In this document: piece after piece, positions 1-63,740 of the stretch
Position numbering within the stretch: position 1 is the stretch's first letter
Layout of the letters: the number at the start of each line of letters is the position of its first letter
NCBI GenBank assembly: GCA_025924315.1
Contig: JAICIO010000024.1
Location: 1-63,740, forward strand
DNA length: 63,740 nt
Reading direction: 5' to 3'
DNA from: Phycisphaerae bacterium
GTDB taxonomy: Bacteria > Planctomycetota > Phycisphaerae > Tepidisphaerales > Tepidisphaeraceae
Notes under the pieces: model-generated
What the model saw: only the letters and a program-made list of their open reading frames with translations
Database searches by the model: none
Told to the model about the DNA's origin: nothing
Position numbers and translations under genes: made by a program

Positions 1-1194
1 GTGGAGTTTGTCCGTGCTGATCCCGATCTCTGCGCCGAGGCCATATTCCCCACCGTCCGCGAAGCGCGTGCTCGCGTTGACCATGACGCTGGCGGAGTCG
101 ACGCGCGTGACGAATTTGTTGATCGAGTCGATCGACGTGCTGAGGATCGCGTCCGTGTGATGACTGCCGTAGTGATTGATATGCTCGATCGCCTCATCAA
201 GCGAATCGACGACCTTCACTCCCACGATGAACGAAAGATATTCTGTCTCCCAATCCTGAGGCCCGACCGCTTTAGCGGCAGGGAAAAGCCTCCGCGTCGC
301 GTCGTCGCCTCGAATTTCCACACCCTTCGCCGCCAAATCCGCACAGACCTTCGAAAGAAGATTTGGCACGGCGTCCTTGTGAAAGAGCAGATGCTCGACG
401 GCATTGCACACCGCGCCCCCCGGATAGCTCGTCTTCGCGTTCACACAAACCTTGCGAACATCATCTTCCATCGATACCGCCGAGGCATCGACGAAAATGT
501 GGCAGTTCCCGGTGAAATGCTTCAGCACCGGCATCGTCGCATCCTTCACCACCGCGCGGATCAGGCTCTCACCACCGCGGGGAATCACGAGATCGATGTA
601 CTTGTCGAGCTTCAGCAACAGGGGCACGAGCGCGCGGTCGGTCGATTCTACGATCTGTACCGCAGCCGCCGGCAATCCCGCTTCCGCGAGCGAACTCGAG
701 ATGATCGACGCGATCGCGCGGTTGGAATGAAACGCTTCCTTCCCGCCGCGCAGAATGACCGCGTTGCCGCTCTTGATGCACAACGCCGCCGCGTCGCTCG
801 TGACGTTCGGGCGGCTCTCATAAAAGAACAGCACGACGCCAATTGGCACGCGGCGCTTTTCAATCCGAAGACCGTTCGGACGGTTGTATCCCTCGATCGT
901 CTGCCCAACCGGATCGACCTGCGCCGCGATCTGTTCGACACCGACCGCCATCGATTCGACGCGCTTGTCGTCGAGCTTTAATCGCGCAATCAGCGCCGGC
1001 GCGAGGTCGGCCTTCTCCGCGGCTTCGATATCCTTCGCATTCGCTTCGATGAGCTCTTTCTTCCGGGCCCGGATCGCTGACGCCATCTGCTTCAGCGCCG
1101 CGACTTTGGCTTGTCCGGAGATGCCGGACAGCTCGTCGGCCGCCTTGCGCGCGGCTTTGCCAAGCGATTCCACATAGGCCTGCAGGTCTTCCAT
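1..1194 (-). CDS. proA: Gamma-glutamyl phosphate reductase (glutamate-5-semialdehyde dehydrogenase), 3' end cut by window edge
   Basis: This enzyme makes the second step of proline synthesis, the NADPH-dependent reduction of glutamyl-5-phosphate to glutamate-5-semialdehyde in the cytoplasm. The frame is open from ATG at 1194 to base 1, giving 398 residues of a family usually about 420 long, so only a short C-terminus is missing. The ProA signature ESRPNVTSDAAALCIKSGNA lies at residues 126-145. The catalytic cysteine is in GGAVCNAVEHLL near residue 263. The start is set by MEDLQAYVESLGKAARKAA, a normal ProA N-terminus. It is the last gene of a minus-strand run folP-cdaA-cdaR-proA, separated from cdaR by a gap of about 110 bases that holds an inverted repeat. 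Function is very secure; co-transcription with the c-di-AMP genes is inferred from order and strand only. Confidence 0.95.
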   Translation of the reverse strand, partial: MEDLQAYVESLGKAARKAADELSGISGQAKVAALKQMASAIRARKKELIEANAKDIEAAEKADLAPALIARLKLDDKRVESMAVGVEQIAAQVDPVGQTIEGYNRPNGLRIEKRRVPIGVVLFFYESRPNVTSDAAALCIKSGNAVILRGGKEAFHSNRAIASIISSSLAEAGLPAAAVQIVESTDRALVPLLLKLDKYIDLVIPRGGESLIRAVVKDATMPVLKHFTGNCHIFVDASAVSMEDDVRKVCVNAKTSYPGGAVCNAVEHLLFHKDAVPNLLSKVCADLAAKGVEIRGDDATRRLFPAAKAVGPQDWETEYLSFIVGVKVVDSLDEAIEHINHYGSHHTDAILSTSIDSINKFVTRVDSASVMVNASTRFADGGEYGLGAEIGISTDKLH

Positions 1195-1242
1195 AGCAGG
1201 GTATTGTAGGGAGGATAGCCATGCAGGAAAGTGCACGTAGCC

Positions 1243-1299
1243 AGCGGCACTCAAGTGCCACTGCCGGTATCGCGCTGGCAGTGGCATTTTAGTGCCGCT
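1243..1299. repeat. Nested inverted repeat between cdaR and proA
   Basis: The arms at 1243-1265 and 1277-1299 are complementary apart from two positions. Each arm contains its own small hairpin (GGCACT CA AGTGCC). It could terminate cdaR transcription or attenuate proA. The architecture matches the other intergenic elements in the window although the sequence differs. Confidence 0.8.
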
Positions 1300-1302
1300 G
1301 CT

Positions 1303-2430
1303 TCAACCGGCGCTCGATTTGTTCACCAGCTTAAACTCGAACAGCCGGTTCTCGTCCTGAGGACTGACGCTCACGCCTTTGGGCAGCACGTACAGCAGTT
1401 TCTTTGATTGAACCGTGCCGAGGTTTCGTGTGTCGCTGCTCGTAATGAGGAGCCATGCGCGGGCTTCGGCGCGGAGAGTGGAATCCGGCTTCATCAGCTC
1501 CTGAATCTTGTCCGCCGGGCCGATGACCTGAACGTTGGTGATGACCGGCTGCGTGAGCTGCACCTCGTAATCGCGCATCACCTGTGGCGCTCCGCCGACC
1601 CACACCGGCAGCGAGTTCAGCGTATCACGCGCGTCGGCGGCCTTCACTTCGATCGAGCCTTTCACGGTCGATTGGCTCAGCGTGACGTTGTCGTCCTGCA
1701 CCGGCGTCACGAGTGGGATGTTCGCGACGTTGTCGTGCGTCCCAGGTTGCTGAAGCACATCGAGCATCGCCAGATCGGCATAGACCTTCAGCTCGCCTTT
1801 GGCCTGATAATTTTCAACGACGGAATGCGGCGCGGTGATCTTCACGACCGCCGGCGTGAAGACCGGCCGGCTCGCGAGGGCCGCGCTATCGCTCGGTCGC
1901 ACTTCGACCGGCACTTCTACCGAGTCGAGGGTATCGATCATCACCTGAATGCTCTGCGGATGAATGGCGTCGACCTTCACGCCGTTATCGACGAACAGCG
2001 GATTGTTCGGAATCTGCAGCGTGACATCGACGTCGCGAAGTCCCGGTTGAAACGAGCTGGGCACATCGATCTGAATGGGCTTATCGTTCTTCGCCAGCTC
2101 GGCGCGAACAATGTCGAGGGACGATCGCGGCCCGCGAAGATCCGCCATCACCACGCGGTCGCCGTCGCGAACGAGTTTGACCACGCGATTCGGATCGTTG
2201 CTTTTGACGGAGATGAGAATCGGCACGCTCGGCTGCGGCGTTTCCTGCTCCCGCTCGGCGTAGACCCAGATGAGCAGCGTAAGCGGCGCCACCCACGCCA
2301 GTGTCTTCAGGCTGCTGACGATCGCATCACGCGAGGTATTCCGCCGAACCCATCGCCGGAAATGCGTCATCTCTTCCCGCACGCGACTCGGCGGTTGAGG
2401 GGAAGGCGGAGGTGTTACGGATGTGGCCAT
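1303..2430 (-). CDS. YbbR-domain protein, CdaR-like partner of diadenylate cyclase
   Basis: This 375-residue protein has a proline-rich, positively charged cytoplasmic N-terminus, one membrane segment at about residues 43-62 (ending LLIWVYAERE) and a large extracytoplasmic part made of YbbR-type beta repeats. In Firmicutes the YbbR protein CdaR binds the membrane diadenylate cyclase CdaA and modulates c-di-AMP synthesis. Here the gene lies directly downstream of cdaA on the same strand, the arrangement expected for such a partner. The gap to cdaA holds a 72-base inverted repeat. There is no glmM next to it, unlike in Firmicutes; instead proA follows. The family assignment rests on topology, repeat character and neighbourhood, and the CdaR role is inferred. 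Confidence 0.85.
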   Translation of the reverse strand: MATSVTPPPSPQPPSRVREEMTHFRRWVRRNTSRDAIVSSLKTLAWVAPLTLLIWVYAEREQETPQPSVPILISVKSNDPNRVVKLVRDGDRVVMADLRGPRSSLDIVRAELAKNDKPIQIDVPSSFQPGLRDVDVTLQIPNNPLFVDNGVKVDAIHPQSIQVMIDTLDSVEVPVEVRPSDSAALASRPVFTPAVVKITAPHSVVENYQAKGELKVYADLAMLDVLQQPGTHDNVANIPLVTPVQDDNVTLSQSTVKGSIEVKAADARDTLNSLPVWVGGAPQVMRDYEVQLTQPVITNVQVIGPADKIQELMKPDSTLRAEARAWLLITSSDTRNLGTVQSKKLLYVLPKGVSVSPQDENRLFEFKLVNKSSAG

Positions 2431-2453
2431 GATTTAGGTCTTCGATCGCTTCT

Positions 2454-2525
2454 GTAGGGTCCGCTTCAGCGGACCGGTTATTGCTTTTTAAACCGAAGTA
2501 ACCGGCCCGCTGAAGCGGACCCTAC
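2454..2525. repeat. GTAGGGTCCGC-family paired hairpin element (cdaA/cdaR gap)
   Basis: Two head-to-head copies of the unit GTAGGGTCCGCTTCAGCGGA + CCGGTTAT lie at 2454-2481 (forward) and 2498-2525 (reverse), separated by about 16 bases. Each unit folds by itself (GGTCCGCT / AGCGGACC) and the two copies pair with each other. The right copy has one change (CCGGCCCGC). Confidence 0.9.
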
Positions 2526-2550
2526 AGTTCGTCACTCATGCTTATCAGTT

Positions 2551-3387
2551 CTACGCCGCCTTTTTTTTTGCGATGGATTCGCTGCCATCGGATCGACCGA
2601 GCAGTTCACCGAGCAAGCCGCGCAATCCCTCGGGCGTGAGCTTGCGAATGAGCTGCCCGCGCTCCGCGATGCTCACGTCGCCAGTTTCTTCCGACACGAC
2701 GAGCACGACCGCATCGCTCTCCTGGCTCATGCCGACCGCCGCCCGATGCCGGCTGCCGAGCTCGCGCTCGAGCTCGCCACTCTCAGCCAGTGGAAATTGT
2801 ACGCCCGCATACGCAATGCGGCCCTGCGAAATCACAACGCCAAGATCGTGCAACGGCGAGTTTGGCCAGAAAATCGTGTTGAGCAGCGCGGCGCTCAGCT
2901 CGGCATTCAACTGTGTGCCACTTTCGGCGATACCACCAAGGCCGACTTCGCGCTCGATCGCGATGAGCGCGCCAATCTTCCGCCGCGAACAGAATGTCGC
3001 CGCCTCGACCAACTGCTCGATCTCTTCATCGACCTGATTTCCCCAGCTGCGGAACAGGCGCGTTTCGCCCAAGCGCATCAGCGCGCGGCGCAGTTCCGGC
3101 TGGAACACGACGACGACCGCCAGTGAGGCAAAGTACAAAAACTTTTCGTAGAGGAATCGGATGCGCTCGAGATGGAGCTGCTCGGCCGCCAGGTACACGA
3201 TCAGATAGAGTGCGATCAGGACGAACGCGATCCCTTTGAGCAATCGCGCGCCGCGCGTTCCGCGGAGGAACCGGATGACCGAATAGACCACGATCGCGAT
3301 GAGGATCATCTCGGTCGTGACCTGCCACCACGCGTGTCCGCGGAAGAAGACGCGGAAGTTGGTCAGGTTGAGCAGGTTCTTAAGCAT
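2551..3387 (-). CDS. cdaA: Membrane diadenylate cyclase CdaA (DisA_N domain) with variant DGA motif
   Basis: CdaA condenses two ATP to cyclic di-AMP at the membrane. The 278-residue protein has the family layout: three N-terminal membrane helices (about residues 24-40, 48-68 and 83-97), then the DAC domain. The conserved FQPELRRALMRLG stretch (95-107) and GSRHRAAVGMSQESDA (211-226) with the RHR motif are intact, as is VSEETG. The second catalytic motif, normally DGA, reads D-L-G at residues 181-183 (SPLHDLGVVIS): Asp is kept but Gly and Ala are replaced. The codons are GAT CTT GGC with no sign of frameshift. The gene sits between folP and the YbbR gene; folP-cdaA adjacency is known in other phyla. 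Activity is likely but not assured given the motif change. Confidence 0.92.
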   Translation of the reverse strand: MLKNLLNLTNFRVFFRGHAWWQVTTEMILIAIVVYSVIRFLRGTRGARLLKGIAFVLIALYLIVYLAAEQLHLERIRFLYEKFLYFASLAVVVVFQPELRRALMRLGETRLFRSWGNQVDEEIEQLVEAATFCSRRKIGALIAIEREVGLGGIAESGTQLNAELSAALLNTIFWPNSPLHDLGVVISQGRIAYAGVQFPLAESGELERELGSRHRAAVGMSQESDAVVLVVSEETGDVSIAERGQLIRKLTPEGLRGLLGELLGRSDGSESIAKKKAA

Positions 3388-3427
3388 CGCGATTTGCGCG
3401 TTCGTGCGGACAAATAATACATTTCGG

Positions 3428-3513
3428 AGAAGCCAGGAGCCAGGAGCCAGGAGCCAGAAGAACGAAAGCGGACCTGTTTTTTACTGGCTTCTGGCTTCTG
3501 GCTTCTGGCTTCT
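3428..3513. repeat. GGAGCCA / GGCTTCT tandem inverted repeat
   Basis: Four tandem GGAGCCA-like heptamers (3428-3460) face four TGGCTTC heptamers (3484-3513), able to form a long hairpin. The right arm runs into the folP reading frame and supplies its last codons, so the C-terminal residues SQKPEARSQ of FolP are repeat-encoded. It lies between cdaA and folP. Confidence 0.85.
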
Positions 3514-4356
3514 CTCTCCCACACTCATCATCGCCCGCATCATCTTCGTCACTTGAACCATCGGTTCGACATCATGGACACGCAGGATGGCCGCTCCGTT
3601 TGCGATCGACCAGGCGATTGTCGCTGCGGTGCCGAACTGGCGCCGTTTTGGGTCCGATTCGCCGGTGATCTTTCCGATGAATCCTTTGCGGCTGGTTCCG
3701 ATAACCACCGGCCGACCAAGCCGCTTCAGGCCCTTGAGTTCTCGCAGCAACGTCAGGTTGTGGTCGAGATTTTTCCCAAAACCAATTCCCGGATCGACCA
3801 GAATATTCCGCCGCTTGATTCCAGACTCGATCGCAACCTTCATTCGCTCGCGGAGAAAAAGTTCCACCTCGATGGCGACATGAGTGTAGGTCGGATGGTC
3901 CTGCATCGTCGCGGGCGTTCCCTGCACGTGCATGAGAATGATCGGCACTTCGCGCTTCGCGATGAGCGGAAACATCTGATCGTCATCGCGCCCAGCGGAG
4001 ATGTCGTTGATCAGGTTCGCCCCCGCGTCGAGCGCGGCTTGAGCGACGCGCGCGCGCGTCGTGTCGATACTGAGTGTGATCGGGCTGACTTGGCGAATCG
4101 CGCGGACAACGGGAAGGATGCGCTCAATCTGCTGCTCAACCGAAACCGGCTGCGAGCCCGGCCGCGTCGATTCACCCCCGATGTCGATCAGATCCGCCCC
4201 CGCGGACTCCATCTCACGCGATGCCTTCGCCGCAACTTCCGGCTTGAGATGATCCCCGCCATCACTGAAACTATCCGGCGTGATATTCAGCACGCCCATT
4301 ACCAGCGGCCGACGGGCGCGCTCATTTAGCCAGAGATTGAATTCTTGCGCCGTCAT
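3481..4356 (-). CDS. folP: Dihydropteroate synthase
   Basis: The enzyme joins p-aminobenzoate to 6-hydroxymethyl-dihydropterin diphosphate in folate synthesis. It is a TIM barrel with the DHPS signatures GVLNITPDSFSDGG near residues 21-34, DIGGESTRPGS near 60-70, LVDPGIGFGKN, and GTSRKGFIGKI near the C-terminus. I place the start at ATG 4356 (MTAQEFNLWLNERARRP), giving 291 residues. A longer in-frame reading up to 4512 would translate an intergenic inverted repeat and is rejected. The last dozen residues are encoded by a GAAGCCA tandem repeat. The gene precedes cdaA with about 90 bases between, and follows the GNAT gene with a repeat in the gap. Confidence 0.95.
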   Translation of the reverse strand: MTAQEFNLWLNERARRPLVMGVLNITPDSFSDGGDHLKPEVAAKASREMESAGADLIDIGGESTRPGSQPVSVEQQIERILPVVRAIRQVSPITLSIDTTRARVAQAALDAGANLINDISAGRDDDQMFPLIAKREVPIILMHVQGTPATMQDHPTYTHVAIEVELFLRERMKVAIESGIKRRNILVDPGIGFGKNLDHNLTLLRELKGLKRLGRPVVIGTSRKGFIGKITGESDPKRRQFGTAATIAWSIANGAAILRVHDVEPMVQVTKMMRAMMSVGERSQKPEARSQ

Positions 4357-4364
4357 AAAAGCAG

Positions 4365-4438
4365 TTGTCCACGAAGGGCACGAAGGGACACGAATCAGAA
4401 TTTGATCCTTCGTGTTCCTTCGTGTTCTTCGTGGACAA
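4365..4438. repeat. CACGAAGG-type inverted repeat upstream of folP
   Basis: Arms starting TTGTCCACGAAGGGCACGAA (4365 on) and ending TTCGTGTTCTTCGTGGACAA (to 4438) form an imperfect hairpin built of repeated CACGAA words. It fills the GNAT-folP gap. A related element lies at 32808-32882. Confidence 0.85.
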
Positions 4439-4454
4439 TTCGTCCGATTCGAAA

Positions 4455-4904
4455 TCACTCGAGCAGGTCCTTCTCGAACACCACGAGATTGTCCGCGTGG
4501 GTCGAATCCCATCGGATCCCCGCGATGTCATACCCGAGCGCGACCGCGAAGTGGATGAACTCGCGCTGGTGATTCATGCACTCGCAGCGGATGTATTCGT
4601 ACCCGTGATCCTTCGACCACGCCTGCTGAGCTTCCTGCAATTGGCGACCCACGCCGTGGCGACGTAGCTCCGGAACGACCGCGCCGAGCCAGTGGTAAAA
4701 CATGCCTGGCTTCAGCTCAAAGCCGATCCAGAAGCCGACGGGCCTTTCTTCCATGCGCGCGAGTAAGGTCAGCGTGTTGTAACGCCCCATAAACCGCCGC
4801 TTGAAGTAGTCCACTTCGCGCTTGGGGCGGAAAATGTTGTTGTAGAGCTCAACCGCCTGTGGCAGGAGCTTTTCGTCGGCGATAATGATGTCGGCCTGAG
4901 CCAC
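4455..4904 (-). CDS. GNAT-family N-acetyltransferase
   Basis: A 149-residue GCN5-related acetyltransferase. The acetyl-CoA binding motif A is visible as VVPELRRHGVGRQLQEAQQA (about residues 76-95), preceded by the beta-4 strand GMFYHWLGA and followed by a C-terminal strand region with FIHFAVALGYDIAG, the usual GNAT end. The substrate cannot be told from sequence. It is the first gene of the minus-strand run that continues with folP; the ATG at 4904 is preceded by AGGGAGG on the coding strand, a good ribosome binding site. The family call is secure and the role unknown. Confidence 0.85.
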   Translation of the reverse strand: MAQADIIIADEKLLPQAVELYNNIFRPKREVDYFKRRFMGRYNTLTLLARMEERPVGFWIGFELKPGMFYHWLGAVVPELRRHGVGRQLQEAQQAWSKDHGYEYIRCECMNHQREFIHFAVALGYDIAGIRWDSTHADNLVVFEKDLLE

Positions 4905-5079
4905 GGACGCAAACCTCCCTCACGGCAAGTGAGCAATTCTATCGCAACGGCCGCGCGTTTTCATCTGACGACATTTATGGCCCTTTCTCGCCGTGAAGCC
5001 GCGAGCTTGCTCGCGATGTGCAATCTGAAATAACTTGAACAGACCTTCGTTTGTTAAGAGGACAAGCGGAGGCGAATCT

Positions 5080-5889
5080 ATGCGATCAATTCGATGGATA
5101 TGTGCCGGTCTGATCCTCCTGACCACCCTGAACCTGCGCGCCGCGGACGACGCCCCGGTCCACCGCGAATGGACGGTCGATGGGGTGAAGCGCGAAGCGC
5201 TTGTGTACCTGCCGACCGACAACAAAACCCCCGCGCCCCTCGTCTTCGTCTTCCACGGCCACGGTGGGAATAGCCGGCAAGTCGCACGATCATTCCACAT
5301 TCACGACGTTTGGCCCGAAGCAATCGTCGTCTATCCGCAGGGATTGCCAACTCCCGGCAGGCTGACCGATCCCGACGGCAAGAAAAACGGTTGGCAGAAG
5401 GAGATCGGCGATCAAAACGATCGCGACCTGAAATTCTTCGACGCAATGCTCGAGTCGATCCGCAAAGACCAGAAGGTGGACGATTCGCGGATCTATGTCA
5501 CGGGCCATTCCAACGGCGGATCGTTCACGTATCTCCTGCTTGCCGCGCGCGGCGATGTCTTCGCCGCGATCGCGCCATCCGGCGCACTTGAAGCGCACGA
5601 CATCAAACAGATGAAGCCCAAGCCGCTCTTCCACATCGCCGGCGAGAACGATCCGCTGGTGAAGTTCGATTGGCAGAGGCAAATGATCGACGCGATGATC
5701 CGAAAGAACGATTGCGATCCGAAGGGCACAAAGCAGACCGATGTGATGACGCGCTACGAATCAAAAATCGGCGCGCCGGTCGTGACGTACATTTTCAACG
5801 GCGGGCACGCCGTCCCGCCCGAAGCGCCCGCGGAGATCGTGAAGTTCTTCAAATCGCAGCAGAAGCCGACGACGCAGCCGGCGTCCTAG
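5080..5889 (+). CDS. Secreted alpha/beta-hydrolase esterase (PHB depolymerase / LpqC-like)
   Basis: A 269-residue exported esterase. The start at 5080 follows AGCGGAGG and gives a signal peptide of about 22 residues (MRSIRWICAGLILLTTLNLR, then AADD). The oxyanion region FVFHGHGGN lies at about 57-65, and the nucleophile elbow GHSNG at 142-146 places Ser144. The likely acid is Asp191 in AGENDPL and the base His243 in NGGHAVPP. This pattern fits the polyhydroxybutyrate depolymerase / feruloyl esterase-like family (esterase_phb), which acts on short-chain or plant-derived esters; the true substrate is unknown. The C-terminus is the lineage-typical TTQPAS tail. The stop codon TAG at 5887-5889 belongs to a half repeat element (5886-5913). 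Confidence 0.88.
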   Translation: MRSIRWICAGLILLTTLNLRAADDAPVHREWTVDGVKREALVYLPTDNKTPAPLVFVFHGHGGNSRQVARSFHIHDVWPEAIVVYPQGLPTPGRLTDPDGKKNGWQKEIGDQNDRDLKFFDAMLESIRKDQKVDDSRIYVTGHSNGGSFTYLLLAARGDVFAAIAPSGALEAHDIKQMKPKPLFHIAGENDPLVKFDWQRQMIDAMIRKNDCDPKGTKQTDVMTRYESKIGAPVVTYIFNGGHAVPPEAPAEIVKFFKSQQKPTTQPAS

Positions 5890-5913
5890 GGCGTGCTTCA
5901 GCACACCGGTTAT
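5886..5913. repeat. Single GTGCTTCAGCAC-family hairpin unit forming the esterase stop codon
   Basis: The unit reads CTAGGGCGTGCTTCAGCACA then CCGGTTAT, a one-arm copy of the GTAGGG...GGTTAT family with the GTGC/GCAC core. Its second to fourth bases are the TAG stop of the preceding esterase gene. Confidence 0.8.
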
Positions 5914-5922
5914 GATGCTTCG

Positions 5923-7059
5923 ATGCGTTCAAGAACCATGTGGCACAGCCGCCCCCGGCTGTGCGTGCCGAAGCACAGCCGAGGGCGGCTGTGCCACATC
6001 ATCTTCCCGACTCTGCTTCTCATTACAGGCTGCGCGCGTTCGATGCAATCCGTCCGTTTGAGCGACGACGGCCACTCTTTCCAACTCGATCACACCGGCA
6101 AACCGTTCATCGCCTGGGGCCACAACTCCGGTCACGGCGGCGCGCTGCTGACCGATTTCTGGATCAAAGACTTTCCGCAGATTGAGAAGGAGTTTCACTA
6201 CGCAAAGACTGAGCTTCACACCAACGTGATGCGCATCCATCTCGACATGCCGAAGTTCATGCCGACGCCCGATCGCGTCGATGCGACCCAACTCGCGCAG
6301 CTGCGAAAGATGCTGAAGATGGCCGAGAAAGAACGTATCTATCTCGATATCACCGGCCTCGCCTGCTACCGCGTCGCGGATGTACCGAAGTGGTACGATG
6401 CGCTCGACGAAACGCACCGATGGGCGACCCAAGCGAAATTCTGGGAAGCCGTCGCCGAGGAATGCAAAAACTCGCCCGCGGTCTTCTGTTTCGATCTGAT
6501 TAACGAACCCATTTCCCCCGGCGACAAGCGCACCGACGGGAAATGGTACACTGGCGAGCTCGGCGGATTCTGTTTCATCCAGTTCATTACACTAGACCCA
6601 GCCAATCGTCCGCGCGAGCAGATCGCGGTCGATTGGATCCGCACCATGAAGCAGGCGATCCGCAAGCACGATCAATCGCACATGATCACTGTCGGCCAAC
6701 TGCCATGGGATGAAAAGTGGCACCACCTGTCCGGCTTCATCCCCGAGCAAGTCGCCAAAGATCTGGATTTCATCTCTGTCCACATTTATCCGCAGGCGGG
6801 AAAGGTCCCGCAGGCGATCGAGGGCCTGCGAAAGTTCGAAGTCGGCAAACCCGTCGTGATCGAGGAAACCTTCCCCCTCGCCTGCAGCGCGGAAGAATTG
6901 AAGCAGTTCCTCGAAGAGACGAAGGGCGAAGTGAACGGCGTGATCGGCCATTACAATGGCGAGACGATCGAGCAGCTTGCACCGCAGAAGGACATTGGCA
7001 AGCAACTCATGCGATCCTGGCTCATCCTCTCTCGCGACATGGCGCCGGTGCAGAAGTAA
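5923..7059 (+). CDS. GH5-like (cellulase-fold) glycoside hydrolase, probable lipoprotein
   Basis: A roughly 378-residue predicted glycosidase with a lipobox LLLITGC about 33 residues in, so probably a lipid-anchored export. The TIM-barrel clan-A pattern is visible: the acid/base glutamate in CFDLINEPISPG near residue 192 and the likely nucleophile in VVIEETFPL near residue 313, with YLDITGLACYR and SVHIYPQ as strand ends between. Substrate is unknown. ATG candidates are 5923 and 5938; a GTG at 5893 would lie in a repeat. Odd: an inverted repeat (5938-5999) encodes the first 20 or so residues (MWHSRPRLCVPKHSRGRLCH), so the charged n-region of the signal peptide is repeat-derived. It follows the esterase on the same strand. 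Confidence 0.8.
   Translation: MRSRTMWHSRPRLCVPKHSRGRLCHIIFPTLLLITGCARSMQSVRLSDDGHSFQLDHTGKPFIAWGHNSGHGGALLTDFWIKDFPQIEKEFHYAKTELHTNVMRIHLDMPKFMPTPDRVDATQLAQLRKMLKMAEKERIYLDITGLACYRVADVPKWYDALDETHRWATQAKFWEAVAEECKNSPAVFCFDLINEPISPGDKRTDGKWYTGELGGFCFIQFITLDPANRPREQIAVDWIRTMKQAIRKHDQSHMITVGQLPWDEKWHHLSGFIPEQVAKDLDFISVHIYPQAGKVPQAIEGLRKFEVGKPVVIEETFPLACSAEELKQFLEETKGEVNGVIGHYNGETIEQLAPQKDIGKQLMRSWLILSRDMAPVQK
5938..5999. repeat. GGCACAGCCGCC-family nested inverted repeat inside the GH5-like coding start
   Basis: The arms 5938-5964 and 5973-5999 pair with one mismatch. Each arm is also a hairpin (GCACAGCCG / CGGCTGTGC). The left end ATGTGGCACAG contains an ATG in frame with the glycosidase gene. 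Confidence 0.88.
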
Positions 7060-7068
7060 AGTGCACGC

Positions 7069-8085
7069 ATGCGGGTGCGGGAAGCTAAAGCAATCGCCGA
7101 GCAATGGGTCCGCGAAAATGCGTCGCGCGAGCCGAGTTTTCGTGGTGCTTTTTTCAGCGGATCGATCAGATCGCTTCCTCTCGACGCTGAGCTTCCGCCG
7201 ACTTCCGATGTCGACGTCTTCATCGTTGTCGATGTTGCAACGAGTCCTCCGAAGCTTGGCAAAATCTTCTTCCGTGGCGTGCTTCTTGAGATCACTTACA
7301 TCGCCGCGAGCGATCTTGCGGATATCGAAAGCGTCACGACGAATTATCATCTCGCGCCTTGTTTCGCGTCGGACAACATCATTGCGGATTCATCCGGTCA
7401 GCTACGAGCACTTCACCGTGCAATCGCTCCGACATTCCACAGCCCACGCGCAATTCGCGCGCGCTGCGAAAACGCCATCGCGAAGATCGAAGGCGGGCTG
7501 ACCTTCATCGATCCGAGCATGGACTGGCCTGATCGAGTGTTGTGCTGGATGTTTCCCACAGGCGTGACGACGCATGTCATCCTCATCGCCGCCCGACAAA
7601 ACCCAACCATCCGTCTCCGCTACCTCGCGGCTAAGAAGGTGCTGCAAGAAATGCATCGTGACGACTTGTATGAGCGATTGCTCCGTCTCCTCGGCGGCGA
7701 ATCCGTCACACGCGATGAGGTGCAGCGGCATCTGGGTCTGCTGGCGGAAGTGTTCGACGTGGCCGCGAAGGTTGATAAGCGGAAATTCTTCTTCTCTTCC
7801 GATATCACCCCGGCGGCCAGGCCGATCGCGATCGACGGCAGCCAGGGATTAATCGACGCCGGCGATCATAGGGAAGCGATCTTCTGGATCATCGCCACAT
7901 TCGCGCGATGCATAAAGATTCTCGATCTGAACGCCGACGAGCGCTTTTCGTCCGCGACTGAAGAGCTGCTCGGATTGAATCCAACGAACTTCGGCGCCCG
8001 GGCGACGGCGGTTCTCGACTTCCTTCCCCAGCTTCGCGCGGTCGCCGACGAGATCATTGACGCCACGAAAACGCGCCAAAGTTGA
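7069..8085 (+). CDS. Nucleotidyltransferase-fold protein of unknown role
   Basis: A 338-residue soluble protein. Near the N-terminus, GAFFSGSIRS (about 26-35) followed by TSDVDVFIVVD (about 45-55) matches the Gly-Ser ... Asp-x-Asp pattern of Pol beta-type nucleotidyltransferases, and EITYI about 20 residues later could hold the third acidic residue. The rest is alpha-helical, as in minimal or aminoglycoside-type nucleotidyltransferases. I see no signal peptide. It starts 9 bases after the GH5-like gene on the same strand, and the comM gene follows after about 50 bases. The fold call rests on one motif, and no substrate can be proposed. Confidence 0.7.
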   Translation: MRVREAKAIAEQWVRENASREPSFRGAFFSGSIRSLPLDAELPPTSDVDVFIVVDVATSPPKLGKIFFRGVLLEITYIAASDLADIESVTTNYHLAPCFASDNIIADSSGQLRALHRAIAPTFHSPRAIRARCENAIAKIEGGLTFIDPSMDWPDRVLCWMFPTGVTTHVILIAARQNPTIRLRYLAAKKVLQEMHRDDLYERLLRLLGGESVTRDEVQRHLGLLAEVFDVAAKVDKRKFFFSSDITPAARPIAIDGSQGLIDAGDHREAIFWIIATFARCIKILDLNADERFSSATEELLGLNPTNFGARATAVLDFLPQLRAVADEIIDATKTRQS

Positions 8086-8136
8086 ACTCGCCGCGAGCGA
8101 ACCGGTACACTTCGCAAACTTCGGGAAGGGGTCCGG

Positions 8137-9639
8137 GTGCTCGCAAAGGTTCATAGTTTCATCTTGATCGGCATCGATCCGCTGATGTGCGAGGTGGAGG
8201 TCGATGTCAGCCAGCGCGGGCTTTCGAAGACCACTATGGTCGGCCTCGCCCAGACGGCGGTGAAGGAATCGATCGAGCGCGTCCGCCGCGCGATGATCAA
8301 CAGCGGATACGCATTTCCATCCCATCACCTTTTGATCAATCTCGCGCCCGCGGATGTGAAGAAGGAGGGGCCGGCGCTTGATCTTCCAATCGCGATTGGG
8401 CTGCTGCGCGGAACGAACTTCATCCAGAACGAGGTGCAGAAGGATTTCCTCATCGCGGGGGAACTTGCGCTCGATGGGCGATTGCGAAAAATCAAAGGCG
8501 CGCTATCGCTTGCGCTGCTCGCGAAGCAGAAGAAGCTGCGTGGTGTGATCATTCCTGAAGAGAACGCGCGCGAGGCAGCGGTGGTGGATGGGATCGAGGT
8601 GTATCCCGTCGCGACGCTGTCGCAGGCGGTGTCGTTCCTCAACGAGCAGCTTCCGCTGGAGCCTTACGAATTAAACGGCGAGGTGTATCAGGCATCGAAG
8701 GTGGCCGAACCGCTCGATTTCGTCGACGTCCGCGGACAGGAAGCGGTGAAGCGTGCGATCTGCGTCGCGGCCGCGGGCAATCATAATCTTCTAATGATCG
8801 GCCCACCGGGCACGGGCAAGACGATGCTCGCGCAGCGGATTCCTGGGATTCTTCCGCCGCTGGCGCGCAGCGAATCGCTCGAAACCACGCGCATCTATTC
8901 TGCGCTTGGGCTCCTGCCGGATGGTATCGCGCTGATGGACGAGCGACCCGTGCGCACGCCGCATCACAGCGCGACCGCGCAAGCGCTGATCGGCGGTGGA
9001 TCGATTCCACGGCCGGGCGAAGTTTCGCTCGCGCACAATGGCATTCTCTTCCTCGACGAGCTTCCCGAGTTCAGCCGTTATGTGCTCGAAATGCTTCGCC
9101 AGCCGCTTGAGGGCGGCGAGGTCACGGTCGCGCGCGTCCACGGTTCGATTAAGTTTCCCGCGCGCTTCATGCTCGTCGCGGCGAGCAACCCGACCGCGAG
9201 TGGCTATGGCCCGACCGATTCGCGAGCTCGCGATAAATATCTTGGCAAGTTGAGCGGCCCGCTGCTCGACCGAATCGACATCCACATCGAAGTGCCCGCC
9301 GTGCCATATGGCGAACTCACCAGCCGCCGCGCAGGTACGGACAGCGCAACCATGCGTAAGCAGGTCATGAACGCGCGCCAGCGGCAGCGTGAACGTTTCA
9401 AACTGGACATCCCGAATGCTGCTATGGACAGCCGCCAACTCAAAACGCACTGCGAGCTTAGTGACAGCTGTCTACTGCTGATGAAGCAGGCCATGGACGA
9501 ACTTGGACTCAGCGCCCGCGCGTACGACAAGGTCCGACGCGTCGCGCGAACGATCGCCGACATGGAGGGAGCGGAAAAGATCAACGAAGCGCATCTGGCA
9601 GAGGCAATTCAATATCGCCTGCTGGACCGGCGGTTTTGA
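8137..9639 (+). CDS. YifB/ComM-family Mg-chelatase-like AAA+ ATPase
   Basis: This 500-residue protein has the three-part ComM layout: an N-terminal Lon-protease-like fold (residues 1-190, beginning VLAKVHSF), a AAA+ module with Walker A GPPGTGKT near 222-229 and Walker B ILFLDELPEF near 302, and the C-terminal Mg_chelatase_C region (SARAYDKVRRVARTIADMEG). In Vibrio and others ComM is a hexameric helicase aiding branch migration during uptake of foreign DNA; elsewhere the role is unproved. The start is GTG at 8137, preceded by GGGAAGGGG, a clear ribosome binding site. Length is normal for the family. Confidence 0.94.
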   Translation: MLAKVHSFILIGIDPLMCEVEVDVSQRGLSKTTMVGLAQTAVKESIERVRRAMINSGYAFPSHHLLINLAPADVKKEGPALDLPIAIGLLRGTNFIQNEVQKDFLIAGELALDGRLRKIKGALSLALLAKQKKLRGVIIPEENAREAAVVDGIEVYPVATLSQAVSFLNEQLPLEPYELNGEVYQASKVAEPLDFVDVRGQEAVKRAICVAAAGNHNLLMIGPPGTGKTMLAQRIPGILPPLARSESLETTRIYSALGLLPDGIALMDERPVRTPHHSATAQALIGGGSIPRPGEVSLAHNGILFLDELPEFSRYVLEMLRQPLEGGEVTVARVHGSIKFPARFMLVAASNPTASGYGPTDSRARDKYLGKLSGPLLDRIDIHIEVPAVPYGELTSRRAGTDSATMRKQVMNARQRQRERFKLDIPNAAMDSRQLKTHCELSDSCLLLMKQAMDELGLSARAYDKVRRVARTIADMEGAEKINEAHLAEAIQYRLLDRRF

Positions 9640-9661
9640 ATACGGCCCTCAAAGGTTCCGC

Positions 9662-10006
9662 ATGACTCGTCGCGATTGGCTTGACCTCATCGTTCGCACG
9701 ATTGGACTGCTAATCGTGCTACGCGCCGTCTATCTGTTTGCGGATTTCAGCTGGGATTACTTGAAGAGCTCCGTTTGGTCGGGGCACCTGTATGTGAATC
9801 TCCCTGCCGCATTCGATTTTGGGCCGGTGGTTGGATGGGCAGTGGTCGGCGTGCTGCTCATCCGTGATGCGGACTGGATTGTTCGACTTACGATTCGCAA
9901 ACGTCCGAGCGGCTTTTGCGATCGTTGTGGATACGACCTTCGTGCTTCCCCCGATCGTTGTCCCGAATGCGGTGCCGTTCCTGGGGAGGAAGGCAAAGCC
10001 GCCTAA
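9662..10006 (+). CDS. Two-helix membrane protein with C-terminal zinc ribbon
   Basis: A 114-residue protein starting at ATG 9662 (MTRRDWLDLIVRT). A longer frame upstream overlaps comM and is rejected. It has two probable membrane segments (about 8-30 and 50-68) and a C-terminal four-cysteine module, CDRCGYDL then RCPECGAVP, a zinc-ribbon signature frequent in planctomycete membrane proteins. Function unknown. It follows comM by about 20 bases. Its TAA stop (10004-10006) overlaps the TAG stop of the convergent gene at 10003-10005, so the two genes share their ends. Confidence 0.8.
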   Translation: MTRRDWLDLIVRTIGLLIVLRAVYLFADFSWDYLKSSVWSGHLYVNLPAAFDFGPVVGWAVVGVLLIRDADWIVRLTIRKRPSGFCDRCGYDLRASPDRCPECGAVPGEEGKAA

Positions 10007-10461
10007 TGGGCGTGCAACAGCCAGCCGATCGCACCGGCGGTGAGCAGGGCCGCGACGAGGATGATCCACTTCGCGATCGATGAACTGCCGGCTTGAGTCG
10101 CGAGCAGGCGAAGCGGGACTTTGGTCGTGCTCATTTGTGCGTTGGTCATTTCGACTTGCGCTTTCGACATCGCCTTCGCGATCGCATCGCGGAATTCTGC
10201 CGGCACGTCTTCAATGCGATCGTAGTGTTGGCCGTTGACCGTGATGCTCTGCGCTGTGGAAACGCCGACCTTGCCTGTGCTGGCTGATGGATGTTCGAGC
10301 AGGTCCGGGATGCCGTCGTGATCCTTGTCGGCCATCAGATTCTGCATCGTCTGCTCGTACTGCTTGCGCACGTCGGGCGGCATTTCGTCGACGCTGGAGT
10401 ACATCTTGCCGTTGATGTTGATTCGGCCAACGGAAACGCTGGTGCGAAAAATCTTAACCAT
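10003..10461 (-). CDS. Tail-anchored protein with an EF-hand-like loop
   Basis: A 152-residue protein of unknown function. Residues 1-44 and 70-100 look like an internal duplication: ININGKMYSSVDEMPPDVR and ITVNGQHYDRIEDVPAEFR are clearly related. Between them, DKDHDGIPDLLE (about 45-56) resembles a calcium-binding EF-hand or thrombospondin type-3 loop. The C-terminal 20 residues (WIILVAALLTAGAIGWLLH) form a single membrane anchor with no signal peptide, so the body probably faces the cytoplasm. It follows the PEP-CTERM pair by 12 bases on the same strand and is probably co-transcribed. Confidence 0.75.
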   Translation of the reverse strand: MVKIFRTSVSVGRININGKMYSSVDEMPPDVRKQYEQTMQNLMADKDHDGIPDLLEHPSASTGKVGVSTAQSITVNGQHYDRIEDVPAEFRDAIAKAMSKAQVEMTNAQMSTTKVPLRLLATQAGSSSIAKWIILVAALLTAGAIGWLLHAH

Positions 10462-10473
10462 AGTCGTTCTTTC

Positions 10474-11433
10474 TTATGATCGGCCAGCTCTGCTTCGAAG
10501 CCGCAATTGCCGACTCGCAATCAAAATGACAGGGAGGATCGCCGCGGCGACGAACGGCTCTGGAACGATTTCGATGCTTCCGGTGACACCGTTGCCATCG
10601 ACGTTGGCGAGGATCTCCAGATACGCCACAACCGAACCCGTCGGCGAAGCGCCGGGAATGTCTTCATCCGAGAAACGGACCGTGAAGATCTTGCTGAATT
10701 GCCCGAGCGTCGAACCGTCGACGAAAACGTGCCACGCGATACCTGAGGAGGGATCGTCGTTGGCGGCGACATTGGAAACCGGCGCCAGATCAGTGGTGAT
10801 TTGCGCATCACCCTCGGACGAGATGCTGTCGAGGTCGAGCGCGGCGGTGGGCACGGTCGGATCGCCGATGATGTGCGGGCACCCCGCGGCGAAACTCTCT
10901 CCTCCGCCGGTCGCGCCAAACGCCAGCGGGTCGACATCCGGCTCTTGCGCGGCAGGATGTGCTTCGGAGATGTGAACTTCCACACCTTGGATCCACATAG
11001 CCGGCACGACGTGATTAACCACCTCCACCGTCACCTGCTGGGTCTGCGGACTATGGAGCGTCCCTTGTTGGCCCGCGGCGTGGATCGTGAAGACATTGTC
11101 GCCGAATTGCGCCAGGCTGGAATCGAAATCGTATCGGTACGTATCGAAGGTCGCGCCACCGTCGGCCGACTTCGTTCCCATCGCTGCGGTGCTGGTGCCT
11201 CCGCCGGGAAGCTCGTAGTAGATCGAGTAGTTCAGATCATCAGAGCCGGTAGGAGCTTCGTTATAGATGTAGCCATACACGGGGATATTGGCGCCTTGAA
11301 CAATTCGTGCAGGCGCCTGCGACGACAGTCCGAGATCTGCTGGCATGGTCGTTTGGCCCGCTGTCTTGGCGGCGTGCCACGCCAGAAGAATGAACAGCAC
11401 CGAACGGGCAATCAGCTTGAGTGAATGCGACAT
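10474..11433 (-). CDS. PEP-CTERM exosortase-substrate protein, copy 2
   Basis: A 319-residue exported protein. The start is ATG 11433 (MSHSLKLIARSVLFILLAWH), a signal peptide; a longer frame further upstream only shadows the neighbouring gene. The body is a beta-rich repeat of unknown function beginning ADLGLSSQAP. The C-terminus shows the tripartite PEP-CTERM sorting signal: IVPEP, a hydrophobic stretch (FVAAAILPVILIA) and an Arg-rich tail. An exosortase would cleave it during surface sorting; none is encoded here. It overlaps the 3' end of its paralogue by 22 bases, which suggests translational coupling. Confidence 0.85.
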   Translation of the reverse strand: MSHSLKLIARSVLFILLAWHAAKTAGQTTMPADLGLSSQAPARIVQGANIPVYGYIYNEAPTGSDDLNYSIYYELPGGGTSTAAMGTKSADGGATFDTYRYDFDSSLAQFGDNVFTIHAAGQQGTLHSPQTQQVTVEVVNHVVPAMWIQGVEVHISEAHPAAQEPDVDPLAFGATGGGESFAAGCPHIIGDPTVPTAALDLDSISSEGDAQITTDLAPVSNVAANDDPSSGIAWHVFVDGSTLGQFSKIFTVRFSDEDIPGASPTGSVVAYLEILANVDGNGVTGSIEIVPEPFVAAAILPVILIASRQLRLRSRAGRS

Positions 11434-12362
11434 TTGATTCCTCCCGCACCCCGGCAAATCAGAAGGATCGGCATCAGTGCGATCGCAATTCGTGGTTCCG
11501 GCAGAATCTCGAGTGACCCGGTGACTCCGTCGGAGGTCACGTCGGCTTGAATGAGAATCCGCGCCTCCACCGATCCGGTGGCATCGGCGCCGGGAATGTC
11601 CTGATCGGAAAAGAGCAGCGTGAGGATTTTGCTGTAATGCCCGACCGTCGAACCATCGACAAAAATAGTCCAGGCGATCCCCGCCGACGGATCGTCGTTT
11701 GCGGTCACGTTCGTCGTCGTCCCGAGATTCGTCGTGATCTGTGGATCGCCCGTGGAGCTGATGCTGTCCAGATCCATCCCTGCAGTGGCGACGGCCGGAT
11801 CGTTCAGGATGTGGGGCGCAGCAGCAGAAAAAAACTCGCCCCCGCCGGTGGCGCCGAAGGCCTCGGGTGTAAATTCCGGTTCCTGCACGGTCGATTCTTG
11901 CATCGAAATCTCCTGCCCCTGCACCCACATCGCCGGCACTGCATGGTGAACCACTCGCACCGTGACCTGCTGCGCTTGCGGCGAATCCAGCGCATTGGGA
12001 TCGGACGCGTGAATGACGAACGTGTTGTCGCCGAATGGAGCGCTCGTGGAATCGAAATCGTATTGATACGCCTTCGGGGTCGCGCCACCGTCGGCGGCTT
12101 TGGTGCCATTGACTGTTGCAGTCACGCTGTTGTCGGGCAGGGTGTAATAGAGAGAGTAATTCAGGTCCGCGGAACCGGCCGGCGCGACGTTGTAAACATA
12201 CGCATAAACGGGAACCGTCGCGCCACGAACAATCGGCGACGGCGCCTGCGACGAAAGTCCGAGGTCCGCTGGCCCCGTTGTGGGGACGGCGCTCGCATGC
12301 GAAGGAGAGAGGAAGGCCACGAATACGCAGAAGCCAACCGAAGAGGCCATATGACGTTTCAT
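11412..12362 (-). CDS. PEP-CTERM exosortase-substrate protein, copy 1
   Basis: A 316-residue paralogue of the downstream gene, with the same order of blocks: signal peptide (MASSVGFCVFVAFLSPSHAS), ADLGLSSQAPSPIV, SADLNYSLYY, DSPQAQQVTV, AFGATGGGEFF, NDDPSAGIAW, and the sorting end ILPEPRIAIALMPILLIC with a basic tail. The two are plainly a tandem duplication. Both contain a Gly-rich AFGATGGGE block and a repeated GIAW.[VI]FVDGST block in the second half, so the conserved part is not limited to the sorting tag. Function unknown, probably cell-surface or extracellular matrix. It is the first gene of a three-gene minus-strand run. Confidence 0.85.
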   Translation of the reverse strand: MKRHMASSVGFCVFVAFLSPSHASAVPTTGPADLGLSSQAPSPIVRGATVPVYAYVYNVAPAGSADLNYSLYYTLPDNSVTATVNGTKAADGGATPKAYQYDFDSTSAPFGDNTFVIHASDPNALDSPQAQQVTVRVVHHAVPAMWVQGQEISMQESTVQEPEFTPEAFGATGGGEFFSAAAPHILNDPAVATAGMDLDSISSTGDPQITTNLGTTTNVTANDDPSAGIAWTIFVDGSTVGHYSKILTLLFSDQDIPGADATGSVEARILIQADVTSDGVTGSLEILPEPRIAIALMPILLICRGAGGIKCRIHSS

Positions 12363-12460
12363 GTCAAAGCCTTTCCCATCGGTGGATGAAATGAAACGGA
12401 AATGCTAAAGCGCCCGAAGTGGAATGTGAAGAAAAATCCGAGGGTTGCCACCTCGCGAGA

Positions 12461-14263
12461 TCACTTACGCGATTCGAGATCGGCCCATCTTGCGTAGAGG
12501 CGCTCGACTTCGTGTTGGGCGGTGGCGAGTTTTTCGTAGGCTTCGTGGAGTTGCACGTGATCGGCCATCACTTTGGGGTCGGCGACTTTCGTTTGCAGCG
12601 TTTCCACTTCAGTCTCGGCGGCGAGGATTGTGGCTTCCATCTTTTCGAGCTCGCGCTGCTCGTTCCAGGTTAGGCGCTTCTTTTCGGGTGATGGTTTTGG
12701 CTTTTCTGCGGCGGGTTTGGGCACCGCCTGCGAAGTCTTCTTCTCCGCCTTCTCGGCTTCGTCACGTGCGCGCTCCCATTGGGCGAGATCGACGAAGATG
12801 TCGGCGGCGCCTTTGCCGTCGAGGGCGAGGATTTCGGTGCTGACGCGTTCGAGCAGATAGCGGTCGTGCGTTACCAGGACGAGCGCGCCGGGAAATTGCT
12901 CGAGACTTTCCTCCAGCACGTCGAGTGTTGGAATGTCGAGATCGTTGGTCGGCTCGTCGAGGATCAGCACGTCGGCGGGCTGGGTCATCAGCCGCGCGAT
13001 CAGCACGCGCGCCTGTTCGCCGCCGGAGAGTTCGCCGACGGGCATGTCGAGCTGTTCGGAGCGGAAGAGGAATCGCTTCGCCCAGCCGGTGACGTGCATC
13101 GCAACGCCGTTGACGACGAGATTATCTCCGCCCGGCGAAAGCGCGCGCCGCAGCGTCTGGTTTGGATCGAGCTGCTCGCGATGTTGATCGAAGAGGACGA
13201 TGCGAAGCTGATCGGCGCGGAAGATGTCGCCGGAATCCGGGTCGATCGCGCCGGTGATCAGGCGGATGAGCGTGCTCTTGCCTGAGCCATTCGGGCCAAG
13301 CAGGCCAAGCTTGGTCCCCGGCGAGAGTACAACATTCACGTCGCTGAACAGCTCGCGTCCGCCGAGCGATTTCTTCACGTGCTTCAGCTCGACGAGCTTT
13401 CGCGTTTTGCGGTCGGAGGCGGTGAAGTCGATCCTGGCGGCGCCGGATTGTGTGTTGCGCTCGCGCAAGTCGGCGAGGTCGGACATCATCTCATTCGCTC
13501 GCTCGATGCGGCCTTTGGCTTTCGTGGTGCGCGCTTTCGCGCCGCGTCGCAACCATTCGATCTCGCGTCGCACGCCGCTCGCCAGCGCCTGCTCGCGCCC
13601 GCGCTGGGCTTCGATGAATTCTTCGCGCTTCTCGAGGAAGTTGCTGTACGAGCCTTCGAAGCTCAGAAAGCCGGCCGGATAAGCGCGACCGAGCTCGATA
13701 ATGCGATTCGCGACATTTTCGAGGAATCGGCGATCGTGGCTGACGATGAGCGTGCCGAAGTTTCCGTTTGTGATGATCTTCTCGAGCCAGAGGATTCCTT
13801 CGACGTCGAGATGGTTCGTCGGCTCGTCCATGAGGAGCAGATCGGGCTCGCGGGCGAGTTGGCGGACGATCGCCAGGCGTTTCTTCCATCCGCCGGAGAG
13901 GGTTTTCGTGGTAGCGCAGGAATCCGTGAAACCGGCGCGATCGAGAAGCCGGCCGGCGCGGATGTGGCGCTCGTGATCGTCGAGGTGCGAGTCAATCTCA
14001 TCGGCGACGAGATCGAGGCAAGTCGCGTCCGGATCGAAGGAATCCTCTTGTGGGACATAGCCGATGCGCAGTCCGCGGCGGGCGACGAGTTCGCCCTCGT
14101 CGGGTTGTTCAAGCCCCGCGAAAATGCGCAAGAGCGTGCTCTTGCCGGAGCCGTTGGCGCCAATGAGACCGACGCGCTCGCCTTCGGTGATTCCGAGCGT
14201 GATGCCGGAGAAGAGCAGGCGCGGGCCGTAGTGCTTCGTAAGATTTCGACCGGTCAACAACAT
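12461..14263 (-). CDS. uup: ABC-F ATPase, Uup type
   Basis: A 600-residue cytoplasmic protein with two ABC modules and no membrane domain. Walker A motifs are GANGSGKST (about 36-44) and GPNGSGKST (about 324-332); ABC signatures are TLSGGWKKR and ELSGGEQARV; Walker B/D-loops read LLLMDEPTNHLD and VLILDEPTNDLD. The C-terminal 80 residues are a charged coiled coil (RLTWNEQRELEKMEA on), the Uup C-terminal DNA-binding domain, which separates it from EttA-type members. ABC-F proteins act on the ribosome; Uup also affects transposon excision. Start ATG 14263. It stands alone on the minus strand with a hairpin element between it and the upstream genes. Confidence 0.93.
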   Translation of the reverse strand: MLLTGRNLTKHYGPRLLFSGITLGITEGERVGLIGANGSGKSTLLRIFAGLEQPDEGELVARRGLRIGYVPQEDSFDPDATCLDLVADEIDSHLDDHERHIRAGRLLDRAGFTDSCATTKTLSGGWKKRLAIVRQLAREPDLLLMDEPTNHLDVEGILWLEKIITNGNFGTLIVSHDRRFLENVANRIIELGRAYPAGFLSFEGSYSNFLEKREEFIEAQRGREQALASGVRREIEWLRRGAKARTTKAKGRIERANEMMSDLADLRERNTQSGAARIDFTASDRKTRKLVELKHVKKSLGGRELFSDVNVVLSPGTKLGLLGPNGSGKSTLIRLITGAIDPDSGDIFRADQLRIVLFDQHREQLDPNQTLRRALSPGGDNLVVNGVAMHVTGWAKRFLFRSEQLDMPVGELSGGEQARVLIARLMTQPADVLILDEPTNDLDIPTLDVLEESLEQFPGALVLVTHDRYLLERVSTEILALDGKGAADIFVDLAQWERARDEAEKAEKKTSQAVPKPAAEKPKPSPEKKRLTWNEQRELEKMEATILAAETEVETLQTKVADPKVMADHVQLHEAYEKLATAQHEVERLYARWADLESRK

Positions 14264-14313
14264 GGCGAGGAAGGGTAGTCGCGTTGGTCGAGAACGTCAC
14301 GCGCTCGAGAAAA

Positions 14314-14383
14314 CGGACGCGAAATCGCAAGCGACTCCGCGGACGCGAGGGCGCGGTGAAAGCCGCTTGCGATTTCGCGTCCG
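14314..14383. repeat. GGACGCGAAATCGC-family inverted repeat
   Basis: Perfect 20-base arms lie at 14314-14333 and 14364-14383, each with an inner GCGA..TCGC pairing. The element lies between the CPXCG gene and uup, where it may end the upstream transcript. Confidence 0.88.
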
Positions 14384-14392
14384 GTTCGTGAG

Positions 14393-14617
14393 TCATTCTG
14401 CGTCTGCCCACACGCGAGGCGTCTCACCATCGTCGAAGAACTCGACTTGGATCACGTTCGGATGGCAGCAGACGGGGCAGTCTTCGACGTAGCGTTGCTC
14501 ATGACCTGCCGTTCGATCGAGTGGAATGACGATCGTCTCTCCGCAGGAAGGACAGGTGTACGAGCCTTCGTCTTGCGAACGCTTGCGTTTCGACTTGCGG
14601 CGCTTCTTCATAGCCAT
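14393..14617 (-). CDS. CPXCG-motif cysteine-rich small protein
   Basis: A 74-residue protein with a very basic N-terminus (KKRRKSKRKR) and four to five cysteines in two knuckles, CPSCGE near residue 22 and DCPVCCHPN near 47, followed by IQVEFFDDGE. This is the Cys_rich_CPXCG family, a presumed zinc-binding protein of unknown role. The ATG at 14617 overlaps the TAA stop of the aldo/keto reductase gene by one base (TAATG), so it is likely translated by coupling; a second ATG two codons on is possible. It is the last gene of a three-gene run. Confidence 0.85.
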   Translation of the reverse strand: MAMKKRRKSKRKRSQDEGSYTCPSCGETIVIPLDRTAGHEQRYVEDCPVCCHPNVIQVEFFDDGETPRVWADAE

Positions 14618-15600
14618 TACGAGAATCCCAGAACCGGATGCGGAAGATAAGGCTCTTCGAGCGATTTGATTTCGTCGGGCGAGAGCTTGATCTCGAGCGC
14701 CGCCACCGCGTCATCCAGATGACTCATCTTTGTCGCCCCGACGATCGGCGAGGTGACGAACGGTTTGCTCAGCATCCACGCGAGGGAAATCTGCGCCATT
14801 GGTACGCCGCATTTCGTGGCGAGTTGTTGCGCGCGCTCGACGATCTTCGGATCGCTCGGCTCGTTGTAGAGCGATTTGCCGAATTCGTCTGTCTCGATGC
14901 GGTTGGTTTTCTCATTCCACGGTCGCGCGAGACGTCCGCGGGCGAGCGGGCTCCAGGGGATCACACCGATACCTTGATCAACGCACAGCGGCATCATTTC
15001 GCGTTCTTCTTCGCGGTAGATCAGGTTGTAGTGGTTCTGCATCGAGACGAAGCGCGTCCAGCCGTTGAGGTCGGCGAGGTAGAGCGCTTTGGCGAATTGC
15101 CAGGAATACATCGACGAGGCGCCGAGGTAGCGCGCCTTACCCGCCTTCACGACGTCGTGCAGCGCTTCGAGGGTTTCTTCAATCGGCGTTTCGTTGTCCC
15201 AGCGGTGAATCTGATAGAGATCGACGTAATCGGTGCCGAGGCGACTGAGGCTGTGGTCGATTTCGGTCATGACCGCTTTGCGCGACAGTCCGCGGCCGTT
15301 GGGGCCGGGGCGCATCCGGCCGTGCACTTTCGTTGCCAGGACGTAATCGTCGCGTTTCGCGAAATCGCGCAGCGCTCGGCCGACAATTTCTTCGCTGGTG
15401 CCATCGGAGTACACGTTGGCGGTGTCGAAGAAGTTGATGCCGAGCTCGAGCGATCGCTTGATAAACGGGCGGCTCTTTTCCTCGTCGAGCGACCACGGAT
15501 GCGGGCCACGTTCGGGCACGCCGTAGCTCATGCAGCCGAGACAAATGCGCGAAACTTTCAGGCCGGTGTTGCCGAGGTTGGTGTAATGCATGTTGGTCAC
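14617..15600 (-). CDS. Aldo/keto reductase
   Basis: A 327-residue NADPH-dependent oxidoreductase of the AKR superfamily (TIM barrel). The catalytic tetrad is visible: Asp and Tyr in FFDTANVYSDG, Lys in LATKVHGR, and His in LYQIHRWD. The C-terminal cofactor segment SPIVGATKMSHLDDAVAAL is typical. It resembles the YghZ/GSP69-like and sugar-aldehyde-reducing AKRs, but the substrate is open. It overlaps the upstream dehydrogenase by four bases (ATGA, 15597-15600) and the downstream CPXCG gene by one base, so the three form an operon. Confidence 0.92.
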   Translation of the reverse strand: MTNMHYTNLGNTGLKVSRICLGCMSYGVPERGPHPWSLDEEKSRPFIKRSLELGINFFDTANVYSDGTSEEIVGRALRDFAKRDDYVLATKVHGRMRPGPNGRGLSRKAVMTEIDHSLSRLGTDYVDLYQIHRWDNETPIEETLEALHDVVKAGKARYLGASSMYSWQFAKALYLADLNGWTRFVSMQNHYNLIYREEEREMMPLCVDQGIGVIPWSPLARGRLARPWNEKTNRIETDEFGKSLYNEPSDPKIVERAQQLATKCGVPMAQISLAWMLSKPFVTSPIVGATKMSHLDDAVAALEIKLSPDEIKSLEEPYLPHPVLGFS

Positions 15601-16583
15601 GCGGTGATTGTTGTCCAGGCGAGGACGATCGACAACTCGTTCACGCGGTGATGCAGAAGATCCTGATACGCCTGCTGCACGTCGCGCGGTGAACGCGTTT
15701 CGTAAAGATGATCGATTTTGATGCGGCCTTCACTGAGCCATTGCAACGCGGCGGAGTAATTGCTCCAGATGCTGTTGTGGCGGAAGTCCGTCGTGTGCAT
15801 CGGGAGCTCCCATTCCCAGCCGGTGCGGAGCGTGACGTAGCGGAAAAAGATTGGGTGGAGCAGATCGAATGCGCTGAGCTTCGTCCGCGATTTCCAGGGC
15901 GCGCCGATGAGCACGACTTCTCCACCTTTGCGGACGATGTTGCAGCCGTCCAGCGCTGCCTGTTCATGGCCGGAACATTCGACGACGACCGCGACGCGAT
16001 CTTTCAATTCGGGATGATTTGGATCCGCACGCTCGAGCGTCATGCGAATGCCTGTGACGCCTTTCAATGCTTCACGGCGAGGGGCTTCCGGATCGGCGGC
16101 GATCACGTCGTATCCGCACATTCCGAAGATCGCGGACGCGAGATAACCGACCGGGCCGAGGCCGGTGACGAGCACACGCTCGGGTGGACGAGCGGAAACC
16201 GTCGTTAAGGTCGCCATCGAAACGCCCATCAGTCGGGCGAAGACCGCGTGCTCGGACTTCAGAATCTCTGGCACCTTCAGTACGTCCGCCTGATCAAACC
16301 GCTGTTGCGATTGGTGTTTCCCCATACAGAACGCGCGATCGCCGGGCTTCACGCAGGAGACCTTTTCGCCCACGCGATCGACGCGAAAGCACGCGGCATA
16401 GCCCGGCTGCTGTGGGAATTCGTCGGCCAGATACATGCCGTTCAGTTCCGTTCCCGGCGAGATGACGCTCGCGAGGGTTGTGCCCGCGACTTCGGTTGGG
16501 CCGAGCGGTCCGGAGTCGATCTCCGATTGCACGAGCTCGGCCTTTTCTCTGGCGGTGACCACGACCTGCAGGTTATTCGACAT
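15597..16583 (-). CDS. Medium-chain (alcohol) dehydrogenase-family oxidoreductase
   Basis: A 328-residue MDR-superfamily protein with a GroES-like N-terminal half (ISPGTELNGMY...GDRAFCMG) and a Rossmann half with VTGLGPVGYLASAIFGM (about 140-157) and ADPEAPRREAL. The zinc-ligand pattern of classical alcohol dehydrogenases is not clear, so it may be a zinc-free member acting on sugars or polyols. It is the first gene of the operon with the aldo/keto reductase, which suggests a shared carbohydrate substrate. The promoter should lie in the 210-base divergent gap toward kdsD, which holds a perfect 26-base inverted repeat. Confidence 0.87.
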   Translation of the reverse strand: MSNNLQVVVTAREKAELVQSEIDSGPLGPTEVAGTTLASVISPGTELNGMYLADEFPQQPGYAACFRVDRVGEKVSCVKPGDRAFCMGKHQSQQRFDQADVLKVPEILKSEHAVFARLMGVSMATLTTVSARPPERVLVTGLGPVGYLASAIFGMCGYDVIAADPEAPRREALKGVTGIRMTLERADPNHPELKDRVAVVVECSGHEQAALDGCNIVRKGGEVVLIGAPWKSRTKLSAFDLLHPIFFRYVTLRTGWEWELPMHTTDFRHNSIWSNYSAALQWLSEGRIKIDHLYETRSPRDVQQAYQDLLHHRVNELSIVLAWTTITA

Positions 16584-16656
16584 GCCCGCGAACGTATTGG
16601 GTGAGCACGTTGGCGCGAGCGCTGAAATCGAATGTGAGCGACCGCGATACGAAGAA

Positions 16657-16735
16657 CCCGCGGAGCTGCGCTCCGCCGCTAACTATCGAGTTTGACGGTC
16701 AATGGTTATTTAGCGGCGGAGCGCAGCTCCGCGGG
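16657..16735. repeat. Perfect 26-base inverted repeat in the divergent gap before kdsD
   Basis: The arms CCCGCGGAGCTGCGCTCCGC + CGCTAA (16657-16682) and its exact complement (16710-16735) flank a 27-base AT-richer loop. Each arm is itself a hairpin (GCGGAGC TGC GCTCCGC). It lies between divergent genes, so it cannot simply be a terminator of both. Confidence 0.92.
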
Positions 16736-16793
16736 TGCGGATTCTTCATGCCGAGTTTCACATCTTCAGGCGCTCGCGTATTATCGCGGGCTC

Positions 16794-17792
16794 ATGGATG
16801 AGCAAATCCGCACTACCGCCCGGCAGGTGATCGAAACCGAAGCGGGGGCGGTGCGCGCGATGCTCGAGGCGATCGATGATCAGTTCGAACGCGCTGTGAA
16901 GCTCGTTCTCGACTGCAAAGCATCCGTGCTGACCTGCGGTGTGGGAAAGGCGGGACATGTCGCGCGGAAGATTTCCGCGACGTTGTCGAGCACGGGTACG
17001 CCGAGTCACTTCATCAGCCCGGCCGACGCGGTGCACGGGGATCTCGGCGCGGTGCGGCAGGGCGACGTCGTGATGATTTTCTCGGGTTCGGGGGAGAGTG
17101 ATGAGATCCTGCGTCTGCTCAGCATCGTGAAGAAGCTGAATCATCCTGTGATCGCGCTCACATCATCGAAAAATAATAGTCTTGGCCGCCATGCCGATGC
17201 GGTGATTTCGATTGGGAAGATCGAAGAGGCGTGTCCGCTCGGGCTAGCGCCGAGCGCTTCGACCACCGCGATGCTGGCGCTGGGCGATGCGCTGGCGCTG
17301 ACGGTGATGTCGCTGCGCAAGTTCACCGCGGAGGATTTCGCGGTGTATCACCCGGCCGGACAGCTGGGCCGGAAGCTGATCAAGGTGCGCGAGGCGATGA
17401 CGTTCCGCGTGGGCGAGAATTTGCCGGTGGCTTCCGACAAGCTCACGGTCGGCCAAGTTCTGCACGAAGTCAGCCGGATCAAGCGACGGAGCGGCGCGGT
17501 GGTGCTGGTGAACGACCAGGGCAAAGTCAGCGGGATTTTCTCCGACGGCGACTTGCGGCGAATCGTGACGGATAACGACGGCTCGGCGCTGAAGCGGCCG
17601 GTGTCGGATGTGATGACGAAGAATCCGAAGCGCATCTTCGCGGACAAGCTTGCGAGCGAAGCGATGGCGCTGATGCGGCCGTTTCGCATCGATGAGCTGC
17701 CGGTTGTAGATGAAAACGATCGCCCGATCGGTTTGATCGATATTCAGGATCTGGTGATGCTGAAGATGCTTGATGTGGATGCGCAGTCATAA
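16794..17792 (+). CDS. kdsD: D-arabinose 5-phosphate isomerase (KpsF/GutQ family)
   Basis: The enzyme makes arabinose 5-phosphate for Kdo in LPS. The 332-residue protein has an N-terminal SIS domain with CGVGKAGHVARKI and IFSGSGESDEILRL, the motif PLGLAPSASTT, YHPAGQLGRKL, and two C-terminal CBS domains (from about residue 205 to the end), the full family architecture. I set the start at ATG 16794 (MDEQIRTTARQVIE); an earlier in-frame ATG would translate the inverted repeat. The next gene is an OstA/LptA-like protein, as in the kdsD-lptC-lptA cluster of proteobacteria, which supports an envelope LPS role. Confidence 0.94.
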   Translation: MDEQIRTTARQVIETEAGAVRAMLEAIDDQFERAVKLVLDCKASVLTCGVGKAGHVARKISATLSSTGTPSHFISPADAVHGDLGAVRQGDVVMIFSGSGESDEILRLLSIVKKLNHPVIALTSSKNNSLGRHADAVISIGKIEEACPLGLAPSASTTAMLALGDALALTVMSLRKFTAEDFAVYHPAGQLGRKLIKVREAMTFRVGENLPVASDKLTVGQVLHEVSRIKRRSGAVVLVNDQGKVSGIFSDGDLRRIVTDNDGSALKRPVSDVMTKNPKRIFADKLASEAMALMRPFRIDELPVVDENDRPIGLIDIQDLVMLKMLDVDAQS

Positions 17793-17810
17793 CTCATGAG
17801 TGAAATGCAA

Positions 17811-17907
17811 AGACCGCGAAGTCGCGAAAACGCGAAGATGTCGCAAAGAAGATTTAGAAGTGCGATTTTCTTCGCGAGCTCTTCGCGCTATCGCGTCTTC
17901 GCGGTCT
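17811..17907. repeat. Long imperfect inverted repeat of GCGAAGTCGCGAA words
   Basis: AGACCGCGAAGTCGCGAAAA... (from 17811) faces ...CTATCGCGTCTTCGCGGTCT (to 17907). It is a degenerate long hairpin between kdsD and the LptA-like gene. Confidence 0.8.
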
Positions 17908-17911
17908 CTGA

Positions 17912-17939
17912 ATAACCGGTCCGCTAAAGCGGACCCTAC
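17912..17939. repeat. Single GTAGGGTCCGC-family unit (reverse)
   Basis: ATAACCGGTCCGCTAAAGCG + GACCCTAC, one reverse copy of the family unit, directly after the preceding inverted repeat and 19 bases before the LptA-like gene. Confidence 0.85.
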
Positions 17940-17958
17940 GGGTGAGTAAAACGGAAAG

Positions 17959-20900
17959 ATGCGTTCGCTCCTGATTATTCTCGCGACGATGCTCGTGTTG
18001 GCGGGCGGGTTCTTTGTGTATTTCTGGCTCCAGCCGGACACGCGCGTGCTGCGCCCGGAAACGAACGTGAAGATTGCGCCGCTCACGCAGCCGTCGTCGT
18101 ATGACGGATCGGCGACGCAGCCCACGATCCGCGAAGGCGAAGGGGCGTGGCTCAAACATTTCGACGACAAGACGCTCGCGCTCAGCTACGAATTCCGGGG
18201 AAAGACATTCACGCCGCAGAAGAACGGGACTGTCGACGTCGATCAACCGCAGGCGCGTTTTTATCTCGATCACGGCCGGCTGCTCACGATTGAAGGCAAG
18301 AACGGCAACTGCGTGATGGAGAGCGGAACGTCGCCGATGGAATCGAAGACGGGTGCGACGCAGATGCCCAGCCGGGGAGAGCTGCACGATGTGATCATGA
18401 AGCTGTATCCGTCGGTCGACGCGCCCAAGCCGTCGCTGATTTGCACGATGAACAATGCGAACTTCGATAACGACACCTTCAGCATCAGCACGGCTGCGTA
18501 CGTCGATGCGAACGGCGTGAATGTGCCGGCGGATCAAGTGAAGGTGGAAGTGCGCGGAGATTATGAATTCGACGGCCGCGGGCTGACGATTCGCTGGAAC
18601 CAGCGCGATCGCCATCTTCAGACGTTGGAGATCGCGCACGGCGAGCGGCTGCTTGTGAAAGATCCGAGCGCGATCAACAAGACGTTTGGCGAACCGTCGA
18701 CCAATCCGAGCGAGTCGGACGCCAAGGTGAGGCCCGTGGCGCAGGAACAGTCGGCCGAAGTGCCGAAGCCGGCGCCAACGGCAGAGCCGGCGCCGACGAA
18801 AAGCGGCGCGAAAGGGGCAGCGGCGAAAAAGAAGAAGGCCAGCGAAGCGGCGGCGCCCGCGCCGCCTCCGCCGATCGAAAAGCCGGTGCGCATCGATCCG
18901 ATCTATCGCGCAACGTTTAACGATGACGTCAACGTGTATCAGGCCGTGACGGCCAGCGAGCAGGCAAGGGTCGCGACGTGCGATGTCATGAACGTCGACT
19001 TCATGACGAGCGACAAGCACAAGGGGACGACGCAGCCCGTTGCGCCGCCGGCACCACCGCCGACGAGTCGTCCGACCACGCGCCGCGGCCGACGCCCCGC
19101 GACGAATCGCGCCGCTGCCGCGAGGGCGCAAAAGCCCGTAACATTGCCGACGACTCCCGCGCCCGCGCCGGTTACGCTTCCGGTGACGCTTCCGACGTCG
19201 AAGCCCACCTCCGAGCCGACAACCAAGCGCGCCACGATTTTCGCCATGGACTCGGAGCAGACGAAGAAGCCGATGCTCGTTACGTGGGTTGGCAAACTGC
19301 GCATCGCGACGATGGAGAATCTCGAAGATCCGCCGGCCGACAGCAAAGATTCCGTCGTTCGGATGATCGGCATCAAGAACAAAGTCGAGCTGAAGAACGA
19401 CCAGGACAAAAGCGTGATGCACGGCGCTCTCGTGTCGTTCCACACCGGCCGGCAGGATGGTTACGTGCGTGGGTCCGACGCGTACCCGATTGTGGACGCG
19501 AAGGACAAAGACGGCGCGACCATCCACGCGCCGAGCATCCAGTATTCGAACTCCGGACAGCTTGCGACGATTCCGGGGCCCAGCTACGCGGATCTTCCGA
19601 TTCCGGACAAGCCCGATCAGAAGATGCACGCAGAGTGGTCGAAGGTCGCGAAGATTTATATGGCGTCGGCGGGGCCGGATTCGCAGAAGCTCGTGATTCA
19701 GCGTGCGACGTTCGACGGCGACGTGCACATCCATCGTCCGGAGCAGCTCGATCTGCAGTCGGCAGCGCTCGAGTTGACGTTCGATCCGCCGCAACCGACG
19801 GCGGCGCCATCGGCGACGACGCAGGATGAATCGAAGCAGCCGGAGCTGCGGGAGATGCTCGCGACGGGAAATGTGCGCACCGAGCTGACCGATGATTCGG
19901 GCAAGGTGCAGAACATTAACTGCGACAAACTCGCGCTGAACACGAAGCGCGATGCGGCCGGCAAGCTCTACCCGCACATCGTGAAAGCGATCGGCAACGT
20001 CTATGCGAAGGATCCACAGCAGGTGCTGCAGGCGGGCGAGTTGAACCTCGTGCTGCGTCCCTCGACGCGACCTTCGTCGCAACCTTCGTCGCAACCGACG
20101 ACGCAGGACTTCGCATCAACCGCCGTCGAACTCGAGCAGATGGATGCGACGGACAACGTTCGTATCACCACCACAAGCGGATCGACCGCGCACGGCGATC
20201 ATCTCACGGTGAAGGGCAACGAAGGCGAGCGGCTCGTCGATCTCATCGGCACACCGACCGCATCCGTTGGCGACAAGAACAGCAGTCTCGAAGGGAAGAT
20301 GATTCACTTCGAGGAAGCGACGCAGAAGGTCGAGGTCAACAGCCCGGGCCACATGCATGCGATCCAGCAGCAGCAGGGCGCGACGACGCGGCCGATCGAT
20401 GTTGTTTGGCAGCAGAATCTCGAGGTGCAGGGCAAGCAGAACATCGTCGATGTCTACGGCGGAGTTGTCATCACGTCCGATACGCCGAACGATGAGACGA
20501 TCGCGAAGGGAAATCACGTTCATCTGATCCTTGCCGATAAGCCGCCAACGACAAAGCCGTCTGAAGAGGCAGAGTCAACCACGAAGCCCGCGAACGGCTC
20601 GCCGATGAATGCCTTTGGAGACAAGACGGTAAAGTCGGTTCGTCTCGAAGAGAATGTCACGGTCAACGCGAAGCAGACCAGCGCGACAGACATCACCAAG
20701 GTCGCGCTTTTCTCGCCTGTACTCAATTACAACATGGACGAGAAAATGATGGTGATCGATCGGCCGGGACGCATGCTTTATCAGCAGAATCTGCTCTCCG
20801 AGACGACGCAACCGGCGACTGGGCCTTCCGCGCAAGCGACGACCGCGCCGACATCGCAGAGCGCGACGACACAATTCGCGACGACGCAGGTCGCGGCGCC

Positions 20901-21471
20901 CGTGGTGCAGCCTTCGACGTCACAGCCGACAACCGAGGCGATCAAGGCGATGGGTGGAGATCTCTCGAACATGCACGGTGCGACCGCGTTCGAGTGGCAG
21001 AAGGAATTCCGCTACGACGAAACGAAGATGCAGGCGCAGATGACCGGCGACGTGCGGTTGGTGCATTTTCCGACGACCGACCTCACCGGCCCGTCCGTCG
21101 AGCTCGATGCGCAAACGGTCATCGCGGACATGGAGCAGCGGCCGACGACTGAGCCGGCAACACAACCGACGTCGCAGCCCGAACAGAAGGTGCGCATCCG
21201 CAATCTCGTCGCCGACGGTGACGTGAGCTATCGCTCCGACAAGCTGCACTTCGACGCGCAGCATTTGGAGTTCAACCCGAACACGCACATGCTGATCGCG
21301 ACCGGAACCGAGCGGAACCCGGCCGAGTTGCACGAGGCGGAGGGTTTCTCCAACGGCACGTTCACCGAGCTTCGGATGAATACGGTGACCGAAGAAATGG
21401 AAGTCCGCGGATTCCAGGCCCAGATCCGCCGAGCCAAACCCGCGACGGCGACGAGCCCGGCGGAGCCATAA
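17959..21471 (+). CDS. Very large LptA/OstA-like (LptC-like) envelope protein
   Basis: A 1170-residue protein with one N-terminal membrane segment (about 3-23, MRSLLIILATMLVLAGGFFV) and a large periplasmic part. Repeated OstA-type strands are visible, each of the form colour-of-sugar-bridge beta strands: TFDGDVHIHRPEQLDLQ near 590, ATGNVRTELTDDSG near 635, ATDNVRITTTSGSTAHGDHL near 730, and a last copy near 1090 (VADGDVSYRSDKLHFDAQHL). They are separated by linkers rich in Thr, Gln and Pro (TTQP, SQPT). LptA and LptC are normally about 185 residues each and bridge the inner and outer membrane for LPS transport. Position right after kdsD supports LPS export. A single chain carrying several bridge modules is unusual. 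Confidence 0.75.
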   Translation: MRSLLIILATMLVLAGGFFVYFWLQPDTRVLRPETNVKIAPLTQPSSYDGSATQPTIREGEGAWLKHFDDKTLALSYEFRGKTFTPQKNGTVDVDQPQARFYLDHGRLLTIEGKNGNCVMESGTSPMESKTGATQMPSRGELHDVIMKLYPSVDAPKPSLICTMNNANFDNDTFSISTAAYVDANGVNVPADQVKVEVRGDYEFDGRGLTIRWNQRDRHLQTLEIAHGERLLVKDPSAINKTFGEPSTNPSESDAKVRPVAQEQSAEVPKPAPTAEPAPTKSGAKGAAAKKKKASEAAAPAPPPPIEKPVRIDPIYRATFNDDVNVYQAVTASEQARVATCDVMNVDFMTSDKHKGTTQPVAPPAPPPTSRPTTRRGRRPATNRAAAARAQKPVTLPTTPAPAPVTLPVTLPTSKPTSEPTTKRATIFAMDSEQTKKPMLVTWVGKLRIATMENLEDPPADSKDSVVRMIGIKNKVELKNDQDKSVMHGALVSFHTGRQDGYVRGSDAYPIVDAKDKDGATIHAPSIQYSNSGQLATIPGPSYADLPIPDKPDQKMHAEWSKVAKIYMASAGPDSQKLVIQRATFDGDVHIHRPEQLDLQSAALELTFDPPQPTAAPSATTQDESKQPELREMLATGNVRTELTDDSGKVQNINCDKLALNTKRDAAGKLYPHIVKAIGNVYAKDPQQVLQAGELNLVLRPSTRPSSQPSSQPTTQDFASTAVELEQMDATDNVRITTTSGSTAHGDHLTVKGNEGERLVDLIGTPTASVGDKNSSLEGKMIHFEEATQKVEVNSPGHMHAIQQQQGATTRPIDVVWQQNLEVQGKQNIVDVYGGVVITSDTPNDETIAKGNHVHLILADKPPTTKPSEEAESTTKPANGSPMNAFGDKTVKSVRLEENVTVNAKQTSATDITKVALFSPVLNYNMDEKMMVIDRPGRMLYQQNLLSETTQPATGPSAQATTAPTSQSATTQFATTQVAAPVVQPSTSQPTTEAIKAMGGDLSNMHGATAFEWQKEFRYDETKMQAQMTGDVRLVHFPTTDLTGPSVELDAQTVIADMEQRPTTEPATQPTSQPEQKVRIRNLVADGDVSYRSDKLHFDAQHLEFNPNTHMLIATGTERNPAELHEAEGFSNGTFTELRMNTVTEEMEVRGFQAQIRRAKPATATSPAEP

Positions 21472-21645
21472 AGGCCTTCCCGACTTCCTTCATGGCGGTC
21501 CCAGAGCGTCAGCGGCGGCCGGCATTTCCCGCCGCGCTCGCGCGACCCGATGCCGCCCGGCGCTTCGCGGACGGCCGTGAAGGCGGTTGAAACGATCTGC
21601 GCGACGTGTTTGCAATCCCACCCCAAGCTGCCGAATAATCACCTC

Positions 21646-22608
21646 GTGACGAGTTCTGTGATCATTCCCGATTCGCACCAACTCGCAGCGCTCGTCAAGC
21701 AGCGCGCGCGGCAGCTGGGTTTCGACCTGGTCGGTATCGCGCCAGCGGATCCCTCGCGCTATCGCGAGTATCTTCGCGAGTGGCTCGACGATGGGCAGCA
21801 GGGGACGATGGGGTACCTCGCCCGTCGATTCGATGAGCGAACCAACCTCGCGACATATCTTCCTGAGGCAAAATCCGTCATCTGTGTCGCGATGAACTAT
21901 CACGTGACGCTGGCTGAACTGCCGGAAAATCAGCGCGCGGATCACGGCAAAGTTGCTCGTTACGCGCTGGGCGAGGATTACCACGAACTCATCAAGAAGC
22001 GGCTGCACGAGCTCGCGGATTGGGTCCGCGAGCAAGCGCCGCAGTCGATCACGCGCGCATGCGTCGACACGGCGCCGGTGATGGAGAAAGAATTGTCCGC
22101 CCGCGCGGGCGTGGGATGGCAGGGGAAGAATACCTGCATCATCAATGAAGGGGTCGGCTCGTGGTTGCTCTTGGGCGAGATCGTGACGACGCTCGATCTG
22201 CCAACCGACGAACCCGCCATCGATCGCTGCGGGACCTGCACGCGGTGCATCGAAGCGTGTCCGACGCAGGCGATCACGGACGCGTATCAACTCGATGCGC
22301 GAAAGTGCATCTCGTACCTCACGATCGAGCACCGCGAGGAGATTCCGGAGGATCTCGCGTCGAGGCTCGGCAATTGGGTCTACGGCTGCGACATCTGCCA
22401 GGATGTTTGTCCGTGGAACAAGCGCGCACCCAACGCTACCGATCCCGCACTTCAACCACGGTTCAAAACCGGAACGATCAACCTGCGCGACGTGCTGCAG
22501 TGGGGCCCGCAGGAATATCAGACAACCCTTCGCGGAAGCGCGATGAAGCGCGTGAAGCTGCCGGTGCTGCAGCGGAACGCGCGGCTCGTTCTTCAGTGCC
22601 GGTCGTAG
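21646..22608 (+). CDS. queG: Epoxyqueuosine reductase (C-terminally short)
   Basis: QueG reduces epoxyqueuosine in tRNA to queuosine with a cobalamin cofactor and two 4Fe-4S clusters. The N-terminal DUF1730 region (ARQLGFDLVGIAPAD, NYHVTL, RYALGEDYHELIKKRL), the active-site segment ACVDTAPVMEKELSARAGVG, and both ferredoxin clusters (CGTCTRCIEACP and CDICQDVCPWN) are present. GTG at 21646 or 21658 fits the family; an ATG at 21550 adds about 32 unlike residues. The chain ends at QRNARLVLQCRS, just after the GSAMKRVKLPVLQRNA helix, so the usual C-terminal HEAT-like part is missing. The TAG stop (22606-22608) lies in the end of a repeat element. queF is also in this window, 28 kb on. Confidence 0.9.
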   Translation: MTSSVIIPDSHQLAALVKQRARQLGFDLVGIAPADPSRYREYLREWLDDGQQGTMGYLARRFDERTNLATYLPEAKSVICVAMNYHVTLAELPENQRADHGKVARYALGEDYHELIKKRLHELADWVREQAPQSITRACVDTAPVMEKELSARAGVGWQGKNTCIINEGVGSWLLLGEIVTTLDLPTDEPAIDRCGTCTRCIEACPTQAITDAYQLDARKCISYLTIEHREEIPEDLASRLGNWVYGCDICQDVCPWNKRAPNATDPALQPRFKTGTINLRDVLQWGPQEYQTTLRGSAMKRVKLPVLQRNARLVLQCRS

Positions 22609-22679
22609 GGTGCGCTTCAGCGCACCGGTTATCTCTTTTTGTGCGAGGTGCATAACCGGTGCGCTGAAGCGCACCCTAC
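22605..22679. repeat. GTAGGGTGCGC-family paired hairpin, supplies the queG stop
   Basis: Forward unit GTAGGGTGCGCTTCAGCGCA + CCGGTTAT and its reverse copy ending GCGCACCCTAC at 22679. Compared with the TCCGC copies both sides of the small hairpin changed together (TGCGC with GCGCA). GTAG at the left end contains the queG stop codon. Confidence 0.92.
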
Positions 22680-22687
22680 AAGAACGA

Positions 22688-23557
22688 TTACCGCGCGGTC
22701 GTTGCTTTCACGCGCTCGGGCATCGGCATGACCCTTCCGCCGCGCGCGAGCTGCGGGAAGTGATTGCCGGCCATGCTCATCGGTTCGCCGTCCTTCAGAT
22801 TGATGAACTTCTTCATCACGTGCTGGCCATTGGCAACGAAACGGGCTTCGCCGGTCATGAAGTGCAGCGCGATTGCGCGGCGGGGGCGATCGCTCACGTT
22901 CTTTCCACTGCCGTGCCATGTCATGGAATGGTGAAAGGAGACTTCGCCTTTTCGCACGGGCCACGGCACCGCCTTGACCCTGTTAATCTCTGCGTCGGCG
23001 GGTGGTGTGAAATCCTTCAAGTGCGGATAGGTGTCGGTCGAGTGGCTCTCGAGAAACTTGATGTGGTTCCCCCACTTGTGGCTGCCGGGGACCATGAACA
23101 TACAGCCGTTGCTTTCGTCCACTTCATCGAGCGCGATCCACGCGGTCACGGGCGTTTCCGGGGCGAGCACCGGCCAATACGGCGCATCCTGATGCCAGTT
23201 GTTGACACCGCCATGCTTCGGCGGTTTGTACTGGATCTGATCGTGCCAGATCTGAATGTCGGGCTGATGCGTGAGCTGGCTGATCGCCTCGATCACCGGC
23301 TTCGTGTAGAGCAGCCGCTCAAACGCGGGCGACGCCTCCCAGATATTCACGATCTGCCACACCGGCGCATCCGCTTTGCCGCTCAGGTTGCTGATGAGGA
23401 CGGGCTTGGCTTCGCCTTCAGCGAAGCCGCTCTGGCCTTTGGAGATCACGCGATCGAGCTCGTCGCGAAGTTCGTCGACCTCGTCGTCGCTGATGACCTT
23501 TCCGCCGATGAGACAGCCGTTGCGATCGAATTCTTTGACTTGTTGTTCGGACAGCAT
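22688..23557 (-). CDS. Phytanoyl-CoA dioxygenase (PhyH) family protein
   Basis: A 289-residue Fe(II)/2-oxoglutarate-dependent oxygenase. The double-stranded beta-helix metal site is complete: His122 and Asp124 in NNWHQDAPYW and the distal His215 in TWHGSG, with Arg227 in RPRRAIALHFM as the 2-oxoglutarate anchor. The loop ESNGCMFMVPGSHKWG is the usual PhyH motif. Planctomycetes carry many such proteins; substrates are mostly unknown. It stands alone between two paired hairpin elements (22605-22679 and 23587-23662), so it may be a single-gene transcript. Confidence 0.9.
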   Translation of the reverse strand: MLSEQQVKEFDRNGCLIGGKVISDDEVDELRDELDRVISKGQSGFAEGEAKPVLISNLSGKADAPVWQIVNIWEASPAFERLLYTKPVIEAISQLTHQPDIQIWHDQIQYKPPKHGGVNNWHQDAPYWPVLAPETPVTAWIALDEVDESNGCMFMVPGSHKWGNHIKFLESHSTDTYPHLKDFTPPADAEINRVKAVPWPVRKGEVSFHHSMTWHGSGKNVSDRPRRAIALHFMTGEARFVANGQHVMKKFINLKDGEPMSMAGNHFPQLARGGRVMPMPERVKATTAR

Positions 23558-23586
23558 GTGATAACTCCGGATACGCTTTTTCTCTT

Positions 23587-23662
23587 GTAGGGTCCGCTTC
23601 AGCGGACCGGTTACTCGCCTTGTCGAAGGAAGAAATAACCGGTCCGCTGAAGCGGACCCTAC
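23587..23662. repeat. GTAGGGTCCGC-family paired hairpin element
   Basis: Forward unit at 23587-23613 (GTAGGGTCCGCTTCAGCGGA + CCGGTTA) and reverse copy at about 23635-23662 with a short AT-richer spacer. It lies between the PhyH gene and the upstream glycosidase-like gene. Confidence 0.92.
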
Positions 23663-23677
23663 AAGGCCATACGCGCC

Positions 23678-24916
23678 TTACTTCATTTCGACGCGGAAGA
23701 GGCTCCCGCTGCCGCCGGGGACTGCGTCGTCCCATTTGGCGTTGCCGTCGCTTCCGGCGGGGATTTCCGCGTTGGACGGAATTGCGACGACCTTCGTCAC
23801 CGGATGACCCGCCGTTGCATCATAGGTCAGATGCGCCTGCTTCGTCGTCAGCGTATTCAGATTCACCGCGAAGAGGTACGGCGTGCCCTTCGAATCGGCG
23901 AGGCGATAAATGGCGATGTCGCCGTCGCGCGTCGGCTCGTCGTCGGAGGGTTCGAGATTCATCAGCGTCGGGCCGAGCTTTTCGATGTCGGCGGCGACTT
24001 TCGCGACGTCCGCCCAGCGTGCATCCGATTTGTAATGCTCATCGACGAGCCCGCGCATCCAGTTCTTCTTTTCCTTGTCGAAGTACTGGGACTGGTAGAG
24101 GAACCAGAAGACACCCTTGTTTCCCGTCGCGAGCGAAAGGTACGCCTCGCAACGAATCTCAGCTGGCGTCGGATAGCGATGCACGCCGGTGATCGAGTGG
24201 CACTGGATCACCGCCCACGATTTTGCGCCGGCGTGCTTGGCTGCAAGCGCGGAGATGCGCGCATTGGCGGCGTAGTTTTCCATCGCCTTGATGTCGCCCT
24301 TGGGCGTTTTCACGGTGATGGTGTACGCGTCGAACGCGACCAGCTTCTGCCCCGTCTGTTTGACGAACTCGGGCGCGGTGGCGGCGCCGGGGAGGCAGCA
24401 GAAGACGGGAAGGTTGGGGTTGATCTGCTTGAGTTGATCCGCGATCTGCTTGTATCGGCCGAAGGCATCGGGCGGCGGTTCGTCGAGGAGTTGAATTCGG
24501 AGCAGGGCAGGATGATCGACAATCGGCTTGATGATGTCGTCGTAAACTTTCTGTACGACCGCCGGATCCACGGGCTTGCTTCCGCGGATCATAGCGCCGA
24601 TATCGCCGCCGTCGAGGCCGGTTTCGATGATCACCTTCAGGCCATATTTCTGCGCCGTGTCGAGCACCAGCTTCTGATGGTCCGGCGGAGAGTTCGGCAC
24701 CACGATGATCTTGATGTTGTGCGCGGCGATGTCTTTGAAGGTGCGATCGTAGAGCGGGGCGGCTTCCTTCGGATCTTCCGGGATCGTGTATTGACGCGCG
24801 GCGCCAACGCCGCCTTCGTACCAGATGCCGAGTGCGAAGTCCTCGGCAGATTTCGCTTGCGCGAGAACCGGAACGGACACGATCAGTGCGAGAGTGAATA
24901 AGGCGAGTGATTTCAT
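23678..24916 (-). CDS. Secreted TIM-barrel glycoside hydrolase-like protein
   Basis: A 412-residue exported protein, start ATG 24916 with signal peptide MKSLALFTLALIVSVPVLAQ. The body reads as a glycosidase-type barrel: GIWYEGGVG near residue 33, HNIKIIVVPNSPP, KYGLKVIIETGLDGG, LLRIQLLDEPPPDAF (a possible catalytic acid in DEP), then SWAVIQCHSIT and KGVFWFLYQSQYFD at strand ends, followed by a beta-sandwich-like C-terminus. I cannot assign a GH family. The start overlaps the stop of the upstream alginate-lyase-like gene by ATGA, so the two are translationally coupled in a three-gene secreted-enzyme operon. Confidence 0.75.
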   Translation of the reverse strand: MKSLALFTLALIVSVPVLAQAKSAEDFALGIWYEGGVGAARQYTIPEDPKEAAPLYDRTFKDIAAHNIKIIVVPNSPPDHQKLVLDTAQKYGLKVIIETGLDGGDIGAMIRGSKPVDPAVVQKVYDDIIKPIVDHPALLRIQLLDEPPPDAFGRYKQIADQLKQINPNLPVFCCLPGAATAPEFVKQTGQKLVAFDAYTITVKTPKGDIKAMENYAANARISALAAKHAGAKSWAVIQCHSITGVHRYPTPAEIRCEAYLSLATGNKGVFWFLYQSQYFDKEKKNWMRGLVDEHYKSDARWADVAKVAADIEKLGPTLMNLEPSDDEPTRDGDIAIYRLADSKGTPYLFAVNLNTLTTKQAHLTYDATAGHPVTKVVAIPSNAEIPAGSDGNAKWDDAVPGGSGSLFRVEMK

Positions 24917-27054
24917 TGTTCCTGCTTTAATTGCACTGTAAGTTTCAGATCGTTCAGGTCGATGGTCACCTGCGAGCCGTCCTCTAAGGTTATACGAAAC
25001 ACGGACGCATTGGTTGAAAAGCCAAGCTTGCATTTCTTTGCATTGTCGGCGGAGTCCTTCGCGCGATCGCCGGGATAGAAAAGGAGGGCGGTGGTGGCAA
25101 ATGCGCCGCGGTTGGCGAGGTTCAGTTTCGTTACATCAAACTGATTGAGATGGAAAATCTGCTCAAGCCGGCCCTTCGCGGGGGTGGGCTTTGGATCATA
25201 AATCTGCGCGCCTGGCGTTTGTAGGGGAATGATTCCCATCACATTGTCGATGTTGTACCACGGCGACTTCATGGTGACCGGCGTTGCTTTCCCGGCGTCC
25301 GCCGCGGTGAAGATATCCTTTCCGCCATCGCGGTACACCGTGCGCGTGCCGTTGTGGTAGGGCCAGTCGGATTCATTCAACACGCCGATGGGGCCGAGGT
25401 CGAGCGTGGTGAGCTTGACGGGATCGGCCGTTGAGAGCGCATCGACATAAATTGTCCGCCCGTCGAGCAGCGAGACGAAACCAAAGCGCTGTTCAATGTT
25501 GCCCGCGCGCTTGAGGATACCGAGAACCGCCATCGCGTCGTTCGTATCCGGCAGCACGACCTTCTGCACGTCGATCGGATCGCCTTTCGCGCCTTCAGCT
25601 GTGATGGTTCCAATCAGCGAGCGCGGGTACGGGGTGAGCAGCAGGTCCTTCTGCATCGGAACGACCATGCCCATGACCTGAGCGCCCCACGAGAAGGTCG
25701 ACATCGAGTGCGGCGAGCGCAGGACGGCGAACTTGCCGTTCTCGAAAATGAATTTGCCGCTGAGCTCGCGCCAGAGGTCACTGTCTGGCGTCGGCGTGAC
25801 TTTTTCGCCGTGCGCGGAAAGCAACAGCCACGTCGTCGCCAGATTTTCGACGATGATGCTTTCCGTCGCGGGCCACAGGAGTTTGTGCGGGGAGACGATC
25901 GTCGATTTCGGATCGCGCGCGGCCATCTTTTCCGTCGCGTCGAGCGAGATGCGCAACAGCGCGGCGGCCTGCGGATCATTGAAGTCGACATCCGCGAGCG
26001 CATGAATGCTCACCCAATCCGCCTGGCGATGCAGCTGCCAGTCTTGGCCGTTGGGGTAAATGAATCCGCCGTCGGGGAAGGCGAGCTTCTTGAGCACCGA
26101 GTAAACCCCATCCGCATTGACGGTGAGGGCTTCGGGTGGATGGTTTCCCGCCCATTCGTAGCTGAGGCGCTGGTATCCGCAGATCGCAAAACACGACATG
26201 TAATCGGGGTGCACGCGGTTGTGGTTTTCCAGCGTGTAATCGTCGTAGATGTTCGCGCCCTTCACCGCATGCTCGATTGGATAGCCATCGATGATGCGAT
26301 TCGCCTTGATGTCCGCTTCGCGTAAAAACGAACTCGCATTCCATCGCTCGGCGGTGATGCCCCATTTCTGGTGGTGGGGATGCTTCGGAAACATGTTAAA
26401 CGCGAGTGAGATGACCTTCGCGTTCCACGCGTTCTCCTCCGCCTTCGTGTCGTCCTTCACCTGCGCGGGCGGGATTTGACCCATGAACCGGTCGGCTTCG
26501 TCGCACACCATGCGGGCGGCGAGCCATCTCTGATGCGCGTCGAGATCGTCCCAGAGCAGCCATGCGGCGCTTCCTGCGCTGTAAGCCCAAAACGCGGACT
26601 GCCACTGGTTCGCCCAGTGCTTGTTGTCGTTGCACAGCACTCCGCCGGCCGCGTGCGTCGGGAGCAGAAAGCGAAGGATCGCGATCGACTTCTCATGCGC
26701 CGTCTTTCGCGACAGACCTTGTGGGTATCCATCGAAAGCGCATCGCGAAAGGATCGCGAGTCCGAAGGCGATGTGGGCGTTCGTGCGGATGGTGTTTTCG
26801 TCGCTCAAGCCAGGGCCGACGAGCAGGGCATTTGGGTCTTTGGCCCATGGCCGAAGTTCTTCGATCATCGCACGGGCCTGTTGCATCACGAGCGCTTTGA
26901 TGCGGTCGGTGACGTCGCTGCGGTGGGAAAGATCCGGGTTTGGCGCATGCGTGAAGAATTGGTTGGCGAGCTCGGAATTGATCTGGGCGTCGGGGGGAAG
27001 TTGAGCCTGAGCGGTCCAGCCAAAGAAGATAAGACAGCCCAGGGCAACAGTCAT
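24913..27054 (-). CDS. Secreted alpha/alpha-barrel polysaccharide-lyase-like protein
   Basis: A protein of about 713 residues (742 if the TTG at 27141 is used). The signal peptide is MTVALGCLIFFGWTAQAQ. The first 420 residues look like an (alpha/alpha) toroid as in heparinase/alginate-lyase families: NDNKHWANQWQSAFWAY, ENAWNAKVISLAFNMFP, DDYTLENHNRVHPDYM with an Asn-His-Arg-x-His stretch that could be catalytic, then FPDGGFIYPNGQDW. The C-terminal third is beta-sandwich-like. A lyase or hydrolase of acidic polysaccharide is plausible, family unassigned. Start codon choice is uncertain because the inverted repeat 27050-27123 covers this end; ATG 27054 is the terminal base group of that repeat. 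Confidence 0.75.
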   Translation of the reverse strand: MTVALGCLIFFGWTAQAQLPPDAQINSELANQFFTHAPNPDLSHRSDVTDRIKALVMQQARAMIEELRPWAKDPNALLVGPGLSDENTIRTNAHIAFGLAILSRCAFDGYPQGLSRKTAHEKSIAILRFLLPTHAAGGVLCNDNKHWANQWQSAFWAYSAGSAAWLLWDDLDAHQRWLAARMVCDEADRFMGQIPPAQVKDDTKAEENAWNAKVISLAFNMFPKHPHHQKWGITAERWNASSFLREADIKANRIIDGYPIEHAVKGANIYDDYTLENHNRVHPDYMSCFAICGYQRLSYEWAGNHPPEALTVNADGVYSVLKKLAFPDGGFIYPNGQDWQLHRQADWVSIHALADVDFNDPQAAALLRISLDATEKMAARDPKSTIVSPHKLLWPATESIIVENLATTWLLLSAHGEKVTPTPDSDLWRELSGKFIFENGKFAVLRSPHSMSTFSWGAQVMGMVVPMQKDLLLTPYPRSLIGTITAEGAKGDPIDVQKVVLPDTNDAMAVLGILKRAGNIEQRFGFVSLLDGRTIYVDALSTADPVKLTTLDLGPIGVLNESDWPYHNGTRTVYRDGGKDIFTAADAGKATPVTMKSPWYNIDNVMGIIPLQTPGAQIYDPKPTPAKGRLEQIFHLNQFDVTKLNLANRGAFATTALLFYPGDRAKDSADNAKKCKLGFSTNASVFRITLEDGSQVTIDLNDLKLTVQLKQEQ

Positions 27055-27123
27055 TCTGAGCGCAGCGAAGAATCTGGCGTAGTTCGACGGTCGGGCCAGA
27101 TCCTTCGCTTCGCTCAGGATGAC
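27050..27123. repeat. CATTCTGAGCG...CGCTCAGGATG inverted repeat at the lyase-like gene start
   Basis: The arms 27050-27077 and 27096-27123 are imperfectly complementary (GTCATTCTGAGCGCAGCGAA facing TTCGCTTCGCTCAGGATGAC). Read on the minus strand its inner end gives ATGACTG, the start codon of the gene. If translated from TTG 27141, the repeat encodes VILSEAKDLARP and RFFAALRMT. Confidence 0.85.
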
Positions 27124-27141
27124 AGATGGCTGAGTTCTCAA

Positions 27142-29436
27142 CTACTTCTTTCCTTCCAGTTCGCCGATCACTTCGACAACACCCTTCATGTCACCCAGCC
27201 AGTAGGCGGTGCGAAATCGCTTCTGTTGCTCGGGATTCTTGGCGAGATCGGGATCGATCATGCGGAAGAGTTTTTCCTTCAGCCAGTAACCGTGGTCGTA
27301 TTTCTCCGCGGTTGAGGAGGCGATCGCGAGGTCGTCGAGCTCTTTGGTTTCGTAGCCTTTTTTCCACGCGGCGCGATACATCATCAGCGCATCCTGGAAG
27401 GAGTCGTTGCTGATCTTGGTGTACAGCTCGTGCATTCCTTGCCACTTCAGATCGGCGGGGTTGATCAGGTCGGCTTCGTCCGGACGGGGATTTTTATCCG
27501 TCTTCAGGTCGAGCAGGTTGATGGCGAGATCGACCTTTCTGTCGCCGTCGTAATCGAATGTGATCTGATCGAAGAAGCCGTTGTTGTCGCTGTCTTTGTA
27601 TTGGACGAGCTCTTCGACTTTCGGCGCCTTGAGGGGTGAAGAGTCACCGACGACGGGGCTGGAGCCCCAGTACTTTCCGCCGTAATCGACGGACCACGCG
27701 CCGTTTTCCGCGCCGTAGAGGTGGATCTTTTTATCCCACCGTCCGATGTACAGCTTTCCACGGCCGGAGTTGTCCAGGTCCCACTCGCCGCGATCGCCGA
27801 GCGTGTCGGACTGCACGTGGCCGTCAAGTCCGCCGCCTTCGTGGCCGCTCTTGAACCGCGAGACGCTGTACGGATCCTTCGTCGGATAATACATCTCGAC
27901 GCGTTCCCAGCGATGATCGTCGTCGTCTTCGTCAAACACCAGCCAGCACTCGCCCCATTTCGGCTTGAACAGTTCCTCGTAGCACTTGTCGTGCGGCACG
28001 TAGATGAACTCATCAATCTTTCGCCAGTCCGGATAGCGGAAAAACGGCAGCGCCCACTCCGGCGCTTTCATGTTCGGGTGTTTGTTGTGAAACTTTGAGT
28101 AATCGATCTTCTCGCCGTCCTTTGTCGAGCCGAAGCGCAACGTCATGTCGTAGTCCATCTCGTTGCCTTTTTGGCTGTCGTTGTCGAGATCGTACGTGAC
28201 GTAGCCTTCGTCGATCTGCTTGTTGTAGGTTCGCATCGCGTCGCCGCTGGGAAGCTTGGTTTCTTCATCGTGCGTCGTGTCGAGCAGACGAATTGCCATC
28301 TCGCTGCAGCCGTCGTTGTCGAAGTCGTAGAAGCAGAACGGATTCTCCCAGTTGTAACGCGGATCGGTCGAAACCCACGGCGGAATGTGCTGCTTGAGGA
28401 ACGTGCTGTTGCCGTTGTAATCCGGCGAGAAATTCGCTCCGCCGGTCGTGCGCCAGTTGGCGAAGTCGAACGTCTTCCAATCGATGTAGGCATTTACATT
28501 GTCGTCGTCTTCATCGATGAAGACCATGTAGTGCGAGCTTCCGCTGCTGATTTTGGTCTGCGTGCTGCTCGGGTTGATGGTGACGATTTCGACGTCGGGA
28601 TCGCCGTCGCCATCGTCGTCGCACCACTTGATGTTCATGTCGTCCGGGCCGTCGTAGTAGCCGTCGCCGTCGCGATCGACTTGCAGCGAGTCACCGACCA
28701 TGTCGCCGCGAACGTCGGTCGGCTTCATGTCGTCGTTCTCGTCGATCCAGCGGCAGCGCTTGCCGTTCCACCAGCATTCGAGAATGTCCGGATCACCATC
28801 GCCATCGAGATCGGTGCGGATGATCTGGTTTTTGTCACCCGTAAGCTTCGATTTCCGCGGCGAGTTGGGATCGTGCTCCGGTAGGCACGCCTGCTGCGGT
28901 TTGCCTTGCTTCGGCTTGGCCTCCGGAGCTTTCAGCGCGATTCGCTTGACGAGAAATTCGTTCGCGCTGACGAGACGGATTGAGGGGCCGACGGGATTCG
29001 TCACGAGCGCATCGTCAAACTTGAAGGTCGCGTGCTTGAGCTCGTTTGAATTGCCGAGGGTGATCTTGTCGCTGGCGGTTTTCAGTTCCTTCGTGTCGGC
29101 GTTTGCATATTCAAGCGAAACATCCCCGGTGCCTTGGTCGAGGTAATCGACGCTGATCGTCACGTCGTTCGACCGATTCCGAATCACCTGCGGATCGGTG
29201 TACAGGTCCATGACCTTCTTGCCGTCCAGATCCCGTGGCGTGCCGTACTGTTCTGATTTGACGACCGCGAACGGTTGCTCGCGGACATCGCTCGCCGAGC
29301 GCGCCCTGACGATACCGTCGCCGTGATCGATTCGGCCAAGGTCAATCGAAACTTCGCTTGCGCCAACTTGAGCGCGTGTGAGGATGGGGAAGCTGAGCGC
29401 GATGGCGGCGAAAAGAACCGTCGATTGCTTGTTCAT
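27142..29436 (-). CDS. Large secreted Ca-binding-loop-rich protein
   Basis: A 764-residue exported protein (signal MNKQSTVLFAAIALSFPILT) that I cannot assign to an enzyme family. The N-terminal 180 residues resemble a carbohydrate-binding beta sandwich (DVSLEYANAD...ATFKFDDAL). The middle holds about ten Asp-rich calcium-loop motifs: DLDGDGDPDI, DRDGDGYYDG, DDDGDGDPDV, DEDDDNVNAY, DFDNDGCSEM, DLDNDSQKGN, DEDDDDHRWE, DLDNSGRGKL, DSDNNGFFDQ and DYDGDRKVDL. The C-terminus (about 690-764) is helical with TAYWLGDMKGVVEVIGELEG. The stop (27142) directly abuts the next gene region, giving an operon of three secreted proteins. It faces the divergent fucosidase gene across a 50-base gap. Confidence 0.78.
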   Translation of the reverse strand: MNKQSTVLFAAIALSFPILTRAQVGASEVSIDLGRIDHGDGIVRARSASDVREQPFAVVKSEQYGTPRDLDGKKVMDLYTDPQVIRNRSNDVTISVDYLDQGTGDVSLEYANADTKELKTASDKITLGNSNELKHATFKFDDALVTNPVGPSIRLVSANEFLVKRIALKAPEAKPKQGKPQQACLPEHDPNSPRKSKLTGDKNQIIRTDLDGDGDPDILECWWNGKRCRWIDENDDMKPTDVRGDMVGDSLQVDRDGDGYYDGPDDMNIKWCDDDGDGDPDVEIVTINPSSTQTKISSGSSHYMVFIDEDDDNVNAYIDWKTFDFANWRTTGGANFSPDYNGNSTFLKQHIPPWVSTDPRYNWENPFCFYDFDNDGCSEMAIRLLDTTHDEETKLPSGDAMRTYNKQIDEGYVTYDLDNDSQKGNEMDYDMTLRFGSTKDGEKIDYSKFHNKHPNMKAPEWALPFFRYPDWRKIDEFIYVPHDKCYEELFKPKWGECWLVFDEDDDDHRWERVEMYYPTKDPYSVSRFKSGHEGGGLDGHVQSDTLGDRGEWDLDNSGRGKLYIGRWDKKIHLYGAENGAWSVDYGGKYWGSSPVVGDSSPLKAPKVEELVQYKDSDNNGFFDQITFDYDGDRKVDLAINLLDLKTDKNPRPDEADLINPADLKWQGMHELYTKISNDSFQDALMMYRAAWKKGYETKELDDLAIASSTAEKYDHGYWLKEKLFRMIDPDLAKNPEQQKRFRTAYWLGDMKGVVEVIGELEGKK

Positions 29437-29485
29437 TGGCGCTGACCTCTACCAATTACGCGCCGAATCGGCAACATGTTGAGTC

Positions 29486-30766
29486 ATGCGATACCTCCTT
29501 CTCTTCTTGGCGGTGTTCGTTCTACTTTCTCCCTGTTTTGCTCAAACAACTGAAACGCCACAGCAGCGAGACGAGCGCATGGGCTGGTGGCGCGAGGCGA
29601 GGTTCGGAATGTTCATCCACTGGGGCCTCTATGCCGTCGCCGCCGGCGAATGGAAAGGCCACACCACCAAAGGCGCTGGCGAGTGGATCATGCACACGGA
29701 GAAGGTCCCCGTCTCCGACTACGAAACGCTCGTTCCGCAATTCAACCCCGTGAAGTTCGACGCCAAGAAGTGGGTCGAGATCGCCAAAGGCGCGGGGATG
29801 AAATACATCGTCATCACGACGAAACATCACGACGGCTTTTCTCTCTATGACTCACAGGCGAATCCCTACAACGTGATGAAGACGCCATTCCATCGCGACA
29901 TCATGAAGGAGTTGTCGGATGCGTGTCATTCACAGGATGTGAAGATGTGCTGGTATCACTCGATTCTTGACTGGCATTATCCATCCGACGGGCCGAAGTA
30001 TGCCGATTACTCGAAGATGCTGCACGCGCAGGTGAAGGAGTTGCTCACGAACTATGGGCCGATCGGCATCATGTGGTTCGACGGCGACTGGATCCCGCAG
30101 TGGACCGAAGAGCAGGGCGAGGAGATGTACAACTTTTGCCGCGAGCAGCAGCCGAGCGTGATCGTGAACAATCGCGTCGGCAAAGGCCGCGCGGGAATGT
30201 CCGGCCTCACGAAAGGTCACGCCGCCGGTGACTACGACACGCCCGAACAGCAGATCCCGAAGTCCGCCCTCACGCAGGACTGGGAAACCTGCATGACAAT
30301 GAACGACACATGGGGCTTCAAGAAGAGCGACACGCACTGGAAGAGTCCCGAAACGCTCATCCGCGATCTGATCGACACCGCGAGCAAAGGCGGGAACTTT
30401 TTACTGAACGTCGGCCCCACGCCCGAGGGCGAAATCCCCGAGGCCAGCATCGAGCGCCTCGCGAAAATGGGCGAGTGGATGAAGACGAACAGCGAAGCGA
30501 TTTACGGCACGACGGCGGGGCCGGTGCAGGATTGGAAGGGCGGGCGAACGACGAAGAAGGGCGATGTCGTGTACGTGCACGTGTTTGAGTGGCCGAAGGA
30601 TGGCGTGGTGGAGCTGCCAATGAAGCAGTCGTTTAAGACTGCGACGCTGCTTGCCAAGCCGGAAGCGGAAGTGAAAGTCGATCAGGATGGCGAGAATGTG
30701 AAGATCAAAGTTCCGGCTGATGCCCCTGATCCAATCGCTAGCGTGATCAAGCTTGAGACGAAGTAG
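29486..30766 (+). CDS. Alpha-L-fucosidase, glycoside hydrolase family 29
   Basis: A 426-residue exported enzyme (signal MRYLLLFLAVFVLLSPCFAQ) that removes terminal alpha-L-fucose from glycans. GH29 hallmarks are MGWWREARFGMFIHWGLYA (about 32-50), KYIVITTKHHDGFSLYDS (106-123), YHSILDWHYP, and the nucleophile Asp199 in IMWFDGDW. The motif GGNFLLNVGPTPEGEIP follows and a small C-terminal beta domain ends the chain. It is divergent from the three-gene lyase-like operon, with both 5' ends in a 50-base gap, so co-regulation is likely. Fucose-rich algal polysaccharides would be a natural substrate, which is inference. Confidence 0.94.
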   Translation: MRYLLLFLAVFVLLSPCFAQTTETPQQRDERMGWWREARFGMFIHWGLYAVAAGEWKGHTTKGAGEWIMHTEKVPVSDYETLVPQFNPVKFDAKKWVEIAKGAGMKYIVITTKHHDGFSLYDSQANPYNVMKTPFHRDIMKELSDACHSQDVKMCWYHSILDWHYPSDGPKYADYSKMLHAQVKELLTNYGPIGIMWFDGDWIPQWTEEQGEEMYNFCREQQPSVIVNNRVGKGRAGMSGLTKGHAAGDYDTPEQQIPKSALTQDWETCMTMNDTWGFKKSDTHWKSPETLIRDLIDTASKGGNFLLNVGPTPEGEIPEASIERLAKMGEWMKTNSEAIYGTTAGPVQDWKGGRTTKKGDVVYVHVFEWPKDGVVELPMKQSFKTATLLAKPEAEVKVDQDGENVKIKVPADAPDPIASVIKLETK

Positions 30767-30873
30767 GTGCGGCTCGGCCGGACGTTGTGGATTCTTCGTC
30801 GAGAGACAGACGATTTGTTGATTTCTCCCGTTTGGCTGTTACGACCTGTGCATCTCTTTGCATGGAGGCTCTC

Positions 30874-31926
30874 ATGTCTCGTCCCGACAAAAAACAACGT
30901 CGCGAACAGAAGCGTAAGGCGAAGCGCGTCGAGCTTCGACGAAAGCAGTCTGCCAGCCCGGTTAAGCGGCTCGTCGAGGCGCCCGGCGACGTGGAATGCT
31001 GGATGTCCAAAGATTTCGAGGAGATGGGACAACGGCAGATCTTCGTCCAGCGCGCGGGCGGATTGAGCGGAATCTTCTGCTTCCTTATCGATCGCGGAGT
31101 CGTAGGGCTGAAGGATAGCTGGGCGAGGATCGGCGTTACTCGCGACGATCTTCTTGATTTCATCGATCAGGCGCAGAGTGGTGGAATTCAAATGCGTTCG
31201 GTGCGCCCGGAAGAGGGGCGAAACTGGGTGGCCGCCGCAGCGCGGTGGGCGCATGAGAACGGAATGCGCCTGCCGAGGGAGTGGATGAAAATCGCGTGCG
31301 CGCTCGGTGACGTCAGCGATTGGCAATCTGCGGACGTGTCGGCGTTCACCAAGGAATTCGTTGGCCATCCGGAAGATCTCCGACAACGGCTGATTGGTGA
31401 ATCGCTCGAGAACTACCTCAATCGGGGCGATGTAAAGATCGTCTTCAACACCGAGGCGCCTTACATGGATCAGCAGACGGGCGAATATCTCCGGACGGAT
31501 CAGATCGATGAGGTTGACGAAGATGATCTCGACGCGATGAACGAAGAACTCGATCGACAGATGCCTGTTGATGACCTCAACCAACTTGCGGAGTTATTCG
31601 GCCCCGCAGCACTGGAGCTGGCTCAGCAGACCGCGGAGTGGCTCGAGGCGCATCAGGCCCTGCCCTCTGGCGAGCTTTTCGAGGCTTGGAAATCGATGAT
31701 GTTGTCGCGATTGATGTTGAAGCAGATCGATCCCGATGCCAGCGAGGCGGACTTTGAAGATTCCAGCGAAAAGCTAGCCGAGACCATGGCGCGGCGACTG
31801 GGACCAGCCTCGGTTGATGAGCATAATCGCGCGCTCAAACAAGCCCGCCATTATTTCCAATGCGACAAATCTCTCATTGATCGAATGGTCTTAAAGCACG
31901 GGTTAGCGAACGTATTGGACGGCTGA
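30874..31926 (+). CDS. Uncharacterised 350-residue cytoplasmic protein
   Basis: The start at 30874 (MSRPDKKQRREQKRKAKRVE) follows a clear GGAGG site and gives a strongly basic N-terminus. The middle part (residues 60-150) has ECWMSKDFEEMGQRQIFVQR, GLSGIFCFLIDRGVVGLKD and RWAHENGMRLPREWMKIACAL. An acidic stretch DEVDEDDLDAMNEELDRQMP (about 212-231) is followed by helices. No signal peptide or membrane segment is present. I do not recognise the family; the opening resembles planctomycete proteins that carry a SEC-C-like basic tail. It follows the fucosidase by about 100 bases without sharing any obvious function. Confidence 0.72.
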   Translation: MSRPDKKQRREQKRKAKRVELRRKQSASPVKRLVEAPGDVECWMSKDFEEMGQRQIFVQRAGGLSGIFCFLIDRGVVGLKDSWARIGVTRDDLLDFIDQAQSGGIQMRSVRPEEGRNWVAAAARWAHENGMRLPREWMKIACALGDVSDWQSADVSAFTKEFVGHPEDLRQRLIGESLENYLNRGDVKIVFNTEAPYMDQQTGEYLRTDQIDEVDEDDLDAMNEELDRQMPVDDLNQLAELFGPAALELAQQTAEWLEAHQALPSGELFEAWKSMMLSRLMLKQIDPDASEADFEDSSEKLAETMARRLGPASVDEHNRALKQARHYFQCDKSLIDRMVLKHGLANVLDG

Positions 31927-32070
31927 TTCGCCCTGGTCCGCCCGCAAGCCGATTCCAGCGCGCTATTGGCGAAATCCCGCAATTCCTTACACTACGCGGC
32001 TCGGTTGCGATCGCGAGTGTGTCGTTTCGCAACATTTCACCGGTTCGTGAGTAGCAACTAAGGAGGACGG

Positions 32071-32802
32071 ATGCGGCGGGCTTGGATTGTTGCGGTCCTT
32101 ACAGTCGTATTCGCGGTGTCAGGTGTCGCTCGGGCGGACGAACCGAAGGCCGAGGTGCAGGCGCCAACGCCTCCGCCGAAGGATGCGATCGTCCTCTTTG
32201 ACGGCACGAACCTCGATCAGTGGACGAAGATCGACGGGAAGACGCCGGCGGATTGGACGATCAAAGACGGCTACATGGAAGGCGTGCCGGCGACGGGCGC
32301 CATCAAGCGCAACGACATCCAGACCAAGCAGAAGTTCAAGGACTACCACCTGCACCTGGAGTTCTGGCTTCCGCCGACGCCCGGAGCAACCGGCGAGAAG
32401 AAAGCCAACAGCGGCGTATACCTTCAGCAGTTCTACGAGATTCAGATTCTCGACTCGTACGGTACGCCGCAGGATCAGCTGAAGAAAGGCGACTGCGGCG
32501 CGGTGTATCGCCAGAAGGCGCCGGACGTGAACGCGTGCCTTCCGCCGGAGCAGTGGCAGACGTATGACATCGACTTCAAGTCGGCGCGGTTTGACGATCA
32601 GCACCACAAGCTTTCGAAGGCGGTCGTGAGCGTCGTACAGAACGGCAAGCAGGTGCAGAAGGATGTCGAGATCGACGGCGCGACGCGCGCCGGCGTGAAA
32701 GAGCCGATGGACAACAACGAGGACGTGATCATCCTGCAATATCACGGCCATCCGGTTCGGTTCCGCAACGTCTGGCTCGTCGAGAAGAAAGAAAACCAAT
32801 AA
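32071..32802 (+). CDS. Secreted DUF1080 protein (3-keto-disaccharide hydrolase-like)
   Basis: A 243-residue exported single-domain DUF1080 protein. A strong ribosome binding site AAGGAGGACGG precedes ATG 32071, and the signal peptide is MRRAWIVAVLTVVFAVSGVA. The DUF1080 jelly-roll signatures are IVLFDGTNLDQWTK near 38, NDIQTKQKFKDYHLHLEFWL, NSGVYLQQFYEIQILDSYG, and the last strand PVRFRNVWLVEKK. Some family members hydrolyse 3-keto glucosides. The next gene begins with another DUF1080 domain, so the pair probably acts on related sugars. A repeat element of CACGAATC words separates the two. Confidence 0.92.
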   Translation: MRRAWIVAVLTVVFAVSGVARADEPKAEVQAPTPPPKDAIVLFDGTNLDQWTKIDGKTPADWTIKDGYMEGVPATGAIKRNDIQTKQKFKDYHLHLEFWLPPTPGATGEKKANSGVYLQQFYEIQILDSYGTPQDQLKKGDCGAVYRQKAPDVNACLPPEQWQTYDIDFKSARFDDQHHKLSKAVVSVVQNGKQVQKDVEIDGATRAGVKEPMDNNEDVIILQYHGHPVRFRNVWLVEKKENQ

Positions 32803-32807
32803 GAGAA

Positions 32808-32882
32808 TTGCCCACGAATCGCACGAATCTTCACGAATCAGGAAGCAATTCATTCGTGTGCATTCGTGAGATTCGCGGGCAA
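32808..32882. repeat. CACGAATC-type inverted repeat
   Basis: TTGCCCACGAATCGCACGAA... from 32808 faces ...GAGATTCGCGGGCAA to about 32882, built of CACGAA words like the element at 4365-4438. It lies in the gap between the two DUF1080 genes. Confidence 0.8.
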
Positions 32883-32925
32883 AGGATCTTTTGAACAGAG
32901 CTTATTCAACTTGGAATCCTCAAGA

Positions 32926-35805
32926 ATGAACCACAGTTTTATCCGCGGATGTGTAGGAGTTCTGGTTGCGACGGGTCTATGGGTCGGCACGGCACACGCG
33001 GCCGACAAGCCGGGCGTGACGCTGTTTGACGGCAAGAGCACGGACGGCTGGAAGCAATGCGGCCCGGGCCACTTCACGCTGCACGACGGCGTGCTCACCA
33101 GCGACGGCGGGATGGGGCTGTTCTGGAACCAGAAGGACTTTTCCGATTTCGAGCTGACGCTCGACTTCAAAGTCGCGCACAAGAGCGATAACTCCGGCGT
33201 GTTCGTACGCTTCACGGATCCGAAGGACGATCCCGGGATCGCAATCCGTGAAGGGTATGAGATCCAGATCTGCGATACCGAAGAAGGCAATCCGACCGGC
33301 TCGATCTACAGCCATCAGAAATCGACCGAGATCGCGACGAAGCCTGTCGGCGAGTGGAATCATTACGACATTAAAGTTGTCGGCCAGAAGTACACCGTGA
33401 AACTCAACGGCAAGGTGGTGAACGAGTTCACCGGCAACCGGTCGCTGCACGGTCACATCGGCATCCAGAATCACAACACCGGTTCGGAAGTGAGCTTCCG
33501 CAACATTAAGGTGGTCGATCTCGATAAGAAGGCCGACGCCGAAAAGGCCGCGGCGGCGAAGAAGGCCAACAAGGACGCGCATCCGTGGGAAAAGATGCAG
33601 TATGGCTCGTTCATCGGTGCGACGATCGCGGCGCCGTGGCCGGCGGAGAACTGGGCGAACAAGGGTTTCGCGCTCCGCCTTGGCGACAAGCAGGACGCCG
33701 CCGTTTGCTTCGATGAAGATCTGCTTCGTTACTCGGTCGGTTGGACCGGCGATTATCTCAACTGGACGAACGTCGTGTTCGACCAGAGTCACGGCACGAT
33801 GCTTTCAGTCAAGGGCAAAGAAGTCTTCGGCACCAAGCCGCTCGCGGGTGTGGGTACTTCGACCGATCTGAAAGATCCGCGTCCGCAGCCGTATGGCCCG
33901 ATGCCGGAATCGCACGGCAAATTCAAAGGCCTCTACCGCAACGGCAACGACGTCGTCTTCGAATACACGATTGACGGCATGGACGTGCTGGAGCATCCGA
34001 CGATCCGCAAGGATGGCGAGACGACGATCTTCAGCCGCGCGATTGAGGCGGCGCCGTCGAAGAATCCCTTCGTGATTCGGGTCGCGGACATTCCGGAAGA
34101 AGTCGCGCCGACGACTCAGCCCACTCCGCTGCAAGCCGCCGCGATGAAGATGAAGAAGCCGGGCGTCGCTGTCGCGGGCGCTCCGGATGGCACGAAGACC
34201 GAAACGGTGGATGGCGCGATTCTCGTGACCATTCCGCCGCACGATCAACCGGCGATTTTCGAAATTGCACTGAGCCCTTCGGAAGATGCTAAGCCGCAAG
34301 CGGTGAAGCCCGACAAGTCGCTTCACGCGCTCTGCAAGGGCGGACCGGCGCACTGGACGCAGCCGGTTGAAACCAAGGCCACGCTCGGCACCGGCGACGG
34401 CGCATACGTTGTCGATACCGTCGAGATCCCGTTTGAAAACCCCTACAACTCGTGGATGCGTTTCGGCGGATTTGATTTCTTCTCCGACGGACGCGTCGCC
34501 GTCAGCACCTGGAGCGGCGATGTCTGGATCGTTTCTGGCCTCGATGATCCGAAACTTTCGAAGCCGATCACGTGGAAACGCTTCGCGACCGGCCTCTTCC
34601 AACCGTTGGGCGTAAAGGTCGTCAACGACCAGCTCTTCGTGAATTGCCGCGACGCGCTGTATCGCCTGAACGATCTGAACGGCGATGGCGAGGCAGATTT
34701 CTACGAAGCGTACAACAACGACGTGATGGTCGCGCGCAGCTTCCATGAATTCGCGCTCGACCTGCAAACCGATTCGAAAGGCAACTTCTACTTCGCGAAG
34801 GCCGGCGCGGTGAACCCGGGCGGACGTGGCTGGGAACGCACGACGCCGCACAACGGCATCATCGCCAAGATCTCAGCCGATGGTAAGAAGTTCGAAGTCT
34901 TCGCCACCGGCGTTCGCGCGCCAAACGGCATGGGGATCGGTCCGCACGACGAGATCACCAACAGCGACAACGAAGGCACGTGGACGCCGGCTTGCCGACT
35001 GAACTGGGTCGTGAAGGATGAATTCCTCGGCGTGGTGGATCTCGCCCATCGCACGCCTCCGCCGACGGATTACGATCGGCCGATCTGCTGGTTCCCGATG
35101 AGCGTGGACAATTCCTCCGGCGGACAGGTGTGGGACACCAGCGACACGTGGGGCCCGTTTAAGGACGAAATGCTGCACACGTCGTACGGCAAATGCTCGC
35201 TGTTCAAAGTGCTGCTCGACAAAGTCGATGGCCAGATCCAGGGCGGCGTGGTGCGCTTCCCGCTCGAGTTCGATTCCGGCATCGATCGCGGACGCTTCAG
35301 CCCGATCGACCATCAGCTATGGGTGACGGGCCTTCGTGCATGGCAGACGAACGCCGCCAAGGACGCGTGCCTCCAGCGTGTGCGCTACACCGGTAAGAAG
35401 GTCTACATGCCCGACCAGATGCACCTCGTGCCGGGTGGCATCGCGATCACCTTCCTTCAGCCGCTCGATCCGAAAGTCGCGACCGACGCCGACAACTGGA
35501 ATGTCGAGCAGTGGAACTACAAGTGGTCGAACGCCTACGGCTCGGACGAGTACAGCGTCGCCGACCCGACGAAGAAGGAGCACGATCCGGTCGATGTGAA
35601 GTCGGTTTCGATCTCGGATGATCACAAGACCGTGACGCTGAAGATCGATGATCTCAAGCCGGTCATGCAGATGAAGATCGACTACAACATCAAGGCCCAG
35701 GACGGCACGAAGATCGAGAGCTTCATCACGAACACGATCAACAAAGTGCCCGGCCAAAACGGCGTCGCCAAGAGCGGCTCCGCGACGCAGGCTTCCGCCA
35801 AGTAA
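32926..35805 (+). CDS. Multidomain secreted DUF1080 / beta-propeller protein
   Basis: A 959-residue exported protein starting at ATG 32926 (MNHSFIRGCVGVLVATGLWV). Residues about 28-200 are a DUF1080 domain (VTLFDGKSTDGWKQCGPGHF, NSGVFVRFTDP, GHIGIQNHNTGSEVSFRNI). About 225-470 is a beta-rich module (PWEKMQYGSFIGATI, YSVGWTGDYLNWTN) found next to such domains in planctomycetes. About 490-820 is a glucose/sorbosone-dehydrogenase-like propeller (MRFGGFDFFSDGRVAVSTWS, LFVNCRDALYRLNDLNGDGE). The C-terminus is an immunoglobulin-like module. Together it looks like an exported sugar-processing protein; a redox role for the propeller would fit the cytochrome gene 5 kb on. A perfect hairpin follows the stop. 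Confidence 0.85.
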   Translation: MNHSFIRGCVGVLVATGLWVGTAHAADKPGVTLFDGKSTDGWKQCGPGHFTLHDGVLTSDGGMGLFWNQKDFSDFELTLDFKVAHKSDNSGVFVRFTDPKDDPGIAIREGYEIQICDTEEGNPTGSIYSHQKSTEIATKPVGEWNHYDIKVVGQKYTVKLNGKVVNEFTGNRSLHGHIGIQNHNTGSEVSFRNIKVVDLDKKADAEKAAAAKKANKDAHPWEKMQYGSFIGATIAAPWPAENWANKGFALRLGDKQDAAVCFDEDLLRYSVGWTGDYLNWTNVVFDQSHGTMLSVKGKEVFGTKPLAGVGTSTDLKDPRPQPYGPMPESHGKFKGLYRNGNDVVFEYTIDGMDVLEHPTIRKDGETTIFSRAIEAAPSKNPFVIRVADIPEEVAPTTQPTPLQAAAMKMKKPGVAVAGAPDGTKTETVDGAILVTIPPHDQPAIFEIALSPSEDAKPQAVKPDKSLHALCKGGPAHWTQPVETKATLGTGDGAYVVDTVEIPFENPYNSWMRFGGFDFFSDGRVAVSTWSGDVWIVSGLDDPKLSKPITWKRFATGLFQPLGVKVVNDQLFVNCRDALYRLNDLNGDGEADFYEAYNNDVMVARSFHEFALDLQTDSKGNFYFAKAGAVNPGGRGWERTTPHNGIIAKISADGKKFEVFATGVRAPNGMGIGPHDEITNSDNEGTWTPACRLNWVVKDEFLGVVDLAHRTPPPTDYDRPICWFPMSVDNSSGGQVWDTSDTWGPFKDEMLHTSYGKCSLFKVLLDKVDGQIQGGVVRFPLEFDSGIDRGRFSPIDHQLWVTGLRAWQTNAAKDACLQRVRYTGKKVYMPDQMHLVPGGIAITFLQPLDPKVATDADNWNVEQWNYKWSNAYGSDEYSVADPTKKEHDPVDVKSVSISDDHKTVTLKIDDLKPVMQMKIDYNIKAQDGTKIESFITNTINKVPGQNGVAKSGSATQASAK

Positions 35806-35822
35806 ATTCGTCCTCGTAAAAC

Positions 35823-35860
35823 CAACGCGACCCGACTGAGTTTTCAGTCGGGTCGCGTTG
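35823..35860 (+). terminator. Candidate terminator after the DUF1080/propeller gene
   Basis: A perfect 17-base stem (35823-35839 with 35844-35860, CAACGCGACCCGACTGA) with a four-base GTTT loop, 18 bases after the stop codon. There is no T run behind it, so termination efficiency is uncertain. Confidence 0.75.
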
Positions 35861-35898
35861 CGCTTCATCAGAGGGCGGGGTTGTTGCGCGGGCACGTT

Positions 35899-35950
35899 GG
35901 GACCCCGTGTGCGCGATGTTGGCGTGCTATTTCGGCGTCGAGTCAGGGCA
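35899..35950 (-). repeat. Inter-gene module R1 of the small-gene island (partial)
   Basis: The plus strand shows GACCCCGTGTGCGCG (35901-35915) and, 24 bases on, GTCGAGTCA. The same two words in the same order occur in module R2 (37061-37090). It lies just beyond the stop of the broken small gene at 35977, as R2 and R3 lie just beyond stops. Confidence 0.5.
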
Positions 35951-35976
35951 GCATGACGAACTATCGCTTGTTCGCA

Positions 35977-36170
35977 TTATCGAGGAAGGTGCGCCAAATA
36001 CTCAGCGAAGTACCGCTTCCGCACCTTCTTTCCGTCCTCGCTGAGATAATAGTTGTAGCGCCAGTCCTTGCTGTGCCACATCACGTGACGCACCTCGCCA
36101 ACGTGCGGACCGCGACGCGGTCACCCACGGAGAACTCGGGGGTTCGGAGGTTCGTATCAAAAGGCCTCAT
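35977..36170 (-). pseudogene. Short frameshifted gene of unknown family
   Basis: From ATG 36170 the frame reads MRPFDTNLRTPEFSVGDRVA and stops soon after. A shift to the neighbouring frame at about 36100-36115 continues as GPHVGEVRHVMWHSKDWRYN then YYLSEDGKKVRKRYFAEYLA to a TAA at 35977. The joined product, about 63 residues, is a plausible small beta-barrel-like protein (GDRV...GEV...). The span of 194 bases is not a multiple of three, so one indel is needed to join the halves. ATG 36170 follows the stop of the next upstream gene by 11 bases. A sequencing error would look the same. Confidence 0.5.
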
Positions 36171-36181
36171 TGCGCCAGACA

Positions 36182-36640
36182 CTACGGAAGGTCATTCCTT
36201 CGAGCAACGACCCGTTGCGTCCACGGAGTTTGCGATCGGTCTGGTAGACCCGCTAGAATTTCGAGCAGCTCGTCCGGCGACAACTGGTAGATCGACGTTG
36301 TCAGTTCAATTCCAAAACTTTTCAAAGGAGCTGGCGGCGATATCTCTCTTACGTGGTGCAGCATTAGAGTTGATGGTACGCTGGTAAGCTGGCCTGTTGA
36401 TGTGTCGTTCTCTCGATTCGATGAGATTCGGCTTCCTTCCGGAACGTGTTCGAGCCGCTCGCTACGAAACCTCCCGTATAGGTTGAGGGTCTTGTCCGCG
36501 CCGCTATGCAAAAACACCGGATCACCGACCGCTACATCGGGAAGCGGGACGAAGGGAATTGCAAGAATGGTCTCAACCGAACGGGAATGATCTCGAAAGA
36601 ACTGATCACTCCGGATATTGATGATAAAACCTTTGTACAT
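36182..36640 (-). CDS. Unrecognised 152-residue protein in the small-gene island
   Basis: An ORF from ATG 36640 (MYKGFIINIRSDQFFRDHSR) with a believable globular composition: a beta-rich first half (ILAIPFVPLPDVAVGDPVFL) and a C-terminal segment (SFGIELTTSIYQLSPDELLE) that looks like a helix after a strand. No signal peptide, no membrane segment and no family recognised. Base composition is clearly less GC-rich than the flanking operons, so this stretch looks acquired. The downstream broken gene begins 11 bases after its stop. No plus-strand ORF of comparable quality covers it. Confidence 0.55.
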   Translation of the reverse strand: MYKGFIINIRSDQFFRDHSRSVETILAIPFVPLPDVAVGDPVFLHSGADKTLNLYGRFRSERLEHVPEGSRISSNRENDTSTGQLTSVPSTLMLHHVREISPPAPLKSFGIELTTSIYQLSPDELLEILAGLPDRSQTPWTQRVVARRNDLP

Positions 36641-36710
36641 CTCGATCGGTCGAAAGGTGCAACGTGCTTCTGCTTTATACCCGCCGTCATGGGCCTCCGC
36701 GCCCTGTGAT

Positions 36711-37007
36711 TTAGCGCTCCGGGTCGAAGAGCCGGTCGTAAAACTCCACGGCGCCGACTTGCATGCCTTTGAGGACGTCGATCACGAGGTTTCCTTCGAC
36801 GGGGTCTTTCAACCAGAGGCTCGCGTCGAACTGCCATTCCGCTGCGGGTTTATTGGCGTCTGTTGGATCGACGAAGTGGATAACGAACCTCGTTTGCTTC
36901 ACAACGGTCTTGCAACAGCGGAATGCGTCCGCCAGCCACGGTTTATCTGCGTGCTGATGCGTCGCGAGCGCGACAAGCCAATCCGGGTTGTACGGTTCGG
37001 ACCGCAT
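36711..37007 (-). CDS. Unrecognised 98-residue protein in the small-gene island
   Basis: The start is ATG 37007 (MRSEPYNPDWLVALATHQHA). A longer frame to 37091 would include the inter-gene module R2. The product reads as a compact alpha/beta protein: KPWLADAFRCCKTVVKQTRF, VIHFVDPTDANKPAAEWQFD, SLWLKDPVEGNLVIDVLKGM, then EFYDRLFDPER. It has no export signal and no known family. Such size and setting would suit an immunity or antitoxin-like cassette, but there is no specific evidence. Module R2 lies about 24 bases upstream of the start. Confidence 0.6.
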   Translation of the reverse strand: MRSEPYNPDWLVALATHQHADKPWLADAFRCCKTVVKQTRFVIHFVDPTDANKPAAEWQFDASLWLKDPVEGNLVIDVLKGMQVGAVEFYDRLFDPER

Positions 37008-37030
37008 AGACAGCCACGATATTACCAGAA

Positions 37031-37095
37031 GTCGGAGGTGGCGAATCGCCCGACTGTTCAGACCCCGTGCGCGTATTCTGGGCCGAGTCATTTCG
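37031..37095 (-). repeat. Inter-gene module R2 of the small-gene island (most complete copy)
   Basis: On the plus strand it runs GTCGGAGGTGGCGAATCGCC (37031-37050), CGACTGTTCA, GACCCCGTGCGCG (37061-37073), and GCCGAGTCA. Read on the minus strand, the gene-proximal part folds as AGTCGG ... CCGACT with an inner GGCGA/TCGCC pair. It separates the amber-broken gene from the 98-residue gene. Confidence 0.55.
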
Positions 37096-37122
37096 AGAGC
37101 GAATTGGCGAGCCGCATAATCG

Positions 37123-37545
37123 TTAGTCTTCGCCCATGAAAGCCAATATCAAAGACGTTTGCGAATCGGATACGAGCAATACTTCACTGAAGGTCCAATC
37201 CGACAACGGGAATTTGTTGAGAGCGAAGGTTGGATTGGTGAACGCGCCAATGATTCTCATTGTCCTCTCGACCGCGTCATCATGTTTCAAGCACTCTGCG
37301 GAGCTAAACACAATGTTGCGCTCTAGGCGCGTTACAAGGTACTTAACGGCAGAATCATGTGCGAGAAGCTTCTATCGATGCAGCGGGTGCCTCAGCGGAT
37401 GGTGACGTCGCGCTGTGTAGCTGCGCAATCTCGAGTCTAGCATTTCAGGACTCATCGCTTGCGTGCGGGGTACTGCCACGTCAATATCCCATTCGAACGC
37501 TTCCGGATAATCGCGTTCGAGTCTGACAAATTCTTCAGTGTCCAC
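37123..37545 (-). pseudogene. Small gene interrupted by an in-frame TAG
   Basis: From GTG 37545 the frame reads VDTEEFVRLERDYPEAFEWD, then DIDVAVPRTQ and on to HPLHR, and meets TAG at 37372-37374. The very same frame continues open for another 82 codons (KLLAHDSAVKYLVTRLERNI ... SLILAFMGED) to TAA at 37123. Either a roughly 140-residue gene carries a nonsense mutation, or two short ORFs abut by chance. The second part contains an internal ATG at 37311. Composition is poorer in GC than the neighbours. No family recognised. Confidence 0.45.
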
Positions 37546-37573
37546 GGTGATAGTTTAATCGAGAATTGTGGAA

Positions 37574-37615
37574 GGTCGGAGGTGGCGGATCACCGGTCTA
37601 TTGCGACCCCGTGCA
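37574..37615 (-). repeat. Inter-gene module R3 of the small-gene island
   Basis: GGTCGGAGGTGGCGGATCAC, CGGTCTATTGC, GACCCCGTGC on the plus strand: the same order of words as R2. It starts 5 bases beyond the stop of the 96-residue gene and ends about 28 bases before the GTG of the amber-broken gene (minus-strand reading). Confidence 0.55.
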
Positions 37616-37619
37616 GAGG

Positions 37620-37910
37620 CTACTTGGGGGCAGGTTTCGACGACGATGTGCTGCTTGAGCCTTCTTCCGGCGACTCAGTCAGAACAGACAGATGGATGCG
37701 GGACCTCACTTCGTCGAGTTCGCGCATACTAGCTTCAATGTCTCGTTGAACTCGCCACTCCTCAATCGTCGCGCTCAAACGAGCGACCGACACCGCCCCA
37801 ACGATCACGCTCGGAAGCGCGATCAGAACGATCAATCGGGCTTTACGCCGGCGATTGCGGGAACGCTCATCCGATGACAGTGCGGATTGATAAGTCAGTT
37901 TCAACGGCAT
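37620..37910 (-). CDS. Small single-pass membrane protein, 96 residues
   Basis: The start is ATG 37910 (MPLKLTYQSALSSDERSRNR). A basic cytoplasmic segment is followed by one membrane helix (about 26-46, LIVLIALPSVIVGAVSVARL), then a charged helix able to form a coiled coil (SATIEEWRVQRDIEASMREL) and a Ser-rich tail. No family recognised. Its stop is 5 bases from module R3 and its start is about 30 bases from module R4, so it sits like a cassette between two copies of the module. It could be a small regulator or anchor. Confidence 0.6.
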   Translation of the reverse strand: MPLKLTYQSALSSDERSRNRRRKARLIVLIALPSVIVGAVSVARLSATIEEWRVQRDIEASMRELDEVRSRIHLSVLTESPEEGSSSTSSSKPAPK

Positions 37911-37939
37911 TGGTCCGCTAATTGTTCGTGAGGTCCAGC

Positions 37940-37982
37940 GGTCGGAGGTGGCGAAACACCGGCGCGGTTCGAACCTCCGACT
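37940..37982 (-). repeat. Inter-gene module R4 with perfect 8-base palindromic ends
   Basis: GTCGGAGG (37941-37948) pairs with CCTCCGAC (37974-37981) around GGCGAAACACCGGCG and GGTTCGAACC. The first 20 bases match R2 and R3; the distal GACCCCGTG word is missing. It lies upstream of the 96-residue gene. Confidence 0.55.
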
Positions 37983-38081
37983 TGCGTCGGGGTTACGGGG
38001 CGGGCGCAAAGCGCGGCGCTAGACATTCAACGACGCGACCCGCGCTGGAGCTCGTTGCCAATCCGGCTGATGCAGACGCGG

Positions 38082-38927
38082 TCACCGGCGGGTGAAATCG
38101 CCCCACGTGGCGTGCACTGCCGTCAGGCCAACCAGCGCGGCCGTTTCCGCTCGCAGCACGCGTCCGCCCAGCACCCATGGTCGGGCGTGCGCCGACAGCT
38201 TCTGCCGCTCATCGTCAGAGAACCCGCCCTCTGGGCCGACAAACAGCGCGATCCGCTTCGGGCCCTCGCCTGGCGGCGGAAGCGATTCGCTGCGATCATC
38301 CAGGAAAAATCGCAAGTCTGTCGCCGCCAGCAACGGCGACGCCAGAAATACGTCGAGTCCCTGCGGCTCCAGCAGATGCGGCAGCGACGATCGACGGCAT
38401 TGTTTCGCCGCCCGCGCGATGTGTCCCGCCCACGCGTGCGGCTGCTCGGCGCGCAAATCGTCCGCCTGCACCGAGTGCTCCGTCAGCAGCGGCACGATCC
38501 GCCGCACACCCAGTTCCGTCGCCTTTTGCATCACGAACTGCATGCGCTGTCGCGCCAGGACCGCGCATGCCAGGACGATGTCCACGCTCGACTCCGGAGA
38601 CAGATTCATCCGCTCGTACGCCACCGCCACTCCGCCGCGATCGTCGCATTCCTTCACGCTTGCCCGGAAGTACACGCCGGTCGCGTCGCGGAGCGTGAAC
38701 GCCTCCGTCTCGTTGATCTCTCGCATCCGCAAGCGCTTGGCCAGCCCGCGGTCGAACCGGAACGACTTATCGAGCACCAGCGGAGTCCCCAGCGCCAGCG
38801 CCTCATCGCCGGCCGCGGCGAAGGGCGTCGCGCTCTGCGCTGACGCTGCTCGCGCCGGCGTCGCGCCGTGCGATCGCAGGCGTGGGCGATCGGGTTGCGG
38901 TGGTGTTCTCTTACTGTGCGTGGCCAT
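38082..38927 (-). CDS. rsmE: 16S rRNA m3U1498 methyltransferase
   Basis: RsmE methylates U1498 of 16S rRNA with S-adenosylmethionine. It belongs to the SPOUT class, and the trefoil-knot signatures are present: FVGPEGGFSDDER and LGGRVLRAETAALVGLTAVH at the C-terminus, with RMQFVMQKATELGVRRIVPL in the middle. I use ATG 38927 (MATHSKRTPPQPDRPRLRSH), giving 281 residues; the N-terminal 55 residues are a low-complexity extension and the PUA-like part that follows (KRLRMREINETEAFTLRDAT) lacks the usual HxxVLR motif. The start is 5 bases after the stop of the GH79-like gene, so they are likely co-transcribed. The downstream side is the small-gene island. Confidence 0.92.
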   Translation of the reverse strand: MATHSKRTPPQPDRPRLRSHGATPARAASAQSATPFAAAGDEALALGTPLVLDKSFRFDRGLAKRLRMREINETEAFTLRDATGVYFRASVKECDDRGGVAVAYERMNLSPESSVDIVLACAVLARQRMQFVMQKATELGVRRIVPLLTEHSVQADDLRAEQPHAWAGHIARAAKQCRRSSLPHLLEPQGLDVFLASPLLAATDLRFFLDDRSESLPPPGEGPKRIALFVGPEGGFSDDERQKLSAHARPWVLGGRVLRAETAALVGLTAVHATWGDFTRR

Positions 38928-38932
38928 GACTC

Positions 38933-40441
38933 TCACTGACTGGTGGCGAGGCGCAGCACCACCGCGGATGCAGGTTTGACTGTAACCGTCAGCACGCCGT
39001 CGCCAGCTGCGACCTCGTGCCACTTAGCTTTCCATGCGCCGTTCGGATCGATCTCCGCGCCGCCGAGCGTAACGCCGATTCTCGCGGAGATATCCCCGGT
39101 CGCCTGCTCCATCGCGATCGAATGCCAATGCGCTTTCGTTGATGCGCCTTTGATCGAGACGGTGGCGGTGCGTGCGTCGAGGCCGTAACTTTTGTTGAGC
39201 AGCATCACCGACTCTCCGCCGTCATCTGATTGGAAGGCGTAGGCGGTAAAGTCCATGTCATCCGCGCCATCGATTTTCACATCCATCGTCTTGCCGCGCG
39301 CAGCCTGCGAGAACGCGAGCATGCCGTACGAAACCGGTCGCATCTCGAACGTCTTTCCATCCAGCTGATGGATGAAGACGGCATAGTTCGCGACCATCAC
39401 CGGGAAACCGTTGACCGTATCGCCCGTGTGAAAGTTCAGCCCCTGGATGTGGTGCGCCGCCCACCAGTTGAGGTAATCGAGCACCCACAGGCTGCTCGCG
39501 TAAGCGTCCGAGCAATCTTTCGCGCCGCCGCGGAAACAGCTGTTCGTTTCGTCCATTCGAAACGGAATGTTCTTCTCCTGGAGCGGTTTGACGATCCCAT
39601 CATAAATGCGCTGATAGACGGTGTGCGTTTCGTTTGAAACGAAGCGGGCGCGCGTGCCGGGCAGATCCTTTTCGGCTTCGCGGCCGTTGGCCAACGGGTA
39701 GTTGTGCGTCGTGACCATCTTCAAATGCCCGCCGGGCGCAAATTCATCTGCAAACTCGAGCGAATAGATCTTTCGCGACGTCACTGGCCCTTCAAATTTC
39801 GCCTCAGGAACGGCCTTGAGAATCGCTTCGTAAATCGGCTTCCACGCATCGCGATATGGCCCGTAGGTCTTGAAGTAAAAGTCCGGCTCGTTGCCGATGG
39901 CGAAGCAATCGAGCGTGTCCGCATAATTCTTATCGATGTACTCCGCGAGCCGCGCCGCGTTGGCCGGGTCGCCTTTCTTAAGGCGGAAAGAGTAAATGAC
40001 TTTGCAGCCGGCCTTTCGCGCAAAGTTGAACAGTTGATCGATCTCCTTGATGTCCGGCACGGCAACGCGCGGATCGTCCACCGCATTGGCGCCGACGCGC
40101 AGACTCTTGATTCCAAGCGTCTGGAAGACGCGCACGAGATTTTCATCCCCGGCGTCGAAATAGTATTTGCCATTCTCCGGCAACAGCGTCCGCATCTCAT
40201 AACTGAGCCCGAGAAACTGCGGTGCCAGTTCCGGCGCGTCCGGGGACGGAGATAAGGTGACCGTAATCCGCGTTTCGGCGGCCTGTGTTGTCGGCATTTT
40301 GGTGTGGCGCGCCGTGGTCGTCGGGGCGTGCTGTGTTGTAGTGACCGGCGCAGTGGCCTGCGCGAAGGCCGATGAGGCAGCGAGCAATAGGCATGTGCAA
40401 AGTGACCGGCGGAGTGTGCGAAACCTGATTTGATCGATCAT
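38933..40441 (-). CDS. Secreted GH79-like glycoside hydrolase (heparanase/glucuronidase clan A)
   Basis: A 502-residue exported enzyme, start ATG 40441 (MIDQIRFRTLRRSLCTCLLL). A Thr-rich linker (TTQHAPTTTARHTK) is followed by a TIM barrel with clan-A residues: acid/base Glu185 in FAIGNEPDFYF and nucleophile Glu298 in FRMDETNSC. The order FLGLSYEMRTLLPENGKYYF, GANAVDDPRV, NFHTGDTVNGFPVM and the C-terminal beta sandwich fit GH79 (beta-glucuronidase/heparanase). A substrate containing uronic acid would agree with the lyase-like gene at 25 kb. It is transcribed divergently from the cytochrome gene, 94 bases away. Confidence 0.82.
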   Translation of the reverse strand: MIDQIRFRTLRRSLCTCLLLAASSAFAQATAPVTTTQHAPTTTARHTKMPTTQAAETRITVTLSPSPDAPELAPQFLGLSYEMRTLLPENGKYYFDAGDENLVRVFQTLGIKSLRVGANAVDDPRVAVPDIKEIDQLFNFARKAGCKVIYSFRLKKGDPANAARLAEYIDKNYADTLDCFAIGNEPDFYFKTYGPYRDAWKPIYEAILKAVPEAKFEGPVTSRKIYSLEFADEFAPGGHLKMVTTHNYPLANGREAEKDLPGTRARFVSNETHTVYQRIYDGIVKPLQEKNIPFRMDETNSCFRGGAKDCSDAYASSLWVLDYLNWWAAHHIQGLNFHTGDTVNGFPVMVANYAVFIHQLDGKTFEMRPVSYGMLAFSQAARGKTMDVKIDGADDMDFTAYAFQSDDGGESVMLLNKSYGLDARTATVSIKGASTKAHWHSIAMEQATGDISARIGVTLGGAEIDPNGAWKAKWHEVAAGDGVLTVTVKPASAVVLRLATSQ

Positions 40442-40535
40442 GGCGAAGAGGTGACTTGGCGAGGCAGCCTTTGTCAAGCAGCGGCGGGAATCACGCATTG
40501 ATCGCCGGCCCGATTCCTGCCAGAATTCTCCTCCG

Positions 40536-42665
40536 ATGAACTATCGATTTGTGTTGATCATCGTGCTGGCGGCGATCCTTGCGCCGGCGCTCGTGAATCT
40601 CTTCTCGTCGGAGGGCCCTGCGCTCTACGCCGCCGATGCGCCCGATGCGAAGAACCTTCAACCGGGCCTCACGCTGACGATCGAAATGGCGAACGGCGGC
40701 GCAAAAGACGCACGCAGCTCACGCCTCGTCGCGCTGCGCGTTCCCGCCGGCGAAAACGCGACTCCGTTTCTTGCTCCGGGACCGTTCAAGGCGACGTGGC
40801 AGGGCTTCATCAAGATGCGCCTGCGCGATGAGATGACCTTCGAAGCCCAGGGCCGCGGGACCGTGCACATGGAGCTGAACGGCGAGGCGGTGCTGGATGC
40901 TTCCGGTGATGATTTATCCAAAACGCAGAGCAAAGAAATCCGCCTGAAGAAGGGACTGAATGCGCTCACGGTGACCTACACCGCGCCCGCGAGCGGCGAT
41001 GCCTTCATCCGCCTCTGCACGGTTCGCAAAGACGGCAGCTACGACCCGATCTCGCCGAATATCTTTCAGCACGACGTGACGGACGCGTTTCTGAAAGAGC
41101 GTGCGGCTCTTCGCGACGGCCGAAAGCTGCTGGCGGATTTGCGATGTCTGAATTGCCACGCCGGCGATGCGAGCCTTGCCTCGGCAACAACCGCCATGCC
41201 TGAGCTGAAGCAGGACGCGCCGCTGCTCACCGACGCGGGCGATCGTTTGAACCCCGAATGGCTCGTCCAGTGGATCAACAACCCCAAGTCGCTCCGCAAA
41301 GACGCCCACATGCCGCGGCTGTTTCACGACAGCGGCCCCGACGGAATCGACCCGCGTGCGAAGGACGTCGCCGCGTATCTCGCATCGCTTCATGCGTCGC
41401 CCGCGCCAAAGGATGAACCCGTCGCCGGCGATGAGTCGCTCGTGATTGCAGGAGCGCGGGTGTACGCGAACCTCGGCTGCGTTGGTTGCCACACGACGCC
41501 TGATCAAGCGACAGTCGCCCCTGAAGACACGCGTGTTCCGTTGCGTTTCATCAAATCGAAATACAAGCCATCGGCTCTTCGCGCGTTCCTCAAGAAGCCC
41601 GAATCGCACTACGCGTGGATTCGCATGCCGAATTTCCATCTGACCGATGATGAGGCGACGCAGTTGTCCGCCTACATCCTGCACAACGCGCCGGATGACG
41701 CGCTGCCGAAGGTCGCAACCGATGGTGACGCGACGAAGGGAAAGCAAATCTTCGAATCCGCGGGTTGCTTGAATTGCCACGCGACGAGTGGAAAGAGCAC
41801 GCTCGAATCACCAGCGCTGGCGAAAGTTACTGCAGGTGACCTGAAGAAAGGCTGCCTTGCGGACGCGGATGTTTCGCGCGGCAGAGCGCCGGATTTCGGT
41901 CTGACTCCCGAGCAAAGTACTTCGATCGCAGATGCATTGAAATCAGCGGTTGATTCCATCGCACACGACACGCGCGATGAGTTCGCGGAGCGTCAGGTGC
42001 ACACGCTGAACTGCGTCGCCTGCCACGTGCGCGATGGTGTGCCGGACATCTGGGCGGGGCTCAGCGAAGAGGTGAACAAGATCACGTCAGCCTTGCCGAA
42101 GATCGACGAAGGGGTGGTCGGCGATCAGAGCCGGCCGGACCTCACCTGGGTCGGCGAGAAGCTTCGCCCGCAGTGGATGGGCTCGTTCATCGCCGGTGAA
42201 ATCGATTACAACCCGCGGCCGTGGCTCAAGGCCCGCATGCCGTGGTTCCCCGCGCGCGGACACATGATCGCGGAGGGCTTCGCGCTGCAGCACGCGTGCA
42301 GTCCGGCGACGCAACCGCTCGAGCCATCTGATCCGCAGCAGGCGGAACTCGGCCGGAAGCTCGTCGGACGGCAGGGTGGATTCAGCTGCATCCAATGTCA
42401 CGCGGTCGGAGAAATGAAAGCGTTTGGCGCGTTCGAAGCGCAGGCGATCAACTACATGTACACCGCCGAGCGCATGAACCACGACTACTTCCACCGCTGG
42501 GTGCGCGACCCGCAGCGCTATCAACCCGGCACCAGAATGCCCCAGTACGCCGACAACGCCGGCAAGACACCGTACAAAGATATCTTGGGCGGCGACGCCC
42601 ACGCGCAATTCGAAGCGATCTGGCAGTACCTTCTCGAAGGCCGCCACATCAAACCGCCGGAGTGA
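40536..42665 (+). CDS. Membrane-anchored multiheme c-type cytochrome
   Basis: A 709-residue exported protein with five CxxCH heme-binding motifs: CLNCH near 204, CVGCH near 315, CLNCH near 411, CVACH near 493 and CIQCH near 618. The N-terminus (MNYRFVLIIVLAAILAPALV) is an uncleaved anchor or signal peptide. Residues 40-190 are a beta-rich PA14-like module (GFIKMRLRDEMTFEAQGRGT), a carbohydrate- or ligand-binding fold often joined to planctomycete cytochromes. It probably carries electrons in the periplasm from secreted sugar oxidation to the respiratory chain. A paired hairpin element follows the stop at 42680. Confidence 0.87.
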   Translation: MNYRFVLIIVLAAILAPALVNLFSSEGPALYAADAPDAKNLQPGLTLTIEMANGGAKDARSSRLVALRVPAGENATPFLAPGPFKATWQGFIKMRLRDEMTFEAQGRGTVHMELNGEAVLDASGDDLSKTQSKEIRLKKGLNALTVTYTAPASGDAFIRLCTVRKDGSYDPISPNIFQHDVTDAFLKERAALRDGRKLLADLRCLNCHAGDASLASATTAMPELKQDAPLLTDAGDRLNPEWLVQWINNPKSLRKDAHMPRLFHDSGPDGIDPRAKDVAAYLASLHASPAPKDEPVAGDESLVIAGARVYANLGCVGCHTTPDQATVAPEDTRVPLRFIKSKYKPSALRAFLKKPESHYAWIRMPNFHLTDDEATQLSAYILHNAPDDALPKVATDGDATKGKQIFESAGCLNCHATSGKSTLESPALAKVTAGDLKKGCLADADVSRGRAPDFGLTPEQSTSIADALKSAVDSIAHDTRDEFAERQVHTLNCVACHVRDGVPDIWAGLSEEVNKITSALPKIDEGVVGDQSRPDLTWVGEKLRPQWMGSFIAGEIDYNPRPWLKARMPWFPARGHMIAEGFALQHACSPATQPLEPSDPQQAELGRKLVGRQGGFSCIQCHAVGEMKAFGAFEAQAINYMYTAERMNHDYFHRWVRDPQRYQPGTRMPQYADNAGKTPYKDILGGDAHAQFEAIWQYLLEGRHIKPPE

Positions 42666-42679
42666 TTCGAGATGCTTAC

Positions 42680-42744
42680 GTAGGGTGTGCTTCAGCACAC
42701 CATCGTCTCTCAAACGCAAGACGGTGTGCTGAAGCACACCCTAC
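42680..42744. repeat. GTAGGGTGTGC-family paired hairpin
   Basis: GTAGGGTGTGCTTCAGCACA + CC at 42680 faces GGTGTGCTGAAGCACACC + CTAC to 42744. Relative to the TCCGC family the stem is TGTGC/GCACA, so both strands of the stem changed together. It lies between the cytochrome and the convergent basic protein and may terminate both. Confidence 0.9.
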
Positions 42745-42752
42745 GAGCTGAT

Positions 42753-42953
42753 CTACGACTTCTTCTTCCGCGACGACTTCTTTTTCTTCGGCACCTTCGC
42801 GCCGCTCTTGCGGGCTTCGGACAGGCCGATCGCGATCGCTTGCTTGCGGCTCTTGACCTTCTTTCCGCTGCGACCGCTCTTGAGCGTCCCTTTCTTCCGC
42901 TTGTGCATCGCGCGTTTCACCTTCTTCTGTGCCTTCTTTCCATACTTCGCCAT
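42753..42953 (-). CDS. Very basic DUF6496-like small protein
   Basis: A 66-residue protein in which about 40 percent of residues are Lys or Arg. It opens MAKYGKKAQKKVKRAMHKRK and contains KSRKQAIAIGLSEARKSGAK, which matches the DUF6496 / plasmid-stabilisation-like family, then ends KKKKSSRKKKS. The composition suggests nucleic-acid binding, perhaps nucleoid association. It stands alone, convergent with the cytochrome gene, with hairpin elements on both sides (42680-42744 and 43040-43127). Confidence 0.8.
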   Translation of the reverse strand: MAKYGKKAQKKVKRAMHKRKKGTLKSGRSGKKVKSRKQAIAIGLSEARKSGAKVPKKKKSSRKKKS

Positions 42954-43039
42954 GGCGCTTCTCCTCGTGTAAGTGGTGTCGGCGAGCCAGTCAAATAATG
43001 TCAGATTTAATCCGTGCTGGGGATGCGCAATCTTTTTAG

Positions 43040-43127
43040 GACGCCGCTTCTGAGCGAAGCGAAGGGGCGGATCTCCGATTCTCGAAGGCGCTCATCCGCC
43101 TCTTCGCTCACGCTCAGAAGCGGCGTC
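43040..43127. repeat. GACGCCGCTTCTGAGCG inverted repeat
   Basis: Arm GACGCCGCTTCTGAGCGAAG (from 43040) faces CGCTCAGAAGCGGCGTC (to 43127), continuing inward with GGGGCGGAT / ATCCGCC. An inner hairpin (CGCTTC TGAGC GAAGCG) lies within the arm. It sits just beyond the stop of the beta-helix gene. Confidence 0.85.
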
Positions 43128-43131
43128 TGCA

Positions 43132-44388
43132 TCACTTTTTCGAGTTCAATCCCATCTGCACATCGCCAGCGCTGTCATTCTTGATCTTCTCACCACCTCG
43201 CAAGCGATTCGCGGTGATGATGGCGCTCTCGACGTCCTTCTTCAGCTCGATCTGATTCTTCCCCGCGTCTACGAAATCGCAGCCGTTAATTGTCAGGCCA
43301 CCCGATTCGGCGATGATCGCATACGCGTCTTTGTCGTGGCGCGCCCAGGCGGTGAAGTGGCACGCGGTAAAAGTGGTTTGGCCGCGGCCGCGCAGGGTCG
43401 CGTGATCGTCTGTCGTTTCGATTCCCCAGAATCCGCAAGACGTGAACTTCAGTGGCCCGCGATTCGTTGGCTCTACAACAACGCGCGACATGAACTGGCT
43501 GTTGCTGAATGATGCGCCGGAGTGATCCTGCAATTGGTCCACTTTCACCGCCAGCGGACCGAGATCCGATCCGCACTGCGTCGCGATGACATTTCCGCCG
43601 CCGTCGCCGTGGGCGATAAAGTGATAACCGATCGAGTAAGCGAGGCAAAAGCAGTTGGTCATATACTCCCAGTCGGTACGGGCGATGACGAACGCGCGTC
43701 CGTTCTTCCGCGTCCAGTCGAGCAGCTTCGGATCGTCGCGCCAGAATGGCCAGAAGTGAATGTTCTCCACTCGTCCGACATCGAAGCATTTGTCGATCAC
43801 CAGCCCGGTCTTGAGTGCCTGAGCATATAGCCCGTTAATGTAATGTCGGCCGCAGGGATTCGTAGCGAAATCGACGGCCTGATACGGATTAATGAGTTCG
43901 GTCGCGGTGATCGTGCAGTTGTCGCCATGGCCGCGCACGGTCCAGGGATAGGGAACAGGCGGAACGGTTTGCTCCGGATAGAAAACAATCAGACCGTGGA
44001 GATGCGACGCGCGATTAAGCGTGATGAACGGCTCGCCGGTCTCATCGCCTTTGCCCTCATATGCGAGCAGGATCGACCCCTTTTCTTTCTCGAGTGTCCC
44101 CGTGCTGAAATTTGACCGTGGCGGGGCGTCGAATGATCCGCACAGCTCGACCGATTCCGGAATGCTCAGATGCCCCCGGATCGCATATCTTCCCGCGGGG
44201 ACGATCACGCGGCCGCCCGTTTTCCCGGCGGCGTCGAGCGCATCCTGGAACGATTTCGTGTTGTTCGTTGTTGCGTCCGCGATCGCGCCGAAGCTCGTCA
44301 CGTTGTAATCGGTCGACACGACTTTCTCCTGAGCAATGATGGACAACGCGCACATCGCGCAGCAGGCGGCGACGAAAGATTTGATCAT
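43132..44388 (-). CDS. Secreted right-handed beta-helix protein (pectate-lyase-3-like)
   Basis: A 418-residue exported protein, start ATG 44388 (MIKSFVAACCAMCALSIIAQ). After the signal, YNVTSFGAIADATTNNTKSF is the pectate_lyase_3 opening, followed by GGRVIVPAGRYAIRGHLSIP and rungs such as LHGLIVFYPEQ, INGLYAQALKTGLVIDKCFD, TSCGFWGIET and LTINGCDFVDAGKNQIELKK. This fold is used by polysaccharide lyases, epimerases and phage-type glycosidases, so a role in polysaccharide binding or cleavage is likely but the activity is open. It is divergent from the ABC system, with 152 bases between. Confidence 0.85.
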   Translation of the reverse strand: MIKSFVAACCAMCALSIIAQEKVVSTDYNVTSFGAIADATTNNTKSFQDALDAAGKTGGRVIVPAGRYAIRGHLSIPESVELCGSFDAPPRSNFSTGTLEKEKGSILLAYEGKGDETGEPFITLNRASHLHGLIVFYPEQTVPPVPYPWTVRGHGDNCTITATELINPYQAVDFATNPCGRHYINGLYAQALKTGLVIDKCFDVGRVENIHFWPFWRDDPKLLDWTRKNGRAFVIARTDWEYMTNCFCLAYSIGYHFIAHGDGGGNVIATQCGSDLGPLAVKVDQLQDHSGASFSNSQFMSRVVVEPTNRGPLKFTSCGFWGIETTDDHATLRGRGQTTFTACHFTAWARHDKDAYAIIAESGGLTINGCDFVDAGKNQIELKKDVESAIITANRLRGGEKIKNDSAGDVQMGLNSKK

Positions 44389-44540
44389 GTGCGAAACATA
44401 ACCGTCCGGCCCAACTTTTTCTGCAACCTTCGCGCCTCGCGCGCATAGGGCAGATACGGGGCGGGCTGCACTTGACAGTCCCCTCGCGCCGCCATAGCTA
44501 TTCACAACTTTGATCGGCGGGCTACGAGCGAGGAACTAGC

Positions 44541-45524
44541 GTGATTTCGGTTTCAAACCTCACCAAGGTCTACGGCCAGACCTTGGCGGTGGACAACATT
44601 TCGTTCGAGGTAGGCAAAGGCCAGATCGTCGGATTTCTCGGGCCAAACGGCGCGGGAAAGTCGACGACGCTGCGCATGCTCACCTGCTACATGCCCCCGA
44701 CAAGCGGCGGGGCGAAGATCAACGGCCACGATATCTTTTTCGAATCGCAGAAGGTGCGCGAGAATCTCGGCTATCTGCCCGAGAACTGCCCGCTTTACAC
44801 GGAAATGAAGGTGCACGAGTACCTCGATTTCCGCGGACAACTTCGGGGGATGGATCGCGCATCACGGCGCAAGCGCATGGATTATGCGATGGAGCGCTGC
44901 TGGCTGACGAACGTTCGCAACAAGACGATCGGACATTTGTCGAAAGGCTACCGCCAGCGCGTGGGCCTTGCCGATGCGCTGCTTCACAACCCGCCGGTGC
45001 TGATCCTGGACGAACCCACCGTTGGTTTGGATCCCACACAAATCCGTGAAACGCGAAAGCTGATCAAGGACCTGGGCGGAGAGCACACGCTGCTGCTTTC
45101 GACGCACATCCTGCCGGAGGTCGAGGCGGTGTGCAGCCACGCGATCGTGATCGCTGGCGGAAAGATCGTCGCCCAAGGCTCGCCGGATGAATTGCGGTCG
45201 AGCCGTCGTTTGCAGGCGCGCGTGCTCGTCGAATGCAAAGGCCCGGCGAAGGAAGTCGAAACGGCGCTATCGCACGTGAGCGGCGTGGCGAATGTGGAGA
45301 TCCTCAATGGCGACACGGGCGCGGATAAGCATTATGTGACCGCGGCGCTCCGGCCCAAGGAAGCGTACGACATCCGCGAGGAAGTCGCGCGAACGATCAT
45401 TCAACACGGCTGGCCACTTCGCGAGATCCGATTGGAACATGCGACACTGGAGGAATTCTTCGTGCAGGTGACCGCCAATCAGGCGATAGCCAACGCCGCC
45501 AAGGCGAGCGGAGGTGCGGCATGA
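44541..45524 (+). CDS. ABC transporter ATP-binding protein, GldA-like
   Basis: A 327-residue cytoplasmic ATPase, start GTG 44541 after GAGGAAC. Walker A GPNGAGKSTTLRM (about 35-47), the ABC signature as HLSKGYRQRVGLADALLHNP (S-K-G instead of S-G-G) and Walker B PVLILDEPTVGLDPTQ are present; a DUF4162-like C-terminal domain follows. With the permease, the GldG-like protein and the DUF4340 protein downstream it forms the four-gene set known as GldA/GldF/GldG, first found in gliding motility of Bacteroidetes. In planctomycetes the set is common and its cargo unknown. The TGA stop overlaps the ATG of a 44-codon ORF. Confidence 0.9.
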   Translation: MISVSNLTKVYGQTLAVDNISFEVGKGQIVGFLGPNGAGKSTTLRMLTCYMPPTSGGAKINGHDIFFESQKVRENLGYLPENCPLYTEMKVHEYLDFRGQLRGMDRASRRKRMDYAMERCWLTNVRNKTIGHLSKGYRQRVGLADALLHNPPVLILDEPTVGLDPTQIRETRKLIKDLGGEHTLLLSTHILPEVEAVCSHAIVIAGGKIVAQGSPDELRSSRRLQARVLVECKGPAKEVETALSHVSGVANVEILNGDTGADKHYVTAALRPKEAYDIREEVARTIIQHGWPLREIRLEHATLEEFFVQVTANQAIANAAKASGGAA

Positions 45525-45655
45525 AGTGGCTTCCCTCTTATTTAGCCGCGGGCCTTGGCCCGCGCGGGAGCCGCGGAGTGAATGAGGTTTCGCGCGGGGC
45601 AAGCCCCGCGGCTAAATGGTCGTTCACCGATCGCGTCGAAAGGGGGCTCGCGTGA
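45521..45655 (+). CDS. 44-codon ORF coupling the ABC ATPase to the permease, carries an in-frame repeat element
   Basis: ATG 45521 overlaps the ATPase stop by ATGA, and the ORF's own TGA (45653-45655) overlaps the permease start GTG (45652) by GTGA. The frame stays open throughout, MKWLPSYLAAGLGPRGSRGV and on to SFTDRVERGLA, even though residues 7-32 are encoded by an inverted repeat (45540-45617). The coupling at both ends suggests a real translated link. No function is apparent. It may instead be the remains of a longer conserved peptide, or a by-product of the insertion. Confidence 0.5.
   Translation: MKWLPSYLAAGLGPRGSRGVNEVSRGASPAAKWSFTDRVERGLA
45540..45617. repeat. TTTAGCCGCGGG-family nested inverted repeat inside the linker ORF
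   Basis: The arms 45540-45566 and 45591-45617 pair except at two positions, where one reads GGGCCTTGGCCC and the other GGGGCTTGCCCC (complemented). Each arm keeps its own inner hairpin intact through paired changes. Confidence 0.9.
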
Positions 45656-46368
45656 ATCGCGCCTACGTAATCGCTCGTCGTGAATTGAGCAGCTACTTCT
45701 TTTCGCCGATCGCCTATGTCGCGATGACGCTCTTCCTGCTCATCTGCGGCGTGCTTTTCTGGAACGATTTCCGCCCCGGGCAACCCGCCGCCATGCGAAC
45801 CATCTTTGACTGGATGGTCTGGTTGCTGGTGTTCATCGTGCCGGTGCTTTCGATGGGATTGCTCGCCCAGGAATGGGCGACGGGCACCATCGAAACGATG
45901 ATGACGGCGCCGATCGGCGAGACCGACATGGTTCTCGGCAAGTTCGTCGGCTCGCTGCTGTTTTTCGTCGTGTTGCTCGTGCCGACGCTGCTGTACGTCG
46001 TGCTGCTGCGAATCTACGCTCATCCGGATTACGGCCCGATCATCAGCGGATATCTCGGGATCATTCTCGTCGGCGCGCTGTTCATCTCGATCGGCTTATT
46101 TTTCTCCTCGATCACGCGAAGCCAGGTCGTCGCCGCCGTCAGCGCCGCGGCTGTCCTATTCCTCGTGACGATTGTTCCCTGGTGGGCCGGCAGCAAGGCG
46201 ACGCTCGCCGGCTTCTGGCGCAAGGCCGCCGACCAGGGCGTGTTCAACCACTACACCGATTTCAGCAAAGGCATCATCGACAGCGGAAATTTCATCTTCT
46301 TCGTCGCGACGACCACCGTCTTTCTTTTCCTGACGGTGAAGGTCCTTGAATCGCGGCGGTGGAAGTAG
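45652..46368 (+). CDS. ABC-2-type permease, GldF-like
   Basis: A 238-residue membrane protein with six predicted helices. The start is GTG 45652 (MNRAYVIARRELSSYFFSPI), with AAAGGGGG as ribosome binding site; a GTG at 45616 lies in the repeat and is rejected. The helix starting YVAMTLFLLICGVLFWNDF, the Met/Trp loop MRTIFDWMVWLLVFIVPVLS and LLAQEWATGTIETMMTAPIG are ABC-2 features. It pairs with the ATPase upstream. The ending LTVKVLESRRWK is typical of GldF-type permeases. Gene order leaves little doubt it belongs to the GldA/F/G-like complex. Confidence 0.9.
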   Translation: MNRAYVIARRELSSYFFSPIAYVAMTLFLLICGVLFWNDFRPGQPAAMRTIFDWMVWLLVFIVPVLSMGLLAQEWATGTIETMMTAPIGETDMVLGKFVGSLLFFVVLLVPTLLYVVLLRIYAHPDYGPIISGYLGIILVGALFISIGLFFSSITRSQVVAAVSAAAVLFLVTIVPWWAGSKATLAGFWRKAADQGVFNHYTDFSKGIIDSGNFIFFVATTTVFLFLTVKVLESRRWK

Positions 46369-46378
46369 ACGTTCAAAC

Positions 46379-46433
46379 GTGACACGGGCTTCCAGCCCGC
46401 GCGCGGCCCGCACGGGCTGGAAGCCCGTGTCAC
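46379..46433. repeat. GTGACACGGGCTTCCAGCCCG perfect inverted repeat
   Basis: Perfect 21-base arms 46379-46399 and 46413-46433; each arm also folds (CGGGCT TCC AGCCCG). It lies in the 82-base gap between the permease and the GldG-like gene, so all three genes of the transporter set are separated by an element. Confidence 0.92.
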
Positions 46434-46450
46434 AAACAAGTGTTCTCGAC

Positions 46451-48640
46451 ATGGCAGAAGAAACGAAACCAAACTTTCTCCCGCAGAACCAGCAGGAACG
46501 CTGGCTGAAGTACGGCCTCAACGTGGGCGTCGCGATCATCGTCGTGATTGCCCTCGCAATCTGCATTACCTGGCTCGCGGAGAAGAAGCATCGCCGGATC
46601 GACACGACCGCGACGCGCGTCTACAGCCTTAAGCCGCAGACGCTCAACATCATCGATAACCTCAAATCGCCGGTGCGTATCGTCAGCCTCTATACAACCC
46701 CGCAGAAAACCGGTGCGACCGACGAAGATCGCATTAACGAGAACGCCGCCGACCAGACGACGGACTACAAGCAGATCGTTGCCGATCTGCTCGACGAATA
46801 TCACAGCAAGGGCAAGAACATCGAGGTCGAGAACATTGATCCGGTGGAAACGCCGAGCAAGGTCGACGACCTGATCAATTATGTGACGAACAAATATGGC
46901 GGCGAGGTCCAGAAGTACAAAGACTTCCTCGCCAAGTATCCGAGCCAGTTCGACAAGCTGAACAAGATCGCGACGGATGAGGCCGCACAGGTCACTAAGC
47001 TTCCGCTCGACCAGGCCGACACCCCTGAGCTGCAGCAGACCGTTGGCCTCGCGATTTTCTCTGTGCAGAATCTTCCGAAGCAGCTTACGAAGGGCAATGA
47101 ATCGATCGATCGCCTGCTGAAGAACACCAAACCACCCGACTACAAGCGCGCGACCGAGGCCGTGCAGTCGAACATGGAAACGCTGTCGACGCTTGTCGGC
47201 CAGGTCATCGATGACTTCTCGCACTACAAGGATGATGCGAAGGTCCCCGAAGCGATCCGCAAGTACATCACGGAAAGCATTCCGCGCTACGAGCAGATCA
47301 AGAAGATGTCGGACGACATCGCCACCGAGGTGAAAAACCTGGGTGAGCTGAAACTCGACGAGTTGCGGCAGAACCTTCGCCAGCAAAATTCGATCCTGGT
47401 GATGGGCGACAACGAGATGCGCTCGCTCACGTTCGAGCAGGTTTGGCCGCAGGACACCGACGTCAAGAACTACGTGCAGGACGCGCCGGTCAAGCGGCGC
47501 TTCGCGGGCGAGCAGCAGATCAGCACCGCGATTTTCTCGTTGCAGCAGAAGGGCAAGCGCAAGGTCGTGTTCATTCGTCCCGGTGGATCGCCGCTGACGG
47601 AGGCCGCCGTTCCGCTCTTCCGCCGCGGTGGGCCGCTCTCGATGGTTGCGGATCGCCTGCGCGACTACAACTTCGACGTGATGGAGAAGGATCTGAGCGG
47701 CATGTGGGCGATGCAGCAGCAGATGCAGCAACAGCAGATGCCCAGCGCCCCCGAGCCGACCGATGAACAGATCAAGGACGCGATCTGGGTCGTCGTGAAT
47801 ATTCCGAACGATCAACAACAGCCCGGAATGCCCCCGCCGGCGCCGATCGGCCCGAAGATCGCGCAGCATCTCAAAGACGGCTATCCGGTGCTCGTGCTGA
47901 TGTCCCCGCAGGCAGAGAACCTCGCGGAATCGCTCAAGGAATATGGCATCGAGACGCGTCCCGACGCCGTGGCGGTTCACGAAATCGTCCCGAACAACGG
48001 CGCGCGATCGAACGATATGGCCGACGAAGCGCAGCGCCTGCCGTTCGTCTTCGTCACCAACAAGTTCGGCGATCACGCGCTCACCAAGCCGCTCGCGTCC
48101 CTCGATTTCCTGGCGCTGGCGATGGTGCCGGTACAGAAGGCGGCCCCGTCCACGCAACCCACGACACAGCCCGTGACCGCGACCGCGCTGCTCACGCTGC
48201 CGGATCAGCCCAAGAGCTGGGGCGAAACGAACCTCGACAGCATCCAGTCCGATGCGCTCAAGTTCGACGATAAGACCGATCTTCCCGGCCCGATGACCGT
48301 CGCGATGGCGGGAGAAAAGGGCGGAAACCGCGTGGTCGTGCTCGGCGGCGTGCAGCCGTTCACGGATCAGATCCTCCGTATTCCGGATATCGAGATGGCC
48401 AAGCGCGGCCAGGCGGTCGCACGCTTCCCGGCCAACTCCGAACTGTTCGTGAACAGCATCTTCTGGCTCGCGAAGATGGAGCCGATGATCGCAATTTCGC
48501 CGAACGCGATGGAAGTCAGCCGCATCGCAGACATCAAGCCGGCGGCGCTGAACGCGTGGCGCGTAGGGTTGCTGCTCGTCGGCCTTCCGGGTTTGGTGGT
48601 GCTCAGCGGCCTGTTCGTCTACTTCTCGCGACGGGATTGA
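46451..48640 (+). CDS. GldG-like auxiliary component of the ABC complex
   Basis: A 729-residue protein with an N-terminal membrane helix (about 22-42, YGLNVGVAIIVVIALAICIT) and a C-terminal one (about 705-725), leaving a large periplasmic domain. That is the ABC_transp_aux / GldG layout: early RIDTTATRVYSLKPQTLNII, middle YNFDVMEKDLSGMWAMQQQM, then TALLTLPDQPKSWGETNLDS. A helical insertion of about 300 residues (YKDFLAKYPSQFDKLNKIAT on) between these parts is longer than I expect for the family. Met-rich and Gln-rich stretches (QQQMQQQQM) occur near residue 420. The start is ATG 46451; an earlier start would translate the repeat. Confidence 0.88.
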   Translation: MAEETKPNFLPQNQQERWLKYGLNVGVAIIVVIALAICITWLAEKKHRRIDTTATRVYSLKPQTLNIIDNLKSPVRIVSLYTTPQKTGATDEDRINENAADQTTDYKQIVADLLDEYHSKGKNIEVENIDPVETPSKVDDLINYVTNKYGGEVQKYKDFLAKYPSQFDKLNKIATDEAAQVTKLPLDQADTPELQQTVGLAIFSVQNLPKQLTKGNESIDRLLKNTKPPDYKRATEAVQSNMETLSTLVGQVIDDFSHYKDDAKVPEAIRKYITESIPRYEQIKKMSDDIATEVKNLGELKLDELRQNLRQQNSILVMGDNEMRSLTFEQVWPQDTDVKNYVQDAPVKRRFAGEQQISTAIFSLQQKGKRKVVFIRPGGSPLTEAAVPLFRRGGPLSMVADRLRDYNFDVMEKDLSGMWAMQQQMQQQQMPSAPEPTDEQIKDAIWVVVNIPNDQQQPGMPPPAPIGPKIAQHLKDGYPVLVLMSPQAENLAESLKEYGIETRPDAVAVHEIVPNNGARSNDMADEAQRLPFVFVTNKFGDHALTKPLASLDFLALAMVPVQKAAPSTQPTTQPVTATALLTLPDQPKSWGETNLDSIQSDALKFDDKTDLPGPMTVAMAGEKGGNRVVVLGGVQPFTDQILRIPDIEMAKRGQAVARFPANSELFVNSIFWLAKMEPMIAISPNAMEVSRIADIKPAALNAWRVGLLLVGLPGLVVLSGLFVYFSRRD

Positions 48641-48662
48641 TCCCGGTGAAACAACCGGAGAG

Positions 48663-48718
48663 CGAGGCTCCTGCCGAGCCGTCTTCGCTCAAAACGGAAC
48701 GGCTCGGCGGGAGCCTCG
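48663..48718. repeat. CGAGGCTCCTGCCGAGCC inverted repeat
   Basis: Arms 48663-48682 and 48699-48718 pair with one G-T-type mismatch, and each arm folds as GGCTC CTGCC GAGCC. It lies between the GldG-like gene and the DUF4340 gene. Confidence 0.88.
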
Positions 48719-48744
48719 CCCTCCCACAACGTTAATCGCTTCCC

Positions 48745-50265
48745 ATGAATTTCAAGACGACCATCGTTCTGATCGTGATCCTCGCCATCGTTGGTGTAGC
48801 GGTCTACCTCAGCAGCACCGAGAGCAGCGCACCGAAGGAAGAGGCCAAGCAGGCCAAGCTGCTCGATGTCTCCGCCACCGACATCAATAAGATCCGCATC
48901 ACGCCAACGACCGGCCCCGCGATTGCGCTGGAGCGCACGACCGGTACTCAATGGCGCATGACTTCACCAACGACCGCGCCCGCGGATGAATTCGCGGCAC
49001 AGGGCGTGGCTGATGCGCTCGCGGGTTTGCAGTCGCGCGCTGAGATCGACCCGAAAGGCGCCGACGCAGCCGCGACAGGTCTCGATCAGCCCGCGTTCCG
49101 CGTTGAAGCGGATACGAAAGACGGCAAGACGATCAAGCTCGCCGTCGGCAATCACTCCGGCGCGGGTGATGGCCTGTACGTTCGCAAGGAAGGCAACGAG
49201 AAGGCGAACATTGTCGCGCCGGACCTTTTCGAGCAGATCAACAAAGAGCCCGCGACGTTCCGAAGCACCGAGATCGTCCAGACCAAAACGCCCGAGGTGA
49301 AGCGCATCGAGATCGCCCACGGCGCGAACGCGATGACGATCTCCAAAGAAGGCAATGGATGGATGATCGGCGGACCGACGACCATGCCCGCGGACGAGAC
49401 GGAAGTTTCGGATCTGCTGTTCGCGGTCACAGGACTTCGCGCCGCGGAGTTCATCGACGACAGCGCTTCCAACGCCGCGAAGTACCAGCTCGATCATCCA
49501 CAGGCGAGCGTCACGCTTCACTCCGAGCCGGCGACAACAGAGCCGACGACTCAGCAAGTCGCGACAGTGATCAAGGTCGGCCGCTACCAGGACCTGACAA
49601 AAAAGAACGTTTTCGCGGAAGTGAACGACGGGCCGATCGTCGCAGTCCCTGCGAGCATTCTCACCTCGCTGGACAAGAAGCCGATCGAGCTGCGCGACAA
49701 GAACGTCTTGCGCGTTCCGCCGGCCCAGGTCACGAAGGTCACCATCGATTCGAATCTCGTCGCGACGACCCAGCCGACGTCTCGCCCCGCGAGCAAAAAG
49801 CAGATCGTGATCGCCCACGCTCCGCCTGAGCCCGCGACGACGCAGGCCTCGACTTCGCCTTCGACCACGCAATCATCGCGCACCGCCGAGAAGAAGAAGC
49901 AGGAGTGGAAACTCGTCGCGCCGACGCCAGGCGATGCGGACGATTCGAAGGTCACCGAGCTGCTCGACTCGTTCGATCCTCTGAAGGCGGACAAGTTCGT
50001 CGAAACGTCTGCTTCACAGCCCACCACTCAGCCGGCGGATCAATACACGGTGACGATCGAGACCGGCGGTCGCGCCGCCGCGCCGGTGCGAAAGTTCGTC
50101 GTCACCATCACGGATCCGGGCAGCAGCAAAACGCCGACGGCCGCCTATAATGGCCTGACGTTCGAGATCCCGCGATCGGTCGTGGAGAAATTGCAGGGCG
50201 ACTTCAAGCCCGGCGCCACGCCCGCCGCGCATGCGATCCCGACGCCGGGAGCTGAAAGTCCGTGA
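48745..50265 (+). CDS. DUF4340 protein of the Gld-like ABC complex
   Basis: A 506-residue protein with one N-terminal anchor ([20 protein letters not shown]) and a periplasmic body of repeated DUF4340 modules ([60 protein letters not shown]). Linkers rich in Thr/Gln/Pro ([21 protein letters not shown]) are lineage-typical. DUF4340 genes nearly always follow gldG, so it is probably a further subunit of the same envelope complex. The TGA stop overlaps the GTG start of queF (GTGA), giving an unexpected coupling between an envelope complex and a tRNA-modification enzyme. Confidence 0.88.
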
Positions 50266-50672
50266 CGAAACAATTCCGCGAGCTGGGGCACAAGTCGATT
50301 CTCACCGATGAGCAGATCGCGCAGCCGCGCACGATCCTCGAAACCTTCGACAACCCGCGCCCACAGCGCGATTACAAGATTCGCTTCGTCTTCCCGGAAT
50401 TCACCAGCGTTTGTCCCGTCACCGGCCAGCCCGACTTCGCGACGATCAAGATAACGTATATCCCGGACCAGAAATGTGTCGAGATGAAGAGCCTCAAGCT
50501 CTACTTCTTTTCATATCGCAACAAGGGAATCTTCTACGAAGCGGTGACGAACACGATCGCGGACGATCTGATCGCGGTGCTTCAACCGCGGCGATTGAAA
50601 GTCGTGGGCGATTTCGCTGTTCGCGGTGGCACGGCGGGGATCGTCATCGTGAACTATCGAAAAGGCGAATAA
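50262..50672 (+). CDS. queF: NADPH-dependent 7-cyano-7-deazaguanine reductase (type I)
   Basis: QueF reduces preQ0 to preQ1 in queuosine synthesis. The 136-residue chain is the short unimodular form. The catalytic Cys51 and Asp58 are in [36 protein letters not shown] and NTIADDL follow in family order and [13 protein letters not shown] near the end. The usual Phe-His-Glu triad after RNKG reads F-Y-E here (Tyr92), so the conserved His is replaced while Glu93 is kept. Start GTG 50262 overlaps the DUF4340 stop. The TAA stop (50670-50672) comes from a repeat unit. queG, which acts later in the same pathway, is in this window at 21.6-22.6 kb. Confidence 0.92.
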
Positions 50673-50696
50673 CCGGTCCGCTCAAGCGGACCCTAC
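50669..50696. repeat. Single GTAGGGTCCGC-family unit giving stop codons to both queF and addA
   Basis: ATAACCGGTCCGCTCAAGCG + GACCCTAC. TAA at 50670-50672 is the queF stop; CTA at 50693-50695, read on the minus strand as TAG, is the addA stop. The two convergent genes are therefore separated only by the element. It can fold as a terminator in both directions. Confidence 0.92.
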
Positions 50697-53600
50697 ATGG
50701 AACGGATCAGCCGCGGCGTAAGGAACACGAGATACGTCGCGATAATTGGTTGATTCGTGATTGATCTAACCGCGTTCGCGTACGATTCCACCTGACCGCG
50801 ATAAAATTCCGCTCGCGAATCGATCGTCTCTTCCGTCACGCGGTCCGTCTTATAGTCGATCAGAACGAGACCGCTCTCGGTCGGAATGAGCGCATCGATC
50901 TGTCCGCGGATCATCACGCGATCCATTGGGTCGCTCGACTCGATCGTTTTGATCGGGTAGTAGATCGGCACTTCGCGGCGCAGGAGCTTCGCGTGTTTGC
51001 AGAGAAGCTTGCCGACGTCCGTCTGCATGAGCCATTCGATCGCCGTGAGATCGAGGGACTCATTGCAGTCGCGCGCCAGCTTTTTCTTCGCGACTAATTG
51101 TTCGATCTGGAGCTTTAAATCAGCGGCGTCACACGAGCGGGTGAAATCGATGTGCTGAAGTGCCGCGTGTGTGAGTGAACCGATTTCCGTCGGCGCAAGC
51201 TTCGCATCCGCGGTGACGCATTTCGGAAGCGCCAGTTTCTGGTCGAAGGGCACGAGCTCAGTAAACGATGGCGCGATTCCGCCCGGCGCGGCTCGGCCGT
51301 GCTTCGTGATCGACGTAACCGACTGCGTCGCGGCGAGGGTCGTGAATGCTTCGAACGGATAGTCTTTCGTCAGCCGATCGATCACCGACTGCGCCGTCGC
51401 ATCGCATTTAAGCGGTGGATCGAGCGGCTCGAGATCCGCAAGATGCTGCTGAACCTTCGAGAGCTGCTTCTTCGCGGCCGACGCGGTCCACGTCGGCAGA
51501 TCTTCCTCCTTGTGTGACGTCATCTCGATCCGATGTCGTTCACCGTTCATGGCGGCCGAGACGGGACCGATCCAGTCGAGCATGCAGCTGCTGCGGATGA
51601 CTTCGTCCGCGGGCAGCGCGCCTTCGTGATCGCTCCACCGCTGGCGCCACTCCGGCGGCTTCTCCTCCTTGCACGTGCCGACGAGGATCAAGTGCTCGCG
51701 CGCCCGCGTCATTGCAACGTAGAGCACGCGAAGCTCCTCCGCGATCGTCTGATTGCGGATGCGGTTCTGCAGCAGCGCGTGCGGCAGCGATGGATAGCGG
51801 ATGCGCTTGATCTCATCGACAACCGACAGGCCGAGATAGCCGGCGCGATCGGCGAGGATCGGGCCGCTGCAATCGCGCGTGTTGTGCTTGCGGCCGAGAT
51901 CCGGAATGAAAACGACCGGGAACTCTAGCCCCTTGCTGCGGTGCACGCTCATGATCCGCACGACATCTTCCGCCTCGCTCGCGATCGACGGCGTGCCGAG
52001 GTCGGACTCTTCCCGCAGGCTGTCGAGGAATCCCATGAATCGGGCGAGGCCCTGGCGTTGGAATGAGCCGAACTGCCGCGCCTTTTCGTGCAACCGAACC
52101 AGGTTCGCGACGCGCTGCTCTCCGCCGCTCAGCCCCGAGCAGAACGCGAGATAGCCGCTTTCGTCGTAGATCGTCCAGATCAACTCCGCGAGCGGGCGGC
52201 GATGCGCGAGGTCGCGCCAGCGCGCGTGTTGGCTGAGAAAATCCCTCAGTCTCGCCGCGAGCTCATCGCGCTGCTCGTCCGCATATCGCAGGACGGCGCG
52301 ATGAAACGGTATCGTGCTTGAAGGATAAGCCAGGCGAATCCGCGACAGGCAATCTTCCGGCTCGGGTAGCGCAGCGATCGGGCTGCGCAACATGGCCGCG
52401 AGCGGGATGTCGCGCTGCAGATTCTCCAGGGTCTGGAGCAGCGCGATCATGTCGCGGACTTCCATCGAATCGAAAAAACCGGCGCCGCTTTCGCTGTGCA
52501 CCGGCACGCCGGCAGCGCGAAGCAGCTCGGCATATTGATCGCTCTTGAACTTCATCGAGCGCAGGAGCACGACGATCTCGCGGTATTGGATCGGGCGGAG
52601 GATTGGGTTATCCGCGTCGTCCTTGCCCATCACGTTCATCCGCGGCTGATCGAGATGGCCCATGATTTCGCGGATGCGGTGGGCGATGAACGCGGCTTCG
52701 CGCTCGTTGCGATCGAGGTCGGCGTCGAAGTCATTCTCGGGTTCAGTGTCCGACTGCGAATCGGGAGCGCGCGGGATGAGATGCAGTTCGACCGGCGAGC
52801 CACTGAAGTGGGCCGCGCCGTTGGTATTGGGATAGGTCGCGCCGGGAACGAGATGATGCGTGCGATCGTAGTCGAGTTCGGCAGCAGCCTTGGTCATCAG
52901 GCGTTGGAAGACGCCATTGAGCACATGAAGCAATGGGCCGCGGCTTCTAAAGTTAGCCTGAAGATCGATCACCTGCCCGCCGCTGCCTTTGATTCGCCAC
53001 GCGCCCGTCCGGTCGAGAAAGAGCTTGGGTTCGGCCAGGCGGAAGCGGTAGATGCTCTGCTTCACGTCGCCGACGCAGAAGAGATTCGAACTCATCTCCG
53101 CGCACATGCAATCGCGGCTGGTGAGATGCAGGATCTCGTTCTGCACTTCGTTCACGTCCTGGTATTCGTCGACGAGGACATGCTTGAACTGCGCGTGGCA
53201 CCGACGGGCGGCGCTTGTTGGTTTGCGCGAATCGCCTTCGGAGAGAATGCGAAGGGCGAAGCGTTCGAGATCGGAAAAATCGATCGCACGCTGTTCATCC
53301 TTGGCGGCGCGGTAGCGTTTGGAGAATTCTTCGACGAGCCCGAGAAATACGTTCGCTGGCTCGACGATCCGCCGCATCCCTTCGCGCCATTCCGCTTCGC
53401 TGAATCGTCCGATCTCCGCGAGCTGGCCTTCCTTCATCTCCTTCTTGATCGAGTTGATGTAGGACTGGGCGAGTTCCTTTTCGGCCGGATCGGCGTTGCG
53501 GATCGTCGGCAGACGCGGGATCTCAAGCGACGACCTTACGGCAGCGAGCCGGTCGAATCGCGATTCCCCGAACTCGTCGATCCAGTATTCAAGAATCGCA

Positions 53601-54448
53601 ATGAGGTCGCTGAGGTGGTTGACATACAGATCGAGCCCGTGCATCTCGTGAATCCGCTCGATATGCTCGACCGCGCGCGTGCGAAGGTTCGCCAGTTTTT
53701 CATGAACGAGAGTTGCGAGCTCGTGGCCAAGGGCGGAGTCTGTCAGCGGCTTTGCCGCCCCTTCCTCAATGCGTGTGCGTGCGTTCGCGAGCCATTTGGC
53801 GGGGTCAATCAGGCTGGCAAGCATGTCGTGCGCGCGAAGCAGCTGGTGGATGAGCCTTTCGTCTTCGCCGTTCGCATAGCCGTCGATGAAGCGCTGGAAT
53901 TCACCGCTGTCGTCCTTCTCGTATCGATCCGCAAAGAGCGTTCGCGCGATTTCGAGGCGCATGAGCTGCGATTCTTCTTCCTCGAGCGTGCGAAAGTTTG
54001 GATCGATCCCGAGCAGGTGAAAATGCTGGCGCAGCAGGACAGAACAGAAGGAATGGATCGTGCTGATCTGGGCACGATCGAGCAGGGCGATCTGCTTGGC
54101 GAGCCGCGCGTCGTCGGCATCTCCGAGGCGATCGCGGAGGCGGGCTTCGATGCGGTGCCGCATCTCCGCGGCCGCGGCTTTGGTGAAGGTGAGGACGAGC
54201 AGCTCGTCGACGTCGCATTTCTGGTCGGCATCGCAAACAAGGTGGACGCATCGCGCCGCGAGGACCGCGGTTTTGCCCGATCCCGCGGCGGCGGAGACGA
54301 GAAGTCCGCCGCCGACGGTTTCGATGCCGGCTCGCTGCTCGGGCGTCCAATTAATATCGCTCTTGTTCGCCTTCAGTTTCGGGGCTGAGGTGAAGAGCGC
54401 GGGCTCTGCTTGCGCTGAGCTCGAGGACTTGGCCGACCGTTTAGCCAT
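50693..54448 (-). CDS. addA: AddA-type helicase/nuclease subunit
   Basis: A 1251-residue UvrD-family helicase with a C-terminal RecB-like nuclease, the catalytic partner of AddB in double-strand-break end processing. Motif I is VSAAAGSGKTAVLAARC near 51-67; later helicase motifs include VDEYQDVNEVQNE, the motif VKQSIYRFRLAEP and VMSVHRSKGLEFPVVFIPDL. The nuclease motifs GQIDALIPTESG and VLIDYKTDRV lie near the C-terminus. The first 20 residues are Ser/Ala/Lys rich. It overlaps the 3' end of addB by 8 bases (54441-54448), giving translational coupling. The stop codon belongs to a repeat unit shared with queF. Confidence 0.93.
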   Translation of the reverse strand: MAKRSAKSSSSAQAEPALFTSAPKLKANKSDINWTPEQRAGIETVGGGLLVSAAAGSGKTAVLAARCVHLVCDADQKCDVDELLVLTFTKAAAAEMRHRIEARLRDRLGDADDARLAKQIALLDRAQISTIHSFCSVLLRQHFHLLGIDPNFRTLEEEESQLMRLEIARTLFADRYEKDDSGEFQRFIDGYANGEDERLIHQLLRAHDMLASLIDPAKWLANARTRIEEGAAKPLTDSALGHELATLVHEKLANLRTRAVEHIERIHEMHGLDLYVNHLSDLIAILEYWIDEFGESRFDRLAAVRSSLEIPRLPTIRNADPAEKELAQSYINSIKKEMKEGQLAEIGRFSEAEWREGMRRIVEPANVFLGLVEEFSKRYRAAKDEQRAIDFSDLERFALRILSEGDSRKPTSAARRCHAQFKHVLVDEYQDVNEVQNEILHLTSRDCMCAEMSSNLFCVGDVKQSIYRFRLAEPKLFLDRTGAWRIKGSGGQVIDLQANFRSRGPLLHVLNGVFQRLMTKAAAELDYDRTHHLVPGATYPNTNGAAHFSGSPVELHLIPRAPDSQSDTEPENDFDADLDRNEREAAFIAHRIREIMGHLDQPRMNVMGKDDADNPILRPIQYREIVVLLRSMKFKSDQYAELLRAAGVPVHSESGAGFFDSMEVRDMIALLQTLENLQRDIPLAAMLRSPIAALPEPEDCLSRIRLAYPSSTIPFHRAVLRYADEQRDELAARLRDFLSQHARWRDLAHRRPLAELIWTIYDESGYLAFCSGLSGGEQRVANLVRLHEKARQFGSFQRQGLARFMGFLDSLREESDLGTPSIASEAEDVVRIMSVHRSKGLEFPVVFIPDLGRKHNTRDCSGPILADRAGYLGLSVVDEIKRIRYPSLPHALLQNRIRNQTIAEELRVLYVAMTRAREHLILVGTCKEEKPPEWRQRWSDHEGALPADEVIRSSCMLDWIGPVSAAMNGERHRIEMTSHKEEDLPTWTASAAKKQLSKVQQHLADLEPLDPPLKCDATAQSVIDRLTKDYPFEAFTTLAATQSVTSITKHGRAAPGGIAPSFTELVPFDQKLALPKCVTADAKLAPTEIGSLTHAALQHIDFTRSCDAADLKLQIEQLVAKKKLARDCNESLDLTAIEWLMQTDVGKLLCKHAKLLRREVPIYYPIKTIESSDPMDRVMIRGQIDALIPTESGLVLIDYKTDRVTEETIDSRAEFYRGQVESYANAVRSITNQPIIATYLVFLTPRLIRSM

Positions 54449-57400
54449 TCCCGGCCTCCTCGACGACTTTCGCGAGGACCTGCTCGCGGCTCATGGGCGG
54501 GAGAATGTTGTATCGGTTTGTCGGCAGTTCAAACCGACAAACGCTGCGGAAATCGCAGTGGCTGCAGGGGCTCTGGTTTTTGATGCGAAATGGGAAAGCG
54601 CTGACGTCTCCCGCGATCAAGCCGTCGGAGAGCTTGCCGATCTGATCGTGCACTTTGCGAAGCAGCGCGTTGAACTCCGACGGGTCTGCGACGTCGGTGG
54701 AATTCTTTCGCCCGAACCCGCCGCCCTTGTTCATGTACGCGGCGACGACTTCGGAGGCGACGCCAGGGGCCATGCTGTCATCGAGGGATTGAACATAGCG
54801 ATCGTCGAAACAGCCGCGCGGTTTGGTCTTGAGGTGAAACTGTTCCTCTTCGGGCGAGGCGGCGTCGTCGGGATGATGGACCTCTTCGAGATCGCGCAGC
54901 AGCCGCACATAAAACGCGGCGACAGGCGTGAGCTTCTTCCCGGTGAGCTGCTCACCGTGCGCCTGCAGCACAAGAAGATATGTGAGCAGCTGAAGCGAGA
55001 TGCCGTAGTAGACGCGATCGAGATCGAGCCGGTTGCCACGCAGCTTGTAATCGATGACCGCGAAGGCGGCTTCTTTTTCGACCAGATCGACGCGGTCGAT
55101 CTTGCCATGGAGGACAACTTTCTTCCCGTTCGGCGTAGTGAGCGTGTAGGGCGGCAGCCGTGAATCTTCGCGGCCAAAGGCGAGCTCGGCGTACGCGGGG
55201 CGGAAGCGTCCGCGGCCCGCGGCGGCGTTCTGCGAGGCGATGACCTGATCGAGCGTCTTCTCGACGCGCTCGAGCAGATATTGATTGCGGGCGGTGCTGA
55301 GAAGAATCTCGTCGCGAAGCTCGGCGCCGATCTGTTTCGCATAGCGACGGACGGCCGCCTCATTCGCTTCGCTTCCGTCCCAGCCTTGTTTCTTCTGCAC
55401 CATCGCGCGGACGATGTTCTCGAGGATGCCGTGGTAAACATTGCCGAGGTCAAGCGGCGTGACGTCTTCCTCATCGCGCTCGCGAAGCCGCAGACCATAC
55501 TGCGCGAAATGCTTGAACGGACAGACCGCGAAGGTTTCGATCCGCGAGACGCTCGCGTGTAACGGTTCGGCGAAGATTCTGGCGGCGACGTCGGGCGAGA
55601 GCTTGGCGTCGTTGCGATAGTTGAGCGCCCGCCACGAGCGATAGCGCATCACGTCGATGGCATCGCTTTCAAACGGGTGCCGAGCGAGCCAGTCGTAAAG
55701 CGCAGCGCAGGAGTCGCCGGGCTTGATCGCTTGATCCGCTCTATCATGCACCCAGCACATGAGCGTCGTGATGAGCTGTCGCGGGGTGCCGATGCAATCG
55801 AGATGGCTCGTCGCATCGCGTGAAATGTGCTCGATCCTGGCGTCGGGACAGACGCGGCGGACGTGTGTCCAGAAGGGTGACGGCGCGAGCGGTCGTGCGG
55901 CGTCGTCGGCCATGGGTCGCGAAAGGCGGAGGAAGGACGATGCCCGCGTAAGCGCGATGTAGCCGAGCAGTTGTTCGTCGAGAAGGCGGCGCTCGGTGTC
56001 GGGGTCAATCTCGACCTTGTGGCGGCGGAGGCTTTGGCGTTCGTCGTCGGAGATCATCGACGTATCGTGCGGCGCGCGGGGAAATTCTCCTTCGACCATG
56101 CCGAGCAGAATGATCGCCTCCAGATCCGGCGTGCGCGTGCGATCGACGTTGCCGACGAGGACCTGGTCGACCGTCGGCGGGGTGAGCGCGAGGTCGAATG
56201 ATTCGAGCCCGGAATCGAGGATCGTGATGAAGTCCGCAAGCGAGACGATTTCGTCGCCCATGAGATCGACCATTTGATCGAAAAGGGCGACGAGCTCCGT
56301 CCAGACCTGCTCGTGTTCTCCGCGTTCCTCGAGCTGATTGGCTTCCGTTGCTGTCTTGATCCAATCCGCGAGGGCGTTTGGCACGCGGAGCTTCTGCAGC
56401 GTTGTGAAGAGCTGCGACACGATCTGGCGGATCGAGAGCTTGTCGGCCTGCAGCGACTGCACGAACGGGCGAATGGGATCGACGACGGTGCGACGCAACT
56501 CGTTGATGCGATCGAGCTCGATGATCTCAAAAGGACGCAGCTCCTCTTCCTCATCGCCGCGGGTTTTCTCTGCGCGGCGGAACTTCCAAGGCTCTTTCGA
56601 TTCCCATGCGGTGCCAAGGATGCGGTGGGCGAGGACGTAGTTCTCGAGTTCGTCTGCTTCATCGAGCGTCAAGCCGGCGAGGTTCGACTTCAGAATCGTC
56701 ATGATCGCGTCATGTGGCCAATTGCTATGCGCGAGCATGAAGAGGCTCCGCACCATCTGAAGCAGCGGATGATGCGTCGCGGGGCGACGACGGTCGACGA
56801 AGTAGGCGATGCCGTGTTCACGGAAACTGGCGTCGACCAACTCCTGGTATGCATCGAGACCGCGCGTGAGGACGGCGATGTCGCGGAGGCGAAGACCTTG
56901 GTCGATCCATGCGCGGATCTGACGTGCGGCGGCGTCGACTTCGCTGCGGCGATCAGGCGCTTCGAGGAATGAGACGCCGTCGCTAACGGTCGATTTGCCA
57001 AATTTCCGCGTCAGAAGCGATAGCTCCAGATTCGCGAGGGCGGGTTGAGCAACGGCGTGGGACTTTTCGAGTTCCTGAATCGCCGGCTGAATGTCTTGCT
57101 CGGTGAACGCAAACCAGAGCTTGCGGAAAGTGCTTTCGGTGCGGTGGAAGCGGCTGAGCTCATCCGGAAGTTGATGCGGATCTCTGACCACGGGGCTTTT
57201 GGGATCGAGCAGCAGCGTAATGTCCATCTCGCGCGCGACCCTCGCCAGACCCGCGAGCATCTGACGCTCGAATTCGTTGAACTCCAGGAAACCATCGACA
57301 AAGAATTGCGCGTTCTGCAACGGGCGGCAGTGCTCGACGCTTTGCAGCACTTGTGCGAGCCGGCGATGCGGGTCGAGGCGTTCCTGGCCGAGATATTTCG

Positions 57401-57923
57401 TGTACGCATCGTAGAGCAGATGCAGATCGTGGAACTTGTCGAGCAGGGCTTTTGTCGCGGAATCGTCGGGATTGCTTGCGGTGATTTCCTCGATCGCGCG
57501 CTGAAGCTCAGTGGCGTCTTTTCCGCAGCGCTCGAGCTCCGCGAAGGTCGAATCGAGCTCAACCGCAAGGCCGGATTGACGCGCGACGGTGCCGAAGAAT
57601 TTCAGATCCGGCTGATGCACGCGAAGGAGATGGCCGAGCACCATCTGTCTTCCCGCGGGGGTCACTTCAGGCACGGCGCTTCCGCCGCAATCGGTCAGCA
57701 CGTCCTCGCCGAGCTGTTCGAACGACACGACGCGGACGCGCATGAAACCCGGGAGCCCGCTGTTGCAGGTCAGCTCGCGTTCGACCATGAACGTCGCCTG
57801 CTTGGGGACGATGAAGTACATCATCGGCCCGAATGGATCGTCGCGCAGGGCGCGCACGATGGCGTCGAAGCAGTGCTTCGTCTTGCCCGTGCCGGCGCGA
57901 CCTAGGATAAAGCGAACGCTCAT
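54441..57923 (-). CDS. addB: AddB-type helicase-like nuclease subunit with Fe-S cluster
   Basis: A 1160-residue partner of AddA. Start ATG 57923 (MSVRFILGRAGTGKTKHCFD), where GRAGTGKT is the AddB-type Walker A near the N-terminus; an upstream in-frame start adds 13 unlike residues. The C-terminal nuclease has HGKIDRVDLVEKEAAFAVID then YKLRG. The four cysteines of the AddB 4Fe-4S cluster are visible as ETFAVCPFKHFAQYG and, 300 residues later, CSHCDFRSVCRFE. In Bacillus this cluster holds the nuclease domain. The complex recognises a Chi sequence, which cannot be told here. Only a 50-base gap separates it from the upstream small gene. Confidence 0.92.
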   Translation of the reverse strand: MSVRFILGRAGTGKTKHCFDAIVRALRDDPFGPMMYFIVPKQATFMVERELTCNSGLPGFMRVRVVSFEQLGEDVLTDCGGSAVPEVTPAGRQMVLGHLLRVHQPDLKFFGTVARQSGLAVELDSTFAELERCGKDATELQRAIEEITASNPDDSATKALLDKFHDLHLLYDAYTKYLGQERLDPHRRLAQVLQSVEHCRPLQNAQFFVDGFLEFNEFERQMLAGLARVAREMDITLLLDPKSPVVRDPHQLPDELSRFHRTESTFRKLWFAFTEQDIQPAIQELEKSHAVAQPALANLELSLLTRKFGKSTVSDGVSFLEAPDRRSEVDAAARQIRAWIDQGLRLRDIAVLTRGLDAYQELVDASFREHGIAYFVDRRRPATHHPLLQMVRSLFMLAHSNWPHDAIMTILKSNLAGLTLDEADELENYVLAHRILGTAWESKEPWKFRRAEKTRGDEEEELRPFEIIELDRINELRRTVVDPIRPFVQSLQADKLSIRQIVSQLFTTLQKLRVPNALADWIKTATEANQLEERGEHEQVWTELVALFDQMVDLMGDEIVSLADFITILDSGLESFDLALTPPTVDQVLVGNVDRTRTPDLEAIILLGMVEGEFPRAPHDTSMISDDERQSLRRHKVEIDPDTERRLLDEQLLGYIALTRASSFLRLSRPMADDAARPLAPSPFWTHVRRVCPDARIEHISRDATSHLDCIGTPRQLITTLMCWVHDRADQAIKPGDSCAALYDWLARHPFESDAIDVMRYRSWRALNYRNDAKLSPDVAARIFAEPLHASVSRIETFAVCPFKHFAQYGLRLRERDEEDVTPLDLGNVYHGILENIVRAMVQKKQGWDGSEANEAAVRRYAKQIGAELRDEILLSTARNQYLLERVEKTLDQVIASQNAAAGRGRFRPAYAELAFGREDSRLPPYTLTTPNGKKVVLHGKIDRVDLVEKEAAFAVIDYKLRGNRLDLDRVYYGISLQLLTYLLVLQAHGEQLTGKKLTPVAAFYVRLLRDLEEVHHPDDAASPEEEQFHLKTKPRGCFDDRYVQSLDDSMAPGVASEVVAAYMNKGGGFGRKNSTDVADPSEFNALLRKVHDQIGKLSDGLIAGDVSAFPFRIKNQSPCSHCDFRSVCRFELPTNRYNILPPMSREQVLAKVVEEAGNG

Positions 57924-57981
57924 GGTGCGGCGAAGAACCTCCCCAGGAGATGGGCATAACAATACCCGAACGGGAGCGTAA

Positions 57982-58374
57982 TCACCACTGGTCAGAAAGC
58001 CGCGGCATCTTCGTCAGGTGCGGCGATCCGGGGAGCTGCGGCATCTCGGGTCGCGGCATGGCTCGGAACTTTTTCCGGCGGACAAAAATGGCGGCGGCGA
58101 GCTCGCCGGCGCGCGGTTGGTCGGCGGCGCGGACGTACAGCTCCACTGTGCGATTGGCGGCTTGACCATCGTCGGTGTGGAAGAAAGCGATCTTCTGCTC
58201 GGCGAGAACCTTCTCGATTGCGGCTGCGGCGGCGAGGTCTTCAGTCCGCGTGAGCAGCGTGTCGAACTCCGCGGGAATGGCGACGCGCGGAATATCCTTC
58301 TGCTCACGATGACGAACGAGTTCGTCTTCGAGCGGCGAAGCTTTCGGCTTGCGGTAGTTCAGTGGTTCGGCCAT
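57982..58374 (-). CDS. DUF2007-like small protein
   Basis: A 130-residue soluble protein starting at ATG 58374 (MAEPLNYRKPKASPLEDELV). The middle, ahead of a basic end, reads LLTRTEDLAAAAAIEKVLAE then QKIAFFHTDDG and TVELYVRAADQPRAGELAAA. That alternation of a helix, a strand and a second strand-helix resembles DUF2007-type putative signal-transducing domains. The C-terminus is Pro/Met rich (MPRPEMPQLPGSP). It lies 12 bases downstream of the DUF456 gene's stop and is probably co-transcribed with it. No enzyme motif is visible. Confidence 0.65.
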   Translation of the reverse strand: MAEPLNYRKPKASPLEDELVRHREQKDIPRVAIPAEFDTLLTRTEDLAAAAAIEKVLAEQKIAFFHTDDGQAANRTVELYVRAADQPRAGELAAAIFVRRKKFRAMPRPEMPQLPGSPHLTKMPRLSDQW

Positions 58375-58386
58375 ACGATCTCCTTG

Positions 58387-59277
58387 TCACGAGCCCGTTT
58401 GCGTGGAAGGGAGAGTCGTCGAAAGACGGGTCGAGCCGCCGATCGACACTATATTCCCGCGGGAATCGCGCTCGATGGGCCGTGCGTCGCCTTCTCGAAT
58501 GAAGGTACCGGCTTTATTGAACGAGCCGATCTCCACGGCGCTGTTCTCGATGCGCCAATTGCGCTTTTCCGATGGACTCTTGTCGTTCACGACGGTTCCG
58601 TCGGAGCGATATGTGTCTACGGCGCCATCTATTGACCGCCAGGCTCCAACCACGTATGGCGCGAGTGACGTTGCGTCGAGCGAGCCAGTCTGAGTTGTTG
58701 GAACAGTCGACGCTGCGGGGATCATCGCCGTTGGAGGCACATTCGTTGTCGTCGTCGCGCGTGTCTTTCCGCCGATTGGAATCGCGGCGATGGCGGCGAC
58801 GAGGATCATCACGATGCCAAAGCAAAGCTTGCTGAGGATGCCAAGGAATCGGCCCTTGGCGGCGCCGGCGCCGACGCGGAAGGACTCGACGAAATCCTTG
58901 TTCGTCATCTGCATGATCATGGCGCCGAGGAAGGCGCCGAGGCACGCCCCGACGATCTGCGAGACGACCCAGATCGGGATCACCGAAAGAAAGATCGCGC
59001 CGAGAAACCCGCCGACGACGGCGCCGATCATGCCACGCCGCGTGGCGCCGGCGGCTTTAGAACCGGCGGCGCCGGCGACGAATTCAACGATCTCGGCGAT
59101 GAGCGCCAGGACGATCAGCGTGATGAGCGACGGCAGGCCGACGTAGACCCAGTGCGTGAGCGCCGCGTATCCCGCGTATGCGGCGACGATCAGCCACAAT
59201 CCGGGGAGGCCAACGATGTTCAGCAGCAGCCCCGTGATCATCACGACGAACAGGAGTAAATAGTAAACCCAGGCCAT
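58387..59277 (-). CDS. DUF456 membrane protein with C-terminal soluble extension
   Basis: A 296-residue protein starting ATG 59277 (MAWVYYLLLFVVMITGLLLN). The first 180 residues are the DUF456 family: several membrane helices, Gly-rich turns (GLPGLWLIVAAYAGYAALTH) and a glycine-zipper-like block (GMIGAVVGGFLGAIFLSVIP). After a Thr-rich linker, residues about 205-296 are a soluble domain (VVGAWRSIDGAVDTYRSDGT; NWRIENSAVEIGSFNKAGTF) which looks like a small lipocalin-like or DUF-type beta domain. The fused domain is uncommon. It faces the beta-propeller gene divergently across a gap holding a paired hairpin. Confidence 0.82.
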   Translation of the reverse strand: MAWVYYLLLFVVMITGLLLNIVGLPGLWLIVAAYAGYAALTHWVYVGLPSLITLIVLALIAEIVEFVAGAAGSKAAGATRRGMIGAVVGGFLGAIFLSVIPIWVVSQIVGACLGAFLGAMIMQMTNKDFVESFRVGAGAAKGRFLGILSKLCFGIVMILVAAIAAIPIGGKTRATTTTNVPPTAMIPAASTVPTTQTGSLDATSLAPYVVGAWRSIDGAVDTYRSDGTVVNDKSPSEKRNWRIENSAVEIGSFNKAGTFIREGDARPIERDSRGNIVSIGGSTRLSTTLPSTQTGS

Positions 59278-59342
59278 GGTGGTGGTGATAGTTGATAAAG
59301 GTGCAGCCGGCAACCGACAACTATAAAGTTGGAGCGTGCTTT

Positions 59343-59417
59343 GTAGGGTCCGCTTCAGCGGACCGGTTACTTTCTGTGCGAGAAGATGAATAACCGGTCC
59401 GCTGAAGCGGACCCTAC
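59343..59417. repeat. GTAGGGTCCGC-family paired hairpin in a divergent gap
   Basis: Forward unit at 59343 (GTAGGGTCCGCTTCAGCGGA + CCGGTTAC) and reverse copy ending CCCTAC at 59417, spacer TTTCTGTGCGAGAAGATGAA. It lies between two 5' ends, 14 bases before the start of the beta-propeller gene, so it could act in the leader of that gene. Confidence 0.92.
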
Positions 59418-59430
59418 GGGAAGGTTAGCC

Positions 59431-61347
59431 ATGCCACGTCGGACTTTTACTGTTCCGGATACACGTCTGCCGTTCATCAACGGCGAGATTACTCAAGTCG
59501 AGTTTCAGGGGACGCCGCATCTCGTGAGCGGCGTATGGGCCGGCGCGCTGGCGGGGGCGCGGATTTACTTCTGGGATCCCATCGCGCGCACGCAGGCGAT
59601 GCGGAAGCTGCCACAGGATTCGCCGGGCGTTTACATGCTGCGGACGGGGCCGGACGGTCGGTTGTATCTGGGCGATGGGGAGGGCGATCTTTATCGGTAT
59701 GATCCGAAGGCGGATTCGATCGAACTGCTCGCGGGCGGAAAGCTCAAGTCGATTACGCAAAGCGGCTGCGTGACCGATCGGTATGTCGTGTGGTCGACCG
59801 AGGGCGGCGACGCGGGCGTGTTCGATTGGAAGGAGAACAAGTTCATCCGCGCGTTCGATCCAATCGACGTGAGCAAGCCGCAGTCTCACTACGGTCACTA
59901 TCTGATGGAAGCGCCGGACCGCAAAGTGCTGCTGCCGATGGGAACTCCGCAGGCGCGATTGTGCCTCCTTGATCTCTCGAAGATGGAGATGACGTCGCAC
60001 ACGCCGGATGCACTCGCGGGTGAAACTGGGATCTGGGGCGCGTGCTTTTTCGACGATCACACGCTGCTCATTCTCAGCACGGCGAAGGCGCAGGTGTTGA
60101 GCTATCCGGACTTCAAATTGATTCGGGATATCGGCTATCCGGAAGGGTGCACGATCGACGACAGCCACGGCACGCGCGTAGGCAATGCATGGTATGCGAT
60201 ACTCAGTAAAGCCGATCGGCGGATGCTGTATCGGCTCACGTCGCCGGATTGGAAATGGGAAGTAATCGATCCGGCGTTTCAGGGTGAAGAGACCGGATAT
60301 CTCGGCACGTTTCAGGATCGATACCTTTGCGCCGTGAGCGTGAGCGGAATCGCGTCGACCATCGATACGCAGACGCAGAAGACGACGTCGCTGCAGCTGG
60401 ACAACTTCGGACCGATGGCGGCGCAGTCGTATTGTGTCGGCGCGGAGATGAACGTGATCGTTGGATCGCAGTTCATCAACGCGCGGTGCTGGCAGATCGA
60501 CATGAACACGGGGAAAGGTGAGGACCGCGGGCGCGGGATGCCGGGCGGGGGGCAGATCAACCAGACGCTGTGGGACGCGGGACGGCATCGGGCACTGATG
60601 TGCTCATACACGTCGGCGGCGGTGAGCGAGCTCGATCCGATGGCGCCTGGCGAGTGGCCGAAGAATCCGCGGCTGATCGCGTCGGCGCGGGAGAAGTATC
60701 AGCAGATGCGGCCGAACGACGCGGTGTTCGATCGCCGCGCGGTGTGGATGGCGACCGCCGCGGCATATGGCCTGCTCGGCGGGGCGCTGGTTCGCGTCGA
60801 TCCGGAAACAGCGAAGATGTCCGTCATGCGCAACATCGTGCCGGATCAGACCGTCAATGCGCTCGCGCTCGATCTGAAACGCCGACGACTTTATTTCTCC
60901 ACTGAGATTTATGCCGATCAGAAATCCGCGCCGCCGACGCAAACGACCGCGGAGATCGGCGTGGTGGACATCGACACGCTGAAGCTCATCCGCCGACAAC
61001 CGTTCAAAGACGGCGTGCCGAAGTGTGGCGTCATCGTGGTGCTCGCCGATGGCCGCGTTCTCTTTCATCAGACAACGGACTACTACGCTTGGAACGGCGA
61101 AACAGGCGAGGTCACATCGCTCGGCGTGATCGATCTACCGCTGAGCGCGCGGGCGGTCTATAAGGATGGAACGGTGTACCTCTGCCTCGGCGGAAAGATC
61201 GGCCGGATTGATGTCGATGAGAAGGGGATTCACTTCGCGCCGAAGATCGAGGGCAAGGCGCGGCAGATGCAGATCGTGGAGGACAAGTTGTATTTCTCGA
61301 CCGGCATCGAGATTCACGAAGTCCCGATGGAGGAAGTTCGCATGTAG
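59431..61347 (+). CDS. Beta-propeller (WD40/NHL-like) protein
   Basis: A 638-residue protein starting at ATG 59431 (MPRRTFTVPDTRLPFINGEI); an earlier in-frame start would translate the repeat. It has no export signal. The chain is a run of propeller blades, for example VYMLRTGPDGRLYLGDGEGD, RYVVWSTEGGDAGVFDWKEN, LRDIGYPEGCTIDD-like turns and MLYRLTSPDWKWEVIDPAFQ. A second set in the C-terminal half (RVDPETAKMSVMRNIVPDQT; VYLCLGGKIGRIDVDEKGIH) suggests two stacked propellers of six or seven blades. Function unknown. The stop codon TAG (61345-61347) is part of the following repeat element. Confidence 0.8.
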   Translation: MPRRTFTVPDTRLPFINGEITQVEFQGTPHLVSGVWAGALAGARIYFWDPIARTQAMRKLPQDSPGVYMLRTGPDGRLYLGDGEGDLYRYDPKADSIELLAGGKLKSITQSGCVTDRYVVWSTEGGDAGVFDWKENKFIRAFDPIDVSKPQSHYGHYLMEAPDRKVLLPMGTPQARLCLLDLSKMEMTSHTPDALAGETGIWGACFFDDHTLLILSTAKAQVLSYPDFKLIRDIGYPEGCTIDDSHGTRVGNAWYAILSKADRRMLYRLTSPDWKWEVIDPAFQGEETGYLGTFQDRYLCAVSVSGIASTIDTQTQKTTSLQLDNFGPMAAQSYCVGAEMNVIVGSQFINARCWQIDMNTGKGEDRGRGMPGGGQINQTLWDAGRHRALMCSYTSAAVSELDPMAPGEWPKNPRLIASAREKYQQMRPNDAVFDRRAVWMATAAAYGLLGGALVRVDPETAKMSVMRNIVPDQTVNALALDLKRRRLYFSTEIYADQKSAPPTQTTAEIGVVDIDTLKLIRRQPFKDGVPKCGVIVVLADGRVLFHQTTDYYAWNGETGEVTSLGVIDLPLSARAVYKDGTVYLCLGGKIGRIDVDEKGIHFAPKIEGKARQMQIVEDKLYFSTGIEIHEVPMEEVRM

Positions 61348-61436
61348 GTGCGACGCCTGCGTCGCGATCGGCGCAGCCGACATGTGCGCGAGAGATTCGA
61401 TGCTTCGCTTCGACGCGACGCAGGCGTCGCAGCTAC
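61344..61436. repeat. GTAGGTGCGACGCCTGCGTCGC inverted repeat, supplies a stop codon
   Basis: Arms 61344-61366 and 61414-61436 pair with one mismatch; each arm folds (GCGACGC CT GCGTCGC). The GTAG end provides the TAG stop of the beta-propeller gene; the other end is GCTAC, 12 bases from the stop of the convergent sigma-like gene. Confidence 0.9.
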
Positions 61437-61448
61437 AAGTGAACATTC

Positions 61449-62168
61449 TTAAATCTCAATCAGCGGATAGATCTTCCACGCCGCGTAGGCACCGACTGCA
61501 AGTACGGAGAGAATGACGATCCACGCGATGAATCGCGCCACGCGCCGCGGCCAGATGTACATGCGGAATTGATTGCGGATTCTCGGCACGATGAGTTGCT
61601 CGCTCGGCGTTGTGCGGGCGTAGCATCTTGCCATCTGGTGAACGAACTCGTCGTAGAATTGGGCGCTGACGGTTTGCAGTTGCGTGGTCGCGGCGCGGAG
61701 GTGGTTAGTGGCGGCGTCGGTCGAGCAATCCATCGCGACCGCGAGGTAGCGTGAGTTCATCCGCTCCCCGTGATGGAGAATGAACGCCTCTCGTTGTTGA
61801 AGCGGCAGCGATCGCACGGCGCGGATAAATGCGGGATACGCCGCGTTTCGCGTTTCTGCGGTTGTTACGAGCACATCGTTCGCCAGGGCCGGCGGATGCT
61901 TCGACGCCCGGCGCGTCGCCAGCACCGTGTGATGCAGAAACCACCTCGACGGCGCGCCTTCGTCCTTCCAGTACGGAAGCTGCTTGAGCGCCCGCTTCAT
62001 CACGAACTTCACCACCCCGCGCGCGACGTCCTCGCGTCCCGCCAATCCATGCGCCATCCGCCACACCACCGGATAGTTCATGTTGAAGAGCATCTCCACC
62101 GCGTCCTGCTTGTAGTCCTGCGCGCGGGCAAGCAACTCTGCGTCGGGCTCCATGGCGGTGAGGGTCAT
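61449..62168 (-). CDS. ECF sigma-factor-like protein with C-terminal membrane anchor
   Basis: A 239-residue protein. Residues 10-95 resemble sigma region 2 (YPVVWRMAHGLAGREDVARG) and 115-165 resemble region 4 (RSLPLQQREAFILHHGERMN, DCSTDAATNHLRAATTQL), the two parts of an extracytoplasmic-function sigma factor. The end (about 209-231, RFIAWIVILSVLAVGAYAAW) is a membrane helix, so the factor is membrane-tethered. Membrane-bound sigma-like proteins with C-terminal extensions are known in planctomycetes, and release by proteolysis is possible. The region 4 helix-turn-helix is recognisable but weak, so DNA binding is not certain. It lies downstream of clpC on the same strand. Confidence 0.7.
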   Translation of the reverse strand: MTLTAMEPDAELLARAQDYKQDAVEMLFNMNYPVVWRMAHGLAGREDVARGVVKFVMKRALKQLPYWKDEGAPSRWFLHHTVLATRRASKHPPALANDVLVTTAETRNAAYPAFIRAVRSLPLQQREAFILHHGERMNSRYLAVAMDCSTDAATNHLRAATTQLQTVSAQFYDEFVHQMARCYARTTPSEQLIVPRIRNQFRMYIWPRRVARFIAWIVILSVLAVGAYAAWKIYPLIEI

Positions 62169-62188
62169 GGTGCGTGTTATAAACTGAA

Positions 62189-62220
62189 GAAAGCCCCGGC
62201 TGCCAGCAGCCGGGGCTTTC
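62189..62220 (-). terminator. Candidate terminator after clpC
   Basis: A perfect 15-base stem GAAAGCCCCGGCTGC (62189-62203) with GCAGCCGGGGCTTTC (62206-62220), CA loop, 26 bases after the clpC stop. On the minus strand it is followed by TTCAGTTTATAA, a short T-rich tail. Confidence 0.82.
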
Positions 62221-62245
62221 GGTTGGGGTTGATGTTAGGGACGGC

Positions 62246-63740
<1,495 letters not shown>

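Follow-up and report, generated by a model that had tools for sequence, protein, structure and literature searches.

Integrons are the textbook route to bacterial arrays of exchangeable single genes, and clusters of their attC sites (CALIN) do not require the integron integrase IntI in cis. Classical tRNA islands carry their own integrase and extend over many kilobases. A regenerated tRNA copy is a mark of such islands (PMC4383910). In the dif/pdif modules of Acinetobacter, which involve XerC and XerD, small genes are framed by short sites and rows of them share internal sites (PMC12907356). The pdif sites, whose orientation alternates, are 28 bp long and consist of 11-bp arms for XerC and XerD around a centre of 6 bp (PMC12907356).

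The locus described here lies in a window of 63,740 nucleotides, the whole stretch of DNA that was analysed, and consists of an island of small minus-strand ORFs, flanked on one side by a DUF6797/3-keto-disaccharide-hydrolase gene and on the other by a gene for an RsmE-type methyltransferase. The initial annotation had described short minus-strand genes, some of them broken and of lower GC, between conserved gene blocks. This description holds, with ORFs of 96, 98 and 152 aa accompanied by broken ones and a GC of 0.556 in the island vs 0.600 in the window. About five units follow one another head to tail, several of them broken. Unit A (37620..37910, minus strand, as are all units) encodes 96 aa that include a single hydrophobic stretch and belong to no family; unit B (37100..37545) is a broken ORF with fragments at 37372-37545 and 37123-37311; unit C (36711..37007) is a 98-aa ORF and unit D (36182..36640) a 152-aa ORF, both without a family, the latter with a probable frameshift near its end; and unit E (35984..36130) is a small broken ORF that includes the fragment VGEVRHVMWHSKDWRYNYYLSEDGKKVRKRYFAEYLAHL. 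A bidirectional terminator hairpin with perfect arms of 17 bp (35823..35860, inverted repeat I3) closes the island on the left. Protein-family searches revealed no significant match for the island ORFs and no integrase in the island. Units A and C are intact, B and E are broken and D is probably frameshifted, and the array of units A to E looks old.

The gaps between these ORFs carry modules of about 40 bp, delimited by inspection and all in one orientation. The only exact occurrences of the word GTCGGAGGTGGCG in the whole 6.57-Mb genome are those at 37031, 37575 and 37941, and the word GACCCCGTG occurs exactly in the window at 35901, 37061 and 37605 only. At least three gaps had originally been credited with both words in constant order; the words are real and their order is constant, but only two gaps (37025-37071 and 37572-37615) contain both. 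In gene direction, the first gap (at 37941) holds the GTCGGAGGTGGCG half only and forms one array end, and the last (at 35901) holds the GACCCCGTG half only and forms the other. The array starts with a left half (LE, copy m3, 37940..37963, minus strand, profile match), runs through the complete joints m2 (37574..37614, minus strand, profile match; right half 37598-37614, left half 37574-37597) and m1 (37030..37070, minus strand; right half GCACGGGGTCTGAACAG at 37054-37070, left half 37030-37053), and ends with a right half (RE, copy m0, 35887..35911, minus strand), recognized by exact word and profile match. The profile, made from sequence alone, assigned 42.0, 40.7, 37.4 and 30.8 bits to the four island copies, scores inflated by the fact that it was built from these same copies; its next-best match in the window reached 7.7 bits, and a 400-kb control drawn from this genome peaked at 9.8 bits. 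Independent support for the module comes from the exact count genome-wide and from further copies at other loci. Chance is excluded as the source of the modules. Weak decayed joints may also be present between units C and D and between units D and E. The first would lie between the unit C stop and the unit D start (36648..36687, minus strand), where 25 of 300 shuffles were as good. The second would lie around a tRNA-fMet-like stretch after the likely unit D stop (36133..36158, plus strand), readable as a decayed left half on the other strand, for which 2 of 1000 shuffles were as good and fMet was the best among the tRNAs compared.

The initial annotation had named a search for the module in the genome and its relatives as the way to check it, and this search recovered halves in both, mostly flanking or ending a small ORF. 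Contig C32 of the source genome has a left half (196-231, TAGCGGGCCGGTGATTCGCCCCCTCCGG) and a right half (868-884, GTGCACCGGGTCTGAACAGGCC) around a 204-aa ORF (266-880), which has a weak zinc-ribbon match under the curated cut-off. On C219, also of the same genome, the left half (1795-1816), a 132-aa ORF (1885-2283) and the right half (2320-2337; coordinates of locus L077) are arranged alike. In both cases the left half lies 5' and the right half 3' of one small ORF. C198 of the same genome has an exact right half. In G019, a relative from another genus, a full joint stands at the end of contig C95, a left half follows a stop codon immediately on C252, and a right half lies after a small ORF on C283. 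Since the halves are split around single ORFs at these other loci, the unit consists of left half, ORF and right half. Such a layout is that of units which can be separated and are linked head to tail, unlike a fixed operon.

C32 and C219 have in common a structured leader, about 190 bp long, that ends in the left half (81 percent identity, E 1e-41, fold z -2.35; L077 1637-1816, and L078 142-236 with L255 1088-1207). At C32 an insertion sequence appears to interrupt this leader, and C207 and C32 each carry the 10-bp target copy AGCAAGCGAT. The window array is without this leader. Exhaustive pattern scans of the genome revealed no further half pairs, and viral contigs and plasmids contained neither halves nor leader. 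Using a class-wide joint pattern with 3 mismatches allowed, we found clear module copies in two genomes only, the source genome and G019; the strict two-word pattern, applied to 25 relatives and to 298 genomes of the class, gave no further clear copies. Single joint-pattern matches with 2-3 mismatches were seen in 18 class genomes besides the source (G000) and G019, vs 2 for a reversed control pattern. Candidate sites on C3, C28, C50 and C96 were rejected as being without a paired half, a weak full-module match on G019 C146 was rejected because it falls within a long ORF, and four isolated strict-pattern matches in GTDB contigs of unrelated phyla were put down to chance.

These copies bear on the simplest explanation, by which the modules would reflect chance or the local duplication of one intergenic stretch. 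All copies in the window do lie within 2.1 kb. However, copies are also present on three contigs beyond the island contig and in a second genus, and the flanks of the window copies are not duplicated among themselves, so that we consider this explanation most improbable. In particular, the possibility that the module is absent elsewhere and its copies are fortuitous fails because halves recur at C32, C198 and C219 and in G019.

The module is intergenic, GC-rich and located about 20-45 bases before starts, as would be expected of a dispersed regulatory or REP-like repeat that is transcribed or bound by protein and does not recombine. One copy is also clearly palindromic: m3 (37941-37981) is the only significant inverted repeat (z -2.0; 2 of 500 shuffles). 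The hairpins of the complete modules m1 and m2, however, are no better than those of shuffled sequence (z -0.18 and -0.31), and the recurrent hairpin of the initial annotation was consequently abandoned. Furthermore, Rfam searches of the window and related loci returned only a tRNA-Gly on C198 and no match for the module. Scans of the genome placed no copies near its Y1/RAYT transposase genes and no repeat adjacent to a Y1 (PF01797) gene, and at other loci one half is always upstream and the other always downstream of single ORFs. Such a repeat is in our judgment quite unlikely. An interpretation of the halves as transposon terminal inverted repeats was dropped, the outer TAGCGGG/CCCGCTA words being tRNA-3'-end-like.

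The island shares several features with integron cassettes and CALIN, including tandem single-gene units joined head to tail in one orientation, a unit of about 250-650 bp, a short site of recombination-like character just past each stop, and small genes whose function is in most cases unknown. Moreover, a true integron exists in the same genome on C9, where seven attC sites adjoin an IntI gene above the curated cut-off; other pairs or clusters of attC were seen on C75, C78 and C92. The cassettes of the C9 integron (L027, 13658-18806) include SUKH-1 (SMI1/KNR4), DUF6891 and DUF4259 proteins. The island could thus be a cluster of attC sites without integrase (CALIN) akin to the C9 integron, whose integrase is not in cis with the array. 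Against this stands a covariance model built from the genome's own attC sites, which gave a best score of 7.7 bits in the island (E about 9, not significant) and nothing on C24, the island contig, in a whole-genome scan. The strict expression revealed no RYYYAAC/GTTRRRY core pair in the island, although it also missed the looser C9 sites, which makes the model the stronger test. The modules measure about 40 nt vs about 95-140 nt for the attC sites of the genome, solitary units of the island type have a half-site at either end, and related sites are tRNA-fMet-like. The integron alternative is excluded for the island, and its being a CALIN is exceedingly improbable. Higher-scoring matches of the attC model in the window (e.g., 2443 and 59328) proved to be simple long hairpins without attC cores. 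The proposal in the initial annotation of a cassette array differing from an integron thus agrees with the halves split around single ORFs and with the negative attC model. Its remark that a plain core is lacking also stands, and its remark that an integrase is lacking is true of the window but not beyond, given the IntI on C9 and the integrase-start remnants that adjoin half-modules on C32 and C198.

As in pdif modules, small genes lie here between short recombination-like sites, and internal sites are shared in rows. The joint differs in being about 40 bp long, constant in orientation and not visibly dif-like, and it does not have the 28-bp 11-6-11 layout.

The likeness to Islander-class islands, which are tRNA-borne and use tyrosine integrases, would reside in the tRNA 3' end as boundary, in the adjoining integrase gene and in the presence of tRNA-fMet islands in relatives. 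The right half leads into CCCCCGCTA, the tRNA 3' end, at C32, C198 and G019 C283. Beyond it, C32 and C198 carry a terminator homologous to the one directly 3' of tRNA-fMet in G019, G023 and G025 (E 4e-10 to 8e-6), genomes in which the order is tRNA-fMet 3' end CCCCCGCTA, conserved terminator and integrase start. At C32 and C198 the integrase start is a broken N-terminal remnant located outside the right half (scores 63 and 49; 0 of 300 shuffles as good), and its intact homologue in G019 is a phage-integrase-family tyrosine recombinase (PF00589, 1.3e-17). An element boundary at the tRNA 3' end is seen at the right ends of C32 and C198, and the left end of the window array has only a degenerate tRNA-fMet match. 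This attB-left-like stretch (37961..38021, minus strand) lies directly upstream of the first left half and includes the exact 14-mer GTCGGAGGTTCGAA at 37968-37981. Over about 60 bases it scored 23 against tRNA-fMet, with 1 of 1000 dinucleotide shuffles as good and fMet the best of the tRNAs compared; note that the fMet query came from relatives (G025, G019) and not from the source genome's own copy, and that the idea preceded the tRNA comparisons. The left half, on the other strand, weakly resembles the fMet T-arm (GGTCGGAGG.T..CGAATC), T-arms of tRNAs being alike among themselves, and the right half shows weak similarity to tRNA-fMet apart from CCCCCGCTA. No tRNA tail follows the C219 right half or the window array end.

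We propose, with a probability of about 0.5, that the island represents some five one-gene units arranged head to tail in a degenerate array, likely formed by a tRNA-targeting tyrosine recombinase. A unit would comprise, in order, the left half (G.CCGGTGATTCGCCACCTCCGACC), some 25-70 bases, the small ORF, 0-40 bases and the right half (GCACGGGGTCTGAACAG). Joined units would generate the full 40-base module, solitary units would keep the halves apart, and the module would also correspond to the joint of an excised circle (...CTGAACAG|GCCGGTGATTCGCC...). Recombination of the units would be site-specific and would depend on a tyrosine recombinase like those which, in this family, place islands at the initiator tRNA gene's 3' end. 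The joint would be attP-like and the tRNA 3' end would act as attB, so that tRNA T-arm plus left half would be attL-like and right half plus CCCCCGCTA attR-like, with crossover within a short overlap around GCC that is common to all four att forms. From these sequence relationships we infer the recombinase, the overlap and the movement of units. This att model explains the joints inside arrays, the halves at array ends, the outer flanks and the integrase remnants.

The same tRNA-fMet tails and integrase remnants at C32 and C198 could instead belong to hot-spot debris, in which the modules are attachment-site scars of larger islands repeatedly inserted and lost and the small genes are their decayed cargo. 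Larger fMet islands do exist in G019 and G025, and the majority of the island genes are broken. Debris would not, however, predict the regular spacing from left half to start and from stop to right half, and both C32 and C219 present one intact small ORF tightly framed by halves; we consider debris rather unlikely. The proposed array of one-gene units differs from Islander-class islands in its tandem single genes and in that an intact integrase and a regenerated tRNA copy were not seen. The search for an integrase gene of the element yielded N-terminal remnants only, which lie beyond the right half at C32 and C198, and for the cassettes no att-core direct repeat at both ends with a regenerated tRNA was observed.

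A broader interpretation is that these units belong to a gene-capture system apart from integrons, with tandem one-gene cassettes, a tRNA-fMet-targeting tyrosine recombinase and a core site derived from a tRNA, existing beside the true integron of the same genome. We advance it tentatively and regard it as somewhat doubtful. If the joint does derive from a tRNA attachment site, ordinary island integrases could also assemble gene arrays, and a possible route for the origin of cassette systems would be at hand. The sites found make the cassette-array idea directly testable in the family of the source bacterium.

Several other loci were encountered in the course of the analysis. At tRNA-fMet on contig C47 of G025 (L219 with L220, contig 101731-122981) there is probably a genomic island of 21 kb; repeats of the tRNA 3' end plus terminator form its limits, and a tyrosine recombinase lies beside the tRNA. 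On C25 of the source genome (L261, 5014-10715), a cluster of 29 tRNA genes, every one of them on the minus strand, is packed into 6 kb. At several contig ends (L252, L253, L254, L255, L078) the assembly is broken by a multi-copy element that resembles an insertion sequence and terminates in AAAGTGGGGATGAGTCAG. Finally, the window itself has two near-identical long palindromes, at 2443-2538 and 59328-59435 (TAGGGTCCGCTTCAGCGGACC...CGCTGAAGCGGACCCTA), which may represent a small transposable element of the non-autonomous type.

Follow-up and report, generated by a model that had tools for sequence, protein, structure and literature searches.

The 44-codon open reading frame (ORF) between the ATPase and permease genes of an ABC transporter in a Phycisphaerae bacterium is very probably, at about 85 per cent, a by-product of a dispersed mobile element of the REPIN type that was inserted past the stop codon of the ATPase gene. 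It was found in a 63,740-nucleotide stretch of DNA (contig JAICIO010000024.1 of assembly GCA_025924315.1), the whole of which is referred to below as the window. On this explanation a puzzling small ORF is accounted for as the trace left by a mobile palindrome, and any short ORF with a repeat in it deserves a genome-wide comparison before it is called a gene.

The layout of the locus is given in Table 1. The ATG of the ORF and the stop codon of the ATPase gene overlap as ATGA, and the TGA of the ORF (45653-45655) and the permease start overlap as GTGA. A preliminary description, made from the letters of the window, had reported an ORF coupled at both ends, neighbours encoding an ABC ATPase and a permease, and a nested 78-base palindrome that keeps the frame open. 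Both overlaps were confirmed, the neighbours proved to be GldA-like and GldF-like (ABC-2), and the arms, the length and the open frame of the palindrome were found as described. The best NCBIfam model was TIGR03522 (GldA) for the ATPase, with 312 bits, under the curated cut-off of 402.6, and TIGR03518 for the permease, also with a score below the curated cut-off. Judged from the Shine-Dalgarno-like stretch of its own, AAAGGGGG, the permease could initiate independently.

Table 1. Features of the transporter cluster and of the palindromes in it (window coordinates)
Feature	Coordinates	Strand	Remarks
GldA-like ABC transporter ATPase gene	44541..45524	+	TGA stop 45522-45524; PF00005, E 1.3e-31
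Shine-Dalgarno-like GGAGGTG	45510..45516	+	ahead of ATG 45521
44-codon ORF, ATG start	45521..45655	+	44 aa, MKWLPSYLAAGLGPRGSRGVNEVSRGASPAAKWSFTDRVERGLA
REPIN-type palindromic element	45540..45617	+	78 bp = 26 codons; 15 nt past ATPase stop
Left REP	45540..45564	+	7-nt tag ATTTAGC and 7-bp hairpin CGCGGGC-CTTG-GCCCGCG
Right REP	45593..45617	-	inverted copy of left REP; tag ATTTAGC on - strand
Shine-Dalgarno-like AAAGGGGG	45639..45646	+	5 nt ahead of GTG 45652; read from sequence
GldF-like ABC-2 permease	45652..46368	+	238 aa; GTG 45652 agrees with permease start of relatives
Second dispersed palindrome	46379..46433	+	unrelated to 78-bp element; 10 nt past permease stop
GldG-like gene (DUF7088)	46451..48640	+	
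Third dispersed palindrome	48657..48724	+	unrelated to 78-bp element; 16 nt past GldG-like stop
DUF4340 gene	48745..50265	+	last of transporter cluster

The palindrome is far beyond chance, as shown by its genome-wide repeats (see below) and by its fold as DNA (z = -6.4). Its arms (45540-45566 and 45591-45617) are 27 nt long each, 93% complementary and separated by 24 nt, and each arm alone folds into a hairpin of 7 bp that follows a tag of 7 nt. A comparison with Rfam gave nine matches at E values up to 1, all under the gathering scores and most of them to microRNA models that fit any long hairpin; an Rfam identity was rejected.

When the junction was searched against its own genome, at least 78 aligned pieces were obtained, nearly all within the palindrome, and a pattern of the arm matched 70 times, at about 47 places, compared with no match for the reversed control. 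At least 37 full copies, that of the window included, align end to end over 76-82 bp. As a rule they begin with ATTTAGCCGCGG and finish with CGGCTAAAT; the ends of the family are fixed (ATTTAGC...GCTAAAT), and the tag ATTTAGC is present in nearly all copies. In the window the insertion most likely occurred at 45540-45617. The bases next to the 37 full copies are mostly pyrimidines on the left (36/37 at the first position) and mostly purines on the right (34/37), and no target duplication around the copies was evident by eye. In relatives of the same class the element is represented mainly by single arms, with longer matches in two genomes (G078 and G086), among the best eight candidates per genome.

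The 16 bases to the right of the window element (45618-45633) match the flank of the copy at C4:52021 (G000:C4:52101-52116) with the exception of two C/T differences. No third place fits the degenerate pattern exactly, and 41 places lie within two mismatches; the comparison was made post hoc, and the shared flank may be due to chance.

The context of 39 copies was determined with a crude codon-usage ORF caller, the start positions of which are uncertain. Copies were located in codirectional gaps (25), divergent gaps (4), convergent gaps (3) and at a contig edge (1), and six overlapped a called ORF, two of these lying well inside it; 33 of the 39 are thus outside genes. Among the 25 codirectional-gap copies, the window's included, 20 are closer to the upstream stop codon. 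The distance from that stop is at most 15 nt for 19 of the 25, where a uniform distribution would give 8.4. The window copy, 15 nt past the ATPase stop, is placed typically for the family.

This placement bears on a role of the hairpin in the operon. The preliminary description had suggested that the hairpin sets the ATPase:permease ratio, in which case it would have been kept for stabilising the upstream mRNA, for stalling ribosomes near the ATPase stop or for partial termination. The RNA fold of the junction is strong (-89.4 kcal/mol, z -4.1), and the distance of 15 nt falls in the range for which a slowing of translation by REPs is reported in E. coli (PMC12306157, with reference to Liang et al. 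2015). Unrelated dispersed palindromes have, moreover, come independently to the same junction in two other genomes: the homologous ATPase-permease gap holds such a palindrome in G021 (L012:1350-1500) and in G020 (L015:790-870, - strand), each with at least dozens of copies in its own genome, which makes three palindrome families in three genomes. However, several palindrome families are common in the genome and stand after the stops of many kinds of genes, the element itself having about 50 locations and two unrelated families occupying the two gaps that follow in this operon, and 5 of the 14 relatives of the same family have no spacer at all at the junction. The pattern of broken pairs also argues against this role. 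In the window copy the small hairpins have been kept (0/14 pairs broken, both arms together) at the expense of the long helix (2/14), as expected of transposase substrates, and a base pair of the left arm is flipped relative to the family consensus with the small hairpin preserved. In the 18 copies whose two arms share one form, 15/252 pairs are broken in the small hairpins and 23/252 in the long helix. These counts modestly favour the view that the unit conserved is the single hairpin; covariation within the arms is likewise modest, with about five double changes among the 54 arms of the 7/4/7 form (a second form comprises 20 arms). That the hairpin was kept for setting the ratio is, in our judgement, quite unlikely. 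A mild, incidental effect of the RNA hairpin on ATPase output is plausible, because its distance from the stop is in the range noted for the E. coli REPs.

On the mobile-element reading, the palindrome is most likely mobilised by a RAYT (HuH, IS200-like) transposase through recognition of the hairpin ends, as a transposase gene with the same ends suggests. Ten matches to Y1_Tnp (PF01797) were obtained in the genome, and at one of the eight loci examined the gene (C5:28306-28608) is situated between two inverted copies of exactly the element arms; this transposase-carrying copy, with the same arms as ends, spans 677 bp (G000:C5:28207-28883). The translated protein contains the motifs DHVH and Y..HNP, read by eye, which we take to be those of HuH transposases. 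The meaning of the HuH motifs is described in PMC6006769. With the NCBIfam model of the REP-associated tyrosine transposases (NF047646) the C5 protein scores 49.9 bits at a cut-off of 80, which weighs against the mobile-element reading; a relationship to the model is visible, and membership is not claimed. Among the relatives, G078 has a homologous transposase with arms on both sides (L191), and in G035 a row of four arms is found on one side of the homologous gene, within 400 nt (L194). Across 101 genomes, in which the element was detected among the best eight candidates per genome, a homologous transposase is present in 15 of the 20 element-positive genomes, compared with 23 of the 81 element-negative ones (Fisher p = 2e-4, without correction for relatedness). 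Less in favour of the mobile-element reading, just four of the 25 transposase loci that were inspected have an arm within 400 nt, one of the four being weak, and a homologue of the transposase was not detected in 5 of the 20 element-positive genomes.

Another transposase of the same genome is associated with the second palindrome family of the window (46379-46433), the arms of which bound it. At this locus (L187, G000:C124:13600-15893) a Y1 transposase (PF01797, 26.9 bits) is embedded in frame in an ORF (63-2210, + strand) for a DinG-type helicase of 715 aa (Helicase_C_2, 171.6 bits); the host gene seems to read through an entire transposase element.

The preliminary description argued that an insertion of no importance would have broken the frame, and it concluded that ribosomes probably need to pass the ORF. 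The argument from the frame is not supported. Among the 37 full copies the length is 78 bp in seven and divisible by three in eight, and the frame used by the window ORF is open in 14. If the 36 other copies are placed in silico at the window site, an ORF reaching the permease start is kept with six of them in the + orientation and with seven in the - orientation; over all three insertion phases it is kept in 13 of 216 cases. No doubly coupled ORF exists now at any of the 20 other codirectional copies that were examined out of 24 (the four others, L113, L115, L127 and L130, have downstream gaps of 218-274 nt). Empty sites were inferred for the same 20 copies; two in which the element runs into the end of a gene were skipped, and six had no 4-nt overlapping start. 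In the remaining 12, with a start overlapping the upstream stop, an equivalent ORF appears to have existed at two (L105 and L119). Such ORFs are not generally protected, because both appear to have been broken by the element. The rates at which the frame survives fit chance, and the open frame is only partly special. Moreover, a copy of the element lies in frame inside a gene for a TPR-repeat membrane protein (L131, G000:C36, 1776-1853) and another inside a membrane-protein gene with a PMT_2 match just under the cut-off (L118, G000:C120, 1784-1863). The former is translated as VAGLAPRE...RGASPAAKW, the window copy as AAGLGPRG...RGASPAAKW, and L118 has the same ending. The element is readable in the same frame in these genes; therefore the open frame in the window is less surprising.

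That the ORF encodes a true small subunit of the transporter, its gene having received an in-frame insertion, was also put forward in the preliminary description. The frame indeed stays open whether the 78 bp are present or removed (44 or 18 codons, the latter counted by hand), but 26 of the 44 codons are element sequence and the 44-aa product gave no family match in Pfam or NCBIfam. No homologue of the peptide was recognisable in the relatives, where the sole comparable ORF is unrelated (see below), and most of them show either a plain gap or a direct gene overlap at this position, an outcome of the kind that the preliminary description had itself named as refuting. We regard a subunit as extremely improbable, and any peptide made from the ORF would probably be without function.

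The junction was compared in 14 relatives of the same family (the whole family comprises 26 genomes, 15 of them with the permease). The ATPase and permease genes share a direct 4-nt overlap in five (L013, L014, L017, L020 and L021), the permease is extended in frame to the old start position in one (L023), a plain gap is found in six and a doubly coupled ORF in two. The last two, L010 and L011, are two species of one genus and carry, without the element, a 10-codon ORF (MNG[V/I]LIQERR) that overlaps the stop of the ATPase gene at one end and the start of the permease gene at the other; the other 12 of the 14 have no doubly coupled ORF, and this architecture is found in one sister genus alone. 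A short ORF without the insert, for which the preliminary description had recommended a search in related genomes, thus exists, although its peptide is unrelated in sequence. In the tree the window groups with the L010/L011 genus (support 0.79), with L013 next (0.85). The search for closer relatives yielded three loci, two of which were those of the sister genus, and among the 26 family genomes there was no junction closer to that of the window. The bases before the permease ATG in L013 (GGCGGTGCGGCATGA) and L014 (GGGGGTGCGGCATGA) match those before the ATG of the window ORF (GGAGGTGCGGCATGA), and the Shine-Dalgarno stretch upstream of the ORF also precedes the permease ATG in the direct-overlap relatives. 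Because of the direct overlap in relatives, the matching upstream bases and the position in the tree, the start of the window ORF is most simply read as the old permease start, from which the permease is now separated by DNA that includes the element.

These relatives also bear on an alternative, in which ribosomes that finish the ATPase restart on the ORF and then on the permease, so that ancestral coupling is preserved and the peptide is irrelevant. Such a role would agree with the direct overlap of the two genes in 5/14 relatives, with the good Shine-Dalgarno ahead of the window ORF and, in particular, with the sister genus (2/2 genomes with a 10-codon ORF and an overlap at each of its ends), where 24 of 25 gap bases are identical between the two species, compared with 76% of the permease third positions. 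This conservation is in part expected from the Shine-Dalgarno; nevertheless, the conserved gap with its doubly coupled ORF is not predicted by simple neutrality and counts against the by-product reading. On the other side, coupling has been lost altogether in 6/14 relatives, the element broke the inferred ORF at 2 of the 12 empty sites, the permease has its own Shine-Dalgarno, and translation would have to pass a helix of about 25 bp. A broader survey of the best-scoring 70 permease loci (66 tabulated, four being without a permease match; 65 usable after removal of L144 as an artefact) points the same way: an out-of-frame start overlapping the ATPase stop was found in 10 other lineages, of which the sister genus alone reaches the 4-nt overlap with the permease, while in L162 the ORF ends exactly at the permease start; these rates, too, fit chance. 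We give this alternative a small but real chance; the short ORF of the sister genus keeps the coupling proposed in the preliminary description live. A relay minicistron in the sense that, once DNA had separated the two coupled genes, selection kept a content-free short ORF running from one stop codon to the following start, the 78-bp mobile palindrome being absorbed as coding sequence of the coupling device and the sister genus retaining a 10-codon form, is considered unlikely. The locus offers a concrete case for asking whether bacteria, once translational coupling is broken, restore it by retaining short ORFs of this kind.

The by-product reading suggests the following course of events. A non-autonomous element, consisting of two inverted REP hairpins with an ATTTAGC tag each and a variable spacer, would be spread by the RAYT transposase acting on its hairpin ends, and one copy would have landed 15 nt past the ATPase stop. 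The ATG and the Shine-Dalgarno of the ORF would be those that the permease uses in the direct-overlap relatives; first a spacer and then the element probably came between this old start and the permease body, which would now start at GTG 45652 with its own Shine-Dalgarno.

Elements that enter coding frames are known from other bacteria: the palindromic elements of Rickettsia insert in frame in genes. The copies in L131 and L118 resemble them, being in frame and translated to the same ...RGASPAAKW ending as in the window, whereas the present element is mostly extragenic and has a link to a transposase. The ATGA-type coupling by termination-reinitiation (PMC6728339) has a counterpart in the 4-nt overlap at each end of the ORF; unlike the cases described there, two overlaps stand here in series via a short non-conserved ORF, and the coupling is putative, deduced from sequence. 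REPs within 15 nt of a stop are reported to slow translation of the upstream gene in E. coli (PMC12306157, citing Liang, Rudd and Deutscher 2015). The hairpin behind the ATPase stop and the 19 of 25 codirectional-gap copies at similar distances are comparable in position, although they belong to another family in another phylum. The TIRtrons (TIRYT) and their TIR repeat families, as presented in PMC3733652 and PMC6006769 with the consensus GGGG[AT][CG]A[CG], likewise have a RAYT-like gene between inverted repeats and a moderately abundant family with the same ends; in contrast to them, the ends of the present element fold as REP-like hairpins.

The closest likeness is to the REPINs and BIMEs, described as inverted doublets of REPs that RAYT transposases mobilise (PMC3116915, PMC6006769), and to the arrangement of REPs or REPINs with a RAYT gene (PMC3116915, PMC3733652, PMC6006769). 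As in these, two inverted hairpin REPs, each arm with its own hairpin, enclose a less conserved spacer, tens of dispersed copies are chiefly extragenic, and a RAYT (Y1 transposase) gene is flanked by the same REPs. The GTAG (GT[AG]G) or CGTC tag at the foot of the hairpin, by contrast, is absent, its place being taken by ATTTAGC; this counts against the by-product reading, and the element was not filed in the canonical REP super-families. The window also contains a GTAG-tagged palindrome family of the GTAGGGTCCGCTTCAGCGGACC type (at 2454, 22605, 23587, 42680 and 59343), mostly as inverted pairs with paired hairpin changes, which looks like a canonical GTAG REPIN family alongside the ATTTAGC family. 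A further difference from the REPINs reported in these sources is that the arms form the exact ends of the transposase copy, in the manner of a small insertion sequence. In a literature search made mostly at the level of titles, which does not prove novelty, no title describing an ATTTAGC family was found. With the present work a REPIN-type family is added from a planctomycete lineage; its tag is unusual, and the ends of its members also bound a copy carrying a transposase.
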